Source: a candidate division KSB1 bacterium (GTDB taxonomy: Bacteria > Zhuqueibacterota > Zhuqueibacteria > Residuimicrobiales > Krinioviventaceae). Taken from it: a DNA stretch of 64,000 nt. A program made the translations under genes and the position numbers. Of the stretch, positions 1 through 64,000 are shown piece by piece. Numbering within the stretch: position 1 is the first letter of the stretch; the number at the start of each line of letters is the position of its first letter. Location: assembly GCA_034521575.1 (NCBI GenBank), contig JAXHMJ010000003.1, forward strand, positions 124,001 to 188,000. The letters run 5' to 3'. The notes under the pieces are model-generated. The model had not been told where the DNA came from. It saw only the letters and a list, made by a program, of their open reading frames with translations, and searched no databases.

Positions 1-228
1 GTTATCGCCGGCGGTCCGGTTCGTGCCATTTTAGAGGCAGTTGGGATAAAAGACGTGCTGACGAAAAACAGAGGGTCCACAAACCCTCATAATATGGTCA
101 AGGCAACTCTGGTTGCACTTGAAAACCTGATGGATGCAGAATCTGTTTCACGCAAACGCAATATGTCTGTGATGCGGGTTTTTAACACAGACCCCAAACC
201 TAAACAGAGTAATAACGATCAGGAATAA
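1..228 (+). CDS. rpsE: 30S ribosomal protein S5, C-terminal part
   Basis: The open frame runs in from the left edge and stops at 226-228, giving about 75 residues of the C-terminal domain of S5. It includes the conserved stretch with [16 protein letters not shown], then [17 protein letters not shown]5 sits in the 30S body and contributes to decoding fidelity. Position directly before rpmD and rplO is the usual spc-operon order. The stop codon overlaps the rpmD start (TAATG), which suggests translational coupling. The N-terminus lies outside the window. Confidence 0.95.
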
Positions 229-428
229 TGAGAATGGCAAAAAAGACTAGTAAAAAAATACGAATTACCCTGAAGCGCAGCACTATCAAACGTGTGCAAA
301 AACAAAAAGACACGGCTGTCGCCTTGGGATTGAGAAAGCTGAATCAGACCGTTGAACGCAGTGATACACCTGTGATTCGCGGTATGGTCAACCGCATTTC
401 TCATCTTGTAAAAGTCGAAGAAATCTAA
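228..428 (+). CDS. rpmD: 50S ribosomal protein L30
   Basis: A 66-residue basic protein containing KIRITLKRSTIKR near its start and the typical L30 centre (LGLRKLNQTVERSDTPVIRG). Length is normal for bacterial L30. The ATG at 228 overlaps the rpsE stop. A second ATG at 234 is better spaced from the AGGA at 221-224 and could be the true start. It lies between rpsE and rplO as in most bacteria. Confidence 0.95.
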   Translation: MRMAKKTSKKIRITLKRSTIKRVQKQKDTAVALGLRKLNQTVERSDTPVIRGMVNRISHLVKVEEI

Positions 429-469
429 GAAAATAGTCGGCATGGAATTTCAAGAGTGTTGAGGCTTAA

Positions 470-901
470 ATGGATTTATCTACTTTAAAATATTCTGAAG
501 GAGCGCACAAGAAAGCAAAGCGTATCGGACGCGGTGGCGCTCGTGGTGGAACTTCCGGTAAAGGGCAAAATGGACAGAGATCCCGTTCAGGCGCCAAGAG
601 AAGATTGTGGTTTGAGGGCGGTCAAATGCCTATCCAACGCCGGTTACCAAAACGCGGTTTTAAAAACCGAAATCGTATTGAATATCAGGTGATTAACGTT
701 GAGGATTTGGCCAGAATAAAGGCTGATACCATAAACCCGGATGTTTTGCTTGAAAACGGACTGATCTCCAAAAAGAACCAGCCGGTCAAGATATTGGGCG
801 AAGGTGAATGTTCGAAAAAAATCGATGTGACGGCCAATGCCTTTAGCAAATCTGCGGTAGAAAAAATCACCGCTGCTGGTGGGAGGACTAATATACTATG
901 A
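470..901 (+). CDS. rplO: 50S ribosomal protein L15
   Basis: 143 residues with the glycine- and arginine-rich L15 N-terminus (RIGRGGARGGTSGKGQNG), then FEGGQMPIQRRLPKRGF. The C-terminal half carries the usual region ending near the tail (ITAAGGRT). L15 is an assembly protein of the large subunit. The stop at 899-901 overlaps the secY start, so the two are likely translationally coupled. Confidence 0.96.
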   Translation: MDLSTLKYSEGAHKKAKRIGRGGARGGTSGKGQNGQRSRSGAKRRLWFEGGQMPIQRRLPKRGFKNRNRIEYQVINVEDLARIKADTINPDVLLENGLISKKNQPVKILGEGECSKKIDVTANAFSKSAVEKITAAGGRTNIL

Positions 902-2229
902 TGGACAGTATAAAAAGCGTATTTAAAATTCCGGAGTTGAAACGCAAGATTCTGTTCACGTTTATGATCATTATTGTGTACCGTATTGGTGGTCATATTC
1001 CTACCCCCGGGATCAATGCCCAGGCATTGATAGAATACTTTGAGCAATCGCAACGAGGGCTTCTCGGTTTATACGATTTGTTCGCCGGCGGCGCTTTTAG
1101 ACGCGCCACTATTTTTGCGTTGGGTATTATGCCGTATATTTCCGCATCCATTATTATTCAGCTGCTTGGTGCGGTAGTGCCTTATTTCCAAAAGCTGCAA
1201 AAAGAAGGCGAGCAGGGACGTAAAAAAATCATGCAGCTGACCCGCTACGGCACGGTATTGATCGCTTTTATGCAGTCCTGGGGTGTCAGCATCTTTTTGG
1301 AACGCATCGGAACTACAGCCACGGGACAAATGGTTGTGCCGTTTCCCGGCATGGGGTTCAGATTGTTAACAGTACTAACTTTGACCTCTGGAACCGTTTT
1401 GATTATGTGGCTCGGTGAAATGATCACTGAAAAGGGTATCGGGAATGGTATTTCTCTCATCATTTTTACTGGTATTATCGCCAGAATGCCCAATTCAATT
1501 CTCGATGAAATCCAGCAGGTTGTCAGTGGCAACCGGACTATTCTGACCGAGATCGCGCTTTTTGTTGTATTTTTTGTTACTGTAGCCGGAACGGTGGCCC
1601 TCACGCAGGGAACCCGGAAAATTCCGGTCCAGTATGCAAAGCGGGTCGTCGGGAGAAAAATATACGGCGGACAGAGTACACATATTCCGCTGCGTGTCAA
1701 CACAGCCGGTGTGATGCCTATCATATTTGCCCAGTCTATTCTCTTTGTGCCGCAGACCGTTGCGACTTTTTTCCCGGACAGCAATTTCTGGATGAGTGTG
1801 ACACGCGCCTTTGATTATTCGTCCTGGGTTTACTGGCTGATTTATGGATTGATGATAGTCTTTTTCACTTATTTTTACACAGCTATAGCCTTTAATCCGG
1901 TGGACGTTGCGGATAACATGAAAAAGCAAGGCGGTTTTATTCCGGGTGTACGGCCTGGTAAAAAGACCTCTGAATTTATCGATAATATTTTAACACGTAT
2001 TACTCTGCCGGGCTCTATTATGCTTGCGATCATTGCTGTATTGCCTTGGGTGCTCGCTTCGGTGACCGGCGTTTCTTATAATTTTACCAGTTTTTACGGC
2101 GGCACGTCACTGCTTATTATAGTTGGTGTTGCTTTGGATACACTGCAGCAGGTTGAATCGCACTTGTTGATGCGTCATTACGACGGTTTTATGAAAAGTG
2201 GTAAAATTCGTGGAAGAAAACGATTCTAA
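898..2229 (+). CDS. secY: Preprotein translocase subunit SecY
   Basis: 443 residues, the normal length for SecY, with ten predicted membrane helices. Recognisable parts are the early IVYRIGGHIPTPGI segment, the plug-region LFAGGAFRRATIFALGIMPYIS, the loop with GNGISLIIFTGI, and the C-terminal GFIPGVRPGKKTSEF loop that contacts SecA and the ribosome. It forms the protein-conducting channel of the inner membrane with SecE and SecG. ATG codons at 898 and 901 are both possible starts; 898 overlaps the rplO stop. Confidence 0.97.
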   Translation: MMDSIKSVFKIPELKRKILFTFMIIIVYRIGGHIPTPGINAQALIEYFEQSQRGLLGLYDLFAGGAFRRATIFALGIMPYISASIIIQLLGAVVPYFQKLQKEGEQGRKKIMQLTRYGTVLIAFMQSWGVSIFLERIGTTATGQMVVPFPGMGFRLLTVLTLTSGTVLIMWLGEMITEKGIGNGISLIIFTGIIARMPNSILDEIQQVVSGNRTILTEIALFVVFFVTVAGTVALTQGTRKIPVQYAKRVVGRKIYGGQSTHIPLRVNTAGVMPIIFAQSILFVPQTVATFFPDSNFWMSVTRAFDYSSWVYWLIYGLMIVFFTYFYTAIAFNPVDVADNMKKQGGFIPGVRPGKKTSEFIDNILTRITLPGSIMLAIIAVLPWVLASVTGVSYNFTSFYGGTSLLIIVGVALDTLQQVESHLLMRHYDGFMKSGKIRGRKRF

Positions 2230-2244
2230 TAAAGGATTTATTTT

Positions 2245-2901
2245 ATGAAGTTGATATTTTTAGGCGCACCCGGATCCGGAAAAGGAACGCAGGCCGGATA
2301 TTTGTCCGAAAAATACGCTATACCGCAAATATCCACCGGTGATATTCTTCGTAAAGCGGTTGCTGACGGCACGGACCTCGGCAAAAAAGCAAAAGCAATC
2401 ATGGATGCCGGTGAGTTGGTATCTGATGATATTATTATCGGCCTCATTGAAGAACGTTTGAAAAAACCGGATTGTGAGCCGGGATACATTCTGGACGGGT
2501 TCCCGAGAACGTTGAATCAGGCAAGAGACCTGGACAAGCTGCTCGGCGCCGAGAGTGGTATTGACGCTGTGATCTATTTTGATGTGAACGAAGAAGAAAT
2601 TATCCGCAGGTTGACCAGCAGACGCACCTGCAGCAAATGCGGCTATAATTACAATATGATCACGGACCCTCCGCCCCAAGATAACAAATGCGAAAAATGC
2701 GGCGGTATGATTATCCAGCGGGACGATGATAAAGAAGAAACCGTGCGCAATCGTCTCGAGGTTTATAAGGAAAAAACCGAGCCGCTCAAAGATTATTATA
2801 GTGAACAAAAGAAACTGTATGCGATTGACGGTTCGCAAGATGTCAAAGACGTGCGTCGTGATTTGGTGTCTCTTTATGACAAATTAGCCGCCCGTTCATG
2901 A
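2245..2901 (+). CDS. adk: Adenylate kinase, zinc-type lid
   Basis: 218 residues of the long bacterial adenylate kinase type, which converts ATP and AMP to two ADP. The P-loop GAPGSGKGTQ lies at residues 7-16, the AMP-binding DGFPRTLNQA near 85-94, and the lid at about 127-152 has four cysteines (CSKCG then CEKCGG), so it is likely zinc-stabilised. It lies 15 nt after secY in the standard secY-adk-map order. Its stop overlaps the map start (ATGA). Confidence 0.97.
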   Translation: MKLIFLGAPGSGKGTQAGYLSEKYAIPQISTGDILRKAVADGTDLGKKAKAIMDAGELVSDDIIIGLIEERLKKPDCEPGYILDGFPRTLNQARDLDKLLGAESGIDAVIYFDVNEEEIIRRLTSRRTCSKCGYNYNMITDPPPQDNKCEKCGGMIIQRDDDKEETVRNRLEVYKEKTEPLKDYYSEQKKLYAIDGSQDVKDVRRDLVSLYDKLAARS

Positions 2902-3647
2902 TTGCTGTTAGAAGTGACAAGGAAATTGTAAAGCTGCGAAAAAGTGCGCAGCTGGTTGTGGACGCGTTAAACCTTGCTAAAACGCGAATAACGGCCGGCC
3001 TTGAAACCCGGGAACTGGATGAAGAAATTGCAGAGTTGATTTATTCCCGGGCAGCTCGGCCCGCCTTTAAAGGATTTCAAGGATTTCCTGCAAGCAGCTG
3101 TATTTCAATCAATGAGCAGGTTGTCCATGGAATTCCCGGGAACCGGAAAATCAAGAATGGTGATATTGTCAGCGTTGATGTTGGCGTGGAACTCGATGGT
3201 TATTTTGGTGATGCTGCCAAAACATTCATTGTGGGAAATATCCCGGAAGAGGTTCAGCTGCTTGTGCAGGTAACCCAGGAGTCGCTTGGTCTCGCGATTG
3301 AACAGGCTCATGTCGGAAATCGACTGAGTGATATAGGACATGCGATTCAAACCCATGTGGAACAAGCCGGTTTTTCTGTCGTAAGAGATTTGGTCGGGCA
3401 CGGGATTGGAACCCAAATGCACGAAGAACCCCAAATCAAAAATTACGGCCCAGCCGGTCAGGGACCTCGCTTGAAAGAAGGAATGGTTTTTGCTATTGAA
3501 CCCATGATTAATCTGGGTACGTTCGAGGTTGAAACCCTTGATGACGGATGGACGGTCGTTACTGCAGATGGGAAACCTTCTGCCCACTTTGAACACGACA
3601 TTGTTGTTAAACACGATAAAGCTGAAATCTTAACAGCTGGACTTTAA
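2898..3647 (+). CDS. map: Methionine aminopeptidase, type I
   Basis: 249 residues. This metallopeptidase removes the initiator methionine from nascent proteins. The metal-binding set of the family is visible: SVDVGVELDGYFGDAA (two Asp), GHGIGTQMHEEP (His), AIEPMI (Glu) and the final Glu in AHFEHDIVV. The early HGIP motif (EQVVHGIPG) is also present. No N-terminal zinc-finger extension is seen, so it is the short class Ia form. It overlaps adk by four bases and is followed 3 nt later by infA. Confidence 0.97.
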   Translation: MIAVRSDKEIVKLRKSAQLVVDALNLAKTRITAGLETRELDEEIAELIYSRAARPAFKGFQGFPASSCISINEQVVHGIPGNRKIKNGDIVSVDVGVELDGYFGDAAKTFIVGNIPEEVQLLVQVTQESLGLAIEQAHVGNRLSDIGHAIQTHVEQAGFSVVRDLVGHGIGTQMHEEPQIKNYGPAGQGPRLKEGMVFAIEPMINLGTFEVETLDDGWTVVTADGKPSAHFEHDIVVKHDKAEILTAGL

Positions 3648-3650
3648 ACT

Positions 3651-3869
3651 ATGGCAAAAAAAGACGGAATAAAGATTGACGGAACGATCCTGGAAACATT
3701 GCCCAATGCGACTTTTAAAGTCGAATTGGAAAATGGTCACGAGATTCTTGCTCATATTTCCGGGAAAATGCGTATGCATTTTATTAAAATACTCCCGGGC
3801 GACAAGGTGACAGTCGAGTTGTCACCTTATGACCTGAGTCGAGGGCGGATCACGTACCGTTACAAATAA
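3651..3869 (+). CDS. infA: Translation initiation factor IF-1
   Basis: 72 residues, the standard size, consisting of one S1/OB-fold domain: [54 protein letters not shown]-1 occupies the A site during initiation. It lies between map and rpmJ, the common arrangement when infA is in the spc operon. Confidence 0.97.
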
Positions 3870-3881
3870 GAGGACAGAGAC

Positions 3882-3998
3882 ATGAAAGTTCAAGCTTCTG
3901 TTAAAAAACAGTGCGAATATTGCAGAGTTATTCGCCGAAAAGGTGTTGTACGCATTATCTGCAAAAGAAATCCAAGACATAAACAACGTCAAGGTTAA
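3882..3998 (+). CDS. rpmJ: 50S ribosomal protein L36
   Basis: A 38-residue protein starting [20 protein letters not shown] and ending HKQRQG. It keeps the zinc-ribbon pattern of L36 (CEYC, then a later Cys and His), so it is the zinc-binding type. An AGAGGACAGAGAC leader supplies the ribosome site. Position between infA and rpsM is standard. It is easily missed because of its length. Confidence 0.95.
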
Positions 3999-4021
3999 TT
4001 TCAAGCTAAAAGGAGAATGCT

Positions 4022-4393
4022 TTGGCTCGTATATCTGGTGTAGATTTACCAAAAGAAAAGCGAATTGAAGTCGCGTTAACTTATATCACCGGGATTGGTA
4101 TCTCTTCTTCGAAGCAGATACTCGAAACCACCGGCGTGGATACCAACGTTCGAGTGCAGGATATGAGTAGTGAGCAAATCGCCAAGATCCGTGATGAAAT
4201 CACCGAGAATTACAAGGTGGAAGGCTCGCTGCGGAGTGAAGTTCAAATGAACATCAAGCGGCTGATGGACATCGGGTGCTATCGCGGTTTGCGCCATCGT
4301 CGGCGTCTCCCTTGCAGAGGTCAGCGCACTCATACCAACGCACAGACGGTTCGTGGACGAAAGAAATCAAATGTAGGCGCAAAAAGGAAATAA
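4022..4393 (+). CDS. rpsM: 30S ribosomal protein S13
   Basis: 123 residues beginning [20 protein letters not shown] after the start, with [20 protein letters not shown] and the basic tail expected for S13. The start is a TTG at 4022, preceded by AAAGGAG a few bases upstream; no ATG lies closer to the conserved N-terminus. S13 sits at the head of the 30S subunit and contacts the P-site tRNA. Confidence 0.96.
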
Positions 4394-4423
4394 CATGGTT
4401 TTTAAATACAGACGAGGTGTTCG

Positions 4424-4816
4424 TTGAGTCCTAAAAGAAAAACACGTGTAACGAAAAAGAAAGAAAAAGTCGAGGCGAATGGTATCGCTCATATCAAGGT
4501 GACATTTAACAATGCCAATGTCACACTTTCAGATGTGTATGGTAATGTGATCTCATGGTCCACATCAGGACGCTGCGGATTCAAAGGATCCCGAAAAAGC
4601 ACACCATTTGCATCTCAGGTCGCTGCTGAGAATGCGGCAAAAGAAGCCATTACTATGGGATTAAAGCGAGTTGAAGTACAGGTAAAAGGTCCTGGCTCGG
4701 GTCGTGAAGCTGCCGTTCGCGCTTTGCAGGCTGCCGGCTTGGAGATTACCGCAATCCGCGACGTTACACCGATTCCCCATAACGGTTGCCGTCCGCCTAA
4801 ACGAAGACGAGTATAA
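4424..4816 (+). CDS. rpsK: 30S ribosomal protein S11
   Basis: 130 residues with the S11 core ([22 protein letters not shown]-like [32 protein letters not shown]) and the conserved C-terminus [16 protein letters not shown]. The start is again TTG (4424), with GACGAGG upstream. S11 forms part of the 30S platform. Confidence 0.96.
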
Positions 4817-4890
4817 TTGATATTAATCTAACAGTATAATATTCTTCAGCCGATCGACTGGAGTATGATTGCAGATGGAGGATTTACTAT

Positions 4891-5520
4891 ATGGCAAGAC
4901 ATACTGGTGCTGATTGCAAGTTATGCCGACGCGAAGGAATGAAATTATTTCTTAAAGGTGTAAAGTGCAGTACCAACAAGTGCACATTCGACAAAAAAGG
5001 GTATGCACCGGGAGAACACGGACAAAAAAGACGATTTAAACAGTCCGAGTATGCGATACAGCTTCGTGAAAAGCAAAAACTGAAAAGAATGTACGGCTTG
5101 TTCGAAAATCAGTTTCATAACTATTTTGAAAAAGCTGACAAGCGAAAAGGCGTTACAGGTGAAAACCTTTTAAAACTTCTTGAATGCCGGCTTGACAACG
5201 TAGTATACCGGCTGGGCCTGGCGTCCTCACGGGATGCAGCGCGTCAATTGGTTAAACACCGCCATTTTACCCTGAACGGCAAGCGGGTGGATATCCCTTC
5301 AATCCAGGTAAAACCCGGTGATCTTGTCCAGGTGATTGAAAAAAGCCGACAAATGGATGTGTTTCATGACTCTATGAAACGTGTGCGTGAAGGAAAAATG
5401 GTACCCTGGCTCGAGTTGGATAAAGCGAATATGAAAGGCAATTTCCTTCAAGTTCCTGATCGCGAGGAAATACCTATAAATGTTAATGAACAATTGGTTG
5501 TCGAGCTTTACTCAAAATAA
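4891..5520 (+). CDS. rpsD: 30S ribosomal protein S4
   Basis: 209 residues. The N-terminus holds the zinc-type cysteine set (CKLCRREG ... CSTNKC), followed by the S4 RNA-binding domain (LDNVVYRLGLASSRDAARQL, KHRHFTLNGKRV). S4 nucleates 30S assembly and often represses its operon; no leader structure is evident here. The 74-nt gap after rpsK contains a purine-rich ribosome site just before the ATG. Confidence 0.97.
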   Translation: MARHTGADCKLCRREGMKLFLKGVKCSTNKCTFDKKGYAPGEHGQKRRFKQSEYAIQLREKQKLKRMYGLFENQFHNYFEKADKRKGVTGENLLKLLECRLDNVVYRLGLASSRDAARQLVKHRHFTLNGKRVDIPSIQVKPGDLVQVIEKSRQMDVFHDSMKRVREGKMVPWLELDKANMKGNFLQVPDREEIPINVNEQLVVELYSK

Positions 5521-5559
5521 CAAGATCGATACCACCATTAAATATATTGGAGTTTGTTT

Positions 5560-6546
5560 ATGGCATTGCCCAACTTCCAGATGCCCGAAAGCATTGAACT
5601 GGACGAATCCACATATACCAACACATATGGGAAATTTATTGTCCAGCCTTTAGAACGAGGATACGGTAATACTATTGGAAATTCATTGAGACGTGTTTTG
5701 CTGTCTTCTATTCCCGGCGTCGCGATAACGATGTTTCGCGTCGAGGGGATTCTTCATGAATTTTCGAGTATTCCGGGAGTTCTCGAAGATGTTTCGGAAA
5801 TTATTCTTAATATGAAGCAGGTGCGGGTCAAGACGATTGAAAAACGCCCGGATAAAGTAGTTCTGGATTTAAAAGGGCCGGGTGAATTCAAAGCCGGCGA
5901 TATCCAGAGTGGCACCAGCGAATTTGAAGTATTGAATCCTGACTTGCACATCGCAACCCTGAATGAAGATGCTGATTTTCAGATGGACTTGCGTATCGGC
6001 AAGGGGCGGGGATATATACCGGCTGAAGAAAATAAATCTTCTGATATGCCCGTCGGAACCATCCCTATCGATTCAATATATTCACCGGTTGTGCGGGTGA
6101 ACTATAATGTTGAAAACACCCGTGTGGGACAGCGTACGGATTATGAAAAGCTGACCCTTGAAATCCATACAGATGGTACTCTGCCGCCGGATGATGCGCT
6201 CAGTTATGCGGGGAAAATTCTGAGAGATCATATTCAACTGTTTATTGGATTTGACGTTGAACAGGAAGAAGAAGATTCTCAGGATGTGGATGAAGAAGTA
6301 CTGCGGATCAGAAGATTGCTCGAGATGGGTGTGGATGAACTCGAGTTGTCCGTGAGATCGCACAACTGCCTGACGGCAGCAAACATCAATACCATTGGTG
6401 ATCTGGTTTGCAAAGATGAACAAGAAATGCTAAAGTTCAGAAATTTTGGCAGAAAATCTTTGAATGAACTGAATAAAGTGCTTGAAGAAAAAGGCTTACA
6501 TTTCGGAATGGACATCGATAAATATCTCGAAAACAACGAAGAGTAG
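5560..6546 (+). CDS. rpoA: DNA-directed RNA polymerase alpha subunit
   Basis: About 328 residues. The N-terminal assembly domain contains [19 protein letters not shown] and the C-terminal domain contains [20 protein letters not shown] and [18 protein letters not shown], the surface that contacts UP elements and activators. The ATG at 5560 is chosen because GGAG at 5549-5552 is seven bases upstream; an in-frame TTG lies at 5554. It sits between rpsD and rplQ, the normal alpha-operon order. Confidence 0.97.
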
Positions 6547-6581
6547 AGATAACTTGTCAGAAGCAAAGAGGATTTTATCAA

Positions 6582-7034
6582 ATGAGACATCTAAAGTCGG
6601 GTAAAAAATTAGGACGCACGGCAAGCCACAGAAAAGCGACACTTGCAAACATGGCCACGTCTTTGATCGAACATAAACGAATTGTCACGACCGCAGTTAA
6701 AGCAAAGGAAGCTCGCGGTGTGGTTGAACGGCTTGTCACCTTTGCCAAAAAAGGTGATTTGGCCTCACGACGTCAGGTTCTTAAAACAATCCGTGATAAA
6801 AAACTGGTCAAAGAATTGTTTGAAGAAATTGCACCGGTATACATGGACCGTCAAGGCGGTTATACCCGGGTGATCAAGCTTGGAAATAGAAAAGGCGATA
6901 ATGCGCCTTTGGCTATTTTCGAACTGGTTGGGTTTGAAGGTGTCCATGCCGAGCGTATAGAGAAAAAGAAACAAAAACGCTCTGAAAAAGCTGAGCAGCA
7001 AAAGAAATCTTCCGAATCCAAGAAAGAAGAATAA
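6582..7034 (+). CDS. rplQ: 50S ribosomal protein L17 with charged tail
   Basis: 150 residues. The first 120 or so match L17 ([52 protein letters not shown]). The last 30 residues are a Lys/Glu-rich, probably disordered extension, as seen in several phyla. It is the last gene of the operon and is followed by a hairpin terminator. Confidence 0.96.
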
Positions 7035-7060
7035 TAAGATTCGGTTAATGCAGGTTTATC

Positions 7061-7086
7061 AAGGGCAATCACTGATTGCCCTTTTT
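7061..7086 (+). terminator. Rho-independent terminator of the ribosomal operon
   Basis: AAGGGCAATC (7061-7070) pairs with GATTGCCCTT across a 3-nt loop, and the stem runs into a T tract (7081-7086). It lies 27 nt after rplQ, so it ends the spc/alpha operon transcript. Confidence 0.88.
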
Positions 7087-7118
7087 CATTCATACACAGC
7101 AAAAACACATTTTAATAA

Positions 7119-7147
7119 TTGAAATTTTTTTCAAAAGTTTGTACATT
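7119..7147 (+). promoter_or_regulatory. Candidate sigma70-type promoter
   Basis: TTGAAA (7119-7124) and TACATT (7142-7147) are separated by 17 nt in the 450-nt gap between rplQ and the next gene. Nothing else in 7087-7480 is recognisable; small open frames there have no coding features. A long leader of about 330 nt would precede the lipoprotein gene. Confidence 0.4.
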
Positions 7148-7482
7148 AGAATCTATTGTGTTTCAAGCCGACTGACATGCAGCTATGATGCTGACGGAAA
7201 GCGATTCGGCTGTGAATACCATAAAATCATCTTTCGACAGTTCCGGAAAGGCTCCTTTTTTGTCTATAGACCGTCTCCCACTGGTCTGTGGTGAAATGGG
7301 TTTCTTTTTTAATATTTTGAAACCAACATTAAAAGAATACTGGCTCTGTCTTACCTTTTACACGGTGATCCGCTGTTATTCCGTTTGGATTCATTCATTA
7401 CAATCTTTAATGCAAAGTTCTTGCAAGGAACTCAATTTACAGTCGAACGTTGAATGAACAAGTAAAAGATTTACATAACGAA

Positions 7483-8724
7483 ATGAGAATTCGGATGAAG
7501 ATACTTTTTTTTGTCTTGATTTTAGGGGTGCTCTTGAGTTGTACGGTTGATCAACCTCTGCCTGGCGGCGATGAAATACTCGATCGCGATGAGCGGGGCG
7601 GGGTGATGCCTCCGATAACTTTAAAGCCTGTTGAAACAGGCCGTTTTTGGGAGGCTCCTGTTACGGGGTATAGTCCCTCAATTGTACTGGGCGCCCGGGA
7701 CGAGTTTACATCGCACGTACTGATCAATATCAACACCCTTTATGCACTCGATAGCAGTGCTATCACCCAGGCTACTCTGAATCTTTATTCTAACCAGGTC
7801 TATTCGGAAAACGCACATGTCGAATTTACTCTTTATGAAATAACCGTCGATTGGGAAGAGGCCACTGTTGATTGGGAAACCATCAAAGACGGTTATGACC
7901 CTAATCCCATCGAAACCATGAGTGCGACTTTTTCTGATACGACGTGGATAGAATTGCCGTTTTCGAACCTAAATTTTATTAGCGAATGGATAAACGATCA
8001 AAAGAATGAAGCCGATGTGATCAAAGGGCTGTTATTGAAATGCACCGCCAACAGTCCGGCTGTAGAGTTTTATTCGTCTGATGCCGGTGGATCAATCCCG
8101 TACGTTGAGTTCATTTACCCCGATTCTTCGGGCGAGGCTCAGGACACTATGGATCTTGCGCTTTCACAGGATGCCAGCCTGCTAAATGTCGATCATGAGT
8201 TGAACGAAAACCAGATCGTCAAGGGGCCTGATTATTTACGTATCGGAAATGCCAGTGGATACAAGTCTCTTTTACGTTTTGATTTCTCGGAAATACCTGA
8301 ATCCGCCACGATTCACCAGGCGTTTTTAACTTTGCATATCGACCAGAGTCGCGGCATGACTCTAAAGGAACGAGGGTTGTCGATCAGCGCCACTGCAGTA
8401 CTCAATGATTCCATCTGGTCCGATGGCAGTACCGTGAAAAAAGATTCTGTCTTTTCAATGGCGTCGGATGTGGCCTTTATCGACAATGAAACATTTGCAA
8501 TCGACAGTGAAAACGGTCTGACTCTGTTATCGCATATCGTTCAGCGCTGGACGTTGGATATTCGCGATAATTATGGTCTGCTGTTAATGCCGAACAGTGC
8601 CGGACGAGATTTCCAGGAATTGTATTTTCACAGCGGCAAGGTTGACACGGCCCATGCTCCAACTCTGGAAATTACCTATAGTTTACCGCCCGACCATCGC
8701 TTTTTAGCAGGAGGTTCGGAATGA
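7483..8724 (+). CDS. DNRLRE-domain-like surface lipoprotein
   Basis: About 414 residues. A lipoprotein signal ends in VLLSC, so the mature protein is probably lipid-anchored. Two related beta-rich halves follow, each with the motif of DNRLRE/TGFb-propeptide-like repeat proteins: ALDSSAITQATLNLYSNQVY early and LLRFDFSEIPESATIHQAFL later. These domains are usually found in extracellular or surface proteins. The start at 7483 is uncertain: an upstream TTG (7450) and a downstream ATG (7495) are in frame. Its stop overlaps the next gene (ATGA), so the two are co-translated. Function unknown. Confidence 0.7.
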   Translation: MRIRMKILFFVLILGVLLSCTVDQPLPGGDEILDRDERGGVMPPITLKPVETGRFWEAPVTGYSPSIVLGARDEFTSHVLININTLYALDSSAITQATLNLYSNQVYSENAHVEFTLYEITVDWEEATVDWETIKDGYDPNPIETMSATFSDTTWIELPFSNLNFISEWINDQKNEADVIKGLLLKCTANSPAVEFYSSDAGGSIPYVEFIYPDSSGEAQDTMDLALSQDASLLNVDHELNENQIVKGPDYLRIGNASGYKSLLRFDFSEIPESATIHQAFLTLHIDQSRGMTLKERGLSISATAVLNDSIWSDGSTVKKDSVFSMASDVAFIDNETFAIDSENGLTLLSHIVQRWTLDIRDNYGLLLMPNSAGRDFQELYFHSGKVDTAHAPTLEITYSLPPDHRFLAGGSE

Positions 8725-9911
8725 AGTTCCTTCAATTTGTATTTGTTATCTATCTTGCCGCTGCATGGTTCGTGCATGCGGATTCCTATTATTCCTCTTT
8801 TGGCCTGGGTATGCCCGAGTACTCGGTGTCTGTGGCCTCTGCCGGCCGAGGAGGAGCGGGAATTGCTGTGCGAGAGCCGCATTCTCTTAATTTAATGAAT
8901 CCGGCAACACTGCAATTGGATGGCCTGACTACCATCGCTCTGAGTGTGGATTATCAGGTGGTGAATAATCAGTTCGATCAGAAATCAGCTTACACGCGCA
9001 ACGGAAATGCGGCCGGTTTCGCATTTGCCGTACCTGTCTCACAATATTTTGGAGCGTTTGTCGGGTTAAAGCCCCTGGCTTCTTCAAAGTATATGGTGTC
9101 CTATGAGATTAAAGATGAACTGGCAAGTTATCAGCGCGAGGTGACCGGTAAGGGAGGCCTAACCGCTGCCAATGCCGGATTCCAGATCCAGGCTTTGAAA
9201 TGGTTGTCACTGTCTGCGGTCGCCAATTTTAATTTTGGCACTTTTAGTGAAATATGGGAAACCCGCTTTGACGAAGATCTGTATCTCAATTCCAGTGATG
9301 ATATATCGAGTCATATCTATGGTTTAGCCTATAATCTGGGTCTTTATATGGAACCCTGGACGAGTCTGGCGGTTGGATTGACCTACAGTTCAGCTTCAAA
9401 ACTGTCGATTGAAAATCAGATCATCCCGGGAACCGGGGTGGCGCTTGATATCAGTGAACAAAACTGCCGGTATCCGCAATCATTTGCAGCCGGTGTTGCT
9501 GTGCCGTTAAAAACGTTGACATTTGCTGCTGATGCCTATTACCAGTTATGGTCGAATTATTCTATTAACGGAAATAAAAATCAAGAAATGACCGATTTCT
9601 GGAGGATCAGCGCCGGCCTTGAATACCTCAATACTCTGGATCAAACCGAGCCCTATTACAAAAGAATTGATTACCGGATGGGTGGCCATATCGCTCAACT
9701 GCCGTTTCTGGATCCCAATGGGAACGCGGTTTCAGAGATGTTTGTATCCGCTGGACTGGGGTTCCCGTTTCATAGCAATATGGGAAGACTTGATCTGGCT
9801 GTGCAGTATGGAACCCGTTATGAATCGCTGTCTGACGGTTATCAGGAAACCATTTACAGACTTGTGGGAAGCATAACAAGTTCGGAAAAGTGGTTTCAGA
9901 GATTGTTTTAA
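8721..9911 (+). CDS. Outer-membrane beta-barrel protein, FadL/OMPP1-like
   Basis: 396 residues with a signal peptide (VFVIYLAAAWFVHA, cleaved before DSYY) and repeated amphipathic strands with aromatic ends. The N-terminus (ASAGRGGAGIAVREPHSLNL then MNPATL) resembles the start of FadL-type and PorV-like barrels, which often have such an asparagine-proline turn. Probable role: outer-membrane channel or scaffold. It overlaps the lipoprotein gene by four bases, suggesting a shared surface complex. Substrate unknown. Confidence 0.68.
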   Translation: MKFLQFVFVIYLAAAWFVHADSYYSSFGLGMPEYSVSVASAGRGGAGIAVREPHSLNLMNPATLQLDGLTTIALSVDYQVVNNQFDQKSAYTRNGNAAGFAFAVPVSQYFGAFVGLKPLASSKYMVSYEIKDELASYQREVTGKGGLTAANAGFQIQALKWLSLSAVANFNFGTFSEIWETRFDEDLYLNSSDDISSHIYGLAYNLGLYMEPWTSLAVGLTYSSASKLSIENQIIPGTGVALDISEQNCRYPQSFAAGVAVPLKTLTFAADAYYQLWSNYSINGNKNQEMTDFWRISAGLEYLNTLDQTEPYYKRIDYRMGGHIAQLPFLDPNGNAVSEMFVSAGLGFPFHSNMGRLDLAVQYGTRYESLSDGYQETIYRLVGSITSSEKWFQRLF

Positions 9912-9931
9912 CAAAGAATTCGAAAAATATC

Positions 9932-9960
9932 TTGCATTTTTTTCGAGGTTTAAGTATACT
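9932..9960 (+). promoter_or_regulatory. Promoter of the TPR lipoprotein gene
   Basis: TTGCAT (9932-9937) and TATACT (9955-9960) are separated by 17 nt, about 50 nt upstream of the GTG start, with a strong AGGAGG ribosome site in between. Spacing and boxes fit a sigma70-type promoter. Confidence 0.55.
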
Positions 9961-10010
9961 GGAATTATTTTTTTACAATAAAAATATTCACATGCGTAGG
10001 AGGATGGCCC

Positions 10011-11303
10011 GTGCTTAAGGGAAAAAATATTATTAGAAAACTGCTGGTTGTGGCAATTGTAACAGTTGCCGGCCTCTCTGTCTTTTACGGTTGCGCTATA
10101 ACGGGTGAGACCCAAACCAAGGATGAAGCTCAACTGACGGCTGAAGAAAAAGCCAGACAAAAAGCAAAACAGGATTCATTGCAGAAAGCTTATCGCTACG
10201 AGTTGCTGAAAGCCTATAGCACCGGAAATGAACATCACAAGAACAAGAATTTTAAAGATGCTATTCCGCATTTATGGACAGCTGCTGAAATGGATACCGC
10301 CGGAGAGTTTAAATCCATTTATAGAAAGCTTGGCGATTCCTATATGAAACTGGACAAGCCGGACAGCGCCCTGGTTGTCTACAACGAGGCGCTTGACAAG
10401 TTTCCTGAAAATGACTATTACTGGCGTACAAAAGGATGGTTGCTTTCCGCACAACAGCAGAACGACGAGGCGATCGAGGCCTATTATAACGCCATTGAAT
10501 ATGATGATGATCCTCCCATGTCGGATTATAAAAATTTAGGCCGGCTTTTGGTTACCGAGGATCGGATTGATCAAGCCATTGAAATCTATCAAAAGATTGT
10601 TGAACTCAATCCACAGGATGCAGATGCTCAAAGCACATTGGCCAGCCTGTTCGAAACGACAGGCGACATTGATGCTGTGATCGAAGCCAAGGAAGCGGCA
10701 TTGGAAAATCGTTCTGATGACACTGCGCTTATGTTCGATCTGGCCAGACTCTATTATCGGCAAGGTGACTATAATTTTGCAATCGAAAAATTTACCAATC
10801 TTTTGGAAATCAAGCCGGAAGATTTTGATGCCCTTGAATTTTTAGGCAATTCCTATCAATATAACGGTAAATACCGTAAAGCGATTGGCGCCTATGAAAA
10901 AGCATTGGCGTTGAAACCGGATAATGCCCGTATTATGACTGAAATGGCCGCCTGTTACAAAGAGATCGATCAGGTCCGAAAAGCCATGAATACGGTGAAT
11001 CAGGCAATCAATATGAATTCGAGTTATGGTATGGCATATATTGTAAAGGGTGAAATATATTCTGCTGTAGCTGACAAGTGTATTGCAAGTCGTGAGAAAA
11101 AGATTTCGACCTATGATGACAAACTTGTCTATCAAATGGCTTATAACCAGTATCAACGCGCAGCGAATGTAGATCCGACCGTATCGAATACAGCCGAAAA
11201 ACGCATGCGGAGTATAAAACCCGAAATTCCGACCACGGAAGACAAATTTCTCCATCCTGATAAAGACAAAGCAACGCTGGATTGCTATCAGTGGCTTTAT
11301 TAA
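10011..11303 (+). CDS. Tetratricopeptide-repeat lipoprotein
   Basis: 430 residues. A signal peptide ends with a lipobox (VFYGC), followed by a charged coiled stretch and then at least eight TPR units, for example LGDSYMKLDKPDSALVVYNE, LFDLARLYYRQGDYNFAIEK and FLGNSYQYNGKYRKAIGAYE. TPR lipoproteins act as protein-interaction scaffolds in the periplasm or at the outer membrane. The start is GTG at 10011, placed by the AGGAGG a few bases upstream. It is monocistronic, with its own promoter and a strong terminator. Partner unknown. Confidence 0.8.
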   Translation: MLKGKNIIRKLLVVAIVTVAGLSVFYGCAITGETQTKDEAQLTAEEKARQKAKQDSLQKAYRYELLKAYSTGNEHHKNKNFKDAIPHLWTAAEMDTAGEFKSIYRKLGDSYMKLDKPDSALVVYNEALDKFPENDYYWRTKGWLLSAQQQNDEAIEAYYNAIEYDDDPPMSDYKNLGRLLVTEDRIDQAIEIYQKIVELNPQDADAQSTLASLFETTGDIDAVIEAKEAALENRSDDTALMFDLARLYYRQGDYNFAIEKFTNLLEIKPEDFDALEFLGNSYQYNGKYRKAIGAYEKALALKPDNARIMTEMAACYKEIDQVRKAMNTVNQAINMNSSYGMAYIVKGEIYSAVADKCIASREKKISTYDDKLVYQMAYNQYQRAANVDPTVSNTAEKRMRSIKPEIPTTEDKFLHPDKDKATLDCYQWLY

Positions 11304-11308
11304 CATAT

Positions 11309-11345
11309 AAAGCAGAGGAATAACCCGGGTTATTCCTCTGCTTTT
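11309..11345. terminator. Long perfect-palindrome terminator
   Basis: A 36-bp perfect palindrome (11309-11344, centre CCCGGG) ends in TTTT, six bases after the TPR gene stop. A hairpin of up to 17-18 bp with a minimal loop would form. It ends the upstream transcript and, being symmetric, could work on both strands. Confidence 0.85.
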
Positions 11346-11373
11346 GAAATATACCAACCCATGGAAATCTGTT

Positions 11374-11808
11374 ATGTCTATTGCGATTGGATCTGACCAC
11401 GCTGGGTTCCAATTGAAGCAGCAAATAATTGATTTTTTGAAACAAGAAAATCTCGAATACAAAGATTATGGTTGTTATTCTCCGGAACGTGTTGATTATC
11501 CTGATATAGGTGTCAAGGTCGGTCAGGCCGTCGCAGCCGGTGAATGTGAGCGCGGAATTCTTGTTTGCGGTTCCGGAATTGGAATCAGCATCGCTGCAAA
11601 TAAAGTAAAATATGTACGTGCTGCTCTCTGTACATCAGAATATCTTGCAGAGATGGCCAGACGCCACAATGATGCGAATATACTTGCTCTGGGAGGCCGC
11701 ACCACAACCATTGAACTTGCGGCCCGGATCATAGATATCTTTCTCGCTACCGAGTTTGAGGGAGAAAGGCACGGACATCGAGTTGATAAAATTGAATCAA
11801 TCATTTAA
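11374..11808 (+). CDS. rpiB: Ribose-5-phosphate isomerase B
   Basis: About 144 residues of the RpiB/LacAB family, interconverting ribose 5-phosphate and ribulose 5-phosphate. The N-terminus MSIAIGSDHAGF, the catalytic cysteine region LVCGSGIGISIAANK and the RRHNDANILALGGR segment are all present. The ATG at 11374 is chosen because it begins the conserved MSIAIGSDHAG; the frame is open upstream. It is 12 nt before glyA, so a short operon is likely. Confidence 0.93.
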   Translation: MSIAIGSDHAGFQLKQQIIDFLKQENLEYKDYGCYSPERVDYPDIGVKVGQAVAAGECERGILVCGSGIGISIAANKVKYVRAALCTSEYLAEMARRHNDANILALGGRTTTIELAARIIDIFLATEFEGERHGHRVDKIESII

Positions 11809-11820
11809 AACGGAAAGACT

Positions 11821-13098
11821 ATGAAACTGGAATCGTTCGATCCCGATGTATATCAAGCCATCAATGAGGAAAAGAAACGACAAAACACAACACTGGAGCT
11901 CATAGCGTCGGAGAATTTTACCAGCACAGCTGTGATGCAGGCTATGGGGCAGGTGATGACCAACAAGTATGCGGAAGGGTATCCGGGGAAACGATACTAT
12001 GGCGGCTGTGAGAATGTGGATGTGGTTGAAGAATTGGCGCGTAACCGCGCAAAAAAACTGTTCAAGGCAGAGCATGCAAATGTTCAACCGCACTCCGGGG
12101 CACAGGCAAACATGGCTGCGTTTTTCAGTCTGGTTGAACCCGGTGCAAAAGTAATGGGGATGGACCTGGCGCACGGCGGACATTTGACTCATGGCAGCCC
12201 GGTTAACTTTTCCGGCCGTTTTTTTGAAATGGTGCATTACGGTGTCACTGAAAACGGCATGATTGATATGGATCAGGTTAGAGATATTGCTTTGAAGGAA
12301 AAACCTGAATTGATTATAACCGGAGCAAGCGCTTACGCGCGTGAAATCGATTATAAAGCGTTCCGTGAAATAGCAGACGACATTGACGCAAAAGTTGTGG
12401 CCGATATTGCTCACCCGGCCGGATTGATAGCCGCGGGTCTTTTGCAGAGTCCGATACCGTTTTGCCATCTGGTGACTACAACTACTCATAAAACATTAAG
12501 AGGCCCCCGGGGTGGAATGATATTAATCGGTAAGGATGCTGAGAACGATATGGGCATTAAAACCCCCAAAGGCCGTGTTAAAAAATACTCTGAACTTGTT
12601 GATTTTAATGTGTTTCCAGGATTTCAGGGTGGTCCTTTGATGCATGTGATCGCAGCAAAAGCGGTTGCGTTTCGGGAAGCTTTAAAGCCTGAATTCAAAG
12701 AGTATCAAAAACAGGTTATCCGCAATGCCCAGGTACTCGCACGCGAGCTCATGGATAGGGGGTTTCATGTGGTTTCAGGCGGGACCGATACCCATATTGT
12801 TCTGCTTGACGTTCGTAGTCATAAAATTACCGGCAAAGATTCGGAAATTGCACTGGAGGCAGCCGGCATTACTGCCAATAAAAATATGGTGCCTTTTGAT
12901 GATCAAAGTCCTTTTGTGACCAGCGGTATCCGGCTGGGCACTCCTGCCTTGACCACCCGGGGCATGGAGGAAGAAGAGATGAGAAAGGTCGCAGAAATGA
13001 TTGACACTGTACTGTCAAATATTTCGAGCTCAAATGTACAACAACGCATAAGAAAACAAGTCAACGAACTCTGTGAGCAATTCCCGCTTTATGATTAA
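11821..13098 (+). CDS. glyA: Serine hydroxymethyltransferase
   Basis: 425 residues, PLP-dependent conversion of serine and tetrahydrofolate to glycine and methylene-tetrahydrofolate. Seen are [26 protein letters not shown], the PLP-lysine region [13 protein letters not shown] (Lys about residue 224) and GVNFNVFP-like [12 protein letters not shown]. Length is normal. It follows rpiB closely and precedes nrdR. Confidence 0.97.
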
Positions 13099-13113
13099 AA
13101 TAATAGTGTGAAT

Positions 13114-13557
13114 ATGAGATGTCCATTCTGTAATTATCATGATACCAAAGTGATTGATTCGCGTACCCGGGATGAGGGGCGGTCAATCAGAAGGCGGCGG
13201 CGCTGTCTGAAATGCAACAGACGCTTTACCACGCGAGAGACTGTTGATGAAATTCCCCTGCGGATTGTGAAACAGGATGGTACACGGGAAGAGTTTAACC
13301 GTGAGAAATTGTTGCGCGGAATACAAAATGCATGCACCAAACGCCCGATCTCTACTTTGGATATCGAAGAACTCGTTTCCAAGATTGAATTTGAGATCAG
13401 GGATCAGAATACAGAAGAAGTATCTTCGCGTGTCATTGGGGAACAGGTCATGAAAGCCTTGAAAAAGCTCGATGATGTTGCCTATGTCCGGTTTGCATCG
13501 GTATACCGTAATTTCCAGGCCAAAGAAGAGTTTTTGAGTGAGCTGGATCAGCTTTAG
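13114..13557 (+). CDS. nrdR: Transcriptional repressor NrdR
   Basis: About 147 residues. An N-terminal zinc ribbon (MRCPFCNYHDTKVIDSR ... CLKCNRRF) is followed by an ATP-cone domain (IVKQDGTREEFNREKLLRGI). NrdR senses nucleotides and represses ribonucleotide reductase genes. No NrdR box was noted in this window. The ATG at 13114 is preferred over the in-frame GTG at 13108 because it begins the conserved MRCPFC. Confidence 0.95.
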   Translation: MRCPFCNYHDTKVIDSRTRDEGRSIRRRRRCLKCNRRFTTRETVDEIPLRIVKQDGTREEFNREKLLRGIQNACTKRPISTLDIEELVSKIEFEIRDQNTEEVSSRVIGEQVMKALKKLDDVAYVRFASVYRNFQAKEEFLSELDQL

Positions 13558-13584
13558 AAAAATATAAAATTGATAGGAGATGTT

Positions 13585-14922
13585 TTGGGCTTGCTGAGAA
13601 AAAAAACGTTTACAGGCGGTGTGCACCCACCGGAATTCAAGAGCGAGGGCGAAAAGAAGAAAGTAGAAACATGCCCTGCTCCGAAAACAGCGATAATCCC
13701 GGTCTCCCAGCATATTGGCGCTCCTGCTCAACCCGTTGTGGAGCGCGGTGACACGGTCAAAATCGGGGATGTAGTCGCCAAAGCAGGCGGATTTGTTTCG
13801 GCGCCGGTACATGCAACCATCTCCGGCAAGGTCAAAAAGATTGAAAAGCGTCCGCACCCTCTGGGTCAAAATGTTCTATCTGTTATTATTGAAAACGATC
13901 AAGCGGATGAATGGAATCCGGATATTCAGTTTGATGAACAGTACGAGAAACAGAGTACGGCGGAGATGATACAGCGTATCTCTGCGGCGGGTCTGGCCGG
14001 AATGGGCGGCGCTACTTTTCCAACGCATGTCAAAGTCAAACCCCCGGATAATAAAAAGATCGATACCGTCATCCTGAATGGCGCTGAATGCGAACCGTTT
14101 CTCACCGCGGATCACCGGCTCATGCTCGAAGAACCGGAACGTGTTTTGAAAGGACTGCAGCTTATTATGCGTATACTGGGCGCGCAGACCGGTTTGATCG
14201 GTATTGAAAACAATAAACCGGATGCTGTGCGCGTCATGAAAGCAAAAGTGAATGAACTGGGGCTTCCGTATAAAGTCACGAGTCTCCCGGTCAAGTATCC
14301 CCAGGGCGCGGAAAAGCAGCTGATTAAAGCTCTGAAAAACCGCAAAGTGCCGGCAGGCGGGCTCCCTATGGATGTGGGGTGTGTGGTTCAGAATGTAGGG
14401 ACCGCAGCGGCTGTCTATGATGCCATTGCCTATAAAAAACCGCTGATTGAGCGGATCGTTTCTGTAGCCGGCCCGGCAATCAAAGAACCCAAAAATCTTT
14501 TGGTGCGCATTGGCACCCCGTTTGCAGAGGTGCTGGAATGCTGCGGCGGTCCGACGGAAGAGATGGGAAAGCTCATTATGGGCGGACCGATGATGGGGCT
14601 GGCACAATATACGCTTGACGCACCGGTCATTAAAGGTACATCGGGTCTGATCGCTATGAAAGAAACGCAGAGTTTTCGTCCGCCTGAAACCGTATGTATC
14701 TCCTGCGCTCATTGCGTCGATGTCTGTCCCATGGGATTGGTTCCCAAAGCACTGGGGCAGTTTGTAAAACATGAACGCTATAACGATGCGAAATCGTATC
14801 ATATTCTGGATTGTATCGAATGCGGGTCCTGCAGCTATGTCTGTCCGGCCCATATCAATCTGGTGCATCTCGTTAAATTTGGAAAACTCAAAGTCATTGA
14901 ACAGCAAAAGAAAGCCGGCTAA
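13585..14922 (+). CDS. rnfC: Rnf electron-transport complex subunit C
   Basis: About 445 residues. The N-terminal TFTGGVHPPE motif, the glycine-rich GLAGMGGATFPTHVK (NADH/FMN fold) and two C-terminal 4Fe-4S motifs (CISCAHCVDVCP and CIECGSCSYVCP) identify RnfC. In Rnf, RnfC is the NADH-facing subunit of a membrane complex that couples ferredoxin:NAD oxidoreduction to ion transport. No ATG is near: TTG codons at 13571, 13585 and 13591 are in frame or close, and AGGAGA at 13575-13580 favours 13585 or 13591. First gene of rnfCDGEA. Confidence 0.94.
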   Translation: MGLLRKKTFTGGVHPPEFKSEGEKKKVETCPAPKTAIIPVSQHIGAPAQPVVERGDTVKIGDVVAKAGGFVSAPVHATISGKVKKIEKRPHPLGQNVLSVIIENDQADEWNPDIQFDEQYEKQSTAEMIQRISAAGLAGMGGATFPTHVKVKPPDNKKIDTVILNGAECEPFLTADHRLMLEEPERVLKGLQLIMRILGAQTGLIGIENNKPDAVRVMKAKVNELGLPYKVTSLPVKYPQGAEKQLIKALKNRKVPAGGLPMDVGCVVQNVGTAAAVYDAIAYKKPLIERIVSVAGPAIKEPKNLLVRIGTPFAEVLECCGGPTEEMGKLIMGGPMMGLAQYTLDAPVIKGTSGLIAMKETQSFRPPETVCISCAHCVDVCPMGLVPKALGQFVKHERYNDAKSYHILDCIECGSCSYVCPAHINLVHLVKFGKLKVIEQQKKAG

Positions 14923-14955
14923 TTTATATTACGAAACCTAAAATGAATGTGACCT

Positions 14956-15993
14956 ATGGATAAAAAATTAGTTGTCTCCAGTTCCCCGCATATTCTGATC
15001 AAGGAATCTACGCCCAAGATTATGTATACCGTGACCGCAAGTCTTATTCCTGCCGGTATCGGGGCGGTTTATTTTTTCGGAATCCGAGCCTTGTGGATTA
15101 TGCTGATCGGAATCGTTTCCGCTGTGATCACGGAATTTGTAATTGCTAAAATGCTGAAAAAACCGGTTACCGTGACAGACGGCAGCGCCGTTTTGACCGG
15201 TCTGTTGTTGTCTTATAACGTATCTGTACAAGTGCCTCTCTGGATGCCCGCAGTGGGGGCGTTTTTTGGAATTGCTGTCGGCAAAATGGTCTTTGGAGGC
15301 CTGGGATATAACCCGATGAACCCCGCGTTGCTGGGGCGCGCTTTTTTATTGGCGTCGTGGCCGGCCAAAATGACTGTGTTTGATAAAGCTGTTCCGCAGG
15401 GCGGCACAGTTTCGGGAATTGATATGATGACCAGCGCCACTCCGCTGAATGTCTACAAGAGCTCACATGAAATACTCGCCAATTCGTCCCAATATTCCAT
15501 CGAAAAAGTCCAGCAGGCCAATGAAGCGCTGGGAAAATTGTACGATTCCATAGAAGGTTTGTTCTGGGGCAAAATCGGCGGCTGTATCGGGGAGACGTCT
15601 GCAGCGCTGCTGCTGCTGGGCGCTGCTTTTCTGATGTATAAACGCTATATCGGGTGGAAAATTCCGTTTTTTTATATTGGTACGGTCGCGGTCCTGAGCT
15701 GGATTTTCGGCGCACCGGATTCCTATTTTGGTGGTAACGTGCTGTTTGCATTATTTTCAGGCGGACTCATCTTGGGCGCCTTTTATATGGCTACAGATAT
15801 GGTTACTTCTCCGGTCACGTTTCGGGGACGTATTTATTTTGGTATCGGTTGTGGTGTCATCACGTTTATTATACGCCGTTATGGCGGATACCCGGAAGGT
15901 GTATCTTATTCTATACTGCTGATGAATCTGGTAGCTCCTTTACTGGATCGCTACACGCAACCCAAGATCTTTGGAGGTCGGAAGAAGAAATGA
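14956..15993 (+). CDS. rnfD: Rnf complex subunit D
   Basis: 345 residues, eight to ten membrane helices. The SATPL motif near residue 162 matches the place where RnfD/NqrB carry a threonine-linked FMN. GGLGYNPMNPALLGRAFL and YMATDMVTSPVT are typical. RnfD is a core membrane flavoprotein of the ion pump. The stop overlaps the rnfG start (ATGA). Confidence 0.95.
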   Translation: MDKKLVVSSSPHILIKESTPKIMYTVTASLIPAGIGAVYFFGIRALWIMLIGIVSAVITEFVIAKMLKKPVTVTDGSAVLTGLLLSYNVSVQVPLWMPAVGAFFGIAVGKMVFGGLGYNPMNPALLGRAFLLASWPAKMTVFDKAVPQGGTVSGIDMMTSATPLNVYKSSHEILANSSQYSIEKVQQANEALGKLYDSIEGLFWGKIGGCIGETSAALLLLGAAFLMYKRYIGWKIPFFYIGTVAVLSWIFGAPDSYFGGNVLFALFSGGLILGAFYMATDMVTSPVTFRGRIYFGIGCGVITFIIRRYGGYPEGVSYSILLMNLVAPLLDRYTQPKIFGGRKKK

Positions 15994-16559
15994 GTGAAAT
16001 GATCAAACTCGGCGGTTTGCTTATGGTTATCACAGCTATTGCAGCAACAGCACTGGCCGGTGTGTATTCCGTGGCCAAACCCCGTATCGACGAACAAAAA
16101 GCAATGGCGGTAGAACAGGCGCTGAACACCGCTTTGCCGAATACCGATGCAGAGTCTGTGGAATCAGGAAATTCAAATAATGATTTGTCTTACTATATGG
16201 CCTTTGACTCTGATTCTGCTAAAAAGCCCAAAGCTTATGCTTATATTGCCAAAGGCGCCGGGTATTCCAGTATGATTGAGACCATGGTGGGCGTGGATAC
16301 AACGGGAACTATCGTGGGCATGAAAGTGCTAAGTCAGACCGAGACCCCCGGACTGGGCACCCGCATTGAAGAAGTCAAGTATGGAGAAGAAAAACCCTGG
16401 TTTCAGCAACAGTTTATCGGTCTTGATGCGGATTCAGTGGCGCTTGAACAAAACGGCGGTTCCATCCAGGCTATAACCGGCGCCACGATATCCTCACAAG
16501 CGGTGACCCGCTCTGTTACTGAAGGCTATGAGCAGCTTTTACAACAACGCAGACAATAA
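15990..16559 (+). CDS. rnfG: Rnf complex subunit G
   Basis: About 189 residues. One N-terminal membrane helix (GGLLMVITAIAATALAGVY) is followed by an extracytoplasmic FMN-binding domain. The motif ITGATISSQAVT contains the covalent FMN threonine (about residue 166), and SQTETPGLGTRIEE is also typical. The ATG at 15990 overlaps the rnfD stop; the frame is open further upstream but that part is rnfD sequence in another frame. Confidence 0.94.
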   Translation: MSEMIKLGGLLMVITAIAATALAGVYSVAKPRIDEQKAMAVEQALNTALPNTDAESVESGNSNNDLSYYMAFDSDSAKKPKAYAYIAKGAGYSSMIETMVGVDTTGTIVGMKVLSQTETPGLGTRIEEVKYGEEKPWFQQQFIGLDADSVALEQNGGSIQAITGATISSQAVTRSVTEGYEQLLQQRRQ

Positions 16560-16579
16560 ACTCAAAGGATGGTCAGGCT

Positions 16580-17173
16580 ATGCTGAACGAATTTACCAAA
16601 GGTATTTATAAAGATAATCCTGTGTTTAAACAGGCGCTTGGATTATGTCCGACTTTGGCTGTGACCAATTCCGTGCAGGGTGGGCTGGGCATGGGACTGG
16701 CGGCTACCTTTGTACTGATCTGCTCGAATTTATTGATTTCGTTGATCCGGGGCATTGTCCCGCCGAAAATCAGAATTCCCATTTATATTGTTGTGATTGC
16801 TACATTTGTGACCATTGTTGATCTGGTGATGGCCGGGTTTTTACCGGCACTGCATAAAGAGCTGGGAATTTTCGTCCCGCTGATTGTGGTCAATTGTATG
16901 ATTCTCGGACGCGCAGAAGCATTTGCCGGCAAAAATTCCGTCGGATTGTCCTTTCTGGACGGATTGGGAATGGGAGTCGGTTTTACCGCCGCCCTTGTCC
17001 TGTTGGGAACCATCCGTGAATTCCTGGGCAACGGCAGTCTTTTTGGAGTGCCGCTCGTATCGGATCTTAAAGTTTTAATCATGATACTGCCTCCCGGTGC
17101 ATTTTTAACTATTGGGTTTGTACTGGTTTTTCTCAACTGGCTGGAACAACGCGCAACAAATAAAAACTCTTGA
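16580..17173 (+). CDS. rnfE: Rnf complex subunit E
   Basis: 197 residues, six membrane helices. [19 protein letters not shown] at the start and [18 protein letters not shown] in the middle match RnfE/NqrD, one of a pair of homologous antiporter-like subunits; a conserved cysteine lies in each. It pairs with RnfA across the membrane. Close spacing to both neighbours supports one operon. Confidence 0.94.
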
Positions 17174-17187
17174 GCAGAGAGGAAGAA

Positions 17188-17817
17188 ATGGATATCCAAA
17201 ATCTTTTACTGATATCGGTCGGTGTTATATTTATCAATAACTTTGTTTTTTCCCGGTTCCTTGGAATTTGTCCCTATATCGGCGTTTCCAAACAACTGGA
17301 TTCCGCGATCGGCATGGGTGCGGCGGTCACGTTTGTAATGACTCTGGCGTCTACGGTAACCTGGTTAATTTATACCTTTTTATTGGCGCCAACCTCATCC
17401 AATATCTTTTATCATATTTTTAATCTGGATACCTATCCGGATCTCGTGTTTCTGAAAACCATTGCGTTTATACTTGTCATTGCTTCTCTGGTGCAATTTG
17501 TAGAGATGGTCATTCAAAAAACAAGTCCGGCATTGTATAAATCATTGGGAATTTATCTGCCGCTGATTACAACCAATTGCGCAATATTGGGGGTGGCTTT
17601 GCTGAATCTTGATGAAAGCTATACTTTCATTGAAAGCATTGTTCATGGTTTTTCTGCAGGAATCGGTTTTACTCTTGCCCTGGTTTTGATGGCCGGGATT
17701 CGTGAGAAACTGGAATTGGCAGATGTACCCCGGGCTGTCAGAGGAGTACCGCTGGCTTTTATCGTGGCTGGTTTGATGTCTATTGCCTTTTTGGGTTTTT
17801 CAGGGCTTGAGTTTTAA
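17188..17817 (+). CDS. rnfA: Rnf complex subunit A
   Basis: About 209 residues, six membrane helices, with [18 protein letters not shown] and [16 protein letters not shown], the signature of RnfA/NqrE. The ATG at 17188 is preferred, with GAGAGGAAG just before; an in-frame TTG at 17170 overlaps rnfE. It is the last gene of the cluster: a weak terminator follows and no rnfB gene lies before rnfC or after rnfA. Confidence 0.94.
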
Positions 17818-17848
17818 CTTGATTTTAAGTAATCATATTAATATTTTA

Positions 17849-17884
17849 ACCCCTTGTTTTCATAAAAAGCAGGGGGTGTTTTAT
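17849..17884 (+). terminator. Probable terminator after the rnf operon
   Basis: ACCCC at 17849-17853 can pair with GGGGT at 17873-17877, extended by TTTT/AAAA pairing with an internal mismatch, followed by a T-rich run. Moderate quality, but well placed 32 nt after rnfA. Confidence 0.5.
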
Positions 17885-17909
17885 TGGTATTTAACTTTGG
17901 GATACAGAT

Positions 17910-18827
17910 ATGGCAGATGATAAAAATAAATATGATAATCCGGAAGAGCCAGAAGAACAACCGGAAAACCAAAACTCGGCGGATTCAGAACAAAATCCTG
18001 AACAGGATCCTTATTCGGAGGCAAATGATTCATCGACGGATGAATCGGCTGCTGGAACTGAAAATGAAACGGGGCCGGAAAAGAAATCTAAAGAAACAAA
18101 GAATGATGATGACAAGACCATGCCGTTTCTGGATCATCTGGAAGAACTGCGCTGGATGTTGCTGCGCAGCATCACCTCGATTGTCCTTGCCGCGGTTGTT
18201 TGTTTTTTCTTTTCAGAGGAAATTGTTACTCTGCTTAAAAGCGCCGGTCCACCGGACTTGAAGCTTATTTACCTGGCGCCTGCTGAAGGCTTTATGACCT
18301 ACATCAAGGTTTCTATTTTTGCCGGATTGATTTTGGCGCTTCCTTATGTGGCATGGGAGTTTTGGCGATTTGTGGTGCCGGGACTTTTGGATAAAGAACG
18401 AAAATTGGTACCTCCTATTGTTTTTTTTACGGTGCTCTGCTTTCTGGTCGGTGCGTTGTTTGCTTTTAAAATTATTATCGGTTTCGGTTTGAACTTTTTA
18501 CTCGGCTTTCAAACGGATTTTCTGGAAGCCAATATTACAATAAGTAAATATCTCGGATTTGTGGTAACACTGGTTCTGGTATTCGGTATTGTTTTCGAAC
18601 TGCCCGTTTTATCCTATTTTTTAACCCGTATCGGTATTTTAAATCCCGAGTTTTTAAAGAAAAAACGCGCCTATGGTATTGTTACGATTTTTATCATTGC
18701 TGCCATGGTCACACCACCGGATATTTTTACTCAACTCATGCTTGCGGGGCCGCTTATTCTGCTCTATGAGATCAGTATCCTGGTTTCAGAGTTTGTGTAT
18801 CGGCGGAAAAAGCGACGGGAAGAATAA
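17910..18827 (+). CDS. tatC: Sec-independent translocase subunit TatC, acidic N-terminal extension
   Basis: 305 residues. The first 70 or so are Asp/Glu/Asn/Pro-rich and probably disordered. TatC proper begins at MPFLDHLEELRWML and has six predicted helices. The family motifs MTYIKVSIFAGLILALPYV, FWRFVVPGLLDKE and the MVTPPDIFTQ region are clear. TatC recognises twin-arginine signals. Several exported enzymes further along this window carry RR-containing signals and would be clients. tatA/tatB are not in the window. Confidence 0.93.
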   Translation: MADDKNKYDNPEEPEEQPENQNSADSEQNPEQDPYSEANDSSTDESAAGTENETGPEKKSKETKNDDDKTMPFLDHLEELRWMLLRSITSIVLAAVVCFFFSEEIVTLLKSAGPPDLKLIYLAPAEGFMTYIKVSIFAGLILALPYVAWEFWRFVVPGLLDKERKLVPPIVFFTVLCFLVGALFAFKIIIGFGLNFLLGFQTDFLEANITISKYLGFVVTLVLVFGIVFELPVLSYFLTRIGILNPEFLKKKRAYGIVTIFIIAAMVTPPDIFTQLMLAGPLILLYEISILVSEFVYRRKKRREE

Positions 18828-18850
18828 AAGACAACAGGACAAAAAAACTG

Positions 18851-19684
18851 ATGCAGGATAAAAAAATTGATTTACACGTTCATTCTAAATATTCGGATGG
18901 GTTGCTGTCTCCGGCGGAAATTGTTGATTATGCTGTAAAACGGAACGTATCTGCTATTTCCATTACCGATCACGATACGGCTGCCGGAATTGAATCGTTT
19001 GTCCGGGCCGGAAATCTGGCCGGGATCGAAACAGTAGCGGGGATAGAGCTGAGTGTAAATTTCAACAACCGGGAACTGCATCTGCTGGGTTATTGTTTTG
19101 ATTCTAAACACCCGCAGATCAAATCGTACAGCAAGACGCTCAAAGCTGCCCGGGAAGAGCGCGCAGAGGAAACTGTAAAACTGTTGAATGATCTTGGATT
19201 TCCTGTGTCCATGCAGCAGGTCCTGGATATTTCCGGGACCTCTCCCATCGGGCGCCCGCATATAGCAGAAGCGTTGGTGCGTGGTAATTTCGTGTTTAAT
19301 ATACGGGATGCATTTAACAAGTATCTGGCAGAGGGCAAGCCCGCCTATGTGCCTAAAATCGTCATTACACCGGCGGATGCCATCCAGCTGATCAAAAATG
19401 CAGGCGGACTGACTTTTCTGGCACATCCCGGAACCGGATCTATTGAAGAATCCGAGATTCGCGAGCTGTCCGAGCTAGGACTGGATGGCCTTGAGACCAT
19501 TCATCCCAAGCACACGAACCGTGATATTCGATATCTTGAAGAATTGTCCGCAAAGTATAATCTGCTTCAAACCGGGGGATCGGACTGCCATGGTGGACGC
19601 GAGGGTGGAATTATTCTGGGCACCCTTTCTATTCCTTATTCTTTTCTAAATGCTATTAAAAAATTACAAATTGTTGGAACCTGA
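18851..19684 (+). CDS. PHP-domain phosphoesterase (YciV/TrpH-like)
   Basis: 277 residues. The metal-binding PHP motifs are present: DLHVHSKYSDG at the start, SITDHDTAAG, GIELSV, an AHPG motif in the middle (FLAHPGTG) and GGSDCHG near the end. Members hydrolyse 3',5'-nucleoside bisphosphates or short RNA 5' ends. The gene follows tatC by 23 nt and may share its transcript. The exact substrate cannot be told from sequence. Confidence 0.85.
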   Translation: MQDKKIDLHVHSKYSDGLLSPAEIVDYAVKRNVSAISITDHDTAAGIESFVRAGNLAGIETVAGIELSVNFNNRELHLLGYCFDSKHPQIKSYSKTLKAAREERAEETVKLLNDLGFPVSMQQVLDISGTSPIGRPHIAEALVRGNFVFNIRDAFNKYLAEGKPAYVPKIVITPADAIQLIKNAGGLTFLAHPGTGSIEESEIRELSELGLDGLETIHPKHTNRDIRYLEELSAKYNLLQTGGSDCHGGREGGIILGTLSIPYSFLNAIKKLQIVGT

Positions 19685-19810
19685 TTTATATATCTGCGTT
19701 AACAAGATAGAAAACAATTTGAAATTCTATTTCCGGTTTTGCTGTTTTATTGATGGAATATATGGTGGTTGTAGTTGTAATAGTAGCCTCCCTCCTGCAA
19801 CAACCACCAC

Positions 19811-19845
19811 GGGATGGCAGGATTGACCTGTCATCCCTTTTTTTA
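19811..19845 (+). terminator. Terminator after the tatC-PHP pair
   Basis: GGGATGGCAGG (19811-19821) pairs with CCTGTCATCCC (19827-19837), 11 bp with one G-U pair and a 5-nt loop, followed by seven T. A second, wider inverted repeat (TGGTGGTTG at 19763-19771 with CAACCACCA at 19801-19809) lies just before it. The rest of the 380-nt gap is A/T-rich with a possible promoter. Confidence 0.82.
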
Positions 19846-19905
19846 TCCCTTTTTTTATCCCTTTTCACCAATTTCTTGTTACTTTATTGCGAAAATCAAA
19901 TTTTT

Positions 19906-19933
19906 TTGTTGTAATTTGTTTATAAATTAATAT
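19906..19933 (+). promoter_or_regulatory. Possible promoter of the histidine kinase gene
   Basis: TTGTTG (19906-19911) and TAATAT (19928-19933) with 16-nt spacing, about 130 nt before the kinase start, in strongly A/T-rich DNA. Weak evidence only. Confidence 0.3.
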
Positions 19934-20066
19934 TTTATGAATAGTGCTTTGCTCAAAGATAGCGATTCAGCCAGGCATACAGTACGATTGAATGATGATT
20001 ATCGAGTGGATATACACGAAAACAGATACAGGGTGAAACTGGGTTTAATTAAATTATGGAGTAGAC

Positions 20067-21842
20067 ATGCGCTATCAAAAAGATCAATCGGAGCGTGCTG
20101 AAAAGACGGGGTTTGTTACCTTTTATTTTTCCTTAATGTTCATTCTTTTTTGCAGTGTCGAAAATCTCATGGCTCAAACAGCTGCTATGGATTTTCAACA
20201 GCTTGTTGATTCAGTACCGGCCCAATGGCTGATGATCGGTGTTGCTGTTTTACTGCTGCTTGTGCTGTTCCTGCTGATTCGGGTTCTGGCTCTGGGCGGA
20301 AACGTGCGCAAAATGAAAAAACAGTCCTCAGGCGCCGGAGCGGAACCGGATGCTGAATTTAAACATCAGGTGCTTGATGAATTGTCAATTGGCTCTCTTG
20401 AAATGGACTTGAGCGGTGTGATTTACAAGATGAATAAATCGGCTGCTCATATGTTGGGCTATAAAAAGAACGAATTGGTGGGTGAACCTGTTCATAAAAT
20501 AATTACTGAAGATGATATGGGGTTCATCCGTAATCTGGGAGAGAAGAATCAGGGCAGTATTGATGTTGCCATGCAAACCAAAGACGCAGAAGAGCTTCAT
20601 TGCAATATCAACTATGAGCTGGTTGATGTGCCTGGAAAGAAAAAGTACATAAAAGCGAATATCACGGATATCAGCAAAGAGCGTCATCTGCAGTCTCAGC
20701 TGCAGCAGGCGGAAAAGATGGGCTCTATCGGCAAATTCGCAGGCGGTATTGTGCATGATTTTAACAATGTCATCACCATTGTTCGCGGATATTGCCAGCT
20801 TTTGGATGTTAAAATGGATCCCGAGTCGCCTCATTTGCCAACGATCCATAAAATTGAACGTGCGAGTGAAAAAGCCGAATTCTTGTCGCGTCGATTATTG
20901 ACCTTTAGTCGTAAGAATCAGCCCAAGCACGTTGTGTTCGATGTGAACGAATCCATTGAAAAATTAAAGCAATTCCTTGAACCTCTTTTGCCTGAAAACA
21001 CTCACTTGAAGCTTGATTTTGAATCAGAACAGGCGTTTATCAAGGTTGATAAAAATCAGTTTGAGCATGTGCTGGTCAACCTGACCACAAATGCACGTGA
21101 TGCGATGCCGGAGGGAGGCGATCTGGTCATTTCAACCGAAACCGTTAATTTTGTCTCTCCGAGGAATCTGCAGACCGGTGAGCTACCGGCCGGTACTTTT
21201 GTCCGGGTTTCCATCAAAGATATGGGAACCGGTATGGACAAAGAGACCCTTGAAAATATTTTCAAACCGTTTTATACAACCAAAGAGACCGGTAAAGGCA
21301 CGGGGTTGGGTCTTTCTATTGTCAAAAATTTTGTTGATCAGAGTCGCGGTTATATTGATATAAAGAGTCAGCCGGGACAAGGTTCTCAATTTGATCTTTA
21401 TTTCGAAAAAACCGATGAAGCAGCGAAAGAAGGCAAAGAGAAGTATTTCCCCGATCAGAATATCAACGGCAGCGAGAAAATTCTTGTTGTGGAAGATGAC
21501 GAACAGGTGCGTCCGATGATCGATACGGTGCTGTCTGATTACGGTTACCAGGTAGAAACCTGCGACGGGACCGAATCCGGTATTCATGATGTATTTAACA
21601 ACAAGGTAGATTATGATGTTGTGGTCCTTGATGCTATCACACCTTATCAAAACGGTCCTAAAATCGTACAGGAATTGAAAAAACAAAATAAAAATATCAA
21701 AGTTCTCTACATGTCGGCTCATCCGCATGACACTTTGAAGCAAATCAATGTTTATGATGAAGGAACCGGCTTTTTGCGCAAACCATTTGATAACAAGATG
21801 CTGGCGGGTCGTATCCGCATGCTGTTGGATGGTTTGGCATAA
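20067..21842 (+). CDS. Hybrid sensor histidine kinase with PAS and receiver domains
   Basis: 591 residues. Order: signal-like hydrophobic segment (about 15-35), a membrane helix (about 52-75), a PAS domain (about 105-210), a HisKA region with the phospho-acceptor histidine in GGIVHDFNN (near 229), a HATPase domain (N box LVNLTTNARDAMPEGG, G box GKGTGLGLSIV) and a C-terminal receiver domain (ILVVEDDEQ at about 471, phospho-acceptor Asp in VVLDAITP near 521, lysine in FLRKPFD). The family autophosphorylates and relays phosphate. No partner regulator is adjacent. Signal unknown. Confidence 0.92.
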   Translation: MRYQKDQSERAEKTGFVTFYFSLMFILFCSVENLMAQTAAMDFQQLVDSVPAQWLMIGVAVLLLLVLFLLIRVLALGGNVRKMKKQSSGAGAEPDAEFKHQVLDELSIGSLEMDLSGVIYKMNKSAAHMLGYKKNELVGEPVHKIITEDDMGFIRNLGEKNQGSIDVAMQTKDAEELHCNINYELVDVPGKKKYIKANITDISKERHLQSQLQQAEKMGSIGKFAGGIVHDFNNVITIVRGYCQLLDVKMDPESPHLPTIHKIERASEKAEFLSRRLLTFSRKNQPKHVVFDVNESIEKLKQFLEPLLPENTHLKLDFESEQAFIKVDKNQFEHVLVNLTTNARDAMPEGGDLVISTETVNFVSPRNLQTGELPAGTFVRVSIKDMGTGMDKETLENIFKPFYTTKETGKGTGLGLSIVKNFVDQSRGYIDIKSQPGQGSQFDLYFEKTDEAAKEGKEKYFPDQNINGSEKILVVEDDEQVRPMIDTVLSDYGYQVETCDGTESGIHDVFNNKVDYDVVVLDAITPYQNGPKIVQELKKQNKNIKVLYMSAHPHDTLKQINVYDEGTGFLRKPFDNKMLAGRIRMLLDGLA

Positions 21843-21870
21843 CGTTAGAGCGTGTTTATGTTGACTGGAA

Positions 21871-21908
21871 AAAGGTGTCCGGAGCGTTATGACGGACACC
21901 TTTTTTTG
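21871..21908 (+). terminator. Terminator after the histidine kinase gene
   Basis: AAAGGTGTCCG (21871-21881) pairs with CGGACACCTTT (from 21893), with an 11-nt loop and a run of seven T. Placed about 30 nt after the kinase stop. Confidence 0.9.
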
Positions 21909-21949
21909 TTTAAATTTCAGCTTTATTTAAAGCGTAAGGATGAGAACAA

Positions 21950-23119
21950 ATGGTTAATGAAAAAATTCAGCAGGCTGTCGCTATACTCAAAGAATTAAAT
22001 GTGGATATGTGGATGGTGTTCGCCCGCGAAACATCCACAACTCCGGATCCCATGCTCGAGCTTATTCTGGGCACGCATTGTACCTGGACATCGGCGTTTA
22101 TTCTTACAGCATCCGGTGAGCGCATCGCTCTGGTCGGCAGTCTGGATGTTCAGAACATCAAAGATCACGCGGATTATCAGGTTATCGGTTATGTTGATTC
22201 CATACAGTCACCCTTGCTGGAGCTATTAGATCGGATCAAACCGGAAAAGATTGCAATAAATTACTCGCAAAATGATGTCATGGCGGATGGCCTCAGTCAC
22301 GGCCTTTATTTGACACTGTGTGACTATTTAAAGGATACACCTTATCTCGAGCGCATCGAATCCAGTGAAGCCGTTGTGGCGGCGCTGCGCGGCCGGAAAT
22401 CAGAAACCGAGGTGAATCGCATCCGGGACGCGATTGCGGAAACGCTGGATATTTTCGATGCCGTGACTGATTTTATCAAACCCGGTCTCTCTGAACAGCA
22501 GGTTGCCGAATTTATCCGGGCTCAAGTCAAAAAGCGCGGGCTTGGCCTGGCCTGGGATCCCGCGCATTGTCCGGCTGTGTTTACCGGGCCCGATACGGCG
22601 GGTGCGCACGCCGGCCCGACCGGCCGCATGATCAAGGCCGGCCATATCATGAATATCGACTTTGGCGTTCGCAAAAACGGGTATGTATCCGATCTTCAGC
22701 GGACCTGGTATTTTCCTGAACAGGACGAGATTCCGGATGCAGTGCAGCACGGTTTTATGACCATTTACGAATCCATACAGAAAGCTGCCGAGGCGCTAAA
22801 GCCGGGTATGCTGGGATGGGAAGTTGATGCGGTGGCCCGGAATTATATTACAGATGCCGGTTACGATGAATATCCGCATGCGTTGGGCCATCAGGTTGGA
22901 AGGCAGGCCCATGACGGATCTTCGCTGTTGTGCCCCAAGTGGGACCGTTACAAGAATATGCCCTATTCAAAAGTCGAGACGGGGCAGGTGTACACGATCG
23001 AACCGCGGTTGACCGTGGAGGGTTATGGCATTGCCACCATTGAGGAGATTGTGGTGGTGACTGAAACCGGGTGCGAGTTTCTTTCCACACCGCAGAGACA
23101 GCTCTGGGTTGTGCATTAA
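21950..23119 (+). CDS. M24-family aminopeptidase (Xaa-Pro type)
   Basis: 389 residues with an N-terminal creatinase-like domain (about 1-150) and a C-terminal pita-bread domain. Metal ligands can be placed in MNIDFGVRKNGYVSDLQRTW (two Asp), EYPHALGHQVGRQAHDG (His), YTIEPRL (Glu) and IATIEEIVVVTE (Glu). Members cleave N-terminal residues next to proline; some act on other amide or C-N bonds. The early segment FARETSTTPDPMLELILG recurs in a subgroup of uncertain substrate. Single gene after a terminator. Confidence 0.85.
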   Translation: MVNEKIQQAVAILKELNVDMWMVFARETSTTPDPMLELILGTHCTWTSAFILTASGERIALVGSLDVQNIKDHADYQVIGYVDSIQSPLLELLDRIKPEKIAINYSQNDVMADGLSHGLYLTLCDYLKDTPYLERIESSEAVVAALRGRKSETEVNRIRDAIAETLDIFDAVTDFIKPGLSEQQVAEFIRAQVKKRGLGLAWDPAHCPAVFTGPDTAGAHAGPTGRMIKAGHIMNIDFGVRKNGYVSDLQRTWYFPEQDEIPDAVQHGFMTIYESIQKAAEALKPGMLGWEVDAVARNYITDAGYDEYPHALGHQVGRQAHDGSSLLCPKWDRYKNMPYSKVETGQVYTIEPRLTVEGYGIATIEEIVVVTETGCEFLSTPQRQLWVVH

Positions 23120-23210
23120 ACGGGAACAAGGACGCGGAGAGAATGTTAAACGTATCAATGGGTAGGTGGATACATAAAGCATTGTTTTTTTATCAATATC
23201 AGGTGGTGCT

Positions 23211-23837
23211 ATGCAGATAGAAACATTGATTCTGGGCGCGATTGAGGAAAACTGCTATGTTGTTTATGATGAAAACCGTGTGGCTGCTGTGATCGACCCC
23301 GGCGACGAACCCATGGAAATTCTTTCACTGATTGGGAAAGAATCATTAAATGTGCAGGGGATTTTGCTGACGCATGGTCACTTTGATCATATCGGCGCGG
23401 TCAGTACTTTACGGGAAAAAACAGCGGCGCCGGTTTATTTGCATGAACAGGATCAGACACTGGTGGAAAACGCTCAAGCCCAGGCTGCCATGTTCGGACT
23501 TGAAACGCCTCCGGGGTTCAAGGCAGAGCATTATATCAAGGAAAATGACAAGATAAAGATGGGTGATCTGGAGTTCAGCGTGCTGCATACACCGGGACAT
23601 AGCCGGGGCAGTGTGTGCTTTTTCATCAATGATGCCCTTTTTGCCGGCGATACCCTGTTTCAAAGCGGCATCGGACGCACAGATTTACCCGGCGGCAGTT
23701 ATCAGGATATACTGCAGTCTATAGAAAAAATATTCAATACATATCCGGGCGCGGTGCGTGTGTTGAGCGGACATGGTCCGCCGACGACTCTGGAGAGAGA
23801 ACGACTGCAAAATCCCTTTTTACAAAATTTTACATAG
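23211..23837 (+). CDS. Metallo-beta-lactamase-fold hydrolase (glyoxalase II-like)
   Basis: 208 residues. The HxHxDH motif (LTHGHFDHIGAV), HTPGHSRGSVC and LFAGDTLFQSGIGRTDLPGG match the glyoxalase-II-like group of two-metal hydrolases. Likely acts on a thioester such as S-lactoylglutathione or a related conjugate; no gloA lies nearby, so the substrate is open. Cytoplasmic; no signal peptide. Confidence 0.85.
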   Translation: MQIETLILGAIEENCYVVYDENRVAAVIDPGDEPMEILSLIGKESLNVQGILLTHGHFDHIGAVSTLREKTAAPVYLHEQDQTLVENAQAQAAMFGLETPPGFKAEHYIKENDKIKMGDLEFSVLHTPGHSRGSVCFFINDALFAGDTLFQSGIGRTDLPGGSYQDILQSIEKIFNTYPGAVRVLSGHGPPTTLERERLQNPFLQNFT

Positions 23838-23859
23838 AATTTATTGTGAAAAAAAGTCC

Positions 23860-23888
23860 TTGATAAATTAGGCTGAATTGATTAGCTT
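23860..23888 (+). promoter_or_regulatory. Candidate promoter of the 2-oxoacid oxidoreductase operon
   Basis: TTGATA (23860-23865) and TAGCTT (23883-23888) with 17-nt spacing, about 30 nt before the ferredoxin-subunit gene. The -10 box is poor. Confidence 0.33.
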
Positions 23889-23918
23889 ATTTTCTGTGGT
23901 AAAAAAAGTGAGACTATT

Positions 23919-24164
23919 ATGGCAGTACAGACAAAGATCCCAAAAGTTATTGTTGATGTCGATGAGTGTAAAGGATGCGGACTCTGCATTCAAGTATGTC
24001 CCAAAGATGTGTTATTTCAGCAGGAAAAATTGAATCGTCTTGGATACCATCCCGCAGCTTATACGGGTAAAGGCTGTATCGGCTGCGGTTTTTGTTTTTA
24101 TCAGTGTCCGGAACCCGGAGCGATTACTGTGATTCAGGTTGATCAGGATGTGGAGGACAATTAG
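23919..24164 (+). CDS. korD: 2-oxoacid:ferredoxin oxidoreductase, delta (ferredoxin) subunit
   Basis: 81 residues with two 4Fe-4S motifs, [15 protein letters not shown] and [15 protein letters not shown]. This two-cluster ferredoxin carries electrons from the TPP-bound intermediate. It is directly followed (2 nt) by the alpha, beta and gamma genes, the usual delta-alpha-beta-gamma order for the Kor/Vor group. Whether the enzyme acts on 2-oxoglutarate or branched-chain 2-oxoacids is not decided by the sequence. Confidence 0.88.
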
Positions 24165-24166
24165 CT

Positions 24167-25075
24167 ATGGCAAAACAACTCATCAAAGGAAACGAGGCGA
24201 TCGTAAAAGGAGCGATCAGTGCAGGATGCCGCTTCTTTTTCGGCTATCCGATTACCCCGGCTTCTGAGATTGCAGAGGCCGCTGCGTATTATCTGCCCAA
24301 GGTGGGCGGCACCTTTTTGCAGGCTGAAAGTGAAGTGGCTTCCATCAATATGCTTTACGGCGCCGCCTCCGGCGGAGTCCGGGCGATGACAGCTTCTTCA
24401 AGTCCGGGAATCAGCCTGAAACAGGAAGGGATTTCCTACTGTGCCGGCTCTGAATTGCCTGTTGTCATCATTGATATCATGCGCGGCGGTCCCGGTTTGG
24501 GAAACATCGCGCCGGAACAATCTGATTATAATCAGATGATCAAAGGCGGCGGTCACGGCAATTACAAGTTGATCACCCTGGCGCCGAACAGCGCTCAAGA
24601 AATGTGCGATTTTACAATCAAGGCCTTTGATCTGGCAGACCAATACCGAAATCCTGCATTAATTCTGGCGGATGGATTCATCGGTCAGATGATGGAGCCG
24701 GTTGACTTTCCTGATCCGGTTACGGAACTGCCGAAAAAGGACTGGGCGATTTATGCGGAAGGAGCGGATTCGGACAAGCTGATATGTTCTATCGATCTGG
24801 AGCCTGTCATTCTTGAGGCGCATAACCGTAAATTGCAGGAGAAATACGCAGCCGTACAAAAGAATGAAGTGATGCTCGAAGAGTATAAAACCGAGGGCGC
24901 CGAAACCATACTTGTCGGATACGGCGTGGTGTCCAGAATATTGTACTCGGTTGTAGATGAGACTCCGCGATCAAGGCAAGCCGGTTGGATTACTCCGTCC
25001 GCAAACATTATGGCCGTTTCCGTCAGAACGTATCCGGGAGCTTACCAGGCAGGTAAAACAGTTTTTTGTTGTTGA
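24167..25075 (+). CDS. korA: 2-oxoacid:ferredoxin oxidoreductase alpha subunit, frameshifted (N-terminal part)
   Basis: The frame from 24167 encodes an alpha subunit up to about residue 264: [45 protein letters not shown]. After VVDE (24950-24961) the frame leaves family-like sequence and ends 38 residues later at 25075. The natural continuation ([20 protein letters not shown]) is in the next frame from about 24963. One extra base near 24962 explains this. Either a real mutation or an assembly error; no slippery motif is present. If real, the protein would lose its C-terminal domain. Confidence 0.85.
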
Positions 25076-25211
25076 ATTGTCCAATGGTCAGATGGTGGAT
25101 GATGTTCGTTTGGCGGTGAACGGAGACTGTCCTGTGCATTTTTACAACCGTATGGGCGGTGTGGTGCCGATAGTGGAAGAAGTAACCGAACAAGTTGAAA
25201 AACAGTTGTGA
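24957..25211 (+). CDS. korA: 2-oxoacid:ferredoxin oxidoreductase alpha subunit, C-terminal part after the frameshift
   Basis: This frame carries the rest of the alpha subunit, about 83 residues: [38 protein letters not shown] and [16 protein letters not shown], all family-like. The ATG at 24957 is probably incidental, as no ribosome site precedes it and the segment cannot fold as an independent protein. It should be joined to the frame beginning at 24167. Confidence 0.8.
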
Positions 25212-25220
25212 GGCTGGGCG

Positions 25221-26120
25221 ATGGCAAAAGAATACAGACGATCTCAAAGTTTTTACGATACCTATGAACGCAAAGCCGGGAATCAGGGTGTAACGCATTA
25301 CTGTCCGGGATGCGGGCACGGTGTTTTGCACAAAATGATAGCCGAAGCTCTTGATGATTTTGGCATTCAGGACCGCACGATTATGATCAGTCCGGTGGGC
25401 TGTTCCGTTTTTGCGTATTATTATTTTGCAACCGGAAATATCCAGTGTGCACACGGGCGGGCTCCTGCCGTTGCCACCGGTATAAAACGGGTTCATCCGC
25501 ACAGTATTGTGATCAGTTATCAAGGCGACGGCGATCTGGCTGCTATTGGCGGCAATAATATCCTGCACGCGGCCAATCGCGGCGAGCCGCTCACTGTGTT
25601 TTTTGTCAATAACGCCATTTACGGCATGACCGGCGGCCAAATGGCGCCGACAACCCTGATCGGCCAAAAGACAACCACCACGCCATACGGACGCGGAGTT
25701 GAGAATGAAGGTTATCCGATCCGGGTCAGTGAATTGCTGTCTTCCCTCGAAGCGCCGGTTTACATTGAACGCGTGGCGTTGACGGATGCCAAGCATACAA
25801 ACCAGACCAGACGCGCGGTTCGCAATGCTCTGAAAACCCAGATAGAAGGACGTGGATTCAGTTTGGTCGAGGTTTTATCGGCGTGTCCATCCGGGTGGAA
25901 AATGTCACCGGTGAAAGCCAAGGAGTACATTACCAATGAGATGACAAAGATATTTCCCCTGGGCGTGTTTAGAGATCGAAGAAAAGAAACTGAACCCCGG
26001 GAAGCAGAACGGCATGTTTTTCAAACAAAATCTCTGAAAGAATCTCTGGAAATTCCGACGGAGGAAAAAAAGAGAAATCCAAACCCGCACCCCTTGCCAG
26101 ATACAAAAATCCCAAACTGA
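25221..26120 (+). CDS. korB: 2-oxoacid:ferredoxin oxidoreductase beta subunit (TPP-binding)
   Basis: 299 residues as read. Residues 1-255 match the beta subunit: YCPGCGHGVLHKMIAEAL, SPVGCSVFAYYYFATGNIQC, and the TPP/Mg motif GDGDLAAIGGNN with NNAIYGMTGGQ. The conserved part ends near FPLGVFRDRR. A charged linker follows, reading EEKK at an A7 run (26065-26071). Beyond that the zero frame gives a low-complexity tail to 26120, while the -1 frame continues smoothly into the gamma subunit. The product may therefore be a beta-gamma fusion made by slippage. Confidence 0.88.
   Translation: MAKEYRRSQSFYDTYERKAGNQGVTHYCPGCGHGVLHKMIAEALDDFGIQDRTIMISPVGCSVFAYYYFATGNIQCAHGRAPAVATGIKRVHPHSIVISYQGDGDLAAIGGNNILHAANRGEPLTVFFVNNAIYGMTGGQMAPTTLIGQKTTTTPYGRGVENEGYPIRVSELLSSLEAPVYIERVALTDAKHTNQTRRAVRNALKTQIEGRGFSLVEVLSACPSGWKMSPVKAKEYITNEMTKIFPLGVFRDRRKETEPREAERHVFQTKSLKESLEIPTEEKKRNPNPHPLPDTKIPN
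26060..26072 (+). promoter_or_regulatory. Candidate -1 frameshift (slippery) site between beta and gamma
   Basis: The heptamer A AAA AAG occupies 26066-26072 with AAA and AAG as zero-frame codons, the same phase as the slippery site in E. coli dnaX. A GGAGG lies directly upstream (26060-26064), with no start codon that it could serve. A -1 shift joins EEKK in the beta frame to EKSKPAPLARYKNPKLIIAG in the gamma frame, restoring the nucleotide-binding GFGGQG that any later start would lose. Transcript slippage on A7 or an assembly error would look the same. Confidence 0.5.
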
Positions 26121-26146
26121 TTATAGCTGGTTTCGGAGGCCAGGGT

Positions 26147-26650
26147 GTGCTGATGTTCGGGGTAGGACTGGCTCAGGCCGGAATGCAGGCCGGCTACCAT
26201 GTATCCTGGATCCCCAGTTACGGACCTGAAATGCGCGGTGGAACAGCGAATTGTAATGTAAATCTGTCTGATGAACATATCGGTTCCCCCGTGGTGTCGC
26301 GCCCGAACGTTCTGATTGCCTTTAATTTGCCTTCTTTGGACAAGTTCGAGTCCCAGGTCCAGTCCGGCGGGCTGATCTTTTATAATCAGTCCATGATAGA
26401 CCGCGATGTAAAACGGGATGATGTAGAAGCCATAGCGATCCCCGCGACAGAGATGGCTGAAAAAATTGGTGACGCTCGCATTGCCAACATGTTTGTATTG
26501 GGCGCTTATATTGAGCGAACCGGTGTGCTGGATCAGCAAACGCTTATTGATTCACTGCCGCATTTCATTAAACGTAAAAATTTGATCCCTCTGAATGAAA
26601 AGGCCATTCAGGAGGGCGGCAAATGGATGAAAAATACATTGGGTAACTAG
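26147..26650 (+). CDS. korC: 2-oxoacid:ferredoxin oxidoreductase gamma subunit
   Basis: 167 residues from a GTG at 26147, with the gamma-subunit core SYGPEMRGGTANCNVNLSDE, GSPVVSRPNVLIAFN and the C-terminal LGAYIERTGVL. The conserved N-terminal KLIIAGFGGQGVLMFG begins before this GTG. The frame is open back to 25994 but has no ATG, GTG or TTG before 26147 that would include it. The true N-terminus is thus either a rare start (CTG at 26117) or comes from beta by -1 frameshift at 26066-26072. Confidence 0.85.
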   Translation: MLMFGVGLAQAGMQAGYHVSWIPSYGPEMRGGTANCNVNLSDEHIGSPVVSRPNVLIAFNLPSLDKFESQVQSGGLIFYNQSMIDRDVKRDDVEAIAIPATEMAEKIGDARIANMFVLGAYIERTGVLDQQTLIDSLPHFIKRKNLIPLNEKAIQEGGKWMKNTLGN

Positions 26651-26673
26651 TTTATTAAAACAAGGTTTTTTTG

Positions 26674-26704
26674 AAATCCCTCTCTGAACAGGGGATTTTA
26701 TATA
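26674..26704 (+). terminator. Weak terminator after the oxidoreductase operon
   Basis: AAATCCC (26674-26680) pairs with GGGATTT (26692-26698), followed by TATATATT. A 7-bp stem; modest. It favours a start at GTG 26707 for the next gene, not the in-frame TTG at 26671. Confidence 0.45.
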
Positions 26705-26706
26705 TT

Positions 26707-29316
26707 GTGAAGAATACAGAATCATCTACATTTAAAAATAAAGTTTTCGACCGGCTGCTGCCGTTCGTACAAAAACCGGGGCGTTATACAGGGAATGAAG
26801 TAAATATGATTCGAAAATCACCGAATGCGGTGGATGTTCGGATCGCATTATTATTTCCTGATGTATACGAGGTCGGTATGTCTTATATGGGCTATCCGAT
26901 TTTGTATCATATCCTGAATAAACTGGATTACGTTTATGCAGAACGCGCATTCGCTCCGTGGAATGATATGGAGAGTCTGATGCGTGAGCAGGATACCCCG
27001 CTTTTCAGTCTTGAAACGTTTACTCCATTAAAAGAGTTTGATGTTCTGGGAGTGACGTTTCAGTACGAACTGCACTATACGACTATTTTAAATTGCCTGG
27101 ATTTGTCAGGGATTCCGGTTTACGCCAAGGATCGCGAGAACGATCCAATTGTGGTGGGCGGAGGATTATCCTCGTTTAATCCTGAACCCATGGCCGAGTT
27201 TATGGATGCATTTGTCATCGGTGATGGGGAAGAGGCCGTGGTTCGTTTGGCGGCCACGATTCGGCAATTCAAACAGCAGGGAAACGGGCGTCAGGCGATC
27301 TTGTCTGCTTTGTCAGAGATGTCGGGTGTGTATGTGCCTGCGTTTTTTAAAAAAGAGAAATCAGGACCCTTTGTGACCGTAAGCCCTGTGCAGCCAAATA
27401 CGCCGAAAACAGTAAAAGCTCGGATTTTGGATCGGCTGGATTTTGACTATTATCCGGATGCTCCCTTGGTGCCGGTCATTCAGACCACGCACGACCGGAT
27501 TTCAATCGAAATTGCCCGCGGCTGTTCACGCGGCTGCCGCTTTTGCAACGCCGGCATGCTGTATCGACCTGTCCGGGAACGGCGCACGGAAGAGCTTTTA
27601 CAGCAGGCAAAACAAAATATTGCTGCCACCGGATATGATGAATTGTCTCTTGTTTCGCTCTCCACTTCGGATTATCGTCAGTTGCACGAGCTCCTTGATC
27701 TGCTGAATACGGAATTTGAGCAGAACAAAGTCAGTATTTCATTTCCATCGCTCAGGCCGGAGAGCTTTACACCGCAGGTGGCAAAATATGCGCGCGGCGT
27801 GCGCAAATCCGGAATTACCCTGGCGCCGGAAGCCGGTACTCAGCGACTGCGCAATGTGATCAACAAAGCCACTCTGGAAAGCGAGCTGCTGCGCGCCGTG
27901 GACCTGGCGTTCAGCGAGGGATGGAATCTGGTCAAACTTTACTTTATGATCGGACAGCCCACAGAGACAGATAAAGATCTGGACGGTTTGGTTGACCTGG
28001 TGCTCAAAGTACTCGCTGTCGCCAGACAGTATAAAGGCAAACGCATCAATGTCTCGGTTTCACCGTTTGTGCCCAAACCGCATACGCCGTTTCAGTGGAG
28101 CGATCAGGACTCGATGCAGGAAACGCGGCGCAAAATCGAGTTGATCTGCAGCCGGTTGCGGCAGTCTAAAATCAAACTCAGTTGGCGGGAACCGGAGACT
28201 GCTTTTATCGAAGGTGTGCTCGCGCGAGGTGACCGACGTCTTGCCGAGGTGTTGGTTCAGGTATGGAAGCAGGGAGGCAATTTGGAGGGATGGTCTGAAA
28301 ACTTTTCCTTTGCCCGCTATCAACAGGCATTCGAGGCCTGCGGAATAAATCCGCATATTTATTTGCGGGATTATGACCTTGACCAGCCCCTGCCCTGGGA
28401 TCATATCAGCAAAGGAATAACAAAAGCATTCCTGAAAGGGGAGTACAGAAAAGCTGTAGCCGAGCAGCAAACCCCGGATTGCCGGTTTTCGTCCTGCAAA
28501 CAGTGCGGGCTGATGCAGCATCCGGAGTGCAGGCAGACTGCTGCTCAGAATATTTCGACCCCGGTTTCCCTTAACCAGACAGATTCTGTCAGGACGGTGC
28601 CGGTCTATGATGAAAAAGTGTATTACCGACTGCATTATCGCAGAGGGAGCGAGATGCGTTTTGTATCACATCTGGATATGCTGCGGCTGTTTGAGCGGGC
28701 GTTGCGCCGCGCTCAAATACCCGTCGTGTTTACAGAAGGGTATAATCCGCATCCTAAAGTAGCATTTGGTCCGCCGCTCTCGGTGGGTATGACGAGCGAG
28801 GCAGAGTATTTGGATATGCAGGTTTATACTGCACCGGATCTGGACCTACTGGCCGGATTGCAGGAACAATTACCGGCCGGATGTGAAATTATCGCATCAA
28901 AACAAGTTCAGACAAAGCCACGGGCTTTGTCTGCCATTATTAACAAAGCGCAATACCGCGCCAGAATAACAAAGCAGTATACGAAGGAAAGACTCTCAAA
29001 CGGTATAGAGGACCTTTTAAATAAAGAATCTATGATTGTTCAACGGAACAGGAAAAAAAAGACACTACAGGTTGATATCAGACCCTTTATAAATCGATTA
29101 GAGCTCACGGACGATGGCTTTTCTCTGACTGCCGATATTCATCAGGGTAAAACCGTACGTATGAATGAAGTGCTGTCTCTTTTATTTCCGGAGCACGACA
29201 CCCTTGTACAATCCGCCCATGTACACCGGGAGGCATTATGGATTGAATCTGACGGACACCTGTTAACCCCCTTGGATGTCATACCTTCGTTACAACTGCA
29301 TGAGCAAAACATGTGA
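26707..29316 (+). CDS. Radical SAM protein with C-terminal DUF2344 domain
   Basis: About 869 residues. N-terminal cobalamin-binding-like region (VRIALLFPDVYEVGMSYMGY), a radical SAM domain with the 4Fe-4S motif CSRGCRFCNAG, and a C-terminal DUF2344 domain (LHYRRGSEMRFVSHLDMLRL). This fusion, often placed just before rng and rplU, is widespread; its reaction has not been settled and is thought to concern RNA or ribosome modification. The start is GTG 26707 by the hairpin argument; TTG 26671 is an alternative. A cysteine cluster (CRFSSCKQCGLMQHPEC) lies between the two domains. Confidence 0.88.
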   Translation: MKNTESSTFKNKVFDRLLPFVQKPGRYTGNEVNMIRKSPNAVDVRIALLFPDVYEVGMSYMGYPILYHILNKLDYVYAERAFAPWNDMESLMREQDTPLFSLETFTPLKEFDVLGVTFQYELHYTTILNCLDLSGIPVYAKDRENDPIVVGGGLSSFNPEPMAEFMDAFVIGDGEEAVVRLAATIRQFKQQGNGRQAILSALSEMSGVYVPAFFKKEKSGPFVTVSPVQPNTPKTVKARILDRLDFDYYPDAPLVPVIQTTHDRISIEIARGCSRGCRFCNAGMLYRPVRERRTEELLQQAKQNIAATGYDELSLVSLSTSDYRQLHELLDLLNTEFEQNKVSISFPSLRPESFTPQVAKYARGVRKSGITLAPEAGTQRLRNVINKATLESELLRAVDLAFSEGWNLVKLYFMIGQPTETDKDLDGLVDLVLKVLAVARQYKGKRINVSVSPFVPKPHTPFQWSDQDSMQETRRKIELICSRLRQSKIKLSWREPETAFIEGVLARGDRRLAEVLVQVWKQGGNLEGWSENFSFARYQQAFEACGINPHIYLRDYDLDQPLPWDHISKGITKAFLKGEYRKAVAEQQTPDCRFSSCKQCGLMQHPECRQTAAQNISTPVSLNQTDSVRTVPVYDEKVYYRLHYRRGSEMRFVSHLDMLRLFERALRRAQIPVVFTEGYNPHPKVAFGPPLSVGMTSEAEYLDMQVYTAPDLDLLAGLQEQLPAGCEIIASKQVQTKPRALSAIINKAQYRARITKQYTKERLSNGIEDLLNKESMIVQRNRKKKTLQVDIRPFINRLELTDDGFSLTADIHQGKTVRMNEVLSLLFPEHDTLVQSAHVHREALWIESDGHLLTPLDVIPSLQLHEQNM

Positions 29317-29322
29317 GGATTT

Positions 29323-30858
29323 ATGAAACGAAGAATATTAATTAACGAATCATTGGGAGAGACCCGTATAGCCATTTTGGAAGACCAATCTCTGGTTGAA
29401 CTTTATTACGAGTTGCCGGAAAATGAACGCATGGTCGGGGATATTTATTATGCCAAGGTTGCCAAGGTTATTCGGGGACTCCAGGCCGCTTTTATTGATA
29501 TCGGGAAAAAACAGGATGCGTTTCTGCACTTTTCCGATCTGGACCCCAGATTACTGGGTTTTGATCCGCAGAGCAAAAAAGAAGAACAGTTTAAACATGT
29601 GGGCAAAACTGACCGCTCGCATTCCAATAATGATGTTCCCATTCACAAGGGACAGAAAATACTGGTGCAAATCACCAAAGAACCCATTTCTAAAAAGGGC
29701 GCCCGGGTGACAACCGATATCTCAATTGCCGGCCGTTTTCTGGTGCTGGTTCCCAACGAAGATATGGTTGGTATTTCGCGTAAAATCATGCGCCGGCGGG
29801 AACGCAGACGTCTAAAACGGGTCGGGCATGAGATTAAACCCGCCGGATTTGGACTTGTGATCCGAACTGTGGCCGAAGACCAGGATGAAGATGCGTTGCG
29901 CGCCGATTGTGAACAGTTGATCAAACGCTGGGAAAAGATGGTAAAAAATATGCAGAGCGTGCATCCGCCGGCGATTGTTCATAAAGAAATGGGAGTATTA
30001 TCCAGTGTGGTGCGCGATTTGTTTACCTCCAATATCACAGAACTGATCATCGACTCGCGAAAAATGCATCGTGAAATCGTCCGCTATCTCAAGGACGTGT
30101 CGCCTCAGCTCGTGGAACGGGTTAAACTGCATCAGGAAAAAACGCCGATCTTTGATAAACACGGTATAGAAGCACAGATTAATAAAAGTCTGTCCCGCAA
30201 AGTCTGGCTGCAAAAAGGCGGCTACCTGTTCATTGATCATACTGAAGCGTTGACGGCCATTGATGTCAACAGCGGCCGCTTTCGCGGCAAGTCCAATCAT
30301 GACGCCAATAGTCTGAATATCAATCTCCAGGCGGCAGATGAAATTTCAAAACAGCTGCGTTTGCGTGACATCGGCGGAATTATTATCATTGATTTTATCG
30401 ATATGGTTCAGGCCGAAAACCGCCGCAAACTGGAGCAGCATTTTGGGCGCTTGTTAAAACGCGACCGCGCTCAGGTGAATATCACCAAGTTGTCGGAATT
30501 CGGCATCATTGAAATGACGCGTGAACGTGTCAGGCCCACGTTGCTGTTTTCGATCAGTGAACCCTGTCCCGCTTGTATGGGTACCGGACGTGTTATTTCC
30601 AAATCGACCATGCTGGCCAAAATCGAGCGCTGGATCAAACGTTACAGAAGCAGCGGCGGCGAACGCAGTCTGCAGATTGTGGTGCATCCGGAACTGGCCA
30701 AATATTTGACCGCCGGTTATAAAAACCCGCTTCGTAAAATAAGCTGGAAATACTGGACACGTGTCAAGGTGATCACCGATGAGAATATCAGTATGGATGA
30801 TTTCCGCTTCCTTAACCGTACCGGTGAAAAGGATTTGACGGATGAATTTATGGCTTGA
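29323..30858 (+). CDS. rng: Ribonuclease G/E family endoribonuclease
   Basis: 511 residues, close to RNase G. It has an S1 domain near residues 35-120, the central RNase E/G domain with the two catalytic aspartates in AIDVNSGRFRG and IIIIDFIDM, and the zinc-link cysteines in CPACMGTGRV. It cleaves A/U-rich single-stranded RNA in rRNA maturation and mRNA decay. The C-terminal scaffold of RNase E is absent. It starts 7 nt after the radical SAM gene. Confidence 0.95.
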   Translation: MKRRILINESLGETRIAILEDQSLVELYYELPENERMVGDIYYAKVAKVIRGLQAAFIDIGKKQDAFLHFSDLDPRLLGFDPQSKKEEQFKHVGKTDRSHSNNDVPIHKGQKILVQITKEPISKKGARVTTDISIAGRFLVLVPNEDMVGISRKIMRRRERRRLKRVGHEIKPAGFGLVIRTVAEDQDEDALRADCEQLIKRWEKMVKNMQSVHPPAIVHKEMGVLSSVVRDLFTSNITELIIDSRKMHREIVRYLKDVSPQLVERVKLHQEKTPIFDKHGIEAQINKSLSRKVWLQKGGYLFIDHTEALTAIDVNSGRFRGKSNHDANSLNINLQAADEISKQLRLRDIGGIIIIDFIDMVQAENRRKLEQHFGRLLKRDRAQVNITKLSEFGIIEMTRERVRPTLLFSISEPCPACMGTGRVISKSTMLAKIERWIKRYRSSGGERSLQIVVHPELAKYLTAGYKNPLRKISWKYWTRVKVITDENISMDDFRFLNRTGEKDLTDEFMA

Positions 30859-30883
30859 CATTGTAGGTAAAATTCATTATTTT
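30855..30883 (+). promoter_or_regulatory. Promoter region of rplU-rpmA
   Basis: TTGACA (30855-30860) and TATTTT (30878-30883) with 17-nt spacing overlap the end of rng. A second TTGACA lies at 30933-30938 with an A/T-rich stretch after it. The leader to rplU is about 130 nt, long enough for an L21 autoregulatory structure, though none was recognised. Confidence 0.5.
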
Positions 30884-31011
30884 TATAAGCTTTATGATTC
30901 ACGGGATCATGTTTCGGCATGATTGTTACTCATTGACAAAAATCGTTTTATATATCCGTTCGTTGTTTGAATGAAATGGTGTGATGACCCGTAAAAATTC
31001 GGAGAAATAAT

Positions 31012-31323
31012 ATGTACGCAATAGTCGATATCGCTGGTCAGCAATTCAAAGTACAAAAGGACGATATCATTACCACTCAACGTCTTGAGGATGAGAATGA
31101 CTCGAGCGTCGAGTTTGATAAAGTGTTGTTGGTTTCCAATGACGGCGATACCCAGGTGGGAACACCTTATGTAGAGGGAGCCAAAGTAACGGCCAAGGTT
31201 GTTGATCACACCAGAGGTAAAAAAGTCGTTGTGTTCAAGAAAAAAAGAAGAAAAGGCTACAAGGTCAAACGCGGACATCGTCAGGCGCATACGCAGCTGC
31301 AGATTGAAGACATTGTAGTCTGA
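31012..31323 (+). CDS. rplU: 50S ribosomal protein L21
   Basis: 103 residues beginning MYAIVDIAGQQFKVQKDD and containing VGTPYVEGAKVTA and RRKGYKVKRGHRQ, the typical L21 pattern. It is followed 22 nt later by rpmA, the universal pairing. Confidence 0.96.
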   Translation: MYAIVDIAGQQFKVQKDDIITTQRLEDENDSSVEFDKVLLVSNDGDTQVGTPYVEGAKVTAKVVDHTRGKKVVVFKKKRRKGYKVKRGHRQAHTQLQIEDIVV

Positions 31324-31345
31324 GTGATACAAAGAGGAGATTATT

Positions 31346-31597
31346 ATGGCTCATAAGAAGGGTGTCGGAAGTAGTCGAAACGGACGCGACAGCAATCCCC
31401 AGATGCTCGGTGTCAAGCGTTATGGCGGACAGCAAGTGACTGCCGGCAGCATTATCGTACGTCAGCGCGGTACCCGGATTCATCCGGGTGAAAATGTTGG
31501 CCGCGGAAACGATGACACACTTTTTGCCAAAATTGACGGCAAGGTACAGTTTGAAACACGCGGCAAAAAGAAAAAATATGTCAGCGTTCTGAATTAA
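31346..31597 (+). CDS. rpmA: 50S ribosomal protein L27
   Basis: 83 residues starting [17 protein letters not shown], followed by [19 protein letters not shown] and [14 protein letters not shown]. The N-terminus has no cleavable Firmicute-type extension. L27 reaches the peptidyl-transferase centre. The last gene before a terminator. Confidence 0.96.
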
Positions 31598-31621
31598 TAC
31601 GACTATTTTTTTGAAATGCAT

Positions 31622-31658
31622 AAGCGTGATTGTTTTTATGGCAATCACGCTTTTTTTA
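31622..31658 (+). terminator. Terminator after rpmA
   Basis: AAGCGTGATTG (31622-31632) pairs with CAATCACGCTT (from 31641), loop of 8 nt, followed by a run of T. Placed 25 nt after rpmA and just ahead of the next start. Confidence 0.9.
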
Positions 31659-31673
31659 TTTAAAGGCATGCTT

Positions 31674-32465
31674 ATGAAAATATATCAGGTTGATTCGTTC
31701 ACCACGGTTCCCTTTCGCGGCAATCCTGCCGGGGTTTGTCTGTTGCAGCAGCCGGCGGAAGAGACCTGGATGCGGAATGTGGCCGCAGAAATGAACCTGT
31801 CCGAGACCGCTTTCCTGGTGCCGCGGTCAGACGGGTATGATCTTCGCTGGTTTACACCGGCTTTGGAAGTGGACCTGTGCGGCCATGCCACGCTGGCATC
31901 CGCTCATATCCTCTACGAAGAGCAGATTGTGTCGCGTGACATTCCGATCCGTTTTTTCACAAAGAGCGGTGAATTGACGGTTGTGCCCAAAGTATCCGGA
32001 CTGGAAATGGATTTTCCGGCGGAACCTGTGAGCGAGATCCAGACGGCGCCGGTTCTTCTGCGCGCCCTCGGCGTTACACCGGTATACAGCGGACAAAATC
32101 GGCTGGACATACTTTTACAGTTAAAGTCTCCTCAGGACGTTGTGGATGCGAATCCGGATTTTACAGCCTTGTCGGAGATTCCGATTCGCGGTGTCATGAT
32201 CACCGCCGAGGCTCTGGAACCGCGCTATGATTTTGTCTCCCGCTATTTCGCACCGGCTGAAGGCATCGACGAAGATCCGGTCACCGGCTCGGCGCACTGT
32301 GCACTCGGTCCCTTTTGGGCTGAAAAACTGCAAAAAAAAGAGTTGACCGGCTATCAGGTCTCCAAACGCGGCGGACAGGTCGGCGTGAAAGTAGAGGGAA
32401 ATCGGGTTAAATTGTCAGGGCAAGCCGTTACGGTGTTTCAAGGCGAGTTAAACGCCATTCGCTGA
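31674..32465 (+). CDS. PhzF-family epimerase/isomerase
   Basis: About 263 residues. MKIYQVDSFTTVPFRGNPAG and MNLSETAFLV at the N-terminus, DLCGHATLASAH in the middle and GIDEDPVTGSAHCALGPFW near the end identify the PhzF/DapF-like two-domain fold. The catalytic glutamate is in NLSETAF. PhzF itself isomerises a phenazine precursor, but most homologues have no known substrate and no other phenazine genes are present. ATG 31674 is chosen because it begins the conserved N-terminus, after the upstream terminator. Confidence 0.88.
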   Translation: MKIYQVDSFTTVPFRGNPAGVCLLQQPAEETWMRNVAAEMNLSETAFLVPRSDGYDLRWFTPALEVDLCGHATLASAHILYEEQIVSRDIPIRFFTKSGELTVVPKVSGLEMDFPAEPVSEIQTAPVLLRALGVTPVYSGQNRLDILLQLKSPQDVVDANPDFTALSEIPIRGVMITAEALEPRYDFVSRYFAPAEGIDEDPVTGSAHCALGPFWAEKLQKKELTGYQVSKRGGQVGVKVEGNRVKLSGQAVTVFQGELNAIR

Positions 32466-32617
32466 TTGTCAATAGAGTCGCTACCCGGGTCGTAAACATG
32501 TTCTTAATATCAGAATAGGGGGTACGATGAGGTGTAGTATAGGCTCGGCGTTTTTTGCCGGACCGCAGGACTGATTGAACGGACAGTTCTGTTGCAAAGG
32601 GCACTGCAGCCGTCGAA

Positions 32618-33361
32618 TTAACGACCCTCAACAGACAGTTTTTTCTTTTTCTTCAACGTGCGCAGTGTATAAAAGAGCGCAAATGTTAAAAGAAAAGCCA
32701 CGAGCCAGCCAAACCCGGATTCAAACCTGAAATTTCCGAAAAAATCGGCGCCATAGTGCGTGAACGTAAATGCGGTGATCATTGTCATAAACGTCGAGTG
32801 TTCACGTTTGAGAACACTTTTAAGGGAAAATCTCAAATCAGGTTTTTTCCATAATTTCAGGTTTGGAAAAAACGCCGGCGTGCGCTCCGCCCATTGGGTA
32901 AACGACTCTCCGAATTTTTCCTGGAGAAATTCTTCCTCCCGGGCCATAATCCGTTCATAGTAGGCAATAAAGGCCAGAATAGAAATGAGCATCAACCACC
33001 AAACCAGCGTGTACATGACCAGTCCCAAATAGATCATAAAATTTGCGAGATACAGAGGATGCCGGACGATCGAATAAATGCCTGTGGTGTTCAGAGCGTT
33101 GGCTTTTTGGCCTCCGGTATTGCGTCCCGAGGTCCCTTTGGGAACGAACCCTACGATCAGTATCCGAATTAATAATCCTGTGCCCGAGATTAAAATACAA
33201 AGAGTGCGGAACACACTGATAAAGGCAGGGTTGGCGGCCTGAATAATGGGTTCGGTGTAAGCAAATGTCAGTAAAAGCAGGGGAGTTAAGGTAAGCGGCA
33301 TGTAACTGCGATGCTGAAACAACCATTCGCCCTGTCGTGTGAAAAGTTTTTGTAATGTCAT
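32618..33361 (-). CDS. Isoprenylcysteine carboxyl methyltransferase-like membrane protein
   Basis: About 247 residues with six or so hydrophobic helices. The motif GIYSIVRHPLYLANFMIYLG is the SAM-binding signature of the ICMT/PEMT family. Related bacterial proteins methylate lipids, including lipid A phosphate in Leptospira, which is one possible role here. ATG at 33361 (complement) is preferred; an upstream in-frame ATG at 33424 adds 21 residues. It converges with the PhzF gene; the 150-nt gap between them holds only a small C/G inverted repeat. Confidence 0.75.
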   Translation of the reverse strand: MTLQKLFTRQGEWLFQHRSYMPLTLTPLLLLTFAYTEPIIQAANPAFISVFRTLCILISGTGLLIRILIVGFVPKGTSGRNTGGQKANALNTTGIYSIVRHPLYLANFMIYLGLVMYTLVWWLMLISILAFIAYYERIMAREEEFLQEKFGESFTQWAERTPAFFPNLKLWKKPDLRFSLKSVLKREHSTFMTMITAFTFTHYGADFFGNFRFESGFGWLVAFLLTFALFYTLRTLKKKKKLSVEGR

Positions 33362-33465
33362 AATATGCTTTGAATCAAGTTTGTGTTCTTTTTTAAAAGA
33401 TAAAAAGAATGTAGCGAAAAACAAAGTGAAAAAGAGGTGATCGTTGGGTGTTTAAATACCCGATT

Positions 33466-34569
33466 TCAATAATAAGAGGTTCTGATATAAAATTCCGAGG
33501 CATAGGTGCCGCCCGTCAGGTTCTGCTCGCCTGCGTAATTTTGAATGCCGATGGCATCCACAGACGCGGCGATCCGGTACCAGCCGCTACTCAGTGAAAT
33601 TGTACGCGTGCCGCCGCTGCTGATGACGAGCTTTTTACTCTGAGGCCCGCTGTAACGGACGGTGAGCGTATATTGTGTGCTGTTTTTAATTTCCAGTTCG
33701 TTGATGTTGCGATTGTCGCCGGATGACGTTTTGCGCATGAGCGGCAGGTCACCATGCTCACCCCGGAATATTTCATCCACTTCCAGGTCTATGAGTTTCT
33801 GTTCTGCTATTCCGGCATATTTTCCACCCGGACAGGTATCCAGATAGTTGTGATAGGCCGCGGCAGAGTTGCGTTGCTGCGCCTGCTGCCAATACGTCTG
33901 GTCGAGGGCATTCATGTTCTGTTTTGCGATTCTGGCATGGGGAGAATAGGGATAAGCTCTGATAAATTCAAGATAGGCAAGAAACGTATTTTCATGTGTC
34001 GCGTTCTGCCATGCGGACTGTTCACCCTTGACATGTGCGAGCCGTTGCCGCGCCGCTTTGCTGTATGAGCTGTTTGGATGTCTTTGGATAAAGCGTTCAT
34101 ATGCTTCCGCTGTGTGAGCAGCTGTCGCGGATTTCCAGTCCTGCTGTTCCGAGAGTTTAAAAAGTCTTTCTTTCGCTTGTTTAAGATACGGTGAAGCGGG
34201 ATAGGTGTTGATAAACTCGCGGTAATCTGTGATGCGGTCTGCCTCTCTGACCTGCTGCCAGGCCTGCTCCTGCCGCAGTTGCTGCACTTTATCCCCGGCA
34301 AGCGCTGCATAGCGGCTGTCCGGAAAATAATGCAGGAATTTTTCATAGTGTTCTATTGTGTTGTTTTCACAGACGGCAGCCCAGGCCTGGGGTTCCAGCA
34401 GGCCTTTGAGTTTCTCCCGGGCGGCCGGTGTGTATTTGCTGTCCGGATGTTTTTTAATAAACGTCCGGTAGGCCGCAATCGTATGTTCCTGTGAGGCGCG
34501 TTCAAAATGCCGTTGTGCTGCGCAGCCTGTCAGTAAAAGAATGAATAATACTGATATAACGTATCGCAT
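33466..34569 (-). CDS. Repeat-containing lipoprotein with C-terminal beta domain
   Basis: 367 residues. Signal peptide with lipobox (LLLTGC). From about residue 25 to 255 there are six repeats of about 38 residues built around an Y-x-x-F-I-x-x-x-P-x-S-x-Y core, for example AYRTFIKKHPDSKY, HYEKFLHYFPDSRY, DYREFINTYPASPY and AYERFIQRHPNSSY. They look like TPR/Sel1-type helical hairpins. The C-terminal 90 residues are beta-rich (LEIKNSTQYTLTVRYSGP). Probably an outer-membrane or periplasmic scaffold; function unknown. Confidence 0.72.
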   Translation of the reverse strand: MRYVISVLFILLLTGCAAQRHFERASQEHTIAAYRTFIKKHPDSKYTPAAREKLKGLLEPQAWAAVCENNTIEHYEKFLHYFPDSRYAALAGDKVQQLRQEQAWQQVREADRITDYREFINTYPASPYLKQAKERLFKLSEQQDWKSATAAHTAEAYERFIQRHPNSSYSKAARQRLAHVKGEQSAWQNATHENTFLAYLEFIRAYPYSPHARIAKQNMNALDQTYWQQAQQRNSAAAYHNYLDTCPGGKYAGIAEQKLIDLEVDEIFRGEHGDLPLMRKTSSGDNRNINELEIKNSTQYTLTVRYSGPQSKKLVISSGGTRTISLSSGWYRIAASVDAIGIQNYAGEQNLTGGTYASEFYIRTSYY

Positions 34570-34593
34570 GTTAATTCCTGTGAGTTGATATTT

Positions 34594-35054
34594 CTATTGA
34601 TTTTCCCAGTTCAACGGTATCACCATATTTCATGTATGGTCCGCATTTCGGAATCCGCCGGGACCGTCTGCGGTCGCGGCAAACAGATAGTGCCGCAGGC
34701 CATTCCCGATCAGCAGCTGCGGCCGCCCCAGAACTCCCGGCCGCGCACCGGCAGGGCAATATCCCGGAATTCATACGGACCGGCGGGTTCTTTGCTGACC
34801 GCGCGCACGATCTCGGAATAGAACACATATCCCTGCATAAAAGGTACGGATTTCGGCCAGTGTGAAGCGTACAGGTAAAAGTCCGTCGTCTCGATGCAGG
34901 GGGCGCTCCATACCCAGTAATCCTGCATTCTGAATCCGCCGTCCTTGGGCTCCGGCGCGAGAAGCGCGGAAAAATCAGTGATGCTCTGCAGTGTTTGCCT
35001 CTGCGTACAGGCGAACAGGAGGGCGGCAGCGATCAAAACGTGGATGTATTTCAT
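34594..35054 (-). pseudogene. Remnant of a GH43-like glycosidase (internal deletion)
   Basis: The N-terminal 110 residues are intact: lipoprotein signal (LLFAC) and a start typical of GH43-like proteins (SALLAPEPKDGGFRMQDYWV, EIVRAVSKEPAGPYEF). After GREFWGGRSC the frame ends. In the next frame the family C-terminus follows at once: LLIGNGLRHYLFAATADGPG, then ADHT, a TGA at 34630-34632 where tryptophan is expected, and NMVIPLNWENQ. About two-thirds of the enzyme, with the active site, is missing. Lesions: a large deletion, a frame change and probably one nonsense change. Confidence 0.7.
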
Positions 35055-35070
35055 GTCTTTCCTCTTTGCA

Positions 35071-35439
35071 TTATTGATTCCATTCCAGAACCAGTGTTGA
35101 ATTGGGCCGGAGCTGTATCGGATATTTTAGGTTCGTATTACCGAATTTAATCACCGGCAAGCCCTTTGGGACGTGCAGATCCGGTATCCGGGGTTCCGGA
35201 TTGCGGTTGACGGCGATCATCCAAAGCGTGTCATTCGCCTGCAGCCAGCGCAGGGTCATGTTTTCAACAGGGGACGCCAGCATCGGAATATCATTACAAT
35301 AGGGCTCAATGTAGCGGCTGAGAAAACGGGACAGCAGCGGCTGTGCATCCTGAAAAAATGTCCGGTTTTCCTCGAGGATGCGGGCGATTTTCGATGCCTG
35401 GGTAAGACGCGCTGTCGCTTGTCCCTGATAATCGAGCAT
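35071..35439 (-). CDS. GH42-like glycoside hydrolase, C-terminal part after the frameshift
   Basis: About 122 residues that continue the upstream gene in another frame: MLDYQGQATARLTQASKIAR, then IEPYCNDIPMLASPVENMTL and a beta-rich end LRPNSTLVLEWNQ. The total joined length, about 460 residues, is short for GH42, so some internal sequence may be missing as well. It should be read with the frame beginning at 36448. Confidence 0.65.
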   Translation of the reverse strand: MLDYQGQATARLTQASKIARILEENRTFFQDAQPLLSRFLSRYIEPYCNDIPMLASPVENMTLRWLQANDTLWMIAVNRNPEPRIPDLHVPKGLPVIKFGNTNLKYPIQLRPNSTLVLEWNQ

Positions 35440-36448
35440 GTTCCATTCGCCGGCTTTTGCCCTGCGCGCGCCAGTTCAGCAGCCGGACGGCAGAGTAGAT
35501 ATTGTTGCCGCCCTGCAGTTCCGTTACCCAGAACGGGTTGGGTTCACTGGCGCCGCGGATCAGGTCGCAGACATAGGAAACGCCCATCGTATATTGAATG
35601 CGCTTCAGCATGCCGAAATGCCAGGCCACGTGAATAGACGCGCCGAGGGAGTGCAGCATATCCCGCCAGGTGTGCAGTTCATAATTGGAGAAAATCAGAT
35701 TGCCTACAAGACCATGTGGATTCAGGTGCAGCGGCGTGTCGGGATCGTGTTTGCGGATCTCATCCGCGATCCACTGCATATACCAGGTGAGGTGCTCCTG
35801 GCCGAATTCGCGCCAGTCGTACCAGGGATCCGGGTCCATCCAGCCGTAACGTTCCCAGTCGGGATTATAGTTGATATTCTGAAAAGAACGGTAATCGTGG
35901 CGCCAGACTGCATTCAGCGAATCAATGGATTTGTATTTGTCCTGCAGCCATTTGCGATAACGGTGTATCGTCCCAGGTCCGGTATTGTGAGGCCGGCCCG
36001 GTTCGTTTTGCTGCATCCAGGCGTAAAGGGCTGGGTGACCCTGATAGCGTTTTACAACTTGAGAGCTATAGAGCTTTTGCTGGTCCAGCATCGCGCGAGT
36101 TCCCGGCATCTCATCGTGCTGGGTGGCCGGAACACCGCCGCGAAACACCGGTGCGTGCGTGGGGGCAAGACTGGCGACGATTTTGATATTGTATGTGGCC
36201 GCCGCTTTAAAGGCTTGATCGTAAAGGCTGAAATCCCAGTGATCCGGTGCCGGTTCAAGCACATCCCACATGATAAACAGGCGGGTGATGAACATGTGCA
36301 GATCGGAAAGGGTTTTGAACCATTGGTCGATATCGCCTTGGGTCTGACCGGGTTCAATCCAGATCTGTGCGCCCAGGGTCGGGATTTCCGCCGTGTGCAG
36401 TGATCCGCACAGAAATAGAACAGCGCAGCCTAACAGAAAGTATCGCAT
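35306..36448 (-). CDS. GH42-like glycoside hydrolase, frameshifted (N-terminal part)
   Basis: Signal peptide (MRYFLLGCAVLFLCGSLHTA) and a TIM-barrel hydrolase start: RLFIMWDVLEPAPDHWDFSL, LYAWMQQNEPG (probable acid/base Glu), YKSIDSLNAVWRHDY and FWVTELQGGN (probable nucleophile Glu). These match beta-galactosidase-like GH42 proteins. At about 35455-35462 the frame leaves the family sequence; the last 50 residues to 35306 are frame-shifted. One extra A in an AAAA run would restore QGKAGEWNMLDYQG. ATG 36448 is chosen as the start of the signal peptide. Confidence 0.75.
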   Translation of the reverse strand: MRYFLLGCAVLFLCGSLHTAEIPTLGAQIWIEPGQTQGDIDQWFKTLSDLHMFITRLFIMWDVLEPAPDHWDFSLYDQAFKAAATYNIKIVASLAPTHAPVFRGGVPATQHDEMPGTRAMLDQQKLYSSQVVKRYQGHPALYAWMQQNEPGRPHNTGPGTIHRYRKWLQDKYKSIDSLNAVWRHDYRSFQNINYNPDWERYGWMDPDPWYDWREFGQEHLTWYMQWIADEIRKHDPDTPLHLNPHGLVGNLIFSNYELHTWRDMLHSLGASIHVAWHFGMLKRIQYTMGVSYVCDLIRGASEPNPFWVTELQGGNNIYSAVRLLNWRAQGKSRRMEHARLSGTSDSASYPGIENRPHPRGKPDIFSGCTAAAVPFSQPLH

Positions 36449-36566
36449 ACGTGTCTGCCTTTCACAATTGCGTGGATGTCTGAAACGATGTAAAATTTGT
36501 ATAAAAGTAAAGTGGTAAACACTATTTTTTATCCGTTGCAATTTATTTGATGAATCAATACATTAA

Positions 36567-36580
36567 TTACACCGGTTCAG
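36567..36580. promoter_or_regulatory. Weak LacI-type operator candidate
   Basis: TTACACCGGTTCAG at 36567-36580 matches 11 of 14 positions of the TTGAACCGGTTCAA palindrome found elsewhere in the window. It lies in the 220-nt divergent gap between the GH42-like and Gfo/Idh genes, about 90 nt before the latter. Confidence 0.3.
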
Positions 36581-36669
36581 TTCGGATTAACTGCTTTTTA
36601 GCTGTAAAATTGTTCAGAATTTTCTTATATTTATATGATTATATAAAGTGGATTTTAAACGAGGTTTGT

Positions 36670-38121
36670 ATGGAACTGAACATGACAAAACGCGAATTCT
36701 TAAAAACAATGGCCTGGGGCAGTGCGGGATTGATGCTGCCCTCGGCAAAGGTATGGGGCGCCAATGACCGAATCAATGTCGGGGTGATCGGATTGCGCGG
36801 CAAAGGCAACCATCATATGCAGCTGTTCAGTGAGATTCCCGGCGTTCAAGTCACAGCTTTATGTGATGTAGATTCGGATATCCTGGATCAGCGTGTGAAG
36901 GAGATGCAGGAAAAAAATAAAGTCAAGGCGTATACAGATGTCCGGGAGCTGTTGGATGATAAACATATCGATGCCGTGGTGATTGCCACCCCGAATCACT
37001 GGCATTCATTGATGGCGGTGTGGGCCTGTCAGGCCGGCAAGGATGTGTACGTGGAAAAGCCGGTGTCTCATAATGTATGGGAAGGCGGTCAAATCGTCAA
37101 AGCGGCGCAAAAATACAAACGCATTGTCCAGGCCGGAACCCAGAGCCGTTCGGATGAGGCGCTGTATCAGGCGTTTGATTATCTGCAAAGCGGGCAGCTG
37201 GGAAAGATTTTGCTGGCGCACGGTCTGTGCTATAAACCGCGCAAAAGCATCGGAAGGGTCGACGGTCCGCAGCCGATTCCCGAACAGATTGATTATGATC
37301 TGTGGACCGGTCCGGCGCCGCTAAAACCGCTGCGGCGCGAACAGCTGCATTATGACTGGCACTGGCAGTGGGATACCGGCAACGGCGATATCGGCAACCA
37401 GGGTGTGCATGAAATGGACATGTGCCGCTGGGTGCTGGGATACGATAAATTGCCGGAACAGGTGTTCAGTATCGGCGGACGTTTCGGATATAGAGACGAC
37501 GGAGAAACGCCCAATAGCCAGATTGCCGTGTTTGATTACCAACCGGCGCCGATCATTTTTGAGGTGCGCGGATTACCGGTGCGCAAAGATGCAGACTATA
37601 TGGACAATTACAAAGGCGTACGCATCGGAATTGTCGTCAAATGCCAGGAGGGTTATTTTGCCGGCGGCGGGGGCGGCGGATGGATGTATGACAATGACGG
37701 CAACCGCATTCAGCAGTTTTCCAGCGCGGGCGGCGGCGGACATCCGCAGAATTTCATCGATGCGATGCGGTCGCGCAAAACCGGTGATTTGAAGGCGCCG
37801 ATCAGAGAAGGACACCTGTCTTCCGCTCTGAGTCACATTGCTAATATTTCGCACCGCATCGGTCATCACAGTACCCCCCAAGTGATTCAGGAGTCGATTG
37901 GCAACAAATTTGTCAATGACACATTCCGCCGCTTTGAGGAGCACCTGTTTGCCAACTGGGTGGATCCGGAAAAAAGCCGGCCGGTTCTGGGTCCGAACTT
38001 GACGCTAAATCCGGAAACGGAACGATTTGTATCGCGGGAAATTTATGATGCCGAATACTGGGCCAACAGGCTGGTCAACGGCAGCTATCGGAAGCCGTTT
38101 GTGATGCCGGACAAGGTGTGA
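36670..38121 (+). CDS. Exported Gfo/Idh/MocA-family oxidoreductase
   Basis: 483 residues. A Tat-like signal with KR in place of RR (TKREFLKTMAWGSAGLMLPS) precedes a Rossmann domain (INVGVIGLRGKG) and the EKPVSHN motif (catalytic Lys). The C-terminal dimerisation domain has GDIGNQGVHEMDMCRW. Members oxidise or reduce sugars with tightly bound NAD(P). Exported members act on glycosides outside the cytoplasm. ATG 36670 follows AACGAGG and starts the signal; the frame is open upstream. A glycine-rich segment (GGGGGGWMY) is unusual but also occurs in this subgroup. Confidence 0.85.
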   Translation: MELNMTKREFLKTMAWGSAGLMLPSAKVWGANDRINVGVIGLRGKGNHHMQLFSEIPGVQVTALCDVDSDILDQRVKEMQEKNKVKAYTDVRELLDDKHIDAVVIATPNHWHSLMAVWACQAGKDVYVEKPVSHNVWEGGQIVKAAQKYKRIVQAGTQSRSDEALYQAFDYLQSGQLGKILLAHGLCYKPRKSIGRVDGPQPIPEQIDYDLWTGPAPLKPLRREQLHYDWHWQWDTGNGDIGNQGVHEMDMCRWVLGYDKLPEQVFSIGGRFGYRDDGETPNSQIAVFDYQPAPIIFEVRGLPVRKDADYMDNYKGVRIGIVVKCQEGYFAGGGGGGWMYDNDGNRIQQFSSAGGGGHPQNFIDAMRSRKTGDLKAPIREGHLSSALSHIANISHRIGHHSTPQVIQESIGNKFVNDTFRRFEEHLFANWVDPEKSRPVLGPNLTLNPETERFVSREIYDAEYWANRLVNGSYRKPFVMPDKV

Positions 38122-38217
38122 ACCGGATGCTCCTGTTTGAACGCAAGCTGTGCCGGGAATGCTGTTTTCAGCATGCGGGTACCCATACAAAGAAAAGGGG
38201 GAATACATAAAACTAAC

Positions 38218-38251
38218 AGTACGTACTGCAGTACATACTATAGTACGTACT
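38218..38251. repeat. Imperfect 34-bp palindrome
   Basis: Two copies of the self-complementary AGTACGTACT (38218-38227 and 38242-38251) flank a partly symmetric centre. The whole element is an imperfect inverted repeat. It directly adjoins the gene fragment at 38251, so it could mark a recombination junction. Confidence 0.6.
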
Positions 38252-38298
38252 GGAAGCAGATTTGAATGCTGTCACGCAACTATGATTGTTGACGGAAT
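38251..38298 (+). pseudogene. 3'-end fragment of a paralogue of the gene at 39076-39462
   Basis: TGGAAGCAGATTTGAATGC at 38251-38269 is identical to 39428-39446, the end of the downstream gene, and the similarity continues past the stop codon (about 70% over 45 nt). The fragment reads EADLNAVTQL then stop, against EADLNAITQS in the intact gene. Only this end remains. Confidence 0.6.
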
Positions 38299-38449
38299 TT
38301 ATGCTCAGGCCGGACGCGAAACGCAATTTCGTGAGCACGGGCGTGGCAATATGAAATGTTGCAACGAGGTTGTGCCGCGAGGCGGGGCCTTGTGATGATC
38401 CTGTATCTGGTCGCTCTCGATAGTCATTGCGGGTAGCGACATCCGTATT

Positions 38450-38705
38450 CGATCGCCCGGGAGTTCGATCCCGGGCGTGCGTTGTGTGGAGACATCGGTC
38501 TCCGGCCCCCTCGGCGTGGGAGCAGGATTGAGCCATATCGGCCTATCTTTAAATTGTGGGTTCGGTTTTATGACAATCCTGCTGCAACGCTGGCTCTGAT
38601 GCTGCGGCTCGTCCGTGCTGCTATTGGGACGGATGTCCCGGTTCATTGTCCACCCTGGATGGATATCCGGGGCGATCTTTTTGAGAATGAGCAGGCGCTC
38701 TACTC
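38450..38705. repeat. Structured tandem repeat, unit 1 (256 bp)
   Basis: First of two direct repeats. It contains four hairpins: A at 38454-38477 (8-bp stem with CCCGGG on both sides of an AGTTCGAT loop), B at 38488-38503 (GGAGAC/GTCTCC), C at 38626-38639 (GGGAC/GTCCC) and D at about 38653-38672 (stem around GGATATCC). All are present again in unit 2 at the same spacing. Confidence 0.75.
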
Positions 38706-38945
38706 CGATTGCCCGGGAGTTCGATCCCGGGCGGGTGCTGAGTGGAGACATCGGTCTCCGGCCCCCTGGGCCTGTGAGCAGGATTTGGCCATATCGGCTT
38801 GTGTTTGAGTGATGGTCTCGGTTTTATGACAGCCGTGCGGTCACACCGGCTCTGATGCTGCGGCTCGTCCGTGCCGCCTGCGGGACAGATGTCCCGGTTC
38901 ATTGTCCACCCCGGATGGATATCCGGGGCGATCTTGTGTGTCGGC
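38706..38945. repeat. Structured tandem repeat, unit 2
   Basis: Second copy, offset by 256 bp. Hairpin A is at 38710-38733, B at 38744-38759, C at 38882-38895 and D at about 38908-38929. Differences from unit 1 in stems A and D keep pairing (C-G against T-G), while the sequence between hairpins differs more. This pattern suggests selection on structure, as in a structured RNA or a palindromic mobile repeat. Confidence 0.72.
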
Positions 38946-39075
38946 ACGGTTTTGTATTAAAGGGGAACAGCCTGTTGTGAATCTTTTTAATTTAAAGCTT
39001 GATATCTCGACGCTTTTTTAATAATTTAAAGAGATCATTGTAATATTTTCAGTGCTTTTTTTAAAAGGGGTAACC

Positions 39076-39462
39076 ATGCAGAAAAAATACAAGCTTTCAC
39101 CGCGGGAAAACTGGTATATCATTCTTGTTTTCAGTTCCATTCCTCTGGTCCGGTTGCTGATGGAACGAACCTTGAGCCTGTCTCTGCTTGTCCAGGTGCT
39201 GGTTTACATGCTTGCCTCAACAGCTATTGTTGTGAGCCGGAGTCAGGTTATAGCGGAGATTAAAGACAATACCCTGCATGTGTATAACGGTATCGGGCTT
39301 TCTGATCCGGATCATTTGCAACTGTCACGAATCTCCGGAACACAACGAGTGACCAGCCGGTTGTTAAACATTCAATACGAAGGACGAACCCTGTCCGTGG
39401 AGGGGTATAAAAAAGTATTGGATAAAGTGGAAGCAGATTTGAATGCGATCACACAATCATAA
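39076..39462 (+). CDS. Small membrane protein, PH-like domain
   Basis: 128 residues. Two hydrophobic helices (about 13-32 and 37-57) are followed by a short beta-rich domain (AEIKDNTLHVYNGIG, LQLSRISGTQRVTSR) and a helix (VEGYKKVLDKVEADLNAITQ). This resembles bacterial PH-like membrane proteins of unknown role. ATG 39076 has AAAGGGG upstream. A fragment of a second copy lies 1.2 kb upstream. Confidence 0.55.
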   Translation: MQKKYKLSPRENWYIILVFSSIPLVRLLMERTLSLSLLVQVLVYMLASTAIVVSRSQVIAEIKDNTLHVYNGIGLSDPDHLQLSRISGTQRVTSRLLNIQYEGRTLSVEGYKKVLDKVEADLNAITQS

Positions 39463-39590
39463 CGTTTAACGGAAATCGCAGGCGGGCATGGGCGCTGAAT
39501 TGAATTCTTATAATTCCCTGCTTGTAGTTATTCCGCACCCCCTTTAGAATGTAAACTATTGTCTTTTCTTTCCGGCATACAAAAAATCCA

Positions 39591-39618
39591 TTGATTAAAT
39601 ATATTCATTTGTTATATT
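39591..39618 (+). promoter_or_regulatory. Candidate promoter for the GH2 gene, long leader
   Basis: TTGATT (39591-39596) and TATATT (39613-39618), 16-nt spacing, in the 385-nt gap before the GH2 gene. The leader would be about 230 nt. It contains TTTGAACCG (near 39674), a half-site of the palindrome found at 60919 and 63911. No riboswitch was recognised. Confidence 0.4.
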
Positions 39619-39829
39619 TAAATACGACTGTTATGTACCATTCTGATTCTACTCAAAATTCGGTTTTATATTGATTTGAACCGCAATTTTCTCACAGGAT
39701 CCGAGATCAAGGGCAAGAGCGTACGGTTGCATGAAAGCTGTTTGAATCAAAATGGTTTGTCTCGGTTGTAGATTGTCAATCGCGTCAAGCCGATGGGATA
39801 AAAATTGATGTTGCCGGATTTCCGGTTAA

Positions 39830-42820
<2,991 letters not shown>

Positions 42821-42843
42821 AACACCTGTTACGGGAGGTGCAT

Positions 42844-44352
42844 ATGGACAGAAGAGAATTTTTAGTAATCTGCTCAGCAGGGATAGGAGGTATAATGATC
42901 GCGCCCGAATTTGCCAAAGCCTTTGATATCAATGTGCCAGGCGCCTTGAATACGCAACTGAATGTCAAATTTGTCAATACCGGTATTGTTCATGAAGCGT
43001 TCTGGGAAGGCTCCTGTCGATGGGGCAGTAAAGAATTTTTAACTCCGGAAGCGGAAAAACAGCGTCTGAACCAGATGCTGCAGGAGTTTAAACAAAAACT
43101 TGCAAATATGCAGATACCGGCCGATTTTAATTTTCTCACACCGGTCACCATGTACGCCTGGGTGGAAAAGGGAAAGCCGGAGATCACGCTTCCGGAGGAA
43201 CAACTGAATATCGTGCGGGAGGATGCTGATGAAAGCGATGTCTATGTGGTGACGCATCCCCCGGAAGGTGTATGGATTGCGGAAGCCTTTAAAAAGCCGG
43301 TCATTATTTTGCAGGAACAGGGCTGGGGAGTGGATATGGTGCCGCGCATCCGGATGAAGGGAATCAGCAGCTATCAGGCGCATAACTGGGATGAACTGTT
43401 TATAAAGCTGCGGCTGTTTGCGGTGAAAAAAGCAGTGGCGCACACCAAACTATTGAATATAACCAATCTACCGGATAAAATGGTCTATGGCGTAAACAGC
43501 GGCATGATTGATCTGGAGCCCCTGAATGAAAGATACGGCATGGATCACGAGTACATGGATTATCAGGCGTTTTTCGGGCGCATGGATGAATTGAAACGTG
43601 ATAAACGGGTGCGGAAACAGGTCAAGAAAGCGGCACAGGAGTTACTGAATGGCGCACAGGACAGCAATATGGATCTGGAGGCCGTCGAGGATTCCTTGAT
43701 GTTTTATTATACATCCCTGGATCGCCTGCAGGCCACCGGGTCCAATGCCTTTACCATCGAGTGTTTCGAGCTGTGCAGCACATTGGAACCCTGGAAACGC
43801 CGGTTCACGCCCTGTCTGAACAATGCGCTGCTCAAAGACAGCGGTATCCCGGCTGCCTGTGAAGGGGATATCAATGCTCTGATGGCTATGATGATGCAGC
43901 TGTACCTGTCGCGCAAAGCGGTCTATATGGGAAATCCGAATTTTGATTTTGAGACCAATATGCTGAATCTGCACCATTCCGTGGCATCGTTAAAGATGAT
44001 GGGACTGGACTCGGGAAAATCACCCTATTCCATTCACAGTTTCACCCATTCAAAGTTCGGCGTTACCCTGCGGCATGACTTTACAAAAGATATTGGAAAG
44101 TATGTGACATTGGGACGATTTGATCCCCAGGGTAAGAGCATGCTGATGACCCGCGGTGAGATCACCGGAGGCGGCGGTATGACCGGATACGGATGCTCGC
44201 AGAATGTGGATATTGCAATCCCCAACGCCTACGAATTCTGGCGGGAATCGCAGAATTACGGCCATCACCTGGCGATGGTTTACGGTGATTATGTGGAAGC
44301 AGTGCGCGATCTCGGCGATTTGATGGGATTTCAAGTGGCACGTATTGTATAA
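42844..44352 (+). CDS. Exported sugar-isomerase homologue (L-fucose/L-arabinose isomerase-like)
   Basis: 502 residues. A Tat-like signal (MDRREFLVICSAGIGGIMIA) precedes a protein with the layout of FucI/AraA-type isomerases. The C-terminal part contains AFTIECFELCSTLEPWKRRF and ACEGDINALMAMMMQLYLS, which resemble the metal-binding end of that family (Glu and Asp ligands), and later SIHSFTHSK. Ketol isomerases usually act in the cytoplasm, so the export signal is odd; the signal may instead be non-functional, or the protein may not be an isomerase. It sits between GH2 and sulfatase genes. Confidence 0.65.
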   Translation: MDRREFLVICSAGIGGIMIAPEFAKAFDINVPGALNTQLNVKFVNTGIVHEAFWEGSCRWGSKEFLTPEAEKQRLNQMLQEFKQKLANMQIPADFNFLTPVTMYAWVEKGKPEITLPEEQLNIVREDADESDVYVVTHPPEGVWIAEAFKKPVIILQEQGWGVDMVPRIRMKGISSYQAHNWDELFIKLRLFAVKKAVAHTKLLNITNLPDKMVYGVNSGMIDLEPLNERYGMDHEYMDYQAFFGRMDELKRDKRVRKQVKKAAQELLNGAQDSNMDLEAVEDSLMFYYTSLDRLQATGSNAFTIECFELCSTLEPWKRRFTPCLNNALLKDSGIPAACEGDINALMAMMMQLYLSRKAVYMGNPNFDFETNMLNLHHSVASLKMMGLDSGKSPYSIHSFTHSKFGVTLRHDFTKDIGKYVTLGRFDPQGKSMLMTRGEITGGGGMTGYGCSQNVDIAIPNAYEFWRESQNYGHHLAMVYGDYVEAVRDLGDLMGFQVARIV

Positions 44353-44382
44353 ATTCCGTAATAAAAAAATCTTAAAGGAATC

Positions 44383-45606
44383 ATGAACAGACGGGCATTT
44401 TTGAAACATACAGCAGCGGGCGCCGCTGCAGCAGCGCTCAGCCTGCGTTGCGGAGAATATACGAAAAAACCGTTAAACGTGCTGTATATCTGTATGGAAG
44501 ATCAGAGTCCGCGGCTGGGCTGCTACGGGCATCCGGTGGTACGCTCACCGCACATTGATGCGTTTGCAACGAAATCTGTGTTATTGGAGGACTGTCACTG
44601 TCAGGTGGCTCTGTGCACACCGTCCCGCACCAGTATCCTCACCGGTGTGCGTCCGCAAACCAGCGGCATGGTCAAAATTGATGACAACTGGCAAAGCATG
44701 CTGCCGGATGCGGTGTCGCTGCCGCGGCATTTCCGCGAAAACGGGTATTATACCTTGTGTGTGGGCAAGATCTCGGATCCACGCTGCGGAGGGATGGATG
44801 AGGCCTGGGTGCGATTCGAAGAAGAATGGGGGGTAACGGAGAATGCAAAGCCTCTGGCCGCTTTGCAGGACCGGCCGTTTTTTCTGGCTATCGGATACAA
44901 GCAGACGCATGATCCCTGGACCCCGAGTCAGCAGTCCCTTGATCTGTATGATCTCGAGGACGTAGAGCCCCCGGGAACAGGGCATACCTACAAAGATAAA
45001 ACGCTGTCCGATCTCGAATTAAAAAAGCTGATCCGACGGTATTATGCGGATATCACTGATGTGGACCGGTTGATTGGTGAACTCCTTGATGCGGCCGGGC
45101 AGATCGATCTTTACGATCATACCATCATCCTTGTCGGCGCCATGGATCACGGGTACAGCCTGGGTGAACGCGGCCATTGGGGCAAAGGCAATAATGCCGA
45201 TCGCGAAACGCAGGTGCCTCCGCTCATCCGCGTGCCCGGCAATCCGGCCAATGGTCAGCGTGCGGCCGGACTTGTCGATTTGTATCCGACTCTGATCGAT
45301 TTGTGCGCTTTACCCGGGCCGCCGCAGCAGCTGCAAGGATACAGCCTGCGAGGTCTGTTGGAACAGCCAAACCGCGACTGGAAACAGGCCGTATTCAGTG
45401 TGCGCGCTTATTATCCGGACGTCGAGTGCATCAAAACCCAAACACATACGTTTATTTCCTTGCCGGACGGCCGGGTTGAGCTCTATGATCGCGTTCAGGA
45501 CGCAAAGTGTCCGAACAATATTGCATCGAAATATCCGGATGTTGTGCAGCACATGCAAAAGCTGCAAACAAACGGCTGGCAGGCCGCACTGCCAAAGAAT
45601 GCTTGA
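44383..45606 (+). CDS. Exported sulfatase (iduronate-2-sulfatase-like)
   Basis: 407 residues. Twin-arginine signal with lipobox-like end (NRRAFLKHTAAG, LSLRC). The formylglycine motif CTPSR is intact (Cys about 78, CTPSRTSILTG), as are the metal-site DHG (AMDHGYSLGERGHWGK) and ICMEDQSPRLGCYG at the start, where Glu replaces the more usual Asp. The protein is somewhat short, with a compressed middle after VGKISDPRCGG. Needs a formylglycine-generating enzyme (none here). Only sulfatase in this window with an apparently complete active site. Confidence 0.85.
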   Translation: MNRRAFLKHTAAGAAAAALSLRCGEYTKKPLNVLYICMEDQSPRLGCYGHPVVRSPHIDAFATKSVLLEDCHCQVALCTPSRTSILTGVRPQTSGMVKIDDNWQSMLPDAVSLPRHFRENGYYTLCVGKISDPRCGGMDEAWVRFEEEWGVTENAKPLAALQDRPFFLAIGYKQTHDPWTPSQQSLDLYDLEDVEPPGTGHTYKDKTLSDLELKKLIRRYYADITDVDRLIGELLDAAGQIDLYDHTIILVGAMDHGYSLGERGHWGKGNNADRETQVPPLIRVPGNPANGQRAAGLVDLYPTLIDLCALPGPPQQLQGYSLRGLLEQPNRDWKQAVFSVRAYYPDVECIKTQTHTFISLPDGRVELYDRVQDAKCPNNIASKYPDVVQHMQKLQTNGWQAALPKNA

Positions 45607-45700
45607 TCGCCGCCCCGAATGAACAGGAATGAAATGATAGTAACGTTGACCGCTTAACTCTAACACGTTCAGACCTTTGACCTTTAGCTTTGGAGTCTGT

Positions 45701-47233
45701 ATGAAAAAAACAGCAATATTTTATATGTTTTTTCCAATGCTGTTATTCATTACTGCGGAATCCTGTCTTTCGGTTTCCTACAGCGGCGACAGTCTGCGCC
45801 ATCTGCATATCCCGGTGGGCGGAATCGGCACCGGCAATGTTCTGTTGGGCGGACGCGGTAACATCCGGGAATTGCAGTTCTTCAATACACCGCAGCGCGA
45901 CGAGCTGCCGCCGGTGATGACGTTTTTCGCTCTGCGGGCGCAGAAACGGGGTGAGTCGACTGTGCTGCGCATCTGTGAACGGCGGCTTTTCAATGATTTT
46001 CCCAATCCATTCGGGGTTCCCCGGCAATCTCTGTCCGGCTGTCCGAGATTTGCCGAAACCGTCTGTTCCGGTACCTTTCCCGTTACAAACTTTTGTTTTC
46101 GCGATGCAAAGGTACCGATCCATGTAAACCTGACTGCCTACAATCCGTTTATTCCCCTGAATGTGAAACACAGCAGTCTGCCTGCTGCTGTGTTTAAATG
46201 GACCCTGGTCAATCCTTCTGATCAACCGGTAAAGATATCCCTGTGCTTTAATCTGGGGAATGTGCTGAAACATCAAAACCGCCGTGCGGATCGACCCAAT
46301 TATCCGGTAATCAATCGTGTTGTGGAAACGGACCAGTACAGCGGCGTGCATATGCGCACACAGATCGATTCTACGAGGCCGGGTTATGGGGAAATTATGA
46401 TGTTTACCACCGAAGAACAGACTGATTTACAAACCCGATGGTACCGAGGCAGCTGGTGGGACAATGCGCATCTCTTTTGGTCGGATTTCAGAGATGACGG
46501 TCGATTGGTACCGAGACATGATGCCGCACCGAACAAATCCCGGAATCCGGATGTGGCATCCCTGCTGGTTCATCGAACCCTAAAACCCGGTGAGACGTGT
46601 ATGATTCCGTTTATACTCACCTGGTATGTGCCGTACCGCATGCCGGAAGCCTCCATGAGTTTCGGCAATCCTGAAGCCGAACGGCCGATTCGGAATCATT
46701 ATGCTGACCGTTTCAAAAATGCGCGCGCTGTAGCGGATTATATGATTGAGCATGAACACAATTTATTTAAGAAAACTCGCGCTTTTCAGGAGGCCCTCTA
46801 TTCTTCTTCATTGCCGGAAACGGTGATTGATGCCCTAACTGCAAGCATGGTTCCTCTCAAAACGCATATGCTCACTCGCTCATCCGAGGGACATGTGCAT
46901 GCATTTGAAGGGCTGGGCAATGATTTTGGCAGCTGTCCCGGTAACTGTACACATGTGTGGAATTACGCCCAGACCATGGCGTTTCTGTTTCCGCAGCTTG
47001 AACGGAATATGCGCGAGACCGCTTTCGAGTACGCGACCTTTAAGAACGGTTATCAGTGTTTTCGCACGCCGTTTCCCGTCGGCAATTATTATTTCAAAAA
47101 TGTGGCCGCTGACGGTCAAATGGGCAATATTATGCGGGTATACCGCGATTGGAAATACTGCGGCGATGATGACTGGCTGCGTGCTCTTTGGCCACAGGTC
47201 AAGGCAGTCTGGAATTTGCCTGGAAGGGTGTAG
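45701..47233 (+). CDS. GH116/DUF608-type glycoside hydrolase, frameshifted (N-terminal part)
   Basis: Signal peptide followed by VGGIGTGNVLLGGRGN, the start of bile-acid glucosidase-like (GBA2, GH116) proteins, then a beta-sandwich and the beginning of the alpha/alpha barrel (NDFGSCPGNCTHVWNYAQ). At about 47206-47212 the frame shifts: WPQVKAVWNLPGRV ends at 47233, whereas SLEFAWKGVGE continues in the next frame. ATG 45701 starts the signal peptide; upstream frame is open. One missing or two extra bases explain the change. Confidence 0.8.
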   Translation: MKKTAIFYMFFPMLLFITAESCLSVSYSGDSLRHLHIPVGGIGTGNVLLGGRGNIRELQFFNTPQRDELPPVMTFFALRAQKRGESTVLRICERRLFNDFPNPFGVPRQSLSGCPRFAETVCSGTFPVTNFCFRDAKVPIHVNLTAYNPFIPLNVKHSSLPAAVFKWTLVNPSDQPVKISLCFNLGNVLKHQNRRADRPNYPVINRVVETDQYSGVHMRTQIDSTRPGYGEIMMFTTEEQTDLQTRWYRGSWWDNAHLFWSDFRDDGRLVPRHDAAPNKSRNPDVASLLVHRTLKPGETCMIPFILTWYVPYRMPEASMSFGNPEAERPIRNHYADRFKNARAVADYMIEHEHNLFKKTRAFQEALYSSSLPETVIDALTASMVPLKTHMLTRSSEGHVHAFEGLGNDFGSCPGNCTHVWNYAQTMAFLFPQLERNMRETAFEYATFKNGYQCFRTPFPVGNYYFKNVAADGQMGNIMRVYRDWKYCGDDDWLRALWPQVKAVWNLPGRV

Positions 47234-48354
47234 GCGAGCTCGTGCATACGTATCCCTGGATGAAAAACTGTCCCGTACCCTGGGACCCATACAAGCAGGG
47301 CGTACTGCGCGGCGATCAGCACAATACCTATGACTGTAATTTTTTCGGCATGAACATGATGACCAGTTCCCTGTATCTCGGCGCACTCAAAGCCTGTGCC
47401 GAGATAACGGAGTATCTGAATGAACCGGAAACGGCGCGCGAGTATCAGAGTTTGTATGAAAACGGACGTGCGCTTTGCGATTCTCTGCTGTGGAATGGCG
47501 AGTACTATATCCAGCGGGTGGAAGTCATCGACGGTGTGACGGTGCCCGAAAAATACCGGAATCCGCAAGATGCGCCGGGAGGCGCCGGGATCAAGTATCA
47601 ATATGGAGACGGCTGTTTGTCCGATCAGCTTTTGGGTCAGTATCTGGCCTATATTACCGGTCTTGGTATGTTGACCGACTCGCTGAACGTGCGGACTGCA
47701 TTGAACAGCATTTATACCTATAATTTTCAGGAAACGTTCACCCATTTTGAAAATGTACAACGGGTCTATGCCCTGAATAAAGAATCCGGATTGACCATCT
47801 GTTCCTGGCCAAAGGGAAACCGGCCGGATATCCCATTCCCTTACGCGGATGAAGTCTGGAGCGGCATCGAATATCAGGTGGCCGCATCTCTGATCTATGC
47901 GGGCGAGGTGGAAAAAGGTCTGCAGCTGGTGGATGCCGTACGCGGACGCTACCGCGGTTACAATCGTGATCCATTTGCTGAGATCGAGTCTGGGCGCTAT
48001 TACGCGCGTTCTCTGTCTGCCTGGGCGCTGTTGACAGCGCTGTCCGGCTATCAATACGATGCGGTCCAGTCACGTCTAACATTTCATCCGCGACTTGCAG
48101 CGCGGCCCTTTCATTGTTTCTGGTCATGCGCCGGTGGTTGGGGCAGTATGATGCTTGGCAGCCGCAATGCGGTGCTGAGTCTACAGCATGGGATATTGGA
48201 CTTGCGCGAGCTGCAATTGCCATTCAGCAGTATTGACGCGGTTGCTCTGAATGGACAGCCTGTTGAGTTTCATAAAACGGAAACCGGAATACAATTTGCT
48301 TCTTTATCGCTGTCTGCCGGTGATTCGCTCAGGATGACCGGAATGTTTGAGTGA
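47188..48354 (+). CDS. GH116/DUF608-type glycoside hydrolase, C-terminal part after the frameshift
   Basis: About 388 residues continuing the barrel: LRGDQHNTYDCNFFGMNMMT, then GDGCLSDQLLGQYLA (the GDGCxSDQ region holds a catalytic acid in GH116) and IPFPYADEVWSGIEYQVA. The end is a short beta strand. The ATG at 47188 is part of the shifted overlap; no ribosome site precedes it. Should be joined to the frame at 45701. Confidence 0.78.
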   Translation: MATGQGSLEFAWKGVGELVHTYPWMKNCPVPWDPYKQGVLRGDQHNTYDCNFFGMNMMTSSLYLGALKACAEITEYLNEPETAREYQSLYENGRALCDSLLWNGEYYIQRVEVIDGVTVPEKYRNPQDAPGGAGIKYQYGDGCLSDQLLGQYLAYITGLGMLTDSLNVRTALNSIYTYNFQETFTHFENVQRVYALNKESGLTICSWPKGNRPDIPFPYADEVWSGIEYQVAASLIYAGEVEKGLQLVDAVRGRYRGYNRDPFAEIESGRYYARSLSAWALLTALSGYQYDAVQSRLTFHPRLAARPFHCFWSCAGGWGSMMLGSRNAVLSLQHGILDLRELQLPFSSIDAVALNGQPVEFHKTETGIQFASLSLSAGDSLRMTGMFE

Positions 48355-48426
48355 TAAATGCAACAGATGACAGGATTTGATACAACTGCTTGAACAAACA
48401 TCGCAATGCTAAGAATGAGGAACATC

Positions 48427-49533
48427 ATGGGTGAACCACAAAAACGTTTGACATCACTGGATGCGCTGCGCGGATTCGATATGTTCTGGATCGTCGGCGG
48501 TGCGTCTGTTTTTATTGCACTGGCCAATCTCACGGATTGGGGCGTGCTGAACTGGTTTGCGCATCAACTGCATCATGCGGAATGGGATGGATTCCGGTTT
48601 TTCGACAATATTTTCCCCCTGTTTTTGTTCATCGCCGGTGTCAGTATGCCGTTTTCCTTTGCCAAACGCGTTGAGAACGGGCAGACCTGGAAACAGATTT
48701 ATAAACACATTTTTATTCGTGCCGGACTTTTGGTGCTGTTCGGATTTATTTACAATGGTCTGCTGCAGTTTAATTTTGAATCCATGCGCTATGCCAGTGT
48801 TCTGGGACGTATCGGCCTGGGCTGGCTGTTTGCCGCCTTGATTTACTATCACACCTCTTTGCGCGGACAGATTATCTGGTTCGTCGCCATTCTGCTGCTG
48901 TACTGGGCGGCCCTGATGCTGATTCCGGTGCCGGGATTCGGAGCCGGAGATTTGAGTATGCAGGGCAGTCTGGTCGGGTATGTGGACCGCATGCTGCTGC
49001 CGGGTGTTTTATATAAAACGGTTCACGATCCGGAAGGCATTTTGTCCACCATCCCGGCGGTCGCTACTGCGCTCATGGGTGTGTTCACCGGGCGATTTCT
49101 GCGTTATGTGTCGGAATTCTGGACACCGGCGCGCAAGGCCGCGGCGATTTTAACAGCCGGTGCGTTGTCTATGGGACTCGGCGCATTGTGGGGCCTGGTG
49201 TTCCCGGTGAACAAGAATTTGTGGACCAGTTCATTCGTTCTGGTGGCCGGCGGACTGTCGCTGATTCTGCTGGCCGTGTTTTACTATGTGATCGATGTGC
49301 GTGGAATGAAAAAATGGGCGTTTCCGTTTGTGGTCATTGGATTGAATCCGATTACCATTTATATGTGTCACGGCGGATTCATCGACTTTGGAGCCACATC
49401 GGAGTATGTGTTCGGCGGTGTGATGTCACTGGCCGGCGCGGCCGAGCCGCTGATTGCCGCTGTTACGTATGTTCTTGTGGGCTGGCTGTTTCTGTATGCA
49501 TTGTATCAATTAAAACTATTCCTCAAGGTGTAA
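48427..49533 (+). CDS. HGSNAT-like membrane acyltransferase (DUF5009)
   Basis: About 368 residues with ten or more membrane helices. LTSLDALRGFDMFWIVGG and FDNIFPLFLFIAGVSMPFS match bacterial relatives of heparan-alpha-glucosaminide N-acetyltransferase. In lysosomes that enzyme transfers acetyl from acetyl-CoA across the membrane onto glucosamine; the bacterial proteins are found beside sulfatases and GH20 genes, as here, and may acetylate glucosamine residues of glycans. ATG 48427 starts the conserved region; GTG- and ATG-containing sequence upstream is not conserved. Confidence 0.8.
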   Translation: MGEPQKRLTSLDALRGFDMFWIVGGASVFIALANLTDWGVLNWFAHQLHHAEWDGFRFFDNIFPLFLFIAGVSMPFSFAKRVENGQTWKQIYKHIFIRAGLLVLFGFIYNGLLQFNFESMRYASVLGRIGLGWLFAALIYYHTSLRGQIIWFVAILLLYWAALMLIPVPGFGAGDLSMQGSLVGYVDRMLLPGVLYKTVHDPEGILSTIPAVATALMGVFTGRFLRYVSEFWTPARKAAAILTAGALSMGLGALWGLVFPVNKNLWTSSFVLVAGGLSLILLAVFYYVIDVRGMKKWAFPFVVIGLNPITIYMCHGGFIDFGATSEYVFGGVMSLAGAAEPLIAAVTYVLVGWLFLYALYQLKLFLKV

Positions 49534-49534
49534 T

Positions 49535-51781
49535 ATGAGAATGATCTCATTACTTTTAATGCTTTTCGTCGGCATGGGGTATGCAGAGATTCCCGTCATT
49601 CCCCGGCCGCAGACTGTCCATGAACAAAAGGGTTCATATGTTGTCCAGGACAGCATGACTGTGAAATCCGACATGTCACTAAATCCGTATCTGATTGATG
49701 CGTTTCGTGAATGCGCCGGATTAAAACTGCTTTGCACGAATGCGTCTCCGGACCTGATGCTCTCGAAAGATGCCGCATTTGAGAAGATCGGCAGTTACAA
49801 ACTGGTAATCGAACCGGACGGCATGGTGTTGAGCGCAAAAGACCGATCCGGAATGATTTACGGGATGCAGACCCTGCTGCAGCTTATTACGGATCGGCAG
49901 CTGCAGCATCCGAATGACCCCGTTGAGCTCCGCGCTATGATTATAACGGATGCGCCGCGTTTTGAGTGGCGCGGCATGCATCTGGACGTGTCGCGGCATT
50001 TTTATCCGGCTGACTATATAAAGGACTATATCGATTTTCTTGTTCAACACAAGATGAATGTTTTTCACTGGCATCTCACGGATGACCAGGGCTGGCGCAT
50101 CGAAATCAATGCGTATCCCAAACTCACCAAAGTAGCGGCCTGGCGCAAGGGCACAGGACAGCAAGACTGGAATTACGAAATCGAAGCGGCAGAGCCGGGC
50201 GAGCCCCGTTATGGTGGATTCTATACGCAGGAGGAGGTGCGCGAGATCGTCGACTATGCACAGCAGCGTGGTGTCACCATTGTGCCGGAAATTGAAATGC
50301 CCGGACATTCCTGGGCTGCGCTTTACGCCTATCCGGAACTTTCCTGTTCCGGTGAACCCTGGGTTAAACCGGACAGTGTGGTGTTTGAGTTCAGCGATCC
50401 GTTTTGTGCCGGAAATGAACAAACGTTCGAATTTCTCGAAACGGTTCTGGACGAGGTGATAAATCTGTTTCCCTCGGAATTTATTCATATCGGCGGCGAT
50501 GAGGCCAAAAAAAGCCCCTGGGAACACTGTCGCAAGTGTCAAAAACGCATGCAGGAAAAAGGTCTTGATAACGTCCACGAGCTGCAAAGCTGGTTTATCA
50601 GGCGTATTCAGAAATTTGTCAACTCCCGCGGCCGCCGCATGATCGGCTGGGATGAAATTCTGCAAGGCGGACTGGCGCCCGGCGCTGCGGTCATGTCATG
50701 GCGCGGCTTTGCAGGCGGACTGCAAGCGGCGCGCGCCGGACATGATGTGGTGATGGCGCCGTCGCAGTTTGTCTATCTGAACCGGGTGCAGGGTGATCCG
50801 CAGTTTGAGCCTTTTGGATCGCGGCCGGCGCTTGATGTAAAGACGGTATACGGGTTCGACCCGATACCGGCGGAATTGTCCGGAGACGCCCAAGACCACA
50901 TTCTCGGCGGCCAGGGCTGTTTGTGGACCGAGCATATCCCGGATACGGCGAGGCTGGAGTACATGCTGTTTCCGCGTCTTTTGGCGCTTTCTGAAGCGTT
51001 GTGGACGCAGCCGGATTCGAAATCCTATGATCATTTTTATCCGCGCATGGCCCGGAGACTGCTGGCGCTGTCCGGCCAGGGTGTTAATTTTCGGCGTCCG
51101 GTGCCCGGCGGACTGCCGGAACGCGTGTTGTTCAAAAGCGATACCAGCGTGACCCTGGTCAATCCCCTGAAAACCCTGGGAGCGCAGGTACATTATACGC
51201 TTGATGGGGAAAAGCCGGATGTGGATTCGCCGGTTTACAGTGAGACGGTACGCCTCACAGATTCGGCGGTGCTGAAAGCGCGATTGCGTTTCCCGGACGG
51301 CAGTTTCAGCAATACAATACGCGCACTGTTTCACAAGATCGATCCGGCGGTGAACGGTTTGATGTGCGAATACTATGCGGGCGGGCCCTGGGTGCAGTTG
51401 CCGGATTTTGCAGGGCTGAACCCGCTGCGGACAGAACGAGTGCAGGAGATCGGCCCTGATGCTGTTGCGCATCGCGACGATCAGTATGCCTTGCGGTTTA
51501 CCGGTGAGTTGACTATCGCTCATGATGACACACTGACATTTTATACATCCAGTGATGACGGTTCGCACCTGATCATCAACGGGAAAACGATAGTCATGAA
51601 TGACGGCGTGCACGGCACGGTGACGAAAACCGGTCGCGTGTATCTGACTGCCGGACGCCATGATCTGTGCGTGGAATTTTTTGACGCCCAATACGGGCAG
51701 GTGCTCGAGGTGGGTACGCTTACAAACAACGGAGAAAACCTGCCGTTGAGTCCGTCTAATCTGTATTTCAAAGAGCAATGA
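49535..51781 (+). CDS. GH20 beta-N-acetylhexosaminidase with CHB_HEX and PA14 domains
   Basis: 748 residues. Signal peptide, N-terminal GH20b domain (IPRPQTVHEQKGSY), catalytic barrel with RGMHLDVSRHFYP, FHWHLTDDQGWR and the catalytic Asp-Glu pair in HIGGDEAKKSPW (about 322-323). A chitobiase C-terminal domain follows (VHYTLDGEKPDVDSP), then a PA14 domain (LTFYTSSDDGSHLIINGK), which often binds glycans. It removes terminal GlcNAc or GalNAc. Follows the acyltransferase by 1-2 nt and its stop overlaps the next start, so it is within an operon. Confidence 0.93.
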   Translation: MRMISLLLMLFVGMGYAEIPVIPRPQTVHEQKGSYVVQDSMTVKSDMSLNPYLIDAFRECAGLKLLCTNASPDLMLSKDAAFEKIGSYKLVIEPDGMVLSAKDRSGMIYGMQTLLQLITDRQLQHPNDPVELRAMIITDAPRFEWRGMHLDVSRHFYPADYIKDYIDFLVQHKMNVFHWHLTDDQGWRIEINAYPKLTKVAAWRKGTGQQDWNYEIEAAEPGEPRYGGFYTQEEVREIVDYAQQRGVTIVPEIEMPGHSWAALYAYPELSCSGEPWVKPDSVVFEFSDPFCAGNEQTFEFLETVLDEVINLFPSEFIHIGGDEAKKSPWEHCRKCQKRMQEKGLDNVHELQSWFIRRIQKFVNSRGRRMIGWDEILQGGLAPGAAVMSWRGFAGGLQAARAGHDVVMAPSQFVYLNRVQGDPQFEPFGSRPALDVKTVYGFDPIPAELSGDAQDHILGGQGCLWTEHIPDTARLEYMLFPRLLALSEALWTQPDSKSYDHFYPRMARRLLALSGQGVNFRRPVPGGLPERVLFKSDTSVTLVNPLKTLGAQVHYTLDGEKPDVDSPVYSETVRLTDSAVLKARLRFPDGSFSNTIRALFHKIDPAVNGLMCEYYAGGPWVQLPDFAGLNPLRTERVQEIGPDAVAHRDDQYALRFTGELTIAHDDTLTFYTSSDDGSHLIINGKTIVMNDGVHGTVTKTGRVYLTAGRHDLCVEFFDAQYGQVLEVGTLTNNGENLPLSPSNLYFKEQ

Positions 51782-52354
51782 TGAACCGGCGAACGTTTTT
51801 AAAACATTCTGTGACAGCGTCGGCGTTGCTTTCAGCGGGTTGTACCCTAAAGCGCCCGAAACAATCGCGCCCCAATATTTTGCTGATCATGGCGGATGAT
51901 ATGGGCTATTCAGATCCGGGCTGCACGGGCGGAGAAATCGAAATGCCCCATATCGACCGTCTGGCAAAAGAAGGCCTGCTGATGACCCGTTTTTACAATA
52001 GTTCCCGCTGCGCCCCTGCTCACCGGTGTGCATCCGCACCAGGCGGGTATGGGACGGATGACCGAAGGGCTGATGTATCCGGACAGCAGTGAAATTCCGG
52101 CTTGTCAGGGATATATCAAATCAAACTGTATCACCCTGGCTGAAGCGCTGCGGGAAAACGGGTATCACAGGGATCGAAACGTCTGGGAGCTTTATGATAT
52201 GCAAGCTGACGGCACGGAATGCCATGACCGTGCCGCCGAGTATCCGGATGTGGTGAATTCTTTGAAACAGCGCTATTTCGCATGGGCCGAACGCGTCGGC
52301 GTGATACAGGATACCGATTCATTGATCCTGGCGCGCCATGCGGACTGGTTTTAG
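51778..52354 (+). pseudogene. Broken arylsulfatase gene (catalytic core deleted)
   Basis: Starts with an RR-containing signal and lipobox (NRRTFLKHS, LSAGC) and the sulfatase N-terminus (ADDMGYSDPGCTGGE). In the formylglycine motif the sequence is SSRCAP, then the frame changes; LLTG (the motif's end) follows in the next frame, so about 13 bases covering the catalytic arginine are lost. The new frame continues VHPHQAGMGRMTEG to ENGYH, then jumps to the C-terminal RDRNVWELYDMQADGTECHD. Roughly 300 residues of a typical sulfatase are absent. Not a functional enzyme as read. Confidence 0.75.
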
Positions 52355-52380
52355 AAATCTGAATAAATGCCGAGGTCTGT

Positions 52381-53109
52381 ATGAAAACAATGATACTATG
52401 GGCGATATCGATCTTGTTTCTCACCTGCAGCCCACAGCCGGTTGACAAGGGCATCCGGCCGTGGCCGGAGAATCCGCGTTACTGGCAGTACAAGGGGGAA
52501 CCTGTACTGCTTTTGGGCGCGTCCGATAATGACAATCTGTTCCAGTCGGAGGATATGATCACTCAGCTGGACAGTCTGGCCGCCGCCGGCGGCAATGTGA
52601 TCCGCAACACCATGAGTTCGCGCGATTCCGGTGACCTGTGGCCGTTTTATCAGCGCGCGGACGGATTATACGATCTGGATCGCTGGAATGACGTCTATTG
52701 GACCCGGTTTGCGGAGCTTTTAAACGCCGCCGAGGCGCGCGATATTATTGTTCAGATTGAAGTCTGGGACCGGTTTGATTATTCCCGGGATTCCTGGCTG
52801 AAAAATCCGTTTCATCCGGAAAACAATATCAACTACAATGCGAACAAAAGCGGACTGGCTGCCGAGTATCCCGAGCATCCGTACAAGGATCTGCAGCCGT
52901 TTTTTCACAGCATCCCGGGTATGCCGCGCTATGTGACTGAACTGGATAGGGTGCGACAGATTCAGGAACGACGGGTGGCTAAAATGCTGTCTATTTCGCT
53001 GCAGCACGGCAACGTGCTGTACTGCATGAATAACGAGACCAATACCCGGCCGAGTGGGGTAAAACCTGGATCCGCTTTATTCAGGAAAAAGCGGACTCGG
53101 CGGCAGTAA
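52381..53109 (+). CDS. DUF4038/GH140-like glycosidase, frameshifted (N-terminal part)
   Basis: Lipoprotein signal (FLTCS) and an (alpha/beta)8-like start: RPWPENPRYWQYKGEPVLLL, NVIRNTMSSRDSGD, then YCMNNETNT (probable acid/base Glu). These resemble DUF4038-type exported glycosidases. At about 53055-53062 the frame shifts; the next frame reads AEWGKTWIRFIQEKADSAAV. The zero frame ends at 53109 with a basic tail. Confidence 0.68.
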   Translation: MKTMILWAISILFLTCSPQPVDKGIRPWPENPRYWQYKGEPVLLLGASDNDNLFQSEDMITQLDSLAAAGGNVIRNTMSSRDSGDLWPFYQRADGLYDLDRWNDVYWTRFAELLNAAEARDIIVQIEVWDRFDYSRDSWLKNPFHPENNINYNANKSGLAAEYPEHPYKDLQPFFHSIPGMPRYVTELDRVRQIQERRVAKMLSISLQHGNVLYCMNNETNTRPSGVKPGSALFRKKRTRRQ

Positions 53110-53126
53110 CTGTCTATTGTACTGAT

Positions 53127-53783
53127 ATGTTTGACGGATTTTTCCGGCCACAATCCAGTCCCGAACTGCAGCATATGCTTACGAACGCAGACCTTTATTC
53201 ATTTCTGGATATTTCCCAGATCAACAGTCGCAATTTGAATCAGACGCACTGGGATTCGTTGCGCTGGATTCTTGAGCAGCGCGAGCAGTCGGTGATACGC
53301 CCGGTCAACAATACCAAAGTCTACGGTGGACCTCAGGAACGCGATATATTCGGTTCGGCTCGGGATGGTGTGGAAAAGTTTTGCCGTGATATTGTGGCGG
53401 GCTGCGCCTCAGCGCGGTTTCATCGTCCACCTTCCGGCAATGGTTTATCGGCATTGGCCACATCTGCTCTGCGCGCGGTTCGTCTGGTCGAACAAGATGT
53501 CAAATTTTGCAACGGTACACCGCAGATGCAGCGTCTCAGGCACCGGCAAGCGGATGAAGCTTATGTCACCGGACGTCCCGGTGAATGGTATGTTGTCTAT
53601 TTCCCGGCAGGTGGAAACATCGAGTTGACCTGTGAAACGCAATCACGATTCACCATCAAATGGATCAGTGTCAAAAACGCGACACAGGTTTCTCAAGAGT
53701 CTGTACCAGATACCCGATCTGTTGAATTGCGCACGCCGGATGAATCAGGCTGGTTTGCGGTTTGTCTGAGAAACAATCAATGA
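53127..53783 (+). CDS. DUF4038/GH140-like glycosidase, C-terminal part after the frameshift
   Basis: About 218 residues continuing the upstream enzyme. ASARFHRPPSGNGLSALA is typical of this group, and the end (GRPGEWYVVYFPAGGNIELT) resembles the putative collagen-binding/carbohydrate-binding C-terminal domain. Frame actually extends back to about 53060. No ribosome site at 53127. Confidence 0.66.
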   Translation: MFDGFFRPQSSPELQHMLTNADLYSFLDISQINSRNLNQTHWDSLRWILEQREQSVIRPVNNTKVYGGPQERDIFGSARDGVEKFCRDIVAGCASARFHRPPSGNGLSALATSALRAVRLVEQDVKFCNGTPQMQRLRHRQADEAYVTGRPGEWYVVYFPAGGNIELTCETQSRFTIKWISVKNATQVSQESVPDTRSVELRTPDESGWFAVCLRNNQ

Positions 53784-53885
53784 TAATCCTGTTTTCGAAA
53801 AGAGAGGGAAGAGCTTGGAGAAAATATAGTTGTATCCCGTTTTCGAAAATTGTATATTGTGTGAACACTTAACAAGGAGAGCGCT

Positions 53886-54665
53886 ATGGTTCGTTTTATG
53901 AAAAGAAAACTTTTTCGGCATTGTGAGAAAACCGGCAAGATTACCGGTATCCAGTTAAAATCATGGTATTCGTTTCTGTTCCTTCCGATATTGGGTCTTT
54001 TGGCGACGGGCTGGATCGTGATACGGCTTTTGCCCAAACCCAATCGCCTCACTTATCCCTGTATGAAAGTGGCCATACCGCTGTCATCATCCTTTTTTGT
54101 GTTTCTGGCCGGACTGTTGACCTCTGTTTTTTCCATCAAAAAACTGGGCGATCAGTTCCGCCGCAGAACCTTTAATCTGCCGTTGATCGCATTGCTGGTG
54201 GTTGGCGCTTCGATGGGATTGTTTTTGGCGATCAGCGGATCCAGTGAACCGGGTTATGCCGCTTTTGCAACCATCCAGCAGCCGGCGAATCAGCCGCTTG
54301 GTGAAGCCAAAGGTATATTCCCCGGACGTGTGGTCTGGGTCTTTAATCCCGATGCGACCAACGAAAACTGCACCAACACCCACGACGGCAGCGGGGTGCC
54401 CAGCAGCGGTGACGACGGCTGGTTTTTGAATAAAAATAACGATCAGGCCGTTATTGATCAGATGTTCTCCAATGTGCTGCAGGGTTTTACGGAACTGGAA
54501 ACCGATTCTGCGGCCTGGGACACTCTGTTCAAATATCACAATGTGCAGCGTGAAAAAGGCGGGGTCGGATATCAGCCCGGTGAAAAGATCTTTATCAAGG
54601 TGAATTCAACAAGCGGCTGGGGGTTTGGTCAACCCTGGGCAATATTACCGAGAATTACACGGTAG
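53886..54665 (+). CDS. Membrane-anchored DUF362 protein, frameshifted (N-terminal part)
   Basis: Three hydrophobic helices (about 27-49, 58-82 and 98-118) precede the start of a DUF362-like domain (GIFPGRVVWVFNPDATNENC, KHKNVQR-like FKYHNVQREKGGVGY, KIFIKVNSTSGWGFG). The frame changes at about 54640: family-like NITENYTVAENDWYGIS lies in the next frame, while the zero frame ends at 54665. ATG 53886 has AAGGAG upstream. DUF362 domains occur in proteins of unclear redox role; no iron-sulfur cysteine motif is visible. Confidence 0.65.
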   Translation: MVRFMKRKLFRHCEKTGKITGIQLKSWYSFLFLPILGLLATGWIVIRLLPKPNRLTYPCMKVAIPLSSSFFVFLAGLLTSVFSIKKLGDQFRRRTFNLPLIALLVVGASMGLFLAISGSSEPGYAAFATIQQPANQPLGEAKGIFPGRVVWVFNPDATNENCTNTHDGSGVPSSGDDGWFLNKNNDQAVIDQMFSNVLQGFTELETDSAAWDTLFKYHNVQREKGGVGYQPGEKIFIKVNSTSGWGFGQPWAILPRITR

Positions 54666-54706
54666 CTGAAAACGACTGGTACGGCATTTCCGAAACGTCT
54701 CCGCAG

Positions 54707-55900
54707 TTGGTGCTGTCTGTTTTGCGTCAACTTGTGAATGTGGTGGGTGTTGCGCAGTCTGATATCTATATTGGAGATCCGATCCGCAATATCTACAAGC
54801 ACCGTTTTGAACTGTGGAACAGCGAATTTCCCGATGTTCATTATATGAATTACAATGCGGGCGGCGCAGGCCGTGAGCAGGTCACACCCTGCGACAGCGC
54901 GGTTATCGATTATTCCGACCGCGGAACGGTCATACCTGCCGGAACGGATCATCTGTATCAGGTCTTTATGGATTGTGAGTATCTGATCAATATTCCGACG
55001 CTCAAAGGACATAAACATGCTGGCGCGACCATGTTTGCCAAAAATCATTTTGGATCTCACACGCGTGAAAGCGCTCAACATCTGCATCCGGGACTGGTTG
55101 ATCCGGTTAAAGGTGAAGAGGAAGACAACCGCTTCGAGTATGGCGTGTACCGGGTTCAGGTTGACCTGTTGGGACATGAACTGCTGGGCAAAAAGAATCT
55201 CTTTTACCTGATGGATGCCCTGTGGTCCGCGGGCATGGAAGTCACACAGCCGAGTAAGTGGAAAATGGCGCCGTTCAACGGAGACTGGAGTTCCTCGCTG
55301 TTTTTCTCCCAGGATCCTGTGGCGATCGAATCCGTTGGTTATGATTTTCTCAGGGCCGAATATACCATTTTTACCCATCCCTATGAAACGCATGTGCAAA
55401 TGCCGGCCACCGATGATTACCTGCAGCAGGCAGCCGATTCATCCTACTGGCCGGACGCTATTGTCTATGATCCGGAGAATGACGGCACGCCAATTACCAG
55501 TTTGGGTGTGCATGAGCATTGGAACAATTCTGAAGACATGCAGTATTCGCGCAATCTGGGCACCGGCGACGGTATCGAGCTGGTCAAAATGCTGCAATCC
55601 CCCTCGGCTGTGGAATCGGATGTACAATTGGCAACAACTTTTAAACTGAATTCGTATCCCAATCCCTTCAATCCGGCTGTGACGCTGGAATACCGTTTAG
55701 GGCAGCCTGCCGAGGTTCAAATATCAATCTATGACGTGACCGGTCGTCTGGTTGCAGATTTGCAGGACGGCTATCAACAGGCCGGCAACATAACCCGCCG
55801 GATTAATTTTGCTGATTTTGCTGTGAGCAGCGGACAATATTTTATTCAGGTCAATGCTGACCGTCAAATGGCTTTTACAAAAGTCACATTTATCAAATAA
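54707..55900 (+). CDS. DUF362 protein, C-terminal part with T9SS-type sorting domain
   Basis: About 397 residues continuing the previous frame. DUF362 core (YLINIPTLKGHKHAGATMFA, KNHFGSHTR; FFSQDPVAIESVGYDFLRAE) is followed by a C-terminal 80-residue domain with SYPNPFNPAVTLEYRL, ISIYDVTGRLVADL and SGQYFIQVNA. This last domain is the type A (Por) sorting domain that directs proteins through the type IX secretion system, or its FlgD-like relative. Membrane helices at the N-terminus and a secretion domain at the C-terminus are an unusual pairing. Confidence 0.72.
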   Translation: MVLSVLRQLVNVVGVAQSDIYIGDPIRNIYKHRFELWNSEFPDVHYMNYNAGGAGREQVTPCDSAVIDYSDRGTVIPAGTDHLYQVFMDCEYLINIPTLKGHKHAGATMFAKNHFGSHTRESAQHLHPGLVDPVKGEEEDNRFEYGVYRVQVDLLGHELLGKKNLFYLMDALWSAGMEVTQPSKWKMAPFNGDWSSSLFFSQDPVAIESVGYDFLRAEYTIFTHPYETHVQMPATDDYLQQAADSSYWPDAIVYDPENDGTPITSLGVHEHWNNSEDMQYSRNLGTGDGIELVKMLQSPSAVESDVQLATTFKLNSYPNPFNPAVTLEYRLGQPAEVQISIYDVTGRLVADLQDGYQQAGNITRRINFADFAVSSGQYFIQVNADRQMAFTKVTFIK

Positions 55901-55906
55901 GGTGAC

Positions 55907-55942
55907 GCCTCCGGTTGTCCTGTGACGCCGGCGGCTTTTTTT
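55907..55942 (+). terminator. Terminator after the DUF362 gene
   Basis: GCCTCCGG (55907-55914) pairs with CCGGCGGC (55928-55935) with one mismatch, followed by seven T. Located directly after the stop. Confidence 0.7.
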
Positions 55943-55965
55943 ATTGAAACGACCGAGGATATAGT

Positions 55966-57168
55966 ATGAAACAAATGCTTTGCGGGCTGCTGGCTTGTCT
56001 TTTGATGGTCAGCAGCGCTCCGGCTCAAAAGTTTGAGAATCTGGCGCAGACTCCGCCGATGGGCTGGAACAGCTGGAACAAATTCGCCTGCGATGTGAGC
56101 GAAGAGCTGATCAAGCAGGTGGCGGATGCTATGGTGGAGACCGGCATGAAAGACGCCGGATACGAGTATGTGGTGATCGACGACTGCTGGCAGGTGGATC
56201 GCGACAGCGAAGGCAATATCGTGGTCGATCCGGAGCGTTTTCCGTCCGGGATGAAAGCGTTGGCGGATTATGTACATTCCAAAGGTTTGAAATTCGGGTT
56301 GTATTCGGATGCCGGCACCGCCACGTGTCAGGGCCGACCGGGCAGCCGCGGCTATGAATTCCGCGATGCGCGCACCTATGCGGCCTGGGGCGTGGATTAT
56401 CTCAAATACGACTGGTGCAATACCGGCACCCAGGATGCCGAGGCGTCTTATACACTGATGCGGGACGCGCTGTACGAGGCGGGACGCCCGATCGTGTTTT
56501 CTATATGCGAATGGGGGGACAATGAACCCTGGCTGTGGGCTGAGGATGTCGGACATCTCTGGCGTACCACCGGTGATATTCAGGACTGCTGGAGCTGCGT
56601 CTACAACTGGGGCGGACTGGGAGTGATGCAGATCCTGGACAAACAGGTTCCGCTTCGTCAGTATACGGGGCCGGGACACTGGAATGATCCTGATATGCTC
56701 GAAGTTGGGAACGGTGGATTGACCGAAAGCGAAAATCGGGCTCATTTTTCCATGTGGTGCATGCTTTCCGCGCCGCTTATGACCGGCAATGACATTCGGG
56801 ATATGAGTGACACGGTTGCAGAGATTCTGACCAACAAGGAAGTCATTGCCCTGGATCAGGATAAATCGGGCATCCCCGCTTTGAAATGGGTGGACTATGG
56901 TGAACGCGAAGTCTGGGTGAAACCGCTGGAGGGCGGTGAGTTTGCCTATTGCTTTCTGAACCGCGGCGAGACCGACTGGACGCTGGAGTATCCTTTGCAG
57001 CGCAGCTGGATCCCGGATCCGGATTTCGGCTGGAAAAATTACAGTATCACCGGTGATTTAAAGGTGCGCGATCTCTGGACACACAAAGATCTGGGTACAT
57101 CCGACACTCCGTATTCAGGTGTGGTGCCGCCGCACGATGTGGTGTTGTTGAGATTGAGCAAAGAGTAA
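55966..57168 (+). CDS. Exported GH27 alpha-galactosidase
   Basis: 400 residues, intact. Signal peptide (LCGLLACLLMVSSAPA). Family GH27 motifs: TPPMGWNSWNKFACDVSE, YVVIDDCWQ, nucleophile Asp in YLKYDWCNTG (about 149), acid/base Asp in LWRTTGDIQDCW, and GHWNDPDMLEVGNGG. The C-terminal beta domain is complete. Releases alpha-linked galactose (or alpha-N-acetylgalactosamine) from glycans. Preceded by a terminator, so it starts a new transcript that probably continues into the next gene. Confidence 0.93.
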   Translation: MKQMLCGLLACLLMVSSAPAQKFENLAQTPPMGWNSWNKFACDVSEELIKQVADAMVETGMKDAGYEYVVIDDCWQVDRDSEGNIVVDPERFPSGMKALADYVHSKGLKFGLYSDAGTATCQGRPGSRGYEFRDARTYAAWGVDYLKYDWCNTGTQDAEASYTLMRDALYEAGRPIVFSICEWGDNEPWLWAEDVGHLWRTTGDIQDCWSCVYNWGGLGVMQILDKQVPLRQYTGPGHWNDPDMLEVGNGGLTESENRAHFSMWCMLSAPLMTGNDIRDMSDTVAEILTNKEVIALDQDKSGIPALKWVDYGEREVWVKPLEGGEFAYCFLNRGETDWTLEYPLQRSWIPDPDFGWKNYSITGDLKVRDLWTHKDLGTSDTPYSGVVPPHDVVLLRLSKE

Positions 57169-57206
57169 TTGATTCAAACTAAAGTAAACGTGAGAGGAGT
57201 GAAACC

Positions 57207-58076
57207 ATGCAACTGGACAGACGTTCCTTTTTAAAAACGACAGGGGCCGCTGCGGCCCTAACTTTGGGTGGAATCCGTTGTGCCACCCGGCAACCTGAAG
57301 CAAAACTTCCGCCTCTGGGCATTCAGCTGTACACGGTGCGGGACGCGATTGCCGAGGATTTTCAAGGCACATTGACCAAAATCGCGGACATGGGCTATGC
57401 CGGTGTGGAAACGTACTTTTTCCCCGAAGAAATTACATTAAAACAGGCCGGAGATCTTTTGAACTCTCTTGAACTGCCGGTTTGCGCCATGCATACGGAA
57501 ATTCCCGAGGGTGATCAGAAAGACCTGATTCTGCGGATGGCGGAAGCCTATCAATCCGACCGTCTGGTCTGGCACGGCTGGCCGCAGTCCGGATTATATG
57601 CGTCTATGGATGCTATGAAAGAAACGGTGGAACGCTACAACAAGGCATCGCAATGGGCCAAAGACAACGGACTCAAATTCGGTATGCACAATCACTGGTG
57701 GGAATTCCAGCAGGTCGACGGGGTGTATCCGGCCTATTATCTGCTCGAAAATCTAAATCCGGATATCTTTTTTGAAATTGATGTATACTGGACCCGAACC
57801 GCAGGCCAGGATCCGGCCAAGGTGGTTGCGGATTTCGGCAAGCGCGCTCCGCTGCTGCATATCAAGGATGGCAAAGCAACGGTCGGCGAACCTGTGCACA
57901 AACAGGTTGCCGTCGGGCAAGGCAATGTGGATATCCCGGCTGTCGCCGAAGCAGGGAAAGGGTCAACCGAATGGATGATTGTGGAACTGGATGATACGGA
58001 ATATGATATCTTTGACATGGTCCAGCAAAGCTATACCTACTTGACCGAAAACGGCTTTGCCCGTGGCAAAGTTTGA
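57207..58076 (+). CDS. Exported sugar phosphate isomerase/epimerase-like TIM barrel
   Basis: 289 residues. A twin-arginine signal (DRRSFLKTTGAAAALTLGG) ends in a lipobox-like IRC. The barrel follows: LGIQLYTVRDAIAEDFQGTL, GYAGVETYFF, MHNHWWEFQQ, FEIDVYW (metal ligands), and MIVELDDTE. The xylose-isomerase-like AP endonuclease 2 family includes periplasmic members that act on 3-keto sugars. The convergent neighbours are an exported Gfo/Idh and a double-DUF1080 gene, which fits that setting. A bidirectional terminator follows. Confidence 0.85.
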   Translation: MQLDRRSFLKTTGAAAALTLGGIRCATRQPEAKLPPLGIQLYTVRDAIAEDFQGTLTKIADMGYAGVETYFFPEEITLKQAGDLLNSLELPVCAMHTEIPEGDQKDLILRMAEAYQSDRLVWHGWPQSGLYASMDAMKETVERYNKASQWAKDNGLKFGMHNHWWEFQQVDGVYPAYYLLENLNPDIFFEIDVYWTRTAGQDPAKVVADFGKRAPLLHIKDGKATVGEPVHKQVAVGQGNVDIPAVAEAGKGSTEWMIVELDDTEYDIFDMVQQSYTYLTENGFARGKV

Positions 58077-58099
58077 TGGATTGGCTGGATTTGAATTAA

Positions 58100-58130
58100 A
58101 AAAAGCGCTCCGCGAACCGGAGCGCTTTTT
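58100..58130. terminator. Bidirectional terminator between convergent genes
   Basis: GCGCTCCG (58105-58112) pairs with CGGAGCGC (58118-58125), flanked by AAAAA and TTTTT on either side, so it works for both the epimerase-like gene and the convergent Gfo/Idh gene. Confidence 0.9.
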
Positions 58131-58158
58131 ATTGTATCTTGCTGTTTCGGAAAATCGA

Positions 58159-59505
58159 TTACGCGTGCCAGGTTTCCGGTTCCCAGCCGGGTTCATACTC
58201 GCGGTGACGCATCGCCTGGGCTTTGGCATTATGGGTGATATGACCGTTTTGAGGATCGAGATGCAGTGTATCTCTTAGCTTCCAGGCGATATTGGACAAC
58301 TGCAATATAGTCACACTCACATTACCCTCTTCAATCGGTGAGCGCAGCGGAGCACCGTTTTTAATTCCGTCGATCAGATTGGCAAAATGCTCGGTGGTCA
58401 TGGGACCGGCGCCGACGACGTTCAATGTCGCATCTTTCTCACCTTCCCGTTTAAAATCCTCAATGACCTGGTTGTCGCGGTCAATCACCTTGTAGCCGCC
58501 GCGTCCGATGATGACCGTGCCTTCCGTACCGTGAATGCTGGCGCCGCGTCCCTGATCAAAGTACTGCATGCCCTGACAGCTTTTGCCTTCCCAGGTGATC
58601 AGGCTGTTTTCGTACTCGAAACTGGTGACCAGTGTATCATAAAATTCCCAGTCATCGTCATAGTGGTAACGGCCGCCGCTGGCAGAGACGCGCAGCGGCC
58701 AGGTTTCCTGCAGCGCCCAGCGGCATATATCCACCTCGTGGGTGGCATTGTTCAGGGTTTCGCCGGTGCCCCAGTCCCAGAACCAGTGCCAGTTGTAGGG
58801 ATGTACATTGTCGCGGTAGGCCTGGCGGGGCGCCGGACCCTGCCACAAATCCCAGTTCAGGAAATCAGGTACCGGTATTTCTTTGCCCGTGCCGATAGAG
58901 CCGCGTTTGTTGCTGTACCACGCTTTGCCCATGTAGACACGTCCCACCAGACCCTCGTGGATGCGCTGGATCAGTTTGATGGTGAAATCCGAGGACCGCT
59001 GCTGATTGCCCATTTGCACCAGCTTGCCGTATTTGTCCCGGGCCGCCACCAGCAGTTCACCTTCTGCGGGATTGTGACTGCAGGGTTTTTCAACATACAC
59101 ATGTTTGCCGGCCTGCAGCGCCATGACGGCCATGGGGGCGTGCCAATGTTCCGGTGTGGCAATGGTGATCACGTCTATGTCCTTATCTTTTACCAGTTCG
59201 CGGTAATCGATTACGGCTTTGGGTTTTTGGCCGGTGAGTTTTTCGGTTTTGGGTGAAAAGCTGTCGAAATAGCGTTGATCCACATCGCAAATATGGGTGA
59301 CCGCCGTGTTGGGCAGGGCCGCGATGGATGAGAGATGTGCATTGCCGCGTCCATGCAATCCGGCAATGGCAAAATTGACCCGGTCATTGGCGCCGAGAAT
59401 GCGGCTGTAGCTTTTTTTCGAAAAAGCCGCTGTGCCCAGCGCCGCCCCTGCGGAAGCGATCCCTGTGGTTTTAATAAATTGACGTCTAGATACAGTTTTA
59501 GACAT
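58159..59505 (-). CDS. Exported Gfo/Idh/MocA-family oxidoreductase (Tat signal)
   Basis: 448 residues from ATG 59505. Twin-arginine signal (VSRRQFIKTTGIASAGAALG), Rossmann domain (VNFAIAGLHGRGN), catalytic lysine in VEKPCSHN and the C-terminal domain with NNATHEVDICRWAL. Together with DUF1080 it forms an operon (10-nt gap). Exported members oxidise C3 hydroxyls of glycosides to 3-keto products. The upstream frame is open but not conserved. Confidence 0.88.
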   Translation of the reverse strand: MSKTVSRRQFIKTTGIASAGAALGTAAFSKKSYSRILGANDRVNFAIAGLHGRGNAHLSSIAALPNTAVTHICDVDQRYFDSFSPKTEKLTGQKPKAVIDYRELVKDKDIDVITIATPEHWHAPMAVMALQAGKHVYVEKPCSHNPAEGELLVAARDKYGKLVQMGNQQRSSDFTIKLIQRIHEGLVGRVYMGKAWYSNKRGSIGTGKEIPVPDFLNWDLWQGPAPRQAYRDNVHPYNWHWFWDWGTGETLNNATHEVDICRWALQETWPLRVSASGGRYHYDDDWEFYDTLVTSFEYENSLITWEGKSCQGMQYFDQGRGASIHGTEGTVIIGRGGYKVIDRDNQVIEDFKREGEKDATLNVVGAGPMTTEHFANLIDGIKNGAPLRSPIEEGNVSVTILQLSNIAWKLRDTLHLDPQNGHITHNAKAQAMRHREYEPGWEPETWHA

Positions 59506-59515
59506 GATACTCTCC

Positions 59516-60898
59516 TTACAATTCTTTGATCTTGATATTCTTAAAGGACACGCGGTTGCCATGGTCCTGCAGCAGGATGTTACCTTCTTCCCATTCGCCA
59601 AAATTCGGCCATTTGGCGTATTTGCTATAGGCCACCAACGCACGCCACATTTGAGTGCGGCGTTGATATTCCACCACCTTGATGCCGTTGAGATAATGCG
59701 CCACATCATTGCCGTCCGCCACGATTTTGGCGCGGTTCCAGCGGTATTTGTTTACGCGCTTGGACGTGGATTCGTTGGGAAGGTAAAAATGCGCGTTTGC
59801 CGGAATCAGATCATACAGAGAGGCAAGCGTGCGGTTACCGTTCACGCCTTTTTTGGCATCCGGATGATGTTCATCGTCCAGGATCTGAAATTCGCAGCCG
59901 ATGGCCGAACCGGCGCCCTTGTTCAATTCCGGGTCCACAAAGTATTTGATACCGCTGTTGGCGCCTTTGGTATACTTGAAATCAACCTGCAGGACGAAAT
60001 CGGAATACAGGCGGGTTGCAACGATATCACCGCCGTGCTCGGACTCGCCGCCGCCGCTTTCCAGTACGGTCAATACACCGTCTTCAATGACCCAGCCTTT
60101 TTCCGGGAAATCGTCCAGTTTGGCGCCGCGCCAGCCTTTTGTGGTTTCACCGTCCCATAGCAGCTTCCAGCCCTGTTCTTTTTCGCGTTCAGTCAGTGTA
60201 TTGGCCAGGTAACTGACTTGCTGCACATCCGCGGGCATGTCTTTTTTAGCCGCATCCAGATTTTCCGTCATGATACGGATATTGCGGAATTTTACGGTTT
60301 TTCCCGCTTTGGACGTGTCATTGCCGATGCTGTGAACCTGCAGGGCGATGAATCCTTTTGCCGTTTCATCATCCACCAGATTGGATGCAGGTACGCCGTT
60401 CAGCCACACCTGCAGACGGTTGCCGATGGCCTGGACGCGAAACTGATTCCATTCGTTTTGTTTAAAGGCTGTTTTGGCCTCTGGGTTGTATTCCAGATGA
60501 TACAACCAGCCGCGCCGCGCTTCATCGTAAATGCCGCCGGTCCAGGCGCGGTCTGACGGGTCCAGTTCCACCTGATAGCCGTGTACGCGTCCGTCACGAT
60601 AGTCAGGGATGCTGTTACTGCGGATTTGTACGCCTGAATTCAATGCCGGGTCGACTTTGGCCTCGTACTCGAGGATAAAATCCCCGTACTCTTTTTCAGT
60701 CGCCAAAAAGGTATTCGGCGTATTCATGCTACTGACGCCGATGATCATATTGTCCTCGACTTTGTACTCGGCGGTGCCGTTCAGCCTGGTCCAGCCGTCC
60801 AGGTTCTCCCCGTTGAACAGCGGGGTCCAGTCTCCTCCGGTACAAGCACTCGTCATTGCAACAGCCAGAATGGCTGTCATATACACTGCTCTTCTCAT
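59516..60898 (-). CDS. Double DUF1080 (3-keto-disaccharide hydrolase-type) lipoprotein
   Basis: 460 residues from ATG 60898, with GAGGAG upstream. Lipoprotein signal (VAMTSAC). Two tandem DUF1080 domains: first [18 protein letters not shown] to about residue 205 ([10 protein letters not shown]), second from [18 protein letters not shown] to the end (SGIKYFVDP). Members of this concanavalin-like fold cleave 3-keto glycosides. First gene of the operon with Gfo/Idh; a LacI-type operator lies 21-34 nt upstream. The two domains share the fold but differ in sequence, so they may differ in substrate. Confidence 0.87.
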
Positions 60899-60918
60899 AA
60901 CAACTCCTCGCAAAAAAA

Positions 60919-60932
60919 TTAAACCGGTTCAA
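60919..60932. promoter_or_regulatory. LacI-type operator before the DUF1080 operon
   Basis: TTAAACCGGTTCAA, a 14-bp palindrome with one mismatched pair and a central CG, sits just before the DUF1080 start and on the side of the divergent sulfatase gene. It matches the palindrome at 63911-63930. The form is typical of LacI-family repressor sites; no LacI gene is in the window. Confidence 0.55.
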
Positions 60933-61046
60933 GTATAATATAAATAATTACTCATAAAAGAAAATAAACAATATTCCTGATAATGTCAAGACAGATTGAT
61001 GAATTTGCAAAGAATTTATATTGAATTGTTGTTTTTTTCAATGATT

Positions 61047-61076
61047 TTGTTAGTTTTAGTCTTGTGTTTGTAAATA
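61047..61076 (+). promoter_or_regulatory. Weak promoter before the broken sulfatase gene
   Basis: TTGTTA (61047-61052) and TAAATA (61071-61076) with 18-nt spacing, 27 nt before the ATG at 61103, in A/T-rich DNA. Confidence 0.3.
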
Positions 61077-61102
61077 TATGTCAATAAATAAAAAACTTTC
61101 AA

Positions 61103-61819
61103 ATGACAACACAAAAAAACATTCGGTCTTTGACGCGCAGGCGGTTTTTAAAGGCCGCCTCGGGAGCATTGTTGACAGGGGGATTGATGTGCTGTTATTC
61201 CGAAAAGTCCAAAACACCCCCGAATATCGTTATCATTACATGGGTTTTTTTTACCTCGGATAACGGCCCGTGGATCAGTTATGGCAATCATGCCGGTTCT
61301 ACGCCGTTTCGCATAGCAAAAACCACCAGCTTTGACGGCGGCACGCGTTCGGCATGCATTATGAAATATCCGGGCGCAATCAAGGCCGGATCATCGTCGG
61401 GTCAGGCCTTTTGTTCGATTGATATATTGCCCACCATTTGCGAACGCATTAATGCGCCGCTGCCCGATCATGAAATAGACGGCAAAAATGTTTGGGATAT
61501 CATAACCCGTAAACCGGGCGCAACAAATCCGTACGAGTATTACGCCTTTTCAACAGGCGGTACGTTCGAAAGTGTCATGAGCGGTGACGGTCTCTGGAAA
61601 CTGCATCTGCCGCATGATTATCGCACGCTGGTAACTCCGGGTAACGACGGACAGCCCGGCCGCTATAAGCGAGAGCATATAGAGTTGTCGCTGTTTGACC
61701 TTGTGAATGATCCTTATGAAACGAACAATGTCATTAGGGCGTATCCCGGCATTGCAAAAGAGTTGCAGCAACTGGCAAAGAGACATCAAACGCGCTTTTA
61801 TTCGGGAACAGCCGAATGA
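61103..61819 (+). pseudogene. Sulfatase remnant lacking the catalytic core
   Basis: 238 residues in one frame. Tat signal (LTRRRFLKAASGALLTG) and the sulfatase start (PPNIVIIT) jump directly to the C-terminal half (FFTSDNGPWISYGNHAGS, SIDILPTICERI, SLFDLVNDPYETNNV). The formylglycine motif and the first metal-site residues are absent, about 250 residues of a typical member. The deletion at about 61240 keeps the frame. It cannot be an active sulfatase; it could be a pseudogene or an assembly collapse. Confidence 0.75.
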
Positions 61820-61966
61820 AAGAGATGCAGCTGAATCCTTTTAATTTTGCATGATGATCACCATCACGGAAAGTCAGCATGTGTGCCGGAGTTGCGATCT
61901 AAAAACAATGCTTTGGCAAGATTTTTGATTCGTTTTTTTTCAAATAACCTGCATTTATACAGTTTT

Positions 61967-63793
61967 ATGACCAGACTCGGAGTGTTTGTGGATAAGACGC
62001 TGTATAAAATTGTTTTTGATGGCAATGTCCAATCGGGGTACGATTACGAACAAGTTAAAAAGCAAGTGGCCGGTCGCTTCAAATTGAGTGAACCGCGCGT
62101 TAAGCGGCTTTTTTCCGGAAACCGTATTGTGCTGAAAAACAACATTGATTTTGAAACCGCGCAAAAACTCAAATCTGAGTTTGAAAGCACAGGCGCCTTG
62201 TGCAATATTGTTGCCATGCGTACAACACAAGCGAATGATTCAAAACAAAACGGCTTGAAAATCCGCTGTCCGCATTGCGGGCACCAGCAAAAGGTGGGCA
62301 AAGCCTGCCTGAATTGCGGATTTGTATACGGCCGGTCTCGTGCAACGGCACGCGAATCCCGGATCGCGGAGCAGCAAGCGGTCGAATCGGAGCTACCGTC
62401 CGGTTTTGATAAATCCGACTGGCAGCATGACAAACTCGATCGCTCGCATTGGCAGCCGGCTGTGCTGTTTGTGTTGACGTTTGGTCTCTATTTCCCGTTC
62501 TGGTTTTATCAGACCTGGAAAAAACTTGTTAAATATAGAAATATTGATGCAGAACCTCTGCTGCAGACATTGTTTTTACTGGTTCCCCTTTATAATCTGA
62601 TTGTTATTTACAGACTTTACGCAACGATTGAGGATGAGACCTTTAAAGAACGGTACGGCTTTTTTAACGGCCGTTCTGCTTTTTTTATTTTTGTTCTTCC
62701 CTGGGCGATGTTTTCGGGAATTGTGATTTTGAATATCCCGGGACCGTTCTGGCTGGTGTACAGCCTGTCGGCATTTGCGATTGCCGGTGCACAAAACGCC
62801 TTGAATGCCATGTACGCCGCCCATATAAAATCACTGCCGCAAAGACCGTTGGCCGTAGGCTGGTTAACAGCTGCAATTGTGTTTATTGTACTTGTTCTCA
62901 GCGCAGAACTGCTGGTGTGGATCTCCAATCGCGAGATGATGAAACAATTTGCCGAAATGACGAGCACACAAATTGATCCTTTGATTTTAGAACCGGCAAA
63001 CTCATCCGGCATGGATCTCACCGAGGCGTTTGCAGACTATGTGCAAACCGCAAAAGGCATGATGAACCGGCGATTTGTTGACAAACGAAAGGGGAAAACG
63101 ATTTTTTTTACCGTCATGGATCGTCTGGCGCGTGCAAAATTCTCTGACATTGCAATTGAATCCGGGCCGGGGCGTTACACGCCACCGGCAACAGAGGTGT
63201 ATAGAAACCAACAGGACATGATGCAGATTCATGATGTGATCGATGCACAGAACCGTTCCGCTCCGATGTGGGAGGGTTTTTATATCAATGTGGAGTATCT
63301 CGTTCCCCTGTTTATTGATAAAAACAAGTTTCTGGATCAACATTTACGCCAATCCACAATTGATCTGGCTTTTTCACCCCTTCAGGAAATCAGGCAATAT
63401 CAGCATCATACACAGGCTCTGGAGATCAAGGCGCAGGAAAACAAGAACGACGAACTGCTGAATAAAATAAAAGATATTGCCTGGGGAATTGATTGTTATT
63501 TCAAGCGAAATCTGACAGACAGCCGAACCGGTGATCGTACCCGTGAATTGTCGCGCATGTTGAGCCTGTGCGGCAGTTCATATCCGCCTGGTGTGCTCAT
63601 CCGTCTGCGTCATACGTTGCAGCGCAATGATGTGCGCTTGTTTGTGTATGATGTACAATATGAAAAAAAAGGTTATCGTCTGGCGGCGAAAAAGGGCGAA
63701 AGCCAGTGGGTAATTCATGACTCGCTGGATGAATCTGTGATTTCGCAGGTCTATACCACAGAAAATATCTCTGCATTGTTGCAGCAGCTTTAA
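61967..63793 (+). CDS. Membrane protein with zinc ribbon, function unknown
   Basis: About 608 residues from ATG 61967. N-terminal 70-residue domain (KIVFDGNVQSGYDYEQVKKQ ... FSGNRIVLKNNIDFETA), found at the start of other bacterial membrane proteins; a zinc ribbon (CPHCGHQQKVGKACLNCG, about 102-120); then several membrane helices (about 165-310) and a large soluble C-terminal part. An upstream in-frame ATG at 61847 adds 40 residues but the conserved domain begins at 61967. Own terminator follows. No role can be assigned. Confidence 0.6.
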   Translation: MTRLGVFVDKTLYKIVFDGNVQSGYDYEQVKKQVAGRFKLSEPRVKRLFSGNRIVLKNNIDFETAQKLKSEFESTGALCNIVAMRTTQANDSKQNGLKIRCPHCGHQQKVGKACLNCGFVYGRSRATARESRIAEQQAVESELPSGFDKSDWQHDKLDRSHWQPAVLFVLTFGLYFPFWFYQTWKKLVKYRNIDAEPLLQTLFLLVPLYNLIVIYRLYATIEDETFKERYGFFNGRSAFFIFVLPWAMFSGIVILNIPGPFWLVYSLSAFAIAGAQNALNAMYAAHIKSLPQRPLAVGWLTAAIVFIVLVLSAELLVWISNREMMKQFAEMTSTQIDPLILEPANSSGMDLTEAFADYVQTAKGMMNRRFVDKRKGKTIFFTVMDRLARAKFSDIAIESGPGRYTPPATEVYRNQQDMMQIHDVIDAQNRSAPMWEGFYINVEYLVPLFIDKNKFLDQHLRQSTIDLAFSPLQEIRQYQHHTQALEIKAQENKNDELLNKIKDIAWGIDCYFKRNLTDSRTGDRTRELSRMLSLCGSSYPPGVLIRLRHTLQRNDVRLFVYDVQYEKKGYRLAAKKGESQWVIHDSLDESVISQVYTTENISALLQQL

Positions 63794-63873
63794 AATGGCT
63801 GAAACAATGAACACCTTTCTGATCAAAGGACTTTATAAAATACTTGAAATCGTGATCTCGATTGATTATATTA

Positions 63874-63902
63874 AAATAACCGCTGTTGACGCGGTTATTT
63901 TT
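63874..63902 (+). terminator. Terminator after the membrane protein gene
   Basis: AAATAACCGC (63875-63884) pairs with GCGGTTATTT (63891-63900) across a short loop and runs into T residues. Placed about 80 nt after the stop. Confidence 0.82.
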
Positions 63903-63938
63903 CAAACATTAATTTGAACCGGTTCAAATTAATGTTTG
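63903..63938. promoter_or_regulatory. 36-bp perfect palindrome, probable LacI-type operator
   Basis: A perfect inverted repeat of 36 bp, with the core TTTGAACCGGTTCAAA at its centre. It shares the core with the site at 60919-60932 but is longer and fully symmetric. Probably the operator of the gene that begins beyond the right edge. The last 60 nt of the window have no other recognisable feature. Confidence 0.6.
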
Positions 63939-64000
63939 TTCAAGTTTTATGTTGCTAAAAGCCGCCAAAATGCTATTTGTGTATAAAACGAAAGGATTGA

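Follow-up and report, generated by a model that had tools for sequence, protein, structure and literature searches.

Two copies of a 230-bp palindromic sequence lie side by side in the 64,000-nt stretch of KSB1 DNA analyzed here (the window), and each of them is very probably a non-autonomous REPIN-like element, i.e., palindromic mobile DNA, and not a new RNA gene. REPINs, or BIMEs, are inverted REP doublets (Bertels and Rainey 2011, PMC3116915), and the best explanation for the KSB1 element is that a RAYT near subclass 2.6 (group 5) produces it. Direct support comes from the anatomy of the element, its copy number and covarying structure, the orientation of its doublets, their extragenic location, and the linkage to a single RAYT clade in related genomes.

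The window copies are gapless direct repeats (38450-38679 and 38706-38935) of 85% identity with a start-to-start distance of 256 bp, and the repeat unit has a GATC foot at both of its limits. Each copy holds four hairpins, A to D, of which the first two form a left half-unit that is the reverse-complement homologue of the right half-unit formed by C and D. Scores are those of covariance model R1, which was built from the half-unit and used to count copies across genomes:

38450-38679, forward strand: element copy 1, 230 bp, composed of left half-unit, 121-bp core and right half-unit
38451-38503, reverse strand: left half-unit of copy 1, hairpins A and B with the GATC foot leftmost (59.2 bits, E 5e-11)
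38454-38477, forward strand: hairpin A of copy 1, outer hairpin of the left side
38488-38503, forward strand: hairpin B of copy 1, inner hairpin of the left side
38504-38624, no strand: core of copy 1, 121 bp, less conserved
38625-38677, forward strand: right half-unit of copy 1, hairpins C and D with CGATC foot (74 bits, E 1e-14)
38626-38639, forward strand: hairpin C of copy 1, inner hairpin of the right side
38653-38672, forward strand: hairpin D of copy 1, outer hairpin of the right side, followed by CGATCTTTTT
38680-38705, no strand: spacer between the copies, 26 bp, outside the repeat
38706-38935, forward strand: element copy 2, 230 bp
38707-38759, reverse strand: left half-unit of copy 2 (57.2 bits, E 1.7e-10)
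38760-38880, no strand: core of copy 2, 121 bp
38881-38933, forward strand: right half-unit of copy 2 (76.8 bits, E 2e-15), the top match of the genome

The core of copy 1 additionally holds a 17-nt inverted repeat (38514-38530/38574-38590).

A previous sequence-only reading had described this region as a 256-bp tandem duplication. Two direct copies with that period are indeed present, but only 230 bp are repeated, while the outer flanks and the 26 bp of spacer are not common to both, so that we are dealing with two element copies and not with a simple tandem duplication of 256 bp. The shared set of four hairpins with constant spacing that it described was borne out: all four sit at identical offsets, and the 486 bp contain six perfect stems no shorter than 6 bp, while 300 dinucleotide shuffles gave 0.67 on average and never more than 3. 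It is equally true that the DNA between the stems diverges more, with mismatches at 32 of 158 other positions versus 2 of 72 hairpin positions (Fisher p = 0.0002). The reported changes from C-G to T-G that preserve pairing are found at the foot of hairpin A (C38454 in copy 1, T38710 in copy 2) and in hairpin D (T38656 in copy 1, C38912 in copy 2), and a third hairpin difference between the copies is the loop of hairpin C. A resemblance of the hairpin A loop to a tRNA T-arm turned out to be incidental: ARAGORN detects no tRNA, and GGGAGTTCGATCCC is replaced by GGGATATCGATCCC or GGGATAACGATCCC in the other full copies of the genome.

The basic unit of the element is the 53-nt half-unit, composed of a short hairpin, an 11-nt linker, a long hairpin, and a GATC foot. 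An alignment of 28 half-units, left and right halves together, brings them into one register with the consensus GGGAC-RRAT-GTCCC, the 11-nt linker, CCCGGAT-GRAT-ATCCGGG as the outer hairpin, and CGATC. The loop of the inner hairpin is mostly RRAT, and the outer hairpin has 8-9 bp with a loop that is usually GRAT; in a larger set of 112 half-units, the GATC foot is present in 86 and the 11-nt linker in 99. Half-units mostly come as inverted doublets with their feet pointing outward, which is the layout of REPINs: among 41 adjacent pairs, 28 are oriented -+ like both window copies, 9 are +-, 4 are ++, and none is --. They are also extragenic, given that 0 of 41 tested half-units fall inside open reading frames of at least 600 bp versus a background of 47%. 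In some copies of the related genome G007, the outer-hairpin loop is enlarged by tandem 16-nt units, e.g., CCCCTTACGGGATGTG.

Paired positions of the half-unit covary strongly. In a MAFFT alignment of 28 half-units, 34 pair cells are changed on both sides compared to 9.3 after shuffling, and the 112-sequence set shows 255 such cells versus 72 in shuffles, with another 31 in which just one partner has changed (G-U type). The larger set had been aligned to the covariance model and is therefore biased toward the structure of that model, though the 28-sequence MAFFT alignment gives the same picture. Few one-sided (wobble) changes should remain where both DNA strands depend on pairing, and their scarcity is thus suggestive, though not proof, of pairing that is symmetric between DNA strands.

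Covariation of this kind, hairpin positions kept between the window copies, and a hairpin D in copy 1 that also resembles an intrinsic terminator because the T-run CGATCTTTTT comes directly after it could all be taken as signs of a structured RNA, i.e., a small RNA or 3' UTR element that was duplicated in tandem and whose hairpins are under selection at the RNA level. We consider this highly unlikely. A search of Rfam at gathering and permissive thresholds returned nothing credible, and the ratio of 31 one-sided to 255 two-sided changes is what pairing on both DNA strands predicts. Moreover, copy numbers ranging from zero to more than 100 between related genomes, the occurrence in either orientation, and the inverted doublets are all unlike a conserved RNA gene, and a single-stranded DNA substrate of a transposase accounts for the hairpins. 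The sequence-only reading had left the choice between selection on RNA structure and a palindromic mobile repeat: the latter is well supported by other copies, inverted doublets, and RAYT linkage, while the former is unsupported, with no Rfam match.

The covariance-model search and copy count that had been proposed as a check of this reading detected 18 half-units at E<=0.01 in the genome of the window (G000), 17 of them strong, and 0 to 111 per related genome. We looked for an absence of other copies and for differences spread evenly over the repeat, which had been named as outcomes speaking against it, and observed neither. A second pair of full elements with 77% identity is found at C5:2600965 and 2601427 (within C5:2600965-2601644), and homology among the full copies of G000 stops at the GATC feet. 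Beyond these full copies, the half-units of G000 are mostly single right halves, found at C1:134428, C1:435124, C5:1940456, and C5:344789 together with five at C5:2318-2338 kb. With few copies and many single halves, the family in G000 looks old and is possibly immobile. The five clustered half-units share one orientation and lie amid small toxin-antitoxin-like genes (C5:2317000-2340000), several of them just upstream of antitoxin-like genes with an MNKK-TLYID start.

The C5 element pair sits in a 462-bp segmental tandem duplication that has also copied neighboring sequence, including the end of the upstream coding sequence, and the half-units at C5:2318-2338 kb recur as part of a repeated module. 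The window copies might in the same way be nothing but a local tandem or segmental duplication of ordinary palindromic intergenic sequence that took place without any transposase. However, they have the element alone in common and neither flanks nor spacer, and half-units are dispersed across G000 and its relatives and found beside one RAYT clade, which leaves this explanation with a very slim chance.

In the broader phylum, the half-unit family is multi-copy, extragenic, and patchy among related genomes. At E<=0.01 we counted 111 half-units in G002, 77 in G007, 38 each in G008 and G021, 28 in G009, and 25 in G012, with zero in many relatives, and at E<=1e-5 there were matches in 19 of 82 KSB1 genomes. 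The PF01797 count per genome does not track the half-unit count. Pattern-scan matches in Paracoccus, Pseudophaeobacter, Clostridium, and an actinomycete are apparently unrelated pairs or products of chance. Similar two-hairpin units were seen in Armatimonadota genomes, some of them with CCATC and not CGATC after the outer hairpin.

Possible signs of mobility come from two comparisons of related DNA. Two paralogous segments of G009 show homology up to the GATC of an element that only one of them has and diverge beyond it, which constitutes a one-sided junction, and at an orthologous locus of G009 and G007 the element is found in one species only, with intergenic DNA that is unalignable. A clean two-sided empty site was not obtained in the empty-site searches. 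In these same two genomes, several doublets lie inside a repeat of ca. 250 bp or longer with 19-bp inverted ends (GTAAAACGTCAGTTACAGG / CCTGTAACTGACGTTTTAC) and, at two loci, 8-bp target duplications (GCTGCGTC, GGGCTTTC). This repeat carries the doublet in its middle, i.e., it is a MITE with a REPIN inside, so that copy number in G007 and G009 is partly due to another transposon and a second route of spread. One could ask if a DDE transposon is behind the whole family, which would then be a MITE that carries the hairpins along as mere passengers. We regard this as most improbable: the GTAAAACGTCAGTTACAGG / CCTGTAACTGACGTTTTAC ends are absent around the window copies, homology of full copies in G000 ends at the GATC feet instead, the same relatives also have doublets without the MITE, and RAYT genes of several genomes have half-units on both sides or directly adjoining.

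This linkage to RAYT genes is clearest at G002:C28, where one half-unit lies just past the stop codon on the strand of the gene and another at its start on the opposite strand, with a small array of further half-units adjoining this bracket. The encoded protein matches NF047646 (REP-associated tyrosine transposase) with 106 bits at a cut-off of 80, but reaches only 22.8 bits with the IS200 model, below the cut-off of 55; a PDB sequence search gave no matching chain. The same two-sided bracket surrounds the RAYT of G056:C34, a genome from a different family of KSB1, and one-sided half-units are found at RAYT genes of G048:C45 and, weakly (16.5 bits), G054:C63. Furthermore, G007:C238, G012:C208, and G001:C12 hold RAYT fragments directly next to half-units, with the two oriented as at the intact genes. 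The probability of finding a half-unit by chance no more than 150 bp from a particular gene end is 0.0003-0.006 in these genomes. Another RAYT gene of this kind (G008:C76:304-1498) breaks off after roughly 52 codons, and the break coincides precisely with the end of a half-unit.

A tree of 31 RAYT-like proteins places the four intact RAYTs flanked by half-units in one clade (support 100/98; 0/500 shuffles), and half-units are linked to only this clade. Some genes in the tree had been picked by similarity to the first half-unit-flanked RAYT and the half-unit of G054 is weak, so that G002, G056, and G048 carry most of the weight of the linkage. Other KSB1 RAYT genes are flanked by their own, unrelated hairpins, which suggests that the phylum harbors several REP families, one per RAYT clade.

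For G000 itself, the searches turned up no intact member of the cognate RAYT clade; the genome is 96% complete, so that a gene could have been missed. The nearest gene (C3:62964-63479) has 45% identity to the G002 RAYT, groups elsewhere in the tree, and has different flanking hairpins, and neither the known RAYT-like genes of G000 nor its strong IS200-type Y1 genes have a half-unit beside them. That the core of the window element could be a RAYT remnant was ruled out by tblastn. As no cognate RAYT was found, the window copies may be relics.

The association expected of REPINs, with a RAYT flanked by the same REPs, is present at G002:C28 and G056:C34 and was not found in G000. Like REPINs, the KSB1 element is an inverted pair of palindromic REP units around a variable core that is extragenic, multi-copy, patchy, and RAYT-linked, with singlets as probable remnants. 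It departs from REPINs in having two hairpins per arm, separated by a constant 11 nt of linker and ending in a GATC foot, in the 121-bp length of the core in the window copies, and in its low copy number in G000. A canonical REP is a single hairpin of 20-40 nt with a GTAG or GTGG foot, whereas the KSB1 half-unit has two hairpins joined by an 11-nt linker over 53 nt and GATC (86/112) in place of this foot.

The non-GTAG foot and double hairpin bring the element closer to two other kinds of structures. TIRtrons are composed of a RAYT-like gene flanked by non-GTAG inverted repeats, some of which are double palindromic and some of which have spread as repeat families (Di Nocera 2013, PMC3733652). 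The accessible portion of that account reports them from Stenotrophomonas, Koribacter, and others with KSB1 unmentioned, and we liken the KSB1 element by description only to the double-palindromic TIRtrons found there (PMC3733652). RAYTs of subclass 2.6 (group 5) have atypical flanking structures without GT[AG]G of which copies exist elsewhere in the genome (PMC6006769). This subclass is mostly reported from Bacteroidetes and characterized by the motifs NH[LIV]H, WQ, YIH[QN]NP, and SS with a HuH-Y distance of about 82 residues (PMC6006769). The G002 RAYT resembles it in NHLH, SS, and a HuH-Y distance of 80 residues, but has WK for WQ and a D in YIHDNP; this comparison was made with motifs and not with a subclass profile. 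IS200/IS605 insertion sequences likewise rely on HuH/Y1 transposase chemistry and have guide tetranucleotides with their subterminal hairpins, but the KSB1 RAYT scores far below the IS200 cut-off, and the KSB1 element has ends that are inverted copies of one another.

From these parallels we infer how the element might spread. Its half-units would fold in single-stranded DNA, where a RAYT (a HuH/Y1 transposase) supplied in trans would bind the hairpins, use the GATC foot as a guide for cleavage, and move or copy the doublet to extragenic sites. The window copies presumably arose by this RAYT route, with copy 2 placed beside copy 1 by adjacent insertion or local array growth. More tentatively, and with slightly less than even confidence, we propose a separate REP-RAYT lineage across the candidate phylum that is defined by an obligatory hairpin pair, fixed spacing, and a GATC guide, with a RAYT that would read two hairpins at once, in contrast to the GTAG systems studied to date, which have one hairpin.

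These results extend REPIN-RAYT systems to KSB1, for which we found no earlier description in the literature searched, and add a covarying double-hairpin unit with GATC as candidate guide tetranucleotide. Genomes with a RAYT and many copies next to those with few copies and no RAYT found offer a natural series for studying repeat persistence. The results also call for caution, as covarying intergenic hairpins can be substrates of a transposase at the DNA level rather than RNAs.

Two further features were noticed upstream of the window copies. A 47-nt segment (38251-38297) has 79% identity to 39428-39474, the 3' end of a 136-aa gene (39052-39462), and is probably the remnant of an older duplication. 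The DNA that separates a Gfo/Idh-type gene from the elements includes, at 38217-38252, a nest of palindromes based on GTACGTAC / GTACATAC.
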